Positions 1 through 37,493 of a DNA stretch of 37,493 bases are shown one piece after another (within the stretch, counting starts at the first letter, position 1; every line of letters begins with the position of its first letter). Below the pieces are notes generated by a model, which was given only the letters and a program-made list of their open reading frames with translations, was not told the DNA's origin and did no database searches. The stretch spans positions 1 through 37,493 of the forward strand of contig RFSW01000005.1 of assembly GCA_009923755.1 (NCBI GenBank), in the 5' to 3' direction. Source of the DNA: Betaproteobacteria bacterium. Its GTDB lineage: Bacteria; Pseudomonadota; Gammaproteobacteria; Burkholderiales; UBA3065. Made by a program: the position numbers and the translations under genes.

Positions 1-278
1 TTGCGGTTGAGGGTCTCGAGCAGGGCCTGCAAGCGTCCGGCGTCGAGTTTGGTCACGAACTGCTTCGTCCGTTCGAGCATGACCCCGAGGTCCTGCTCGG
101 CATGCTGATAGCGCCGCGTCACGCGGCTGATCTCGTTCAGTTGCGACAAGACGTCCTTGCGCAAGAGATCAGTCTCGGCGCGCACCCGCAGCATCACCCA
201 GATGGCGAACGCGAAGCACCCGGCCAGCGCGACTAGAAGCGCCGCTAGCGCGATGATCTGGACGGTGGTGAGCTGCAT
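1..278 (-). CDS. Partial CDS: membrane-anchored coiled-coil protein (N-terminal part; C-terminus lies outside window)
   Basis: Reverse-strand reading from ATG at 278: MQLTTVQIIALAALLVALAGCFAFAIWVMLRVRAETDLLRKDVLSQLNEISRVTRRYQHAEQDLGVMLERTKQFV..., one N-terminal TM segment then heptad-like helix; open to window edge. Confidence 0.6.
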   Translation of the reverse strand, partial: MQLTTVQIIALAALLVALAGCFAFAIWVMLRVRAETDLLRKDVLSQLNEISRVTRRYQHAEQDLGVMLERTKQFVTKLDAGRLQALLETLNR

Positions 279-295
279 GCGGGCGGCTAAAGGCG

Positions 296-1159
296 CTAGC
301 TCATGCGGATCAGCGCGAGCGAGCCTGATGCGAAGCCCGGCACGGCAAGCTCGAACGCCACGCCCCAGCGATTGTGTTTGAGCGGCTTCGCCAGCAACTC
401 AAGTTTCACGTTCACCAGGCTCGCGCGGGTCATCAGGGTTTGGTGGTGGGGATCGAACAAAGCGGCGAGCATCCCCATGAAACGTTGGGCGTGGGAATCT
501 GCCTCGTGCAGCGCCTTATCGCCGGCGCTGGAGTCGGGGCTGTCGGTGCCAGCCAAGCCGCCGAGCAGATTCACCAGGCTCGAGTCCATGAGTCCGAGGC
601 CGATCGCCACGTTATCTGTGGCCCGGGCGAAGACGCCGAGAAGCACCTTGCCGGAGAGGTGCTCGAAGGTCTCCAGCGGTATCGGGCGGATCTCCCAAGA
701 GCCATCGGGCACGAAGCCATCGGCCACCTCGAGCACCTGCTTGACGGTGGGAACCAACAAGGCGCTGTCGTCGCTCATGACCGGCAGCGGCTCTGCGATG
801 GCCTGGCGGACGCTCTCCAGGAGTTCCTCGTCGCGAAACGGCTTTTGCAAAATAAAGGAGACCCCGTGCGAACGCGCTTCGGCGAGGCGGATCTCGTTGG
901 TTTCGGTCGTGACGATGCCGACGCGGATGCGCTCGTGGTTGGAGTGCCGCAGCTTGATCAGCATTTCGAGGCCGGTCATCCCGGGCATATGCCAATCGGT
1001 GATGATGAGGTCGGGTTTGAGCGTAGCGGCAAGCTCAATCGCCTCGGCCCCACCCGAGACCACATGGACCTGCTCCTTCTCGTAGCCACCTGCCGTCAGC
1101 GCGCGTCGGATGATGCTCTGGGTGGCGCGGCTGTCATCGACGATGATGAACCTGTGCAT
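296..1159 (-). CDS. Response regulator with N-terminal receiver domain and C-terminal possibly CheX/CheC-like domain
   Basis: Receiver signature FIIVDDSRATQSIIRRAL...DLIITDWHMPGMTGLEML...QKPF; C-terminal ~150 aa resembles a degenerate CheX/CheC fold. Confidence 0.85.
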   Translation of the reverse strand: MHRFIIVDDSRATQSIIRRALTAGGYEKEQVHVVSGGAEAIELAATLKPDLIITDWHMPGMTGLEMLIKLRHSNHERIRVGIVTTETNEIRLAEARSHGVSFILQKPFRDEELLESVRQAIAEPLPVMSDDSALLVPTVKQVLEVADGFVPDGSWEIRPIPLETFEHLSGKVLLGVFARATDNVAIGLGLMDSSLVNLLGGLAGTDSPDSSAGDKALHEADSHAQRFMGMLAALFDPHHQTLMTRASLVNVKLELLAKPLKHNRWGVAFELAVPGFASGSLALIRMS

Positions 1160-1653
1160 CAGACAGCCCCCCCCGGCTCATAGCCGGACATCGGATCAAA
1201 CAAGATCACCACAAGTTTCCGGTTTTGCTCGCGGGCTTCGAACAGCGCCCGGATGCCGCTGGCCAGCGAGACCAGTCGGTAGCCGTCCAGCGCCATCGCT
1301 TCTGGCAAACCGATGTCGGCAAGATTCCCGCACGGCAGATACTCGACCAAGCACCCGGAGAAAACATTGCACGCTTCAGCGCACGCATCGTCAATGTCAG
1401 ATTGGGACAGTTCGGCAGGTTCGAGGTCGAACATGACGCTAGCGAGGGTCTCGGCGTCTTCGCGGGAGATGACCAGCGCAACGCCGGCGCGACGGGAGGC
1501 GTCGTCGAGGCCCAGCGGCAGGACGATGCGGCGATCGCCTTCCGCGGTGGCCGTACCCGGGCCGTTCACCACAAGCCGGAACGTGCGGCTCTCCCGGGCA
1601 AGCGCCTCCCAGATACTGCTCAAGCGCGCTTCGATCTCATGGGGCTGCAGCAT
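1159..1653 (-). CDS. CheX/CheC-like chemotaxis phosphatase-family protein
   Basis: Start chosen at MLQPHEIEARL; motif SDIDDACAEACNVFSG fits the CheX/CheC E-x2-N signature; TGATG overlap with downstream response regulator. Confidence 0.65.
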   Translation of the reverse strand: MLQPHEIEARLSSIWEALARESRTFRLVVNGPGTATAEGDRRIVLPLGLDDASRRAGVALVISREDAETLASVMFDLEPAELSQSDIDDACAEACNVFSGCLVEYLPCGNLADIGLPEAMALDGYRLVSLASGIRALFEAREQNRKLVVILFDPMSGYEPGGAV

Positions 1654-2142
1654 GTCAGGGGCGCTCGGCGATAGGACCTTCGCATTGTTCTGCGCCAATG
1701 TGACAAATCGATCACGGTCATGAGCGATGCGAGCGCAGTCTCTTGTGGCCCGAGATCGGATTGGCCAGGACATCGTTGGTCACGCTGTTCATCCGTATGA
1801 CCAGCGCCGGGAAGCCTGCCGAGCCTTGTGCACGGGCTTGGGGAGGGCGTCTCTGGCTCCCTGGATCCGGTCATCCAGGGGCCGAAATTCTTTGAGGTCG
1901 ACAAAGCCGACCAAAGCCACTATGTTAGTTATGCAAAAGTTTGCAGTTAGTCGGTGAGTCCCCGTGCGTCGCACTGGGAACCATTCCCGGATCCGATGGA
2001 TTCGTCCTCCCGGTTGACCTGCTGCGAACTTCTGCAACATGGCTAGCCCGAGTGGGCGCCGTAGGGCGGCGCTTCGTCGTGGCGGGCTTCATTTCCGGGT
2101 CCCATGGATCCGTCATCTAAAAATCAGGTATCTGGAGGCGAA

Positions 2143-3403
2143 ATGGCAGCGAAGTTTACGCTTAAGGGCAAGTGGGTCTCGTTGGGTGTGGCAGCGTCGG
2201 CGTTGATGGCGGCTCAAAGCGCCATGGCGGTAGACGTTCAGGTGGAAGTGTTCCAGAAGAGCAAGAATCCCTGGGGCATGGCTTTCCTGAAGGACGGCAC
2301 CTTCTTCTTCACCGAAAAGTGCGACGGTCTTTCTGTGCGTCTTCCGTCCGGCAGCGTCAACAAGCTGCTCGGCGTGGGTGGCTCCAGCGGCTACGCCTCG
2401 GTCAGGGACGATCTGTTCTGTGATGGTCAGGCTGGTGTGCTCGGCGTCGAGGTCGATCCGAAGTTCAGCGAGAACCGGTTCATCTACGTCCGCTCCACGT
2501 CCCAGGGCGCCAACCGCAAGTACGGTGGTTACGCCAACATCCTGATGCGCATGAAGGTCAACAACGACTTCTCCGGCGTCACCGATGTCGTCGACATCAT
2601 CGATGACATGGGCTACAAGCCCAAGGCCACCAAGCATCCCTTCGGCGGCCCCGGCGCTCACAACGGCGGCATCGTCCGCTTCGGTCCTGACGGCTTCCTG
2701 TACGTGACCATCGGTGACAACCATAACGGCCCCGGTCCGCAGGATCCGAACGCACTGATCGGCAAGCTGCTGCGCGTCGACCGCGACGGCAAGGCGGCAC
2801 CGGGCAACAAGTCGCCCGGGTCGGACAAGCGCATCTTCGCCCACGGCTTCCGCAACCCGCAGGGCATCACTTTCCGCCCGGGTTCAGGCGACGTGTACCT
2901 GTCTGAGAACGGCCCGTGGCACAACGACGAGGTCACCAAGGTCGTCAATGGTGGCAACGGCGGCTGGGATCCGCGCGACAACGTCAACGGTCGTGGCGAG
3001 TGCCTATTCGCCGAACCAGATGGGTGCCGTTCCGCCGAAGGAGCGTGCCGCATTCATGCCCATGACCGACCTGAAGGCTTACCCCGCTGCGCTGAAGCCG
3101 GCATTCAACAATAACGGCCTGTCGCAAGGCATGTGTGGCAGCGCCTGGTTGGTCGGCAGCCAGTGGAAGGAATGGGAAGGTCGTCTGGCTGTGGGTTACG
3201 CCGGCATCGGCATCCACGGCACGGCGGTCGGTAACCGCATCGACATCCTGAACGTCGCGAACGACGGTTCCGGGGCCACCAAGGAGGAACTCTCCTGGCC
3301 CACCGCTACCGGTCGTCTGCGTCACCTCATCTCGGGCCCGGATGGCGCGCTGTATGTCGGCGATGAAGCCAGCGGCAACATCTACCGCGTGACCCCCCTG
3401 TAA
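2143..3403 (+). CDS. PQQ-dependent aldose sugar dehydrogenase-like (soluble GDH/HHIP-type beta-propeller), frameshifted near 3001-3006
   Basis: RBS ctggaggcgaaATG, signal peptide MAAKFTLKGKWVSLGVAASALMAAQSAMA; GAHNGGIVRFGPDGFLYVTIGD, FAHGFRNPQGITFRPGSGDVYLSENGP. Reading continues in another frame (YSPNQMGAVPPKERAAFMPMTDLKAY...GPDGALYVGDEASGNIYRVTPL). Confidence 0.85.
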
Positions 3404-3427
3404 CATCCAAGCGTAATGTTGCGAGAG

Positions 3428-3462
3428 CGCGCTGTATCAGTACTGGTACAGCGCGTTTTTTA
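3428..3462 (+). terminator. Rho-independent terminator downstream of sugar dehydrogenase
   Basis: cgcgctgta / tacagcgcg 9-bp perfect stem followed by tttttta. Confidence 0.8.
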
Positions 3463-3517
3463 TTGGCTTGGCCTACTGTTTGGACGCTTGGCGTCGTTTC
3501 GCTTTGAGGATGCAAAC

Positions 3518-3886
3518 ATGAGTAAGACCTTGGATTCGATTCTGTCCGGTGTTGTGTCTTGGGGCTGCGGTACGGCAGTGTTGCTCGCCGTGGCGTGCAC
3601 CGTGAACACTGCCTACGCCGGGAGCGAAGAGCTCACAAAGCTCATGCTTTCGAACAACTGTACCGCTTGTCACATGATCGACAAGCGTAAATACGGCCCG
3701 CAGTTCGTTGAGGTGGCCGAGAAGTACGCTGGCGACAGCGGGGCTGCGAGCAGGCTTGCGGCCAAGATCAAGGCTGGCGGGACCGGTGTGTGGGGTGAAG
3801 ATGTCATGCCGCCTCAACCCCATGTGTCCGACGCCGACGCCAAGGCCATCGCCGACCTGATACTTGCGCTCAAGCCCGCCAAGTAG
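3518..3886 (+). CDS. Small periplasmic c-type cytochrome (cytochrome c551-like)
   Basis: Signal peptide then NNCTACHMIDKRKYGPQF (CxxCH) and EDVMPPQP (likely Met ligand). Confidence 0.9.
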   Translation: MSKTLDSILSGVVSWGCGTAVLLAVACTVNTAYAGSEELTKLMLSNNCTACHMIDKRKYGPQFVEVAEKYAGDSGAASRLAAKIKAGGTGVWGEDVMPPQPHVSDADAKAIADLILALKPAK

Positions 3887-3924
3887 CCATCTTCGGCCTT
3901 GACGGCACTCATCTCTTGGCGGGG

Positions 3925-4326
3925 TCAGTCGCCCTCGCCGCTAGGGCATAGCGTGTCGAATAGCGGTCGGCCGAGTACGCCGGTCGGCAGGTCTTGCCAG
4001 ACACTTGAGCTGGCGGGGACAGGTAGCGACACGGCCTCACCCACCGCCCAGGGGTGGTTGAACCTGTCGACCTGCAAAATGCGGAAGCGCCCGGCCATGC
4101 AGTCGTATTCATGCACGGATACGGTTGTGTCGGCACTTGCGGCGGCAGGCTGCCACTGACGAAGCACCCTGACTTGCCGGTAGATGGCCATCGGCCCGGT
4201 CTGCCGGATGGCCCCGGAATCGATGTAGTAGCCAAACTCCGGCGACCCATCCGTGCCCAGAGGCGTCCAGCCGGCCACAGCGTCAGGCGCTAGCAGCACT
4301 GCGATACAGATCAGGGGGTGGCGCAT
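3925..4326 (-). CDS. Secreted surface-adhesin protein E-like protein
   Basis: Signal peptide MRHPLICIAVLLAPDAVAG; YYIDSGAIRQTGPMAIYRQVRVL...SVHEYDCMAGRFRIL resembles the adhesin_E family. Confidence 0.6.
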   Translation of the reverse strand: MRHPLICIAVLLAPDAVAGWTPLGTDGSPEFGYYIDSGAIRQTGPMAIYRQVRVLRQWQPAAASADTTVSVHEYDCMAGRFRILQVDRFNHPWAVGEAVSLPVPASSSVWQDLPTGVLGRPLFDTLCPSGEGD

Positions 4327-4379
4327 CTTGCGGATGTTCCTCAAGCGCCGTGGCTGCGCGCAGGGGCGGCTGTCGTGCT

Positions 4380-4466
4380 TGGTGCCGGGAGGGGGACTCG
4401 AACCCCCACAGTGTCACCACCGGCGGATTTTGAGTCCGCTGCGTCTACCGATTCCGCCATCCCGGC
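4380..4466 (-). tRNA. tRNA-Leu (anticodon CAA), 3' CCA encoded
   Basis: GCCGGGATGGCGGAATCGGTAGACGCAGCGGACTCAAAATCCGC CGGTGGTGACACTGTG GGGGTTCGAGTCCCCCTCCCGGCACCA; long variable arm, acceptor pairing GCCGGGA/TCCCGGC. Confidence 0.97.
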
Positions 4467-4529
4467 TGGAGGGGAGGGCGGATTATCCGGTGCCACGAGG
4501 CGCCGCTGCAAGCGCGCGCTGCCTGAGAT

Positions 4530-4574
4530 AAAAAAAGCCGGACCGGGCGGCCTTCCATCCGCGCCGGCCCGGCT
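4530..4574 (-). terminator. Rho-independent terminator of BLUF-like/HTH gene
   Basis: Reverse strand AGCCGGGCCGGCGCGG-ATGGAAGG-CCGCCCGGTCCGGCT then TTTTTT; ~15-bp stem with one bulge and a U tract. Confidence 0.85.
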
Positions 4575-4584
4575 GAGGGAAACG

Positions 4585-5469
4585 TCACCTGGAATAGCCC
4601 ATCGAGGGGGCCGAGGCGGCGACCGCGCAGACCACCTCCGGCATCACGCTCATCACGCGGATCAGCGTCGCGGCCGCGCCGGTGGGTACGCGTTTGCCCT
4701 GTTCCCAATTGCGCAGCGTGTGCAGGGGTACACCGAAGCGTCGCGCGAACTCGACTTGCGTCAAGCCACTGCGTTGGCGCACCGCCCGTACCGTCGAGGA
4801 TGGCGTGTCATGGCCGTTGCTGCCATTGCTCGGGCTGATGTGATTGGCATGACGTAACGGCGCATGCAGCAGGGCGGCGCCACGTTCATTCCGCTCCGGC
4901 ATCCACTCGCCATCGACGATGAACGCACGCAAGCGGCGTCCGGCCTCCGGGTCGTCGTGGGCAAAAGCGTGTTCGATGCGACCGAAGCGGTCGCTGTCCA
5001 GTTGCGTGCTGGCCATCCACCAGCCGGGGAAATCCCGTTTCAGCGCAGGGCGCACGCGCAGCACGGTGAACTCGCTGTGGCGGGGGTCGCGGCCGATCAC
5101 CGTGAGAGCGTCGCCGACCCGCTCCGCGGTGCCTTCGAGCACCAGCAGCACGGCCTCGCCTTGTCGTGCCAGTACCCCAGTGATATTGCGCTTACGGTTC
5201 TCGCGGCGCGCCTGCGAGAGCAGGTCTACCCAGCCATCTCCCCCGTGCACCATGCGGCTGCGGCAGACCGCTTGGACCAGCTGGTTTGCGGTCACGGCCG
5301 GCAGCAGTGGAGCTTGCAGGGGGGGTTGACGCGGCGCTCGCGGGCGGGTTAAGGCGGACGCTGTCCCGATGTCGGGGGGGCGCCCGGCGCCATTCTTCGC
5401 GGCGGCGCTTGCGGATGCGTTCTTGGGGCTGGCAGCGGCATTCTTCATGGGTGGCAATCTATCGGGCAC
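4585..5469 (-). CDS. BLUF-fold domain protein with C-terminal XRE/HigA-type helix-turn-helix
   Basis: BLUF-like segment [11 protein letters not shown]...[113 protein letters not shown]. Start could be GTG 5469 or ATG 5448. Confidence 0.8.
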
Positions 5470-5538
5470 CGCCGCAGCGCGCTTTGCGGCAGATCAAGCT
5501 TCGCCGGTCCGATGTGCCATGAGTTAGAGTCGCGACCC

Positions 5539-7850
<2,312 letters not shown>

Positions 7851-7934
7851 GACGGAGCTGCGTGCCGGGGCTCCTGCCCGGCAGGCTACGCAGCATCCCC
7901 GTGCTACCATCGCGCACCCTTGTAAACGCCTGAC

Positions 7935-8300
7935 ATGACTGACATGACCGCTGTTCGTCCCGCCCTTGCCGGCCTGCTGCTCACCGCTGCCGCACCCGCC
8001 CTCGCCGAGTCCGCGCCGGCCGCCTTTGAGTTCACCCAGCTGTTGCCCATGCTGGTGATCTTTGTGCTGTTTTATTTCATGCTCATCCGCCCGCAGATGA
8101 AGCGTGCCAAAGAGCACAAGCAGATGGTCGATGGCCTGCAGGTGGGTGACGAGGTCGTCGCCGGCGGAGGCATGCTGGGCAGAGTCACCAAGGTCGCTGA
8201 CGCCTACGTCACCATAGAAGTCGCCAAGGACACCCGCATCGTCGTGCAGCGTCCGAGCATCCAGACCGTTCTGCCCAAAGGCAGCATCGCGGCTGCCTGA
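7935..8300 (+). CDS. yajC: Preprotein translocase subunit YajC
   Basis: LPMLVIFVLFYFMLIRPQMKRAKEHKQMVDGLQVGDEVVAGGGMLGRV; followed by secDF. Confidence 0.97.
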   Translation: MTDMTAVRPALAGLLLTAAAPALAESAPAAFEFTQLLPMLVIFVLFYFMLIRPQMKRAKEHKQMVDGLQVGDEVVAGGGMLGRVTKVADAYVTIEVAKDTRIVVQRPSIQTVLPKGSIAAA

Positions 8301-8406
8301 GCGTGCGCAGACAGCGAGCGGGGTCGGCGGGCGCATCCGCCGCCGCTGGCTGTCCCGCCCGTCCGGTGTCCGCCTCTGACGAACCTCCTCTGATGAACCT
8401 CTCCCG

Positions 8407-10269
8407 ATGAACCGGTTCCCGCTTTGGAAGAACGCTCTGATCGCCATCGTCATGGTGCTCGGGGTGGTCTACACCGTACCCAACCTGTTCGGCGAGGTGC
8501 CGGCGGTGCAGGTGCTGCCGGCTCGAGCGGGCGTCAAGGCCGATGCCGCCCTGATGGGCAGTGTCGAGGAGGCGCTCAAGGCGGGTGGCGTGAGTCCGCA
8601 GTCGGTCGTCAGAGACGAGCGCAGCATCCGCGTGCGCCTGGCCAGCACCGACGAGCAGCTCAAGTCCCGTGACGTTCTGCAGCAGGCGCTCGGCGGCAAC
8701 GTCATTGTCGCGCTTGCCTTGCAGTCGGCGTCTCCCGAGTGGTTGTCGTCGATCCGCGCTTTACCCATGTATCTCGGCCTCGACTTGCGTGGCGGCGTGC
8801 ACTTCCTGCTGGAAGTCGATATGAAGACTGCCATCACCAAGGCGGTCGAGCGTAATCAGAATGAGCTGCGTGGCAGTCTGCGCGAGGCCCGCATCAGCTA
8901 TGGCGGCATCAGCCGGCAGGGTGACGATTTGGTGCTTCGCTTCAAGGACGATGACGCCCGCAGCAAAGCGCGCGCTTTGATCGAGAAGGATTTCCGCGGC
9001 GTGTCGATGCGCGACGACGCGGTCGGCGACGACTTGCGTCTGGTTCTGTCGCTGACGCCTGCCGAGCTCAAGCGCATCGAAGAGGCCTCACTCCAGCAGA
9101 ACATCACCACGCTGAGAAACCGCGTCAATGAGCTTGGCGTGGCCGAGCCGATCGTGCAGCAGCAAGGCGCAGCGCGTGTCGTGGTGCAGCTGCCCGGCGT
9201 GCAGGACACCGCCAAAGCCAAAGACATCCTCGGCCGCACCGCGACCTTGGAGTTGCGGATGGTCGATGAGGAGCACTCCGACCCCGGCGCCCTGGCTGCC
9301 GCGCAGGCGGGACAGGTGCCGTTCGGCGACGACTTCGTCACCGACCGTGAGGGCCGGCCCTATGTGGTGAAAAAGCAGGTCTACCTGACCGGCGAGAACA
9401 TTGCCGACGCGCAGCCTGGCTTTGATGGCCAGAGCGGTCAGCCTGCCGTGCACATCAACCTCGACGGCAAGGGCGCGCGCATCTTCAAGCAGGTCACGCG
9501 CGAGAACGTCGGTAAGCGCATGGCCATGCTGCTGGTCGAGAAGGGCCGCTCGGAGGTGGTTACCGCCCCGGTCATCCGCACCGAGATCGCCGGCGGCCGC
9601 GTGCAGATCAGCGGTGCCATGAACACCGAGGAAGCCCGCGACATCGCGCTGCTGTTGCGCGCCGGCTCGCTGGCGGCGCCGATGGAGATCGTCGAGGAGC
9701 GCACCGTGGGCCCCTCGCTCGGTGCCGACAACATCAGCCGTGGCATCAATTCGACGCTCTATGGCTTTGCCGCCATCGTCGTCTTCATGGTCATCTACTA
9801 CCTCGCGTTCGGCGCGATCTCCTCGGTGGCGCTGGCCAGCAACCTGTTCCTGCTGATCGCGCTGCTCTCGCTGCTGCAGGCCACCCTAACGCTGCCCGGC
9901 ATCGCTGCCATCGCGCTCACGCTCGGTATGGCGATCGACGCCAACGTGCTGATCAACGAGCGTATCCGCGAGGAACTGCGCAACGGCAATTCGCCGGCCG
10001 CGTCGATCGTCGCCGGCTACGACCGCGCCTTCGACACCATCCTCGACTCCAACATCACCTCGCTGATCGCTGGGCTCGCCCTGCTTGCGTTCGGCTCCGG
10101 CCCGGTACGCGGCTTCGCAGTGGTGCACTGCCTCGGTATCCTGACCTCGATGTTCAGCGCGGTGTTGGTTTCGCGCGCGCTGGTCAACTTGGTCTATGGC
10201 CGGCAGAAGCGCATCGCGCGGCTGTCGATCGGCAACACCGACTGGGCACAGCGCGACGCCGCCGCCTGA
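8407..10269 (+). CDS. secD: Protein translocase subunit SecD
   Basis: LGLDLRGGVHFLLEVDM...GMAIDANVLINERIREELRNG. Confidence 0.98.
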   Translation: MNRFPLWKNALIAIVMVLGVVYTVPNLFGEVPAVQVLPARAGVKADAALMGSVEEALKAGGVSPQSVVRDERSIRVRLASTDEQLKSRDVLQQALGGNVIVALALQSASPEWLSSIRALPMYLGLDLRGGVHFLLEVDMKTAITKAVERNQNELRGSLREARISYGGISRQGDDLVLRFKDDDARSKARALIEKDFRGVSMRDDAVGDDLRLVLSLTPAELKRIEEASLQQNITTLRNRVNELGVAEPIVQQQGAARVVVQLPGVQDTAKAKDILGRTATLELRMVDEEHSDPGALAAAQAGQVPFGDDFVTDREGRPYVVKKQVYLTGENIADAQPGFDGQSGQPAVHINLDGKGARIFKQVTRENVGKRMAMLLVEKGRSEVVTAPVIRTEIAGGRVQISGAMNTEEARDIALLLRAGSLAAPMEIVEERTVGPSLGADNISRGINSTLYGFAAIVVFMVIYYLAFGAISSVALASNLFLLIALLSLLQATLTLPGIAAIALTLGMAIDANVLINERIREELRNGNSPAASIVAGYDRAFDTILDSNITSLIAGLALLAFGSGPVRGFAVVHCLGILTSMFSAVLVSRALVNLVYGRQKRIARLSIGNTDWAQRDAAA

Positions 10270-10284
10270 TCAGGACGCACTGCC

Positions 10285-11214
10285 ATGGAATTCTTCCGTA
10301 TCCGCCGCGACATCCCGTTCATGCGCCACGCCTTGTGGTTCAACGTGGTGTCGATCGTCACGTTTCTTGCCGCGGTGTTTTTTCTCACCACGCGTGGCCT
10401 GCATTTTTCGGTCGAGTTCACCGGTGGCACCGTCATGGAGGTCTCAACGCCGCAGGCTGCCGACCTGTCACGCATCCGCAGCGAGCTCTCCGGGCTCGGC
10501 TTTGCTGATGCCTCGGTGCAGAACTTCGGCACCTCCCGTGATGTGCTGATCCGTCTGCCAGTCAAGCAGGGCCTGACCAGCGCGCAGCTCTCGGAGCAGG
10601 TGTTCGCCTCGCTCAAGGCCGCGGAGCCTGGCATCGAGTTGCGTCGTGTGGAGTTCGTCGGGCCGCAGATCGGCAAGGAGCTCGCCACCGACGGCGGCAT
10701 GGCACTCCTGTTCGTCTGCCTGGGCATCGTGATCTATCTGTGGATGCGCTTTGAGTGGAAGTTCGGCGTCTCTGCGCTGATCGCCAACCTCCACGATGTG
10801 GTCATCATCCTGGGCTTCTTTGCTTTCTTCCAGTGGGAGTTCTCGCTCACCGTTTTGGCCGCGGTGCTCGCCGTGCTGGGCTATTCGGTGAACGAGTCGG
10901 TGGTGGTGTTCGACCGTATCCGCGAGAACTTCCGCAAGCTGCGCGGCCGCAGCGTGCCCGAGATCATCGACAACGCGCTGACCCGTACCATGAGCCGCAC
11001 CATCATCACCCACGGTTCGACGCAGCTCGCTGTCTTGTCGATGCTGATCTTCGGCGGCGAGGCTTTGCATGGCTTCGCGCTGGCGCTGACCATCGGCATC
11101 CTGTTCGGTATCTATTCTTCAGCCTTCGTCGCATCTGCGCTGGTGATGTGGCTTGGGGTGACACAGGCAGACCTGGTCAAGCCGGTCAAAGAACACGTCG
11201 ACGCGCTGCCGTAA
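10285..11214 (+). CDS. secF: Protein translocase subunit SecF
   Basis: FSVEFTGGTVMEV...LGYSVNESVVVFDRIRENFRK...SRTIITHGSTQLAVLSMLIFGGEALHGFALALTIGI. Confidence 0.98.
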   Translation: MEFFRIRRDIPFMRHALWFNVVSIVTFLAAVFFLTTRGLHFSVEFTGGTVMEVSTPQAADLSRIRSELSGLGFADASVQNFGTSRDVLIRLPVKQGLTSAQLSEQVFASLKAAEPGIELRRVEFVGPQIGKELATDGGMALLFVCLGIVIYLWMRFEWKFGVSALIANLHDVVIILGFFAFFQWEFSLTVLAAVLAVLGYSVNESVVVFDRIRENFRKLRGRSVPEIIDNALTRTMSRTIITHGSTQLAVLSMLIFGGEALHGFALALTIGILFGIYSSAFVASALVMWLGVTQADLVKPVKEHVDALP

Positions 11215-11228
11215 GGGGTTCTGCTGCG

Positions 11229-14891
<3,663 letters not shown>

Positions 14892-14967
14892 CGCGACGCC
14901 CTTTGCAGCGCGCCGCCGGCAGGCGGTGGGTCTATCCCGGGACGCGGGGCTGCGCCATCCCGCAGCG

Positions 14968-15399
14968 CTAAGCCGCTGCGACCGGCTCCTGCACCACTTC
15001 GTGGCTATGCGTCACTTCGGCAGTCTTGGCCAGCATCATGGTGGCCGAGCAATACTTCTCGGCCGATAGCCGGATCGCGTGCTCGACGCGGTTGGGCAGC
15101 AGATTGCGACCCGACACCACGAAGTGCAGGTGAATCTTGGTGAACACCTTGGGGTCGGTGGCGGCGCGTTCGGCGCTGACCTTGACTTCGCAGCCGGTCA
15201 CGTCCTGCTTGCTGTTGCGAAGAATGGTCACCACGTCATAGCTGGTGCAGCCGCCGGCGCCGATCAAAACCATCTCCATCGGTCGCGGACCGAGGTTACG
15301 ACCGCCGCCTTCGGGGGCGCCGTCCATGACGACGGCGTGGCCGCTACCGGTCTCGCCGACAAAACACACATTCTCGAGTAGTTTTACGCGGGCTTCCAA
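14968..15399 (-). CDS. OsmC family protein
   Basis: NLGPRPMEMVLIGAGGCTSYDVVTILRNSKQDVTGCEVKV...LSAEKYCSATMMLAKTAEV. Confidence 0.92.
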   Translation of the reverse strand: MEARVKLLENVCFVGETGSGHAVVMDGAPEGGGRNLGPRPMEMVLIGAGGCTSYDVVTILRNSKQDVTGCEVKVSAERAATDPKVFTKIHLHFVVSGRNLLPNRVEHAIRLSAEKYCSATMMLAKTAEVTHSHEVVQEPVAAA

Positions 15400-15547
15400 G
15401 GCTTGCTCCTGCAGTCGATGCGATGGGCGCGGATGCTAGCACGGGCCTCAGGCGCCGACTTTGATGCGCAGCATCGCCGATTTGAGGCGCAGCCCCGGGG
15501 GCTTTCTCCGGTGTCAGGGGCGTCATGTTGAACTGGGCTTTCGCTCG

Positions 15548-15577
15548 TTGACGCATCCCGCCGCGGCGCACTACAAT
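15548..15577 (+). promoter_or_regulatory. Candidate sigma70 promoter for rplM-rpsI
   Basis: TTGACG (15548-15553), 18-nt spacer, TACAAT (15572-15577), upstream of rplM. Confidence 0.6.
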
Positions 15578-15623
15578 CTCGGGCTTTTGGTGAACCGGCT
15601 CTATGCCGCACGAGATTCCAACA

Positions 15624-16052
15624 ATGAAAACCTTCTCCGCCAAGCCGCACGAAGTTCAGCGCGACTGGTTCGTGGTCGACGGCACCGACAAAGTGCTCGG
15701 CCGACTGGCCTCTGCTATCGCGCACCGTCTGCGCGGCAAGCACAAGGCCATCTACACGCCGCACGTCGACACCGGTGACTTCATCGTCGTCGTCAATGTC
15801 GAAAAGATCAAGGTCACCGGCAACAAAGCGCTGGACAAGAAGTACTACCGTCACAGCGGCTATCCCGGTGGCATCACCGAGACTACCTTTGGCAAGATGC
15901 AGCAGCGCTTTCCGGGCCGCGCATTGGAGAAGGCGGTCAAGGGTATGTTGCCCAAGGGCCCGCTTGGTTACGCCATGCTGAAGAAGCTCAAGGTGTACGC
16001 CGGCGACAACCATCCGCACAGCGCCCAACAGCCGCGCGCCCTGGAAATCTGA
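15624..16052 (+). CDS. rplM: 50S ribosomal protein L13
   Basis: [58 protein letters not shown]. Confidence 0.99.
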
Positions 16053-16063
16053 GGAGTCACCCA

Positions 16064-16456
16064 GTGATCGGTAATTATTACTACGGAACCGGCCGCCGCA
16101 AGAGTTCGGTCGCCCGCGTCTTTATCCAGTCGGGCAGCGGCAAGTTCGTCATCAACGGCAAGTCCATCGACGAGTACTTCGCTCGCGAGACCGGCCGCAT
16201 GATCGCCCGCCAACCGCTGGAGGTCACCGAGCACGTCAACCAGTTCGACGTCACGGTCAACGTTGACGGCGGCGGCGAGACCGGACAGGCCGGTGCGGTG
16301 CGTCACGGTCTGGCCCGTGCGCTGGTCGACTACAACGCCGACCTCAAGGGCGAGCTGCGTCGTCATGGACTGATGACCCGCGATGCCCGCGAGGTGGAGC
16401 GCAAGAAGGTCGGTCTGCACAAGGCGCGTCGGCGCAAGCAGTTCAGCAAGCGCTAA
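16064..16456 (+). CDS. rpsI: 30S ribosomal protein S9
   Basis: [33 protein letters not shown]...[31 protein letters not shown] start. Confidence 0.99.
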
Positions 16457-16464
16457 GGCCGCAG

Positions 16465-16492
16465 AAAAAACCGCCTCCGGGCGGTTTTTTTT
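16465..16492 (+). terminator. Rho-independent terminator after rpsI
   Basis: aaaaaaccgcc-tccg-ggcggtttttttt. Confidence 0.85.
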
Positions 16493-16512
16493 CGTTCGCA
16501 CGGGAGGTTTCA

Positions 16513-17562
16513 ATGGTCCAAGACACACAGCCCATCAAGGTCGGCATCGTCGGTGGCACCGGTTACACCGGCGTCGAACTGCTGCGCCTGCTCGCCGCGC
16601 ACCCGGCCGTGCAACTCGAGGTCATCACCTCGCGCGGTGATGCCGGCACGCCGGTTGCCGCCATGTTCCCCAATCTCAGGGGGCGGGTCGATATCGCCTT
16701 CACTGTGCCGGATGCTGCCGCGCTGGCCGGCTGCGATGTGGTGTTCTTTGCCACACCCAATGGCATTGCCATGCAGGAGGCCGGTGCTCTGCTGGACCGG
16801 GGGGTGCGCGTCATCGACCTCGCTGCGGATTTTCGCATCAAGGATGTGGCCGACTGGCAACGCTGGTACGGCATGACCCATGCCAGTCCAGCGCTTGTCG
16901 CCGAGGCGGTCTATGGCTTGCCGGAGTTCGACCGTGAGTCCATCCGCGGTGCACGCCTGGTCGCCAACCCGGGGTGTTATCCCACCGCGGTGCAATTGGG
17001 TTTCATGCCGCTGCTGCGCGCTGGTGTGGTCGATGCCTCATCGCTGATCGCAGACTGCAAGTCGGGGGTCAGCGGGGCAGGGCGCAAGGCCGAGGTCCAC
17101 AGTCTGCTGGCCGAGGCCGGCGACAATTTCAAGGCCTATGGTGTGCCCGGACACCGGCACTTGCCGGAGATCCGCCAGGGCTTGTCGGGCATCGCGGGCT
17201 GCGCGGTCGGGCTGACTTTCGTGCCTCACCTCACGCCGATGATCCGTGGCATCCACGCTACCCTTTACGCCCGTCTGACGGATGCGCGCGTCGATCTGCA
17301 GGCCTTGTTCTGCGAGGCCTACGCCAGTGAGCCCTTTGTCGATGTGATGCCGTCCGGCGCACACCCGGAGACGCGTTCGGTGCGCGGCGCCAACACTTGC
17401 CGCATCGCTGTGCATCGTCCGCAGGGGGGTGATACGGTGGTGGTGCTGTCGGTCATCGATAATCTGGTCAAAGGTGCTGCGGGTCAGGCCATCCACAACA
17501 TGAACCTGATGTTCGGACTGCCCGAGGCCACCGGCATCGACGCCATCGCCCTGTTACCGTGA
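16513..17562 (+). CDS. argC: N-acetyl-gamma-glutamyl-phosphate reductase
   Basis: [23 protein letters not shown]...[19 protein letters not shown]...[10 protein letters not shown]. Confidence 0.98.
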
Positions 17563-17625
17563 GGGTTGAAGCGCCCGCCGCCCGTCCTCATACTTAGCCC
17601 ATTGCCGATTTGTAGGGAGCCCGCC

Positions 17626-17991
17626 ATGAATGCCATCACCGACACCCCCGTCACTGCGGCACCGTCCGCCATCCTGCTCACCGACAGCGCGGTTGCCAAG
17701 GTGCTCGACCTGATCGCCGAAGAAGGCAATCCGGAGATTCGCCTGCGCGTGTTCGTCAGCGGTGGCGGCTGCTCGGGCTTTCAGTACGGCTTCCAGTTCG
17801 AAGAGTCGACAGCTGAGGACGACGCTGTCATCGAACGCGGCGGGGTCACGCTGTTGTGCGATCCGATGAGTTATCAGTACCTGGCCGGTGCCGAGATCGA
17901 CTACACCGAGGGCATCGAGGGCGCTCAGTTCGTCATCCGTAACCCCAACGCCACCACCACCTGCGGCTGCGGCTCCTCGTTCTCGGTTTAA
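17626..17991 (+). CDS. erpA: Iron-sulfur cluster insertion protein ErpA
   Basis: [21 protein letters not shown]...[16 protein letters not shown]. Confidence 0.96.
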
Positions 17992-19163
17992 GCGGGTGGC
18001 GCCGGGTAGACGGCGCCCAGTACACGCAGACCGTGCGCGCCGGTCACGACCGGCAGATTGCCAGGGCGGCCCTCCAGTCTCCGTTTCGCCAGCCAGGCAA
18101 AGGCTGCTGCTTCCACGTGCATCGGGTCGAGCCCGATGGCCGATGTGGTGTCGACTGTGCAGTTCGCTAGCGCCGTGCGAAGCCGTCCCAAGAGGTCGGG
18201 GTTTCGCGCACCGCCGCCGCAAATCAGCACAGCGCGTGTCGCTGGCGCATGCTGACCGATGGCCAGCGCGATCGAACGCGCGGTGAATTCGGCCAGGGTG
18301 GCTTGCACGTCGGCCGGCGCGTAGGCATCCAGCGCCAAGCTCAGCAACCAATGCAGGTCGAACGCCTCGCGGCCACAGCTCTTGGGTGGCGCCTTGGCGA
18401 GAAACGGGTGGGCCAACATCTGCTCCAGCAGAGGCGATTGCACGCATCCGCTGGCCGACCAAGCGCCGTCGGCATCGAGTGGACGGCCCAGACAATGGCC
18501 GATCCATGCATCGAGCAGCACGTTGCCAGGCCCACAATCGAAGCCGCTCACCGGTTGTTGCGAATGCAGCAAGGTCAGGTTGGCCATGCCGCCGATGTTC
18601 ACCACCACCCGAGGCGTCGCGGTCCCCAACAGGGCCGCATGAAAAGCCGGTACCAGGGGTGCGCCCTGGCCGCCGGCAGCCATGTCGGCGCTGCGAAAAT
18701 CGCAGACCACGGCGGTCCCGGTGAGCTCTGCGAGCAGAGAGCCGTCCAGCAGTTGCACGGTGTAGCCGTCCTCGGGGCGGTGGCGCACCGTTTGCCCGTG
18801 GGCGCCCAGCGCGCTGACGGCACTCGGCGAGATCCCTGTCGCCTCGAGGAGGGGCGCGAGCGTGGCGGCGCAGTGGCGCGACAGGCCGATCGAGGCGCGT
18901 GCCGCACGAGCCAGTTCATCGTGCCCGCCGGCTTGCTGCAAGGCCAGCAGTTCGGCGCGCAATGCCGCCGGAAAGGGCAGGTGGTGGTGGTGCAGGGCGC
19001 CTACCGCGACGGTTTCGTCAGCCGCCACTGCGTGCGCAGCATCAGATTCGGGCGCGAGGTCCTCGAAACGGGCCAAGACCGCATCCACACCATCGAGGCT
19101 GGTGCCGGACATCAAGCCGGCAAACCATTTCGCAGCGGGTTCGGTCCGGGCGCCGCCGGCCAT
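17988..19163 (-). CDS. anmK: Anhydro-N-acetylmuramic acid kinase
   Basis: [20 protein letters not shown]...[58 protein letters not shown]. Confidence 0.96.
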
Positions 19164-20473
19164 CACTCGAAACGGGCGGCGACGGTCTGTTTGGCGAAAC
19201 CGATGTGACGCAAGGCGAGCGTGCGTTGTTGCTCGAAGGCCAAGCGGGCTTCTCCGGCGAGCGGTGCAGCCTCCGCGGTACGCACAGTCTGTGGGTCGAT
19301 CTGCGCACCCTTGACGCGGAATTCGTAATGCAGGTGAGGGCCGGTGGCCAGTCCGGTCGCACCGACGTAGCCGATGGTCGAGCCTTGAGCCACGCGCGCA
19401 CCACGGCGCACGCCGGGGCCAAAGCCTGACAGGTGCCCGTACGCGGTGCTGTGTCCGTTGCCGTGCGCGATCACCACCAGATTGCCGTAGCCGCCTGAGT
19501 AGCCGGCAGTCTCCACCACTCCGTCGGCGGTGGCGCGAACCTTGGTCCCGCTCGGTGCACCGTAATCCACCCCACGGTGCGCCCGCCATTCCTGCAACAC
19601 CGGGTGGAAGCGCGCGGTCGAGAAGCCCGAGGTGACGCGCGAGAACTCCAGCGGCGACATCAGAAACTGCCGACGCAGACTCTTGCCGTCGGCGTTGTAG
19701 TAGGCGCCGCGCTGGCCGCGCGGCTCGAACCAGTAGGCAGCGTGGGTGGCGTCACCGTTGTGGAATTCGGCGGCGAGCACACGACCGCTGCCGGCCACCT
19801 CGCCGTTGCGCAGGTTCTGTTCGAACACCACCCAGAAACGGTCGCCCTTGCGCAGGCCGCGGTGAAAATCGATAACGCCGGAAAAGATCTCGGCGAGCTG
19901 CACGGCGACGGCATCAGGGATACCGGCATCGTCGGTGGCAGCGAACAGGGAGCTGCGAATCTCGCCGCTGGCGTAGCGCGGTGCGGTCTGCAGGGCGACG
20001 TCTGCGAGGCGTACCGCAAGCGTTTCGCCAGTGGTGTCGATGTCGACCCGACGCCCATCAGCGCCTTGGAACGAGAGGCTTTGCAGACGCCCCTCGGCGT
20101 CGACTCTGACATCGATCGCCTGGCCTGGCTTGAGATTGCCCAGTACACGACGGGTCGGGGCATCGCTCATGAGACGAGCGGTATCTTGACCCGCCACGCC
20201 AGCACGCGACAGCACGGCGCCCATGGTGTCACCGCGGCGCACCACAGGGGCGAAGCTGAAGGCCCGCTCATCTTCGAGCCCCACCGGCTCAAGCGAGAAG
20301 CCTTCGGGCGCCTCCACGCGGTGCAGGGTCTGTAGGTCGAGACTGCTTGGCGGCGCCACGCCGAAGGCGGTAAACACCACCAGCGAACCTGTCGCGGCAA
20401 GCACGGTACCGATGCCGGCACGCCACAAACGGTGGCGCTGCTCGGCGGAGAGTCGGGCGCGGAAGTCGGTCAT
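19163..20473 (-). CDS. M23 family peptidoglycan endopeptidase (LysM/OapA-like N-terminus)
   Basis: N-terminal TM; VTSGFSTARFHPVLQEWRAHRGVDYGAPSGTKVRATADGVV...GNGHSTAYGHLS...VGATGLATGPHLHYEFRV. Confidence 0.95.
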   Translation of the reverse strand: MTDFRARLSAEQRHRLWRAGIGTVLAATGSLVVFTAFGVAPPSSLDLQTLHRVEAPEGFSLEPVGLEDERAFSFAPVVRRGDTMGAVLSRAGVAGQDTARLMSDAPTRRVLGNLKPGQAIDVRVDAEGRLQSLSFQGADGRRVDIDTTGETLAVRLADVALQTAPRYASGEIRSSLFAATDDAGIPDAVAVQLAEIFSGVIDFHRGLRKGDRFWVVFEQNLRNGEVAGSGRVLAAEFHNGDATHAAYWFEPRGQRGAYYNADGKSLRRQFLMSPLEFSRVTSGFSTARFHPVLQEWRAHRGVDYGAPSGTKVRATADGVVETAGYSGGYGNLVVIAHGNGHSTAYGHLSGFGPGVRRGARVAQGSTIGYVGATGLATGPHLHYEFRVKGAQIDPQTVRTAEAAPLAGEARLAFEQQRTLALRHIGFAKQTVAARFE

Positions 20474-20494
20474 TGAGGCAAAATTAACACAATC

Positions 20495-21556
20495 GTGTCG
20501 TCCGGCAAACCCACCTTGGCAACCGCAAACCATTTTGTCTGTCGTGTCAATGACTGGCAGCGGCGGGCTGGGCGTCACGGCCTGCCTTGGCAAGGTGGCG
20601 GTCCATACCGTGTCTGGTTGTCGGAGGTGATGCTGCAACAGACCCAGGTCGCCACTGTCGTGCCGGCTTTTATTCGGTTTCTCGAACGCTTCCCCGATGT
20701 GGTCACGCTCGCTCAGGCACCGCTCGATGAGGTGCTCGGCCTTTGGTCGGGCCTTGGGTATTACAGCCGAGCCCGCAATCTGCATCGGGCGGCTTGCGAG
20801 GTGGTGGCGCGAGGCGGCTTTCCTGAATCGCTCGAAGAACTGATGCGACTGCCCGGGGTCGGTCGCTCGACCGCTGCCGCCATCGTCTCTCTCGCCTTCG
20901 ACCGGCCCGCAGCCATCCTCGACGGTAACGTGCGGCGCGTGTTCGCCCGCCATGCCGGCGTCGAGGGCTGGCCCGGCGACCCGGCGGTGGCGCGTCGGCT
21001 GTGGATTGAGGCCGAGGCGCGCCTGCCGGCACCTGAGGCGCCCGCAGGCACCGCGCGCACCTATACGCAAGCGCTGATGGACCTCGGGGCCACCGTGTGT
21101 CACCGACGCCGGCCCGCCTGCACCGCCTGCCCGGTGGCCAGCGACTGCGTGGCCCGGGCGCACGACCGCGTGGCGAGTGTGCCGGCACCACGGCCGTCGC
21201 GTGCGCGGCCTTTGCGGCGCATCGGCTTGCTTCTCGACGCAGGCGCCAGCGGTGTGGCCCTGGTGCGTCGACCGGAGCGCGGCGTCTGGGGCGGGCTCTG
21301 GTGCCTGCCGGAGGGCAGCGCCGCCGCACCCTGGCACACCGTGCATCACGATCTGACGCACGTACGCCTCGAGATCGTCGTGGGCCGGGCAGAGGCGGCG
21401 GCCGCAATGTCGACGGCAAGCGCAGCGCTGACCGGCGGCGTCCGCCGGTTCGCCTGGGACGAGGTCTGGCCGCTCGGTCTGCCACGGCCGGTCCGTGACA
21501 TCCTGCAGATGGCCCATCGCCAGTGCATGACGACCGATCTGCCGGTGGCCTCATGA
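20495..21556 (+). CDS. mutY: A/G-specific adenine glycosylase
   Basis: LPWQGGGPYRVWLSEVMLQQTQVATVVPAFIRFLERFP...LPGVGRSTAAAIVSLAF; Fe-S loop CHRRRPACTACPVASDC (C-x6-C-x2-C-x5-C). Confidence 0.97.
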   Translation: MSSGKPTLATANHFVCRVNDWQRRAGRHGLPWQGGGPYRVWLSEVMLQQTQVATVVPAFIRFLERFPDVVTLAQAPLDEVLGLWSGLGYYSRARNLHRAACEVVARGGFPESLEELMRLPGVGRSTAAAIVSLAFDRPAAILDGNVRRVFARHAGVEGWPGDPAVARRLWIEAEARLPAPEAPAGTARTYTQALMDLGATVCHRRRPACTACPVASDCVARAHDRVASVPAPRPSRARPLRRIGLLLDAGASGVALVRRPERGVWGGLWCLPEGSAAAPWHTVHHDLTHVRLEIVVGRAEAAAAMSTASAALTGGVRRFAWDEVWPLGLPRPVRDILQMAHRQCMTTDLPVAS

Positions 21557-22002
21557 GCGCGCACAGCTTCGGGGTACGCGTCTACTACGAGGACACCGAC
21601 GCCGGTGGGGTGGTGTACTTCGCCAACTACCTGCGTTTCATGGAGCGCGCCCGCACCGAATGGCTGCGTCAGCTCGGCTACGGTCAGTCGGCCCTTCGCG
21701 AGCAACAGGGCATCCTGTTCGTGGTGCGCAGCGTCGACGCGGTCTACCACCGGCCGGCCCGGCTCGATGACGCGCTCACCGTACAATCAAGGTTGACTGC
21801 CCTCAGCCGGCTGGCCCTGCGTTTCGAGCAATCGGTCGAGCGCGACGGCGAGACGCTGGCTTCGGGTGGCAGCGACGTGATCTGCGTCGGGGCGACCTCG
21901 TTGCGGCCCTGTCGCATGCCGCTGCCGCTTGTGCGGGTACTCGAAGCGGTGCTCGACGACGCCGGCGCAGCCGGCTTCACGCTGCCGTCACCTGCGGTCT
22001 GA
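21553..22002 (+). CDS. ybgC: Tol-Pal associated acyl-CoA thioesterase YbgC
   Basis: VRVYYEDTDAGGVVYFANYLRFMERARTEWLRQLG; first gene of the tol-pal cluster; ATGA overlap with mutY. Confidence 0.96.
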   Translation: MSAHSFGVRVYYEDTDAGGVVYFANYLRFMERARTEWLRQLGYGQSALREQQGILFVVRSVDAVYHRPARLDDALTVQSRLTALSRLALRFEQSVERDGETLASGGSDVICVGATSLRPCRMPLPLVRVLEAVLDDAGAAGFTLPSPAV

Positions 22003-22045
22003 ATCTCCTGCCAGTCTTAACCCCGCGAACCGGAACTCCGAACCG

Positions 22046-22729
22046 ATGAATGCCAGCGCCGACCTCTCTTTGCTCTCCCTGATCCTCGACGCCAGCGTGC
22101 TGGTCCAGCTTGTCATGTTGGTCTTGCTGGTGGCCAGCGGGTTGTCCTGGTGGCACATCTTCCGCAAGCGTTTTGCCATCGCCGAGCAACGCAAGTTGGC
22201 GGAGGCCTTTGAGCAGCGCTTCTGGAAGGGCGGCGACTTGCAGATGCTCTACCAGGGTCTCGCCGGCTCTGACGGCGGCGCCATGGGCCGGGTGTTCCGC
22301 GCCGGCTACGAGGAGTTCGTCAAGCTGCACAAGCAGGGTGGGGTGGATGCAGCCTCAATGTCCGACAGCACTCGCCGTGCCATGCAGGCCACCTACCGCC
22401 GCGAGATGGATGCGCTGGAGTCGCACCTGTCGTTCATTGCCTCGGTCGGTTCGGTGTCGCCCTACATCGGGCTGTTCGGCACGGTCTGGGGGATCATGAA
22501 CTCGTTCCGCGGGCTGGCCAATGTGTCGCAGGCCACGCTCGCGCAGGTCGCCCCGGGCATCGCCGAGGCGCTGGTGGCCACTGCCATGGGCCTGTTCGCC
22601 GCCATCCCGGCGGTGATCGCCTATAACCGCTTCAGTGACGACATCGACCGCCTGTCGATCCGGCTCGAGAGCTTCATGGAGGAGTGCGCCAACATCCTGC
22701 AGCGCCAGTCCTCCCGCGGCGCGCGCTAG
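22046..22729 (+). CDS. tolQ: Tol-Pal system protein TolQ
   Basis: ASVGSVSPYIGLFGTVWGIMNSFRGLANVSQATLAQVAPGIAEALVATAMGLFAAIPAVIAYN. Confidence 0.98.
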   Translation: MNASADLSLLSLILDASVLVQLVMLVLLVASGLSWWHIFRKRFAIAEQRKLAEAFEQRFWKGGDLQMLYQGLAGSDGGAMGRVFRAGYEEFVKLHKQGGVDAASMSDSTRRAMQATYRREMDALESHLSFIASVGSVSPYIGLFGTVWGIMNSFRGLANVSQATLAQVAPGIAEALVATAMGLFAAIPAVIAYNRFSDDIDRLSIRLESFMEECANILQRQSSRGAR

Positions 22730-22738
22730 GAGCCCCTG

Positions 22739-23170
22739 ATGAGCGCCCGTCGCCAGCGCCGCCTCAAGGCCGAGATCAACGTCGTGCCCTACATCGACGT
22801 GATGCTCGTGCTGTTGGTCATCTTCATGGTCACTGCGCCGATGGTGCAGCCGGTCGAGATCACCTTGCCTGCGGTGGGCAAAGGCGCTCAGCCGGCCGCC
22901 AAGCCGGTCGAGGTACGGGTCGACAGCGAGGGCCGCCTGCAGTGGCGCGACCTCGCCATCGGTGACGCCTTTGCCGGGGGCAACGAGGGTGCCCTGGTGG
23001 CAGCCGTCAAGGCGGCGCAGGCACAGGACCCGCAGAAGCCGGTGGTGATCGCGGCCGACAAGGCAGTGCGCTACGAAAAGGTGCTTCGCGTGATGGACAT
23101 CTTGCAGCGCGAGAACGTCGCCCGGGTCGGCTTGTTGGCGCAGCCGCTGCCGCCCGCACCGCGACGCTGA
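22739..23170 (+). CDS. tolR: Tol-Pal system protein TolR
   Basis: KAEINVVPYIDVMLVLLVIFMVTAPMVQPVEITLPA. Confidence 0.98.
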   Translation: MSARRQRRLKAEINVVPYIDVMLVLLVIFMVTAPMVQPVEITLPAVGKGAQPAAKPVEVRVDSEGRLQWRDLAIGDAFAGGNEGALVAAVKAAQAQDPQKPVVIAADKAVRYEKVLRVMDILQRENVARVGLLAQPLPPAPRR

Positions 23171-23195
23171 GCGCACTGCGCATCAACAGGCCTGC

Positions 23196-24122
23196 GTGAA
23201 GACGCCCTTGACCGCCGACCGCCTTGTGGCCAGTGAGCGCCGCGGCATCGCTGGGCTGCTGGCCGTGCTGGTGCATCTGCTGTTTTTGGGCCTGATGGTG
23301 TTCGCAGTGAGTTGGCAGACCAAGCCGCAGCCGGTGGTCGCTGAGGTGTGGGCGGATTTTCCCGCACCGGATGCTGCCGCGCCACCACCCAAGCCGGAGC
23401 CTGCCCCCGCAGAGCCAACGCCGCCGCCACCGAAGCCCGCGCCGAAGCCGACGCCGCCCGAACCCGAGCCTGCACCTGAGCCGCCGCGGCCCAAGGTGGC
23501 CGAGCCGCCGCCCAAGCCAGTGGCGGAGCCCAAGGTCAAGACGCCACCTACACCCGAGCCGAAGGCCGACATCGCACTCGAGAAGGAGAAGAAGCGCAAG
23601 GAGGTCGAGCGCTTGGCCGAGGTCGAGGCGCGGCACAAGCGCGAACTGGCGGAGGCAGCACGTCGCGACGAGGAGTCGCGACGCGAGGCAGAGGCCGCCA
23701 AGGCCGCTGCGCAGGCGGCCGAGCAGGCGCGTGCTCGCGAGCAGGAGGCGGCGCAGGCGGCAGCCGCTGAACAGCAGCGCCAACGCGATGCGCTTGCGGC
23801 CCAGCAGGCGCAGGCTCAAGCCCAAGCGGCGCAGCAGGCGAGGGCCCGGGCCACCGACCTCTACCGCGCTCAGATCATGCGGGCGGTGCGCTCGCGGCTG
23901 GTCGAGCCGGCGGGTGTGCAGGGCAATCCGCAGGCCGAGGTCAAGGTGCTACAGCTGCCCAACGGCGAGGTGGTGTCGGTCAAGGTGACCAAACCGAGTG
24001 GAAACCCAGCCTACGACGAGGCTGTCGAGCGTGCGGTGCTTGCAGCCAGCCCCCTGCCCCTGCCGGCGGACCGAGGCCTTTTTAACCGCGATGTGGTGTT
24101 GCAGTTCCGCCTGCGCGAATAG
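23196..24122 (+). CDS. tolA: Cell envelope integrity protein TolA
   Basis: N-terminal TM, long Pro/Ala/Glu/Lys-rich region, C-terminal VRSRLVEPAGVQGNPQAEVKVLQLPNGEVVSVKVTKPSGNPAYDEAVERAV; GTG start. Confidence 0.95.
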   Translation: MKTPLTADRLVASERRGIAGLLAVLVHLLFLGLMVFAVSWQTKPQPVVAEVWADFPAPDAAAPPPKPEPAPAEPTPPPPKPAPKPTPPEPEPAPEPPRPKVAEPPPKPVAEPKVKTPPTPEPKADIALEKEKKRKEVERLAEVEARHKRELAEAARRDEESRREAEAAKAAAQAAEQARAREQEAAQAAAAEQQRQRDALAAQQAQAQAQAAQQARARATDLYRAQIMRAVRSRLVEPAGVQGNPQAEVKVLQLPNGEVVSVKVTKPSGNPAYDEAVERAVLAASPLPLPADRGLFNRDVVLQFRLRE

Positions 24123-24212
24123 GCGGTCCGGCCGCGCAGACGCTCTGGAACTGGCGAGGTGCCAGCCTCGTCTTAACCGTCCCGACGCCTCGATTAGGCT
24201 ATCCTCACGCGC

Positions 24213-25517
24213 ATGCTCACCGCCCTGCGCCGCTGCGCGCTCACCTTGGCCCGTCTCGCGATCCTCGGGGGCGCGCTCCTGCCGTCTGCGGTGCGCGCCG
24301 AGGCGCTCAACGTCGAGATCATCGGGGCCGGGGCCAACCAGATCCCGGTTGCCATCGCGCCTCTGGCCTCCGAGCCCTTGTTGCCGGAGAGCCTCACCGC
24401 TGTGGTCAACGCCGATCTTGCGCGCAGCGGGCTATTCCGCCTGATCGATGCAAGCGCCATCTCGCCACGCCCGGCCGAACTGGCACAGCTCAACGTGGCC
24501 GAGTGGCGCGCGCAGGGTGCGGATGCGATGCTCATCGGGCGGGTCAACCCGGCGCCGAACGGCAAGGTGGAGGTTCAAGTGCGGCTGGTCGACCTGACCT
24601 CCAGCCGTCAGTTGCTCGGCCAGAGTTATGTCATCGAATCGCGGCAGGTGCGGGCAACCGCGCATCGCATCGCCGACCTCATCTTTGAGCGGCTCACCGG
24701 CATCCCGGGCGTGTTCAGCACCCGCGTGGCGTATGTCACTCGCCTCGGCAAACGTTTTGAGTTGATGGTTGCCGATGCCGATGGCTACAACCCGCGGACC
24801 GTCTTCAGCTCGACCGAGCCGATCATCTCGCCACGTTGGTCGCCGGACGGTGGACGCTTGGCCTATGTCTCGTTCGAGCGCAAGAAACCGGTGGTGGTGG
24901 TGCAGACGCTCAACTCCGGCGAGCGGCGTTTCGTCGCCGAGTTCAAGGGGTCCAACTCTGCCCCGGCGTGGTCGCCCGACGGGCAGCGGCTCGCGGTGGT
25001 GCTCACTCGCGACGGGTCCTCGCAGATCTACCTCATCCCCGCCACGGGTGGAGAGCCGCAACGGTTGATGAAGACCTCGCCGGCCAATGACACCGAGCCC
25101 TCTTTCAGCTCCGATGGCAGGGTGCTGTTCTTCACTTCCGACCGGGGCGGCGGTCCACAGATCTATCGCGTGCCGGTGGCTGGGGGCAATGCCGAGCGTC
25201 TCACCTTCGAGGGCGACTACAACGTCTCGGCGCGGCCTTCGCCAGATGGCAAGTCGATCGTTTTCGTTCAGCGCAGCGCCGGCCGCTTCCGCATCGTCAC
25301 GCAGGATCTCGGCAACCGTCAGGTGCTGCCCGTCACTGACGGCCCGGTCGATGAGAGTCCGAGTTTCGCGCCCAATGGGCAGATGGTGCTGTTCAGCCGG
25401 ATGCAGGGTGCGCGGGGCGAGCTGGCTGCGGCGTCGATCGACGGCCGGGTGCGTCAGCGTTTGAGCCTCTCGAGTGGCGATGCGCGTGAACCCGCATGGG
25501 GTCCAGTGGGTCAGTAG
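24213..25517 (+). CDS. tolB: Tol-Pal system beta-propeller protein TolB
   Basis: Repeated WSPDGxxLAYVS-type TolB propeller motifs; position in tol-pal operon. Confidence 0.98.
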   Translation: MLTALRRCALTLARLAILGGALLPSAVRAEALNVEIIGAGANQIPVAIAPLASEPLLPESLTAVVNADLARSGLFRLIDASAISPRPAELAQLNVAEWRAQGADAMLIGRVNPAPNGKVEVQVRLVDLTSSRQLLGQSYVIESRQVRATAHRIADLIFERLTGIPGVFSTRVAYVTRLGKRFELMVADADGYNPRTVFSSTEPIISPRWSPDGGRLAYVSFERKKPVVVVQTLNSGERRFVAEFKGSNSAPAWSPDGQRLAVVLTRDGSSQIYLIPATGGEPQRLMKTSPANDTEPSFSSDGRVLFFTSDRGGGPQIYRVPVAGGNAERLTFEGDYNVSARPSPDGKSIVFVQRSAGRFRIVTQDLGNRQVLPVTDGPVDESPSFAPNGQMVLFSRMQGARGELAAASIDGRVRQRLSLSSGDAREPAWGPVGQ

Positions 25518-25611
25518 ACAGAATCGAGCAGTGGCGGTGCCGTTTGAGGATAATCCGCCCGGTCCAAGTCAATCCCGCGGCTGCCCGGCCGCCACAACAG
25601 GAGAACGCAAG

Positions 25612-26172
25612 ATGAATCAAGTTCACGCCAACATCCTTTTGGCCGCCGCCGTGACGCTCGCTCTGGCCGGTTGCGCCAGCAAGAAGCCGGCCGGCGCCGA
25701 AGGCGCAGCCATCGAGGAGCGTGGCGCGGCGTCCAGCAGCGCGTCTGATGGCAAGTCCTCCAGCACCGGCAAGGACGCGGTGGTCGCGCGCAGCCTGGGT
25801 GACGAAGGCGATGGCTCGGGCGACGTCGCCGGCGCTCCGTCGGCACGCCAGATCTTCTTCGATCTCGATCAGTACACGGTCAAGCCGGAGTATCAGGGCG
25901 TGGTCCAGGCCACGGCCGATTTCCTCAAGAGCAAGCCCAAGGTTCGCGTCATCATTCAGGGCAATACCGACGACCGCGGCAGCCGCGAGTACAACCTCTC
26001 GCTCGGACAAAAGCGTGCCGAGTCGGTGCGCAGGGCGCTTGGTGTGCTCGGTATCGGCGAAGACCGCATCGAGGCCGTGAGTTTCGGCGAAGAGAAGCCG
26101 ATGGCCGAGTGCCATGACGAGTCCTGCTGGTCCAAGAACCGTCGCGCCGACATCGTCTATCAGGCCCGCTGA
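25612..26172 (+). CDS. pal: Peptidoglycan-associated lipoprotein Pal
   Basis: Lipobox LALAGC; OmpA-like IFFDLDQYTVKPEYQGVV...VIIQGNTDDRGSREYNLSLGQKRAESVRRAL. Confidence 0.98.
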   Translation: MNQVHANILLAAAVTLALAGCASKKPAGAEGAAIEERGAASSSASDGKSSSTGKDAVVARSLGDEGDGSGDVAGAPSARQIFFDLDQYTVKPEYQGVVQATADFLKSKPKVRVIIQGNTDDRGSREYNLSLGQKRAESVRRALGVLGIGEDRIEAVSFGEEKPMAECHDESCWSKNRRADIVYQAR

Positions 26173-27152
26173 TGCGTCTGCGCCGACTCGTCGCCGGCCT
26201 GTTGGCCGCCAGCCTGTTGGCGGCCTCGCCGGCGTGGGCCATCTTTGGCGATTCCGAGGCGCATAAGCGCATCGACGAGCAGGTCAAGGCCCTGCAGGCG
26301 GCAACTGAGCAGATGCGCGCCCTTGATGGGCGGATCGGCGCGGTCGAGGGCACCGTCAACGGCGGCACGCTACTCAATCTGCTCAACCAGATTGAGGCGC
26401 TGACCGCCGAGATCGCCCGTCTGCGTGGCGAGCTTGAGGCGGCCAACAACCGGCTTGATATCGCCGACAAGCGCGCCCGCGACCTCTACCTCGATGTCGA
26501 CGGCCGGCTGCGCGTGTTGGAGACACCACCGCCGGTCGCAGCGGCCCCGGCAGCTCCCACGGCGCCCGCGGCCAGCAGCCAGCCGCCGACCGCCCCGCCG
26601 GCCATTGCCGACACCGGTCTGCGCCCTGATGCGCCGCCAGCCGAGACTGTGCCGATGCCGGCAGTGAGCACCGGTGCGCAACCCACACCCGCGACCGCGC
26701 CGAGCCCGACGGGCGCGCCCAAAGGCGGGCCGGTCGCTCAGCTCGCCCCGGCCCGGCCCGGCTCAGCGGGCGAGCTCGCCAGCGAAGCGGCTGCTTATGA
26801 GGCGGCGCACGCCGCTCGGCGCGAGGCGCGCTATGGCGAGGCGGCGCGCTTGTTCCAGCAGTTCATCGCCGCTCACCCCAACAGCCCGCTGGCCGCACCG
26901 GCGCAGTACTGGACCGGTGATTCGCTGTTCAACACCAAGGACTATGCCGGCGCCATCGCCGCGCAGAAGCGGCTGCTCGACACCTGGCCGGGCAGCGCCA
27001 AGGTGCCGGACGCCCTGCTCAATATGGCGAGCGCCATGCGTGACGGCGGTGACCTGACCGGTGAGCGCAAGACGCTGGAGCAGCTGGTCGCCCGCCATCC
27101 GGCGAGCGAAGCCGCGGAGAAGGCGCGCAAGCGTCTGGCTGCAAAGCGTTGA
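26172..27152 (+). CDS. cpoB: Cell division coordinator CpoB (YbgF)
   Basis: Signal peptide, coiled coil, Ala/Pro-rich linker, C-terminal TPR (YWTGDSLFNTKDYAGAIAAQKRLLDTWPGSAKVPDALLNMASAM). Confidence 0.95.
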   Translation: MRLRRLVAGLLAASLLAASPAWAIFGDSEAHKRIDEQVKALQAATEQMRALDGRIGAVEGTVNGGTLLNLLNQIEALTAEIARLRGELEAANNRLDIADKRARDLYLDVDGRLRVLETPPPVAAAPAAPTAPAASSQPPTAPPAIADTGLRPDAPPAETVPMPAVSTGAQPTPATAPSPTGAPKGGPVAQLAPARPGSAGELASEAAAYEAAHAARREARYGEAARLFQQFIAAHPNSPLAAPAQYWTGDSLFNTKDYAGAIAAQKRLLDTWPGSAKVPDALLNMASAMRDGGDLTGERKTLEQLVARHPASEAAEKARKRLAAKR

Positions 27153-27841
27153 TGCCCTTGCAAGGCGCGTCTGGCGCTACGCTGGCCGACCCGCTCGCGC
27201 TGGGCGTTCTGCGCGTCAACGAGGTGTTCCTGTCGGTTCAGGGCGAATCCAGCCGGGTCGGCTTGCCGACCGTCTTTGTGCGGCTGACCGGCTGTCCGCT
27301 GCGCTGCCGATGGTGTGACACCGAGTACGCGTTCCACGAGGGGGCGAACCGCAGTGTGGCCGACCTCGTCGACGACATCCGCCGGCACGGCGCGCGTCAT
27401 GTGTGTGTCACCGGCGGTGAGCCGCTGGCGCAGCCGTCTGTGCACGCACTGATGAGGGCTCTGCTGGACGCTGGCCACGAGGTGTCGCTTGAGACCAGCG
27501 GCGCGCTCGACACCGCACCCGTCGATCCGCGGGTGCGCGTGGTGATGGACCTCAAGTGCCCCGATTCCGGGGAGGTCGGGCGCAACCGGTGGGCCAATCT
27601 GGCGCATCTGCGGGCGCACGACGAACTCAAGTTCGTGCTTGCCTCGCGCGCCGATTACGACTGGATGCGCGAAGTGCTCCAGCGCGAGGGTCTGACACAG
27701 CGCTGCGGTGTGCTCGCCTCGCCGGTCTGGGGCGAACTCGACCCCGCCCGATTGGCCGAATGGATCCTTGCCGACCAACTTGACGTGCGTTTGCAGGTGC
27801 AACTGCACAAGGTGCTCTGGCAGGACGCGCGCGGACGATGA
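27152..27841 (+). CDS. queE: 7-carboxy-7-deazaguanine synthase (radical SAM)
   Basis: [35 protein letters not shown] (CxxxCxxC), VTGGEPLAQ. Confidence 0.96.
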
Positions 27842-28548
27842 GCGGGCAGGGCGGGTTGCCGCTGGAGGCGGGTAGCGGCCGTCGCGCCGTGGTGTTGCTG
27901 TCGGGGGGGCTCGACTCCGCCACCACCCTGGCGGCAGCGGTGCGCGCTGGCTGGGCCTGTTACGCCTTGTCGTTTGATTACGGTCAGCGCCATGGGGTCG
28001 AGATCGAGGCCGCCCGGCGCCTGGCGAGCGCGCTCGGCGCTGCAGCGCATCGGGTGGTGCGGCTGGATCTGGCGGTGTTTGGGGGTTCGGCGCTGACCGA
28101 CCCCGCCATCGCGGTGCCGGAGACGCCCGGCGAGGGTATTCCAGTGACCTATGTCCCGGCGCGCAACACGGTGTTTCTGTCGATGGCGCTGGCTTGGGCA
28201 GAGACGCTCGACGCGCACGACATCTTCATCGGTGCGAATGCCGTGGACTACTCCGGCTACCCCGATTGCCGACCGGATTATCTTGCCGCCTTCGAGGCGA
28301 TGGCCAATCTGGCCACCCGAGCCGGCGTCGAAGGGTCGCGCATCCGCATCCGCGCGCCGCTGGTGGATCTCGCCAAGGCGGAGATCGTCAGACTGGCGAT
28401 CGAATGCGGCGTCGATCCGGCCACCACAGTGTCTTGCTATCAGGCCGATGCGGCGGGTCGTGGGTGTGGCGTCTGCGATTCGTGTCGCTTGCGTGCCCGC
28501 GGTTTCGTCGACGCGGGACTCCCCGACACCACCCGCTACGCGCCGTAA
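27838..28548 (+). CDS. queC: 7-cyano-7-deazaguanine synthase
   Basis: [18 protein letters not shown]...[16 protein letters not shown]...[18 protein letters not shown]...[15 protein letters not shown]. Confidence 0.97.
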
Positions 28549-28555
28549 AGCGGGT

Positions 28556-29023
28556 TCAGCTGCGGACCAGGATCACCGGTCGCGGCGAGTGATGAAGCAA
28601 GCGCATCGACACCGAGCCGAGCAGCACTCCCGAGAGGCCGCCATGCCCGCGGTTGGCTAGCACGATGGCCTGGCAGTCATGGCGCTCGGCGGCATCAAGG
28701 ATGGCCGCGACCACGTCGCCCACCACGACGTGTGACTCATGCACAAGACCAGCCTCTTGCGCCAGTCGGCCGGCCTTGCGCAGCGCCTTGCGACCCTCGT
28801 CGCCGTGATATCGCTGCAGGTCCGCTTCGGCGATGAAGCGCCCGATGTTGCCGCGCACGGGCGCTTGCACGTTGAGCAGCACCAGTGTGGCAGGCGCACG
28901 CTGGGTGGCAGACAGCGCCACGGCATGGCGCACTGCCGCCAAGCTGCGCGGCGAACCGTCGACCGGCAGGAGCAAACGGGTACAGCCTCGGCTGTCCGTC
29001 CAAGTGGGCGCACTGCGCGTCAT
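28556..29023 (-). CDS. Universal stress protein (UspA family)
   Basis: RLLLPVDGSPRSLAAVRHAVAL...IVLANRGHGGLSGVLLGSVSMRLLHHSPRPVILVR. Confidence 0.92.
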   Translation of the reverse strand: MTRSAPTWTDSRGCTRLLLPVDGSPRSLAAVRHAVALSATQRAPATLVLLNVQAPVRGNIGRFIAEADLQRYHGDEGRKALRKAGRLAQEAGLVHESHVVVGDVVAAILDAAERHDCQAIVLANRGHGGLSGVLLGSVSMRLLHHSPRPVILVRS

Positions 29024-29745
29024 GGTCGATGCCCTTCCTCGATCGGGACCGGCGCGGTCGCCAACCGTCTGCGTTTGAGCACGCTGGCAACGGTCAGCAC
29101 CAGAGCGACCCCGGCTACACCGCTGACCGTATGCAGCCAGCGGGCCGACTCCAGCAGCCCGGCGTGCGCCGGGTCGCTGACCAGGGTGACGCCGGCCACC
29201 CAGCCAAGCAGGCCGCCGCCACACGTGACGATGACAGGAAAGCGATCCATCCAGCGCATGATGATCTGCGACGAGAAAACGATCAGCGGGATGCTGATCA
29301 GCAAACCGAGAACCAGCAGCAACAGGCTTCCGTGGGCTGCGGCAGCGATACCGATGACGTTGTCCAGACTCATCACAAGGTCCGCCACCATGATGATGCG
29401 CACCGCCTGCCAGAAGCCTGAGGCTTCGCTGCTGTCACTGTCGGCCTCTTCACCCGGGATGATGAGCCGAACCGCGATCCATAGCAGCAGCAGGGCGCCG
29501 ATGGTCTTGACCCAGGGCAAGTCGAGCAGCAGGGCGGCGAACACGGTGAGCGTGACGCGCAGGCCGATGGCGGCGGCGGTGCCCATCATCACTGCCCGCC
29601 GGCGTTGCACTTGGGGTAGTCTGCGCGCAGCCAGCGCGATCACCACGGCGTTGTCGCCCGAGAGGACGATATCGACGCCGATGATCTGCAGCAGGCCGAC
29701 CCAGAACAGTGGCGTCTGCAACTCCTGGATAACGTCTGCCAGCAA
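29020..29745 (-). CDS. TerC family integral membrane protein (start inferred at TTG)
   Basis: [38 protein letters not shown]...[21 protein letters not shown]. Confidence 0.9.
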
Positions 29746-29808
29746 GGGGCGGTACCGGGAACAAGGACCCGCGAGTATAGCCGTAGCCCCCGGCCCGGAC
29801 CTCTGCCG

Positions 29809-30603
29809 ATGCGCACGTACCTCGATCTGTTGCAGCACATCCTTGACCACGGTAGCGACCGTGCCGACCGCACCGGCACTGGCACCCGTTCGGTGTTCGG
29901 GTATCAGATGCGCTTCGACCTGTCGGCGGGCTTCCCGCTGCTCACCACCAAGAAGCTGCACACCCGCAGCATCATCCATGAGCTGCTCTGGTTCCTGCGC
30001 GGCGAGACCAATGTCCGCTCGCTACAGGCCGAGGGTGTCAGCATCTGGGACGAATGGGCCGACGCGGATGGCGAGCTCGGCCCGGTCTATGGCCATCAGT
30101 GGCGGCACTGGCCGGCGCGCGACGGTGGCGAGATCGACCAGATCCGTCAGCTGGTCGATGGCCTACGCCGTAACCCCGCATCGCGCCGGCACATCGTCAC
30201 GGCGTGGAACCCGGCGGATGTCGATCGCATGGCGCTGCCCCCCTGTCATGCGCTGTTCCAGTTCCACGTCGCCAACGGCCGGCTCTCCTGCCAGCTCTAT
30301 CAGCGCAGCGCTGACGTCTTTCTCGGGGTGCCCTTCAACATCGCCAGCTATGCCTTGCTCACCCATATGGTGGCGCAGGTCTGCGAGTTGCAGGCGGGAG
30401 ATTTTGTGCACACCCTGGGCGATGCCCACCTCTACCTCAACCATCTGGAGCAGGCCCAGCTACAGCTCACGCGTGAGCCGCTGCCGCTGCCCAGACTCAG
30501 ACTCGATCCACGGGTGAAGGACCTGTTCGATTTCACCTTCGACGACATCGTGATCGAGGGTTACGATAGCCATCCTCATATCCCAGCGCCGATCGCTGTC
30601 TGA
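29809..30603 (+). CDS. thyA: Thymidylate synthase
   Basis: [69 protein letters not shown]...[13 protein letters not shown]. Confidence 0.99.
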
Positions 30604-30619
30604 GCGGAGCCTTAGAGCC

Positions 30620-31129
30620 ATGCTGACGCCCAAGACCCTGACCCTGCTGGTGGCGCGCAGTCGCAACGGCGTGATCGGCGTCGACAACCGCCTGCCGTGG
30701 CATCTGCCAGAGGATCTCAAGCGTTTCCGTGCGCTAACCATGGGCCACCCGATCATCATGGGGCGGCGCACCTGGGATTCCATCGGCCGGCCCTTGCCCG
30801 GGCGTCGCTCGATCGTCGTCACCCGGGACACCGGCTGGAAGGCCGACGGTGCCGAGGTCGCGCACAGCATCGGCGAGGCGCTGGTGCGCTGCAGCGGCGC
30901 CGAGAAGCCGTTCGTGGTCGGCGGCGGCGAGCTGTACGAGGCCACCTTGCACCTTGCCACGCACATCGAGCTCACTGAGGTCGACATCGACATCGAGGGC
31001 GATGTGCACTTCCCGCCGCTCGATCCAGCCCATTGGCGGGAGGTGGCGCGTCAACCGGGGCTCAGCGAGGGCGTCGGCTATTCCTTTGTCACCCTGGAAC
31101 GGGTGATCGGGCTCAGCCTCGGCATCTAG
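30620..31129 (+). CDS. folA: Dihydrofolate reductase
   Basis: TLLVARSRNGVIGVDNRLPWHLPEDLKRFRALTMGHPIIMGRRTWDSIGRPLPGRRSIVVTRD. Confidence 0.98.
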   Translation: MLTPKTLTLLVARSRNGVIGVDNRLPWHLPEDLKRFRALTMGHPIIMGRRTWDSIGRPLPGRRSIVVTRDTGWKADGAEVAHSIGEALVRCSGAEKPFVVGGGELYEATLHLATHIELTEVDIDIEGDVHFPPLDPAHWREVARQPGLSEGVGYSFVTLERVIGLSLGI

Positions 31130-31135
31130 CTGGCG

Positions 31136-31630
31136 TCAGCGGCCCTGCGAGCTGCCGCCACGCGGCGTCTTGCGGCGCTTGCCGGCCATCTGCCGGTCGC
31201 GCGAACGAGTATCGAGGCTACCCCCACGCCGCTTCGGCGTGTCGGCTGCGCTGCGCCTCGAGCCGGGCACGCGCGGCGTAGCAACACGCCGTTTGCTCAG
31301 CACCGCCACCGGCTCACTGGGCGGCTGAGGCCGCCACAAGACCAGCGTCTTGCCGATGTGCTGGATCGCTTGGGCGCCGGTCGCCGCGCAGAGCGACTCG
31401 AGCATCGCCTCGCGGTCCTCTCGGGCATCATCGATGATGCGCACCTTGATGAGTTCGTGGGCCGTGAGCGCGCGGTCGGTCTCACCGATCACGCCCTCGC
31501 TGAGGCCATCGCTGCCGATCTGCACCACCGGTTTGAGGGCGTGCGCGCGGGCGCGCAAGGCGCGGCGTTCGCTGGCGGTAAGGGTCGGCGCGGGTAGCGC
31601 GCCGTCGTCGGGCAAGGGTCGATCGGTCAT
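31136..31630 (-). CDS. yhbY: CRS1-YhbY domain RNA-binding protein (ribosome-associated) with basic C-terminal tail
   Basis: LTASERRALRARAHALKPVVQIGSDGLSEGVIGETDRALTAHELIKVRI; divergent from rlmE as in many proteobacteria. Confidence 0.93.
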   Translation of the reverse strand: MTDRPLPDDGALPAPTLTASERRALRARAHALKPVVQIGSDGLSEGVIGETDRALTAHELIKVRIIDDAREDREAMLESLCAATGAQAIQHIGKTLVLWRPQPPSEPVAVLSKRRVATPRVPGSRRSAADTPKRRGGSLDTRSRDRQMAGKRRKTPRGGSSQGR

Positions 31631-31686
31631 GGGCGGATGATACGGCAGGTGCAGCCCGCCCCGCGGCGCATCGTAGAGGCCCGATA

Positions 31687-32343
31687 ATGGGCGTCATGAT
31701 CAAACGAGCCGGAAGCAAGCGGTGGATGCGCGAGCATGTCACCGACCCCTTCGTCAAACAGGCGCAGAAGGATGGCTACCGGTCACGGGCCGCCTACAAG
31801 CTCCTTGAGATCGCGCAAAAAGATCGCCTGTTGCAAGCCGGCGCGATCGTCTTCGATCTGGGCGCTGCGCCCGGTGGCTGGTCGCAGGTGGCTGCACGCG
31901 CGGTCGGCCAGTCGGGGCGCGTCTATGCCGTCGACCTGCTGGCGGTGCAGCCGGTGCCGGGCGTACAGATTCTGCGCGGCGATTTCACCGCGGCGCAGAC
32001 CCGCGCCGAGCTGCTCGCCCTGGCGCCGAGCGGGGCCGACCTTGTTTTATCCGATATGGCCCCCAATCTCACCGGTATCGTCGATCGCGACCAGCGTTTG
32101 AGTTTCGAGTTGGCCGAGTTGGCGGTCGTTTTTGCCGCCGAGGCCTTGCGCCCGGGCGGGTCGGTGCTGCTCAAGGTGTTTCAGAGCGAGTGGGTGGAGG
32201 GTCTGCGAGGCGCAATGGACGAACTTTTCACGCGTGTCGCCGTCCGAAAACCAGAGGCCTCGCGAGGGCGCAGTGCCGAGGTTTTCCTGCTCGGCACCGG
32301 GCTGCGCCACACGGTTGTGCGCAGTTCCATGAATCAGCCGTAG
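31687..32343 (+). CDS. rlmE: 23S rRNA (uridine(2552)-2'-O)-methyltransferase
   Basis: DPFVKQAQKDGYRSRAAYKLLEIAQKDRLLQAGAIVFDLGAAPGGWSQVAA...DLVLSDMAPNLTGI; start may be 31696. Confidence 0.97.
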   Translation: MGVMIKRAGSKRWMREHVTDPFVKQAQKDGYRSRAAYKLLEIAQKDRLLQAGAIVFDLGAAPGGWSQVAARAVGQSGRVYAVDLLAVQPVPGVQILRGDFTAAQTRAELLALAPSGADLVLSDMAPNLTGIVDRDQRLSFELAELAVVFAAEALRPGGSVLLKVFQSEWVEGLRGAMDELFTRVAVRKPEASRGRSAEVFLLGTGLRHTVVRSSMNQP

Positions 32344-32402
32344 AATCAACCGGGAATCTCGGGCTTTGTCGGCCCGGTCTCGTTCCGTGAGGGGACATCG
32401 AC

Positions 32403-34294
<1,892 letters not shown>

Positions 34295-34313
34295 TCGGTG
34301 ATTTCAGCCGCCG

Positions 34314-34344
34314 GGGCCCGCCAAGTGCGGGCCCTTTCGTTTTC
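34314..34344 (+). terminator. Rho-independent terminator after ftsH
   Basis: gggcccgc-caagt-gcgggccc followed by tttcgttttc. Confidence 0.75.
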
Positions 34345-34371
34345 GGGCGGCGTTTTTGTCACAATCGCGCC

Positions 34372-35226
34372 ATGACTGCACCCGCCGCCCCACTGACCTC
34401 ACTCCGTTGCGGCACACACTCGCTGGATCTGTCGCGACCGTTGCTGATGGGCATCGTCAATGTGACGCCGGATTCCTTCTCCGATGGCGGCTTGCATGCC
34501 GACACCGGTGCAGCCGTGGCGCACGCCCGTGCCTTGCTTCAGGCCGGCGCCGACATCCTCGACATCGGCGGCGAGTCGACCCGCCCCGGTGCACAGCCGG
34601 TGAGCCTCGACGAGGAGCTGCACCGCGTCATCCCGGTGATCGAGGCTTTGGCCGCGGAGGGCGTGCCGCTCTCCATCGACACCTATAAGCCCGAGGTGAT
34701 GCGCGCAGCGGTAGCCGCCGGCGCCAGCCTCATCAACGACGTGTTCGCCCTGCGACAGCCCGGGGCGCTGGAGGCCGCGGCGCAGACCAGTGCTGCGGTG
34801 TGTCTCATGCACATGCAGGGCACGCCCCAGACCATGCAGGCCGATCCGCACTATGCCGATGTGGTGACGGAGGTCACGGGCTTTCTGGCCCAGCGCGTGG
34901 CCGCCTGCGAGGCCGCCGGCATCGATCGTCACCGCATCGTGGTCGACCCTGGCTTCGGCTTCGGCAAGAGCACCGCCCACAACATCGCGCTGCTGCGCGG
35001 CCTTGGCAGCATCGTGCGGGGCACCGGCCAGCCGCTGTTGGCGGGGCTGTCGCGCAAGTCGGTGCTCGGGCGCATCACGGCCCGCGAGCAGGCTGCTGAC
35101 CGCGTGGCCGGCAGCGTCGCCAGCGCACTCATCGCCGTGCAGAACGGCGCGCGCCTCCTGCGCGTGCACGATGTCGCGGCGACGCTCGACATGGTCCGCG
35201 TCTGGCAGGCGCTGGAGGCCGCATGA
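34372..35226 (+). CDS. folP: Dihydropteroate synthase
   Basis: [21 protein letters not shown]...[18 protein letters not shown]...[14 protein letters not shown]. Confidence 0.98.
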
Positions 35227-36560
35227 GCCGGCGCTGGTTCGGTACCGACGGGGTCCGTGGCGCGGTCGGCGAGGCGCCGATGACACCGGAGTTTGTCATG
35301 CGGCTGGGCCACGCTTTTGGTGTCGAACTGCAGCGCGAGGGGCGCAGTGGTCGCCCGGCAGTGCTGATCGGCAAGGACACGCGCATCTCCGGCTACATGC
35401 TGGAGGCGGCGCTCGAGGCGGGCTTGGCGGCGGCGGGTGTTGATTCGCATTTGGTGGGGCCCCTGCCCACCCCCGGCGTGGCTTACCTCACCCGGGCGCT
35501 GCGCCTGTCGGCCGGCATCGTCGTTTCGGCTTCGCACAACCCGTACCCTGACAACGGCATCAAGTTCTTCTCCGGCAATGGCGAGAAGTTGCCCGATGAG
35601 CTCGAGGCGCGCATCGAGGCGCAGCTGGAGGCGCCGTTGCGCTGCCGGCCGGCGGGCGAGCTTGGCCGCGCCTTCCGCATCGCCGATGCGGCCGGTCGCT
35701 ATATCGAATTCTGCAAGAGCACCTTTCCCACTGAACTCGACCTGCGAGGCCTCAAGCTGGTGGTCGATTGCGCGCACGGTGCGGCGTATCACATCGCGCC
35801 GCATGTGTTCCACGAGCTTGGCGCCGAGGTGGTGGCCTTGTTCAACCAGCCCGACGGATTCAATATCAACGAGGCGTGCGGCGCCACCGAGCCGCAGGCT
35901 CTGGCGGCGGCGGTGCTGGAGCACCAGGCCGACGCCGGTATCGCCCTCGATGGCGACGCCGATCGCCTGATCATGGTGGACGCCGCCGGGCACGTGGTCG
36001 ATGGCGATGCCTTGCTCTACGCCATTGTCCGTCAACGGCACGCGCGCGCGCCGGTGGCGGGGGTGGCCGGCACGCTGATGAGCAACCTTGGCCTTGAGCA
36101 GGCGCTCGGCCGCTTGGGCGTCGACTTCGGCCGCGCCGCCGTGGGGGATCGTTACGTCCTCGAGATGATGCGCGAACGCGGCTGGCTGTTCGGCGGCGAA
36201 TCCAGCGGACACATCATCTGCCTCGACCGCCACAGCACCGGCGATGGCCTGGTGAGTGCGCTGCAGGTGCTGGCCGCCATGGTCGCAGAGCAGTGCGCGC
36301 TGGCCGACTTGCTGGCCGACTTGCGGCTCTGCCCGCAGGTGCTGCGCAGCGTGCGCGTGCCAACCGATTTTGATTGGCGCAACTTTGCGCCTTTGCAGGA
36401 CGCCGCAATTGCCGCCGAGGGCGCCTTGGGGTCGCGCGGCCGTCTGCTGGTGCGCGCCTCCGGCACCGAGCCGCTGCTACGCCTGATGGTCGAGGCCGAC
36501 GACGCAGCCCTGGCTCGCGAACTGGTGGATGCGCTTGCGGCCACTTTGCCGCGAGCCTGA
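35223..36560 (+). CDS. glmM: Phosphoglucosamine mutase
   Basis: [27 protein letters not shown]...[26 protein letters not shown]...[19 protein letters not shown] overlap with folP. Confidence 0.98.
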
Positions 36561-36581
36561 CCACGCCGTTTGGCCCGCACC

Positions 36582-36607
36582 CGCCTGTTGCGCCCATGCA
36601 ACAGGCG
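36582..36607. other. Perfect 10-bp inverted repeat downstream of glmM (cgcctgttgc-gcccat-gcaacaggcg)
   Basis: Read directly; hairpin without a T tract, in the glmM-porin intergenic region. Confidence 0.8.
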
Positions 36608-36725
36608 TGCTTCAAAAGGGTGCTGATTTTGCCTTTGGTAACCTCTTTGTCATCTTTGCTTGCCACCCTCTTCCTAGGGAAACGTCCAGCTGATGTACCC
36701 CACCGTCCTTCCACGGAGATACGAA

Positions 36726-37493
36726 ATGACCAAGTTCCACCCCAAGCGCCTTGCGCCTGTGAGTTCCGTTGCCGCCCTGGCCGCCGTTTTGGCGACCTTC
36801 AGCGCGCCCGCCGCCGCCAATATGGAGGCCCTGCTCGAGAAGCTGCATGCCAAGGGCGTGCTCTCGGATGACGAATACAAGGAAATGAAGCAGGAAGCTC
36901 GCGAGGCTGCCCGTGCCAACCGCGACTTCAAGGCCGAGATCATGGGTGACAAGGCCAAGCGCGAGCTGCCCACCGGCTTGAACGGTGCGTTCAGCAACAA
37001 CTTCACGTGGACCAGCGGCGACGGTGCCAACTCGATCCGCCTGACCGGTCGTGTGCACGCCGATTATCGCTTTGTCGACAACGATTTCTCTCTTGCGCCG
37101 ATCTCTGCAAATGATCGCGACACCGCGTCTGCGGCCGATGGTTTTGACCTTCGCCGTGTTCGCCTGGGTGCGAGCGGTACTTTGTTCCGTGACATTGATT
37201 ACAACGCAGTTTTCAACATGGTCGGCAGTGCGCCGGTTGTCGATACGGCGTTTATGAACTTTAAGTATTTGCCAAACATGAACTTCCAGTTCGGTCGGTT
37301 TAAGCAGCCGTTCTCGCTGGGTCAGCTGACAAGCTCGAACGACATCGATTTCGCTGAGCGTAGCTACGTCGACCAAGTCATCCCGGGGAAAAAGATGGGT
37401 GCCATGGTTCATGGCGAGCCCAAGCCGGGTTTCACTTATGCAGCGTCGGTATTCCAAGAGGGCGAAAACGAAATCACCCAAGAGGACGGCGAG
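36726..37493 (+). CDS. Partial CDS: phosphate-selective porin O/P-type outer membrane protein (C-terminus outside window)
   Basis: Signal peptide MTKFHPKRLAPVSSVAALAAVLATFSAPAAA; coiled-coil NMEALLEKLHAKGVLSDDEYKEMKQEA; RLTGRVHADYRF...FDLRRVRLGASGTLFRDIDYNAVFN...FMNFKYLPNMNFQFGRFKQPFSLGQL; open to window edge. Confidence 0.8.
   Translation, partial: MTKFHPKRLAPVSSVAALAAVLATFSAPAAANMEALLEKLHAKGVLSDDEYKEMKQEAREAARANRDFKAEIMGDKAKRELPTGLNGAFSNNFTWTSGDGANSIRLTGRVHADYRFVDNDFSLAPISANDRDTASAADGFDLRRVRLGASGTLFRDIDYNAVFNMVGSAPVVDTAFMNFKYLPNMNFQFGRFKQPFSLGQLTSSNDIDFAERSYVDQVIPGKKMGAMVHGEPKPGFTYAASVFQEGENEITQEDGE

Follow-up and report, generated by a model that had tools for sequence, protein, structure and literature searches.

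A BLUF-XRE fusion without the photocycle tyrosine and glutamine in anoxygenic phototrophic betaproteobacteria, a possible redox- or photoreduction-responsive transcription factor

Main finding

A minus-strand gene in a 37,493-nucleotide stretch of betaproteobacterial DNA (hereafter the window) encodes a BLUF domain joined directly to an XRE-type helix-turn-helix (HTH), and the reactive Tyr-Gln pair of the canonical BLUF photoreceptor is absent from the fusion, with Cys and Leu in its place in four of four family members. Because neither Tyr nor Gln is present, the canonical photocycle is impossible, and whatever the protein senses, it is probably not light in the usual manner. It is proposed, with a probability of about 0.4, to be a one-component regulator in which a flavin-holding BLUF domain without that photocycle switches on flavin redox state or on photoreduction. 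The wider history is, if anything, more tentative: a BLUF photoreceptor may have become a redox- or photoreduction-responsive one-component transcription factor through duplication, XRE fusion and Tyr/Gln loss in anoxygenic phototrophs, as the BLUF counterpart of Cys-less LOV redox sensors. BLUF domains and LOV-HTH one-component regulators are already known; the BLUF-XRE fusion without both photocycle residues is new relative to the open-access literature searched.

Gene model and locus

The original prediction placed an open reading frame at 4585-5469. The frame is present on the minus strand, but its start is better assigned to the ATG at 5448 than to the GTG at 5469, since all three orthologues align from Met-Lys at that point; translation probably begins there (MKNAAAS...), giving a product of 287 rather than 294 amino acids. 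The gene sits between a divergent queA and a tRNA-Leu(CAA) gene, and the same two neighbours flank it at all four fusion loci. The strong terminator of its own that had been proposed was recovered by folding as a long GC stem and T7 (-33.5 kcal/mol, z -3.0), kept in the orthologues, although a simple scan missed it. Elsewhere in the window, a glucose/sorbosone dehydrogenase-like gene at 2104-3403 (+) appears to be divided between two frames that overlap (2104-3114 and 2948-3403), as a frameshift or an assembly error near 2950-3110 might produce.

Table 1. Features of the fusion gene and its flanks, in window coordinates
Feature	Position	Strand	Basis
BLUF-XRE fusion gene, 287 aa	4585..5448	-	ATG backed by orthologue alignment
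Conserved element GCTTGATCTGCCGCAAAGC, candidate operator/activator site	5481..5499	-	GCTTGA-N6-GCAA-N-GC, fixed spacing 4/4
TAGATT 7 nt before ATG, probable -10 of a near-leaderless promoter	5456..5461	-	Sequence and distance invariant 4/4; promoter role inferred
N-terminal extension, residues 1-54, variable, probably disordered	5287..5448	-	Identity 23-45%; dN/dS 0.34-0.58 where computable
BLUF core, residues 55-150	4999..5286	-	Pfam 60.1 bits; pLDDT 83.5; dN/dS 0.07-0.15
Cap helices alpha3/alpha4 (found in short BLUF proteins too), residues 151-190	4879..4998	-	Model helices 99-110, 116-126
Variable linker, residues 191-216	4801..4878	-	Identity 28-73%; dN/dS 0.1 to about 1.2
XRE/Cro-C1 HTH, residues 217-280	4609..4800	-	HTH_3 E 3.2e-7; recognition region identical in 4/4
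Cys62 codon at photocycle Tyr position (AppA Y21)	5263..5265	-	Cys in 4/4 fusions
Leu102 codon at photocycle Gln position (AppA Q63)	5143..5145	-	Leu in 4/4 fusions
Asn84 codon, flavin-pocket Asn (AppA N45)	5197..5199	-	Asn in 4/4 fusions, 107/107 other BLUF domains
Arg123-His124 codons, flavin-contact pair (AppA R84-H85), kept	5077..5082	-	Alignment
Trp143 codon, GWWM motif (AppA W104), kept	5020..5022	-	Alignment
Intrinsic terminator stem, then T7	4536..4574	-	Folding; kept in orthologues

Domain architecture and predicted fold

Both domains pass their curated Pfam cut-offs within one open reading frame, BLUF with 60.1 bits (E 2.2e-16, cut-off 25) and HTH_3 with 30.7 bits (E 3.2e-7, cut-off 23), which upholds the direct fusion to an XRE-type HTH that had first been read by eye. 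Matches found with phmmer were structures of AppA, BlrB, Slr1694 and Tll0078 for the BLUF part and the XRE structures HigA-2 and Atu1735 for the HTH part. Because the first BLUF strand has diverged, the Pfam match begins at profile position 20, past the Tyr site; this strand is covered by a family alignment of more than 100 BLUF domains, ungapped around that site. Alignment with the paralogues extends through the cap-helix region to residue 190-198. The Ala/Pro-rich N-terminal extension that had been described is a property of the window copy, but it is poorly conserved among the orthologues.

A model of the BLUF part (140 residues, four sequences; pTM 0.78) shows the BLUF order of strands and helices together with two cap helices. 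The best 50 PDB matches listed for this model are all BLUF structures (top E 3.7e-10, TM about 0.67) and include Tll0078, Slr1694 (PixD), BlrB, AppA, BlrP1, BlsA and photoactivated cyclases. The BLUF part is accordingly modelled as the BLUF ferredoxin-like fold, in line with what had been claimed and against the opposing case of a structure prediction without that fold. The full-length model, also from four sequences, was poor (pLDDT 50) and was left out of the fold search.

Loss of the photocycle pair and retention of the flavin pocket

Other BLUF domains, drawn from genomes in the window's class and genus, carry the photocycle Tyr in 100 of 102 cases with a residue at that column and the photocycle Gln in 103 of 108. 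Both are missing in only two other domains covering both columns, degenerate copies in genome G421. That genome (L165-L169) holds nine BLUF matches, several of them clustered, and the two copies have Phe/Ser and Phe/Thr at these places. A third double loss concerns a tandem BLUF protein in genome G136 (L050 1069-2052 (-), G136:C41), whose second domain has Cys at the Tyr place, as judged by eye, and Tyr at the Gln place.

The loss in the fusions is selective. When the 14 columns conserved at 90% or more in 100 other BLUF domains are considered, the fusion keeps 12 in all four orthologues and loses exactly Tyr and Gln, an outcome with a chance of 1/91 if two of the 14 columns were lost at random. 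Lowering the threshold to 80% adds one more loss, a Phe of beta3 (89% conserved) that is Val in the fusion, two residues before the Gln site. Asn84, Arg123, His124, Trp143 and Met145 (AppA N45, R84, H85, W104 and M106) are kept in all four fusions, and the additional Trp144 beside Trp143 is likewise invariant. The Tyr-to-Cys and Gln-to-Leu replacements, originally proposed from the window copy together with retention of the Asn, Arg, His, Trp and Met positions, hold throughout: the alignment around Cys62 and Leu102 has no gaps and is the same in all orthologues, and no Tyr or Gln is placed at the flavin site from elsewhere in the protein. The kept pocket residues suggest that the fusion binds FAD.

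Ancestry and selection

A maximum-likelihood tree of 105 BLUF domains unites the four fusions as one group (100/100), nested in a nine-member clade found in this genus only (99/94), whose other five members are short BLUFs with Tyr and Gln. As 97 columns underlie this tree, the branching order inside the genus clade is not firm. The stem branch of the fusions is long (1.48), as expected of a duplicate with altered function. By this placement the fusion is a repurposed paralogue of a Tyr/Gln-bearing short BLUF of the same lineage, which agrees with the derivation from a photoreceptor first suggested for it.

The three orthologues are 70-77% identical to the window protein. At dS values mostly near 1, dN/dS between orthologues is as low in the HTH as in the BLUF core (Table 1); the cap helices give 0.14-0.24, and values for the linker and the N-terminal extension are for the most part far higher. 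Values of about 0.1 in both domains show that the gene is not decaying, and they indicate strong purifying selection after the residue change. A decaying gene or an assembly artefact is scarcely credible: the gene is missing from a fifth species of the genus, but the four copies come from separate assemblies with the same residues, and the upstream element and the terminator are conserved along with the coding sequence.

Distribution and hosts

The fusion had been called unusual, and it proved to be rare. Close relatives were sought in 85,462 species-representative genomes, and three full-length fusions were found; of the five genus genomes, which make up all of the family in the genomes searched, four carry the fusion, and no full fusion was found outside the genus in 951 genomes of the order, class and phylum. 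Plasmid and phage collections contained no full-length relative, and none of ten longer BLUF frames from the genome survey carried an HTH. One fusion gene, with its neighbourhood, lies on a MAG contig labelled Klebsiella pneumoniae (L003, CAMDGF010000011.1); that genome has pufL/M, and the label is very probably wrong.

In the fifth genome of the genus (G051), queA directly adjoins tRNA-Leu on a single contig. A contig-end artefact, considered for this contig of 7200 bases, is excluded by the presence of tRNA-Leu beside queA on the same contig, and the fusion is therefore truly missing from this locus. By QueA identity the most distant of the five is the window species, not G051. This favours loss in G051, but one protein without an outgroup does not settle gain against loss. 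The G051 locus (L195 7100-7200, G051:C73) also has a promoter-like pair before the tRNA, TTGCTG-N18-GATAAT, that matches TTGCAG-N18-GATAAT in the window.

All five genus genomes (G000, G001, G051, G096, G136) carry two Photo_RC genes (pufL/pufM, for example at G000:C114:6241-7914) and a PpsR/CrtJ homologue (458-475 bits), which identifies the hosts as anoxygenic phototrophic betaproteobacteria. Their genomes are about 2 Mb in size, and transcription in such phototrophs can be expected to respond to redox and light. A rhodopsin search gave no match, but neither did its controls, and it carries no information.

Upstream region

Upstream of the fusion gene, TAGATT lies exactly 30 nt past TTGAnn, with the ATG 7 nt further on, and this spacing is the same at all four loci, while the sequence between the conserved blocks is mostly unconserved. 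The arrangement suggests a leaderless or near-leaderless transcript. If TAGATT is the -10, the conserved element would centre near -41. Activators commonly bind there, as do repressors that overlap the -35, and regulation of either sign may apply. The fusion protein may regulate its own gene through this element. The element has a few exact copies elsewhere in the five genomes; in GC-rich DNA every match, known promoter ones included, falls within a long open frame, so the copies are not separable from chance and no regulon is inferred. Stretches around puf contain copies at chance level only, none with promoter spacing, and the region upstream of the fusion gene has no PpsR-type TGT-N12-ACA site.

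Proposed mechanism and alternatives

The BLUF part of the proposed regulator derives from a short BLUF of photoactive type within the same lineage, and this domain, with its two cap helices, would provide sensing and dimerisation. Without Tyr and Gln the hydrogen-bond-switch photocycle cannot run, while flavin would most likely still be held through the five kept pocket residues. The switch would then be the flavin redox state, set either chemically or through slow photoreduction, and the signal would pass by way of beta5 and the cap helices into the HTH of an XRE dimer. The C-terminal XRE domain would bind DNA, most likely including the conserved element before its own gene; this element lies between two divergent genes, and another protein could be its binder. 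The kept pocket and the strong selection favour a flavin-holding sensor of redox or photoreduction. Precedents are the LOV-HTH regulator Bat, naturally devoid of the photocycle Cys and described as redox-sensing (PMC4844311, PMC4682037), and a BLUF cyclase without its Tyr whose output still runs through the neutral semiquinone (PMC4682037). Against this reading, the pocket residues may have been retained for folding instead, and a redox readout would need another route, since flavin N5/C4=O loses its customary hydrogen-bond partners when Cys and Leu stand at these positions. Work cited in PMC6695109 describes lit-like states on changing Gln in Slr1694 and AppA. Tyr, Gln and Trp mutants of BlsA are insoluble on overexpression (PMC6695109). 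A protein without bound flavin is thus an equally good reading of the double loss.

A flavin-free BLUF domain could act merely as a dimerisation or docking module for the XRE part, perhaps pairing with photoactive short BLUF paralogues that bring light signals to DNA. This is judged rather unlikely, yet the absence of Tyr and Gln from all four fusions and the Phe-to-Val change in beta3 fit it, several members of the genus keep short BLUFs of the sister clade, and BLUF proteins often work through partners, as in AppA-PpsR and BluF-BluR. It accounts poorly for the flavin-contact columns kept in every fusion and for a BLUF part that is no more relaxed than the HTH; moreover, the window's own genome, about 83% complete, yielded a single further BLUF, which belongs to a different clade. 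A flavin-holding regulator, the preferred reading, might instead still be a blue-light sensor, if Trp143/Trp144 supplied the electrons for photoreducing the flavin to its semiquinone or hydroquinone form. Tyr-less bPAC forms a neutral semiquinone and continues to control its cyclase, the polarity being inverted (PMC4682037, PMC9486806), OaPAC Y6F photoreduces its flavin to the fully reduced form (PMC9486806), both Trp residues are invariant in the fusions and the hosts are phototrophic. OaPAC Y6F is nevertheless called photoinactive in the usual sense (PMC9486806), and since precisely the two residues behind the efficient photocycle have gone, light sensing does not seem to be what selection kept; continued blue-light sensing is judged unlikely. 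The original description of the protein as non-photochemical thus stands for the canonical Tyr/Gln photocycle, which is unavailable, and goes too far for photoreduction, which is possible as in published Tyr-less BLUF mutants (PMC4682037, PMC9486806). LOV-like photochemistry, with a covalent adduct between Cys62 and flavin C4a, would explain an invariant Cys at a pocket-facing position; from BLUF geometry, however, the sulfur should fall several Angstroms short of C4a, compared with the long Tyr side chain, and such an adduct is rated very improbable on these grounds.

Relation to known systems

The HTH shares sequence with XRE antitoxins of the HigA-2, NadS and MqsA types, including the WEQG recognition region, but falls below the curated cut-offs for NadS (35.7 against 60) and MqsA (20.2 against 30), and no toxin gene lies beside the fusion at any of the four loci. 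Short BLUF proteins (PixD/Slr1694, Tll0078, BlrB and BlsA) share with it the core, two cap helices and the Asn/Arg/His/Trp/Met pocket, and the fold matches to them have E values of about 1e-10 to 1e-8; unlike them, the fusion has Cys and Leu in place of Tyr and Gln, and a DNA-binding domain of its own. AppA, the PpsR antirepressor, is likewise a BLUF protein, with a sequence match to the fusion, in an anoxygenic phototroph with PpsR, and the AppA-PpsR pair of Rhodobacter is a natural comparison for the fusion hosts. However, AppA binds PpsR and has a further sensor domain, whereas the fusion lacks the Tyr/Gln pair and ends in an XRE HTH.

A published BLUF survey found 64% short BLUFs and 34% EAL proteins with a search pattern that demands Tyr and Gln, so that BLUF proteins without the pair escape it by design; HTH outputs do occur among flavin photosensors in general (PMC4844311). 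A search of the open-access literature for 'BLUF-HTH' found no paper. Four natural orthologues that lack the photocycle pair and are under strong selection offer a direct route to the role of a BLUF domain without its photocycle. The family allows one to ask whether BLUF can sense redox and how a BLUF signal reaches DNA within one polypeptide, with short BLUF paralogues of the same genus, their pair intact, as controls.

In E. coli, a BLUF signal also ends at a DNA-binding protein, the repressor BluR; there BluF, a BLUF-EAL protein, contacts a separate MerR-like repressor (PMC3509220), whereas the fusion is one polypeptide. LOV-HTH regulators such as EL222 and archaeal Bat resemble the fusion in joining a flavin-photosensor fold directly to an HTH, and differ from it in fold, which is LOV in these regulators and BLUF in the fusion, whose HTH is of the XRE type. 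Bat naturally lacks the photocycle Cys and has been described as redox-sensing (PMC4844311, PMC4682037).
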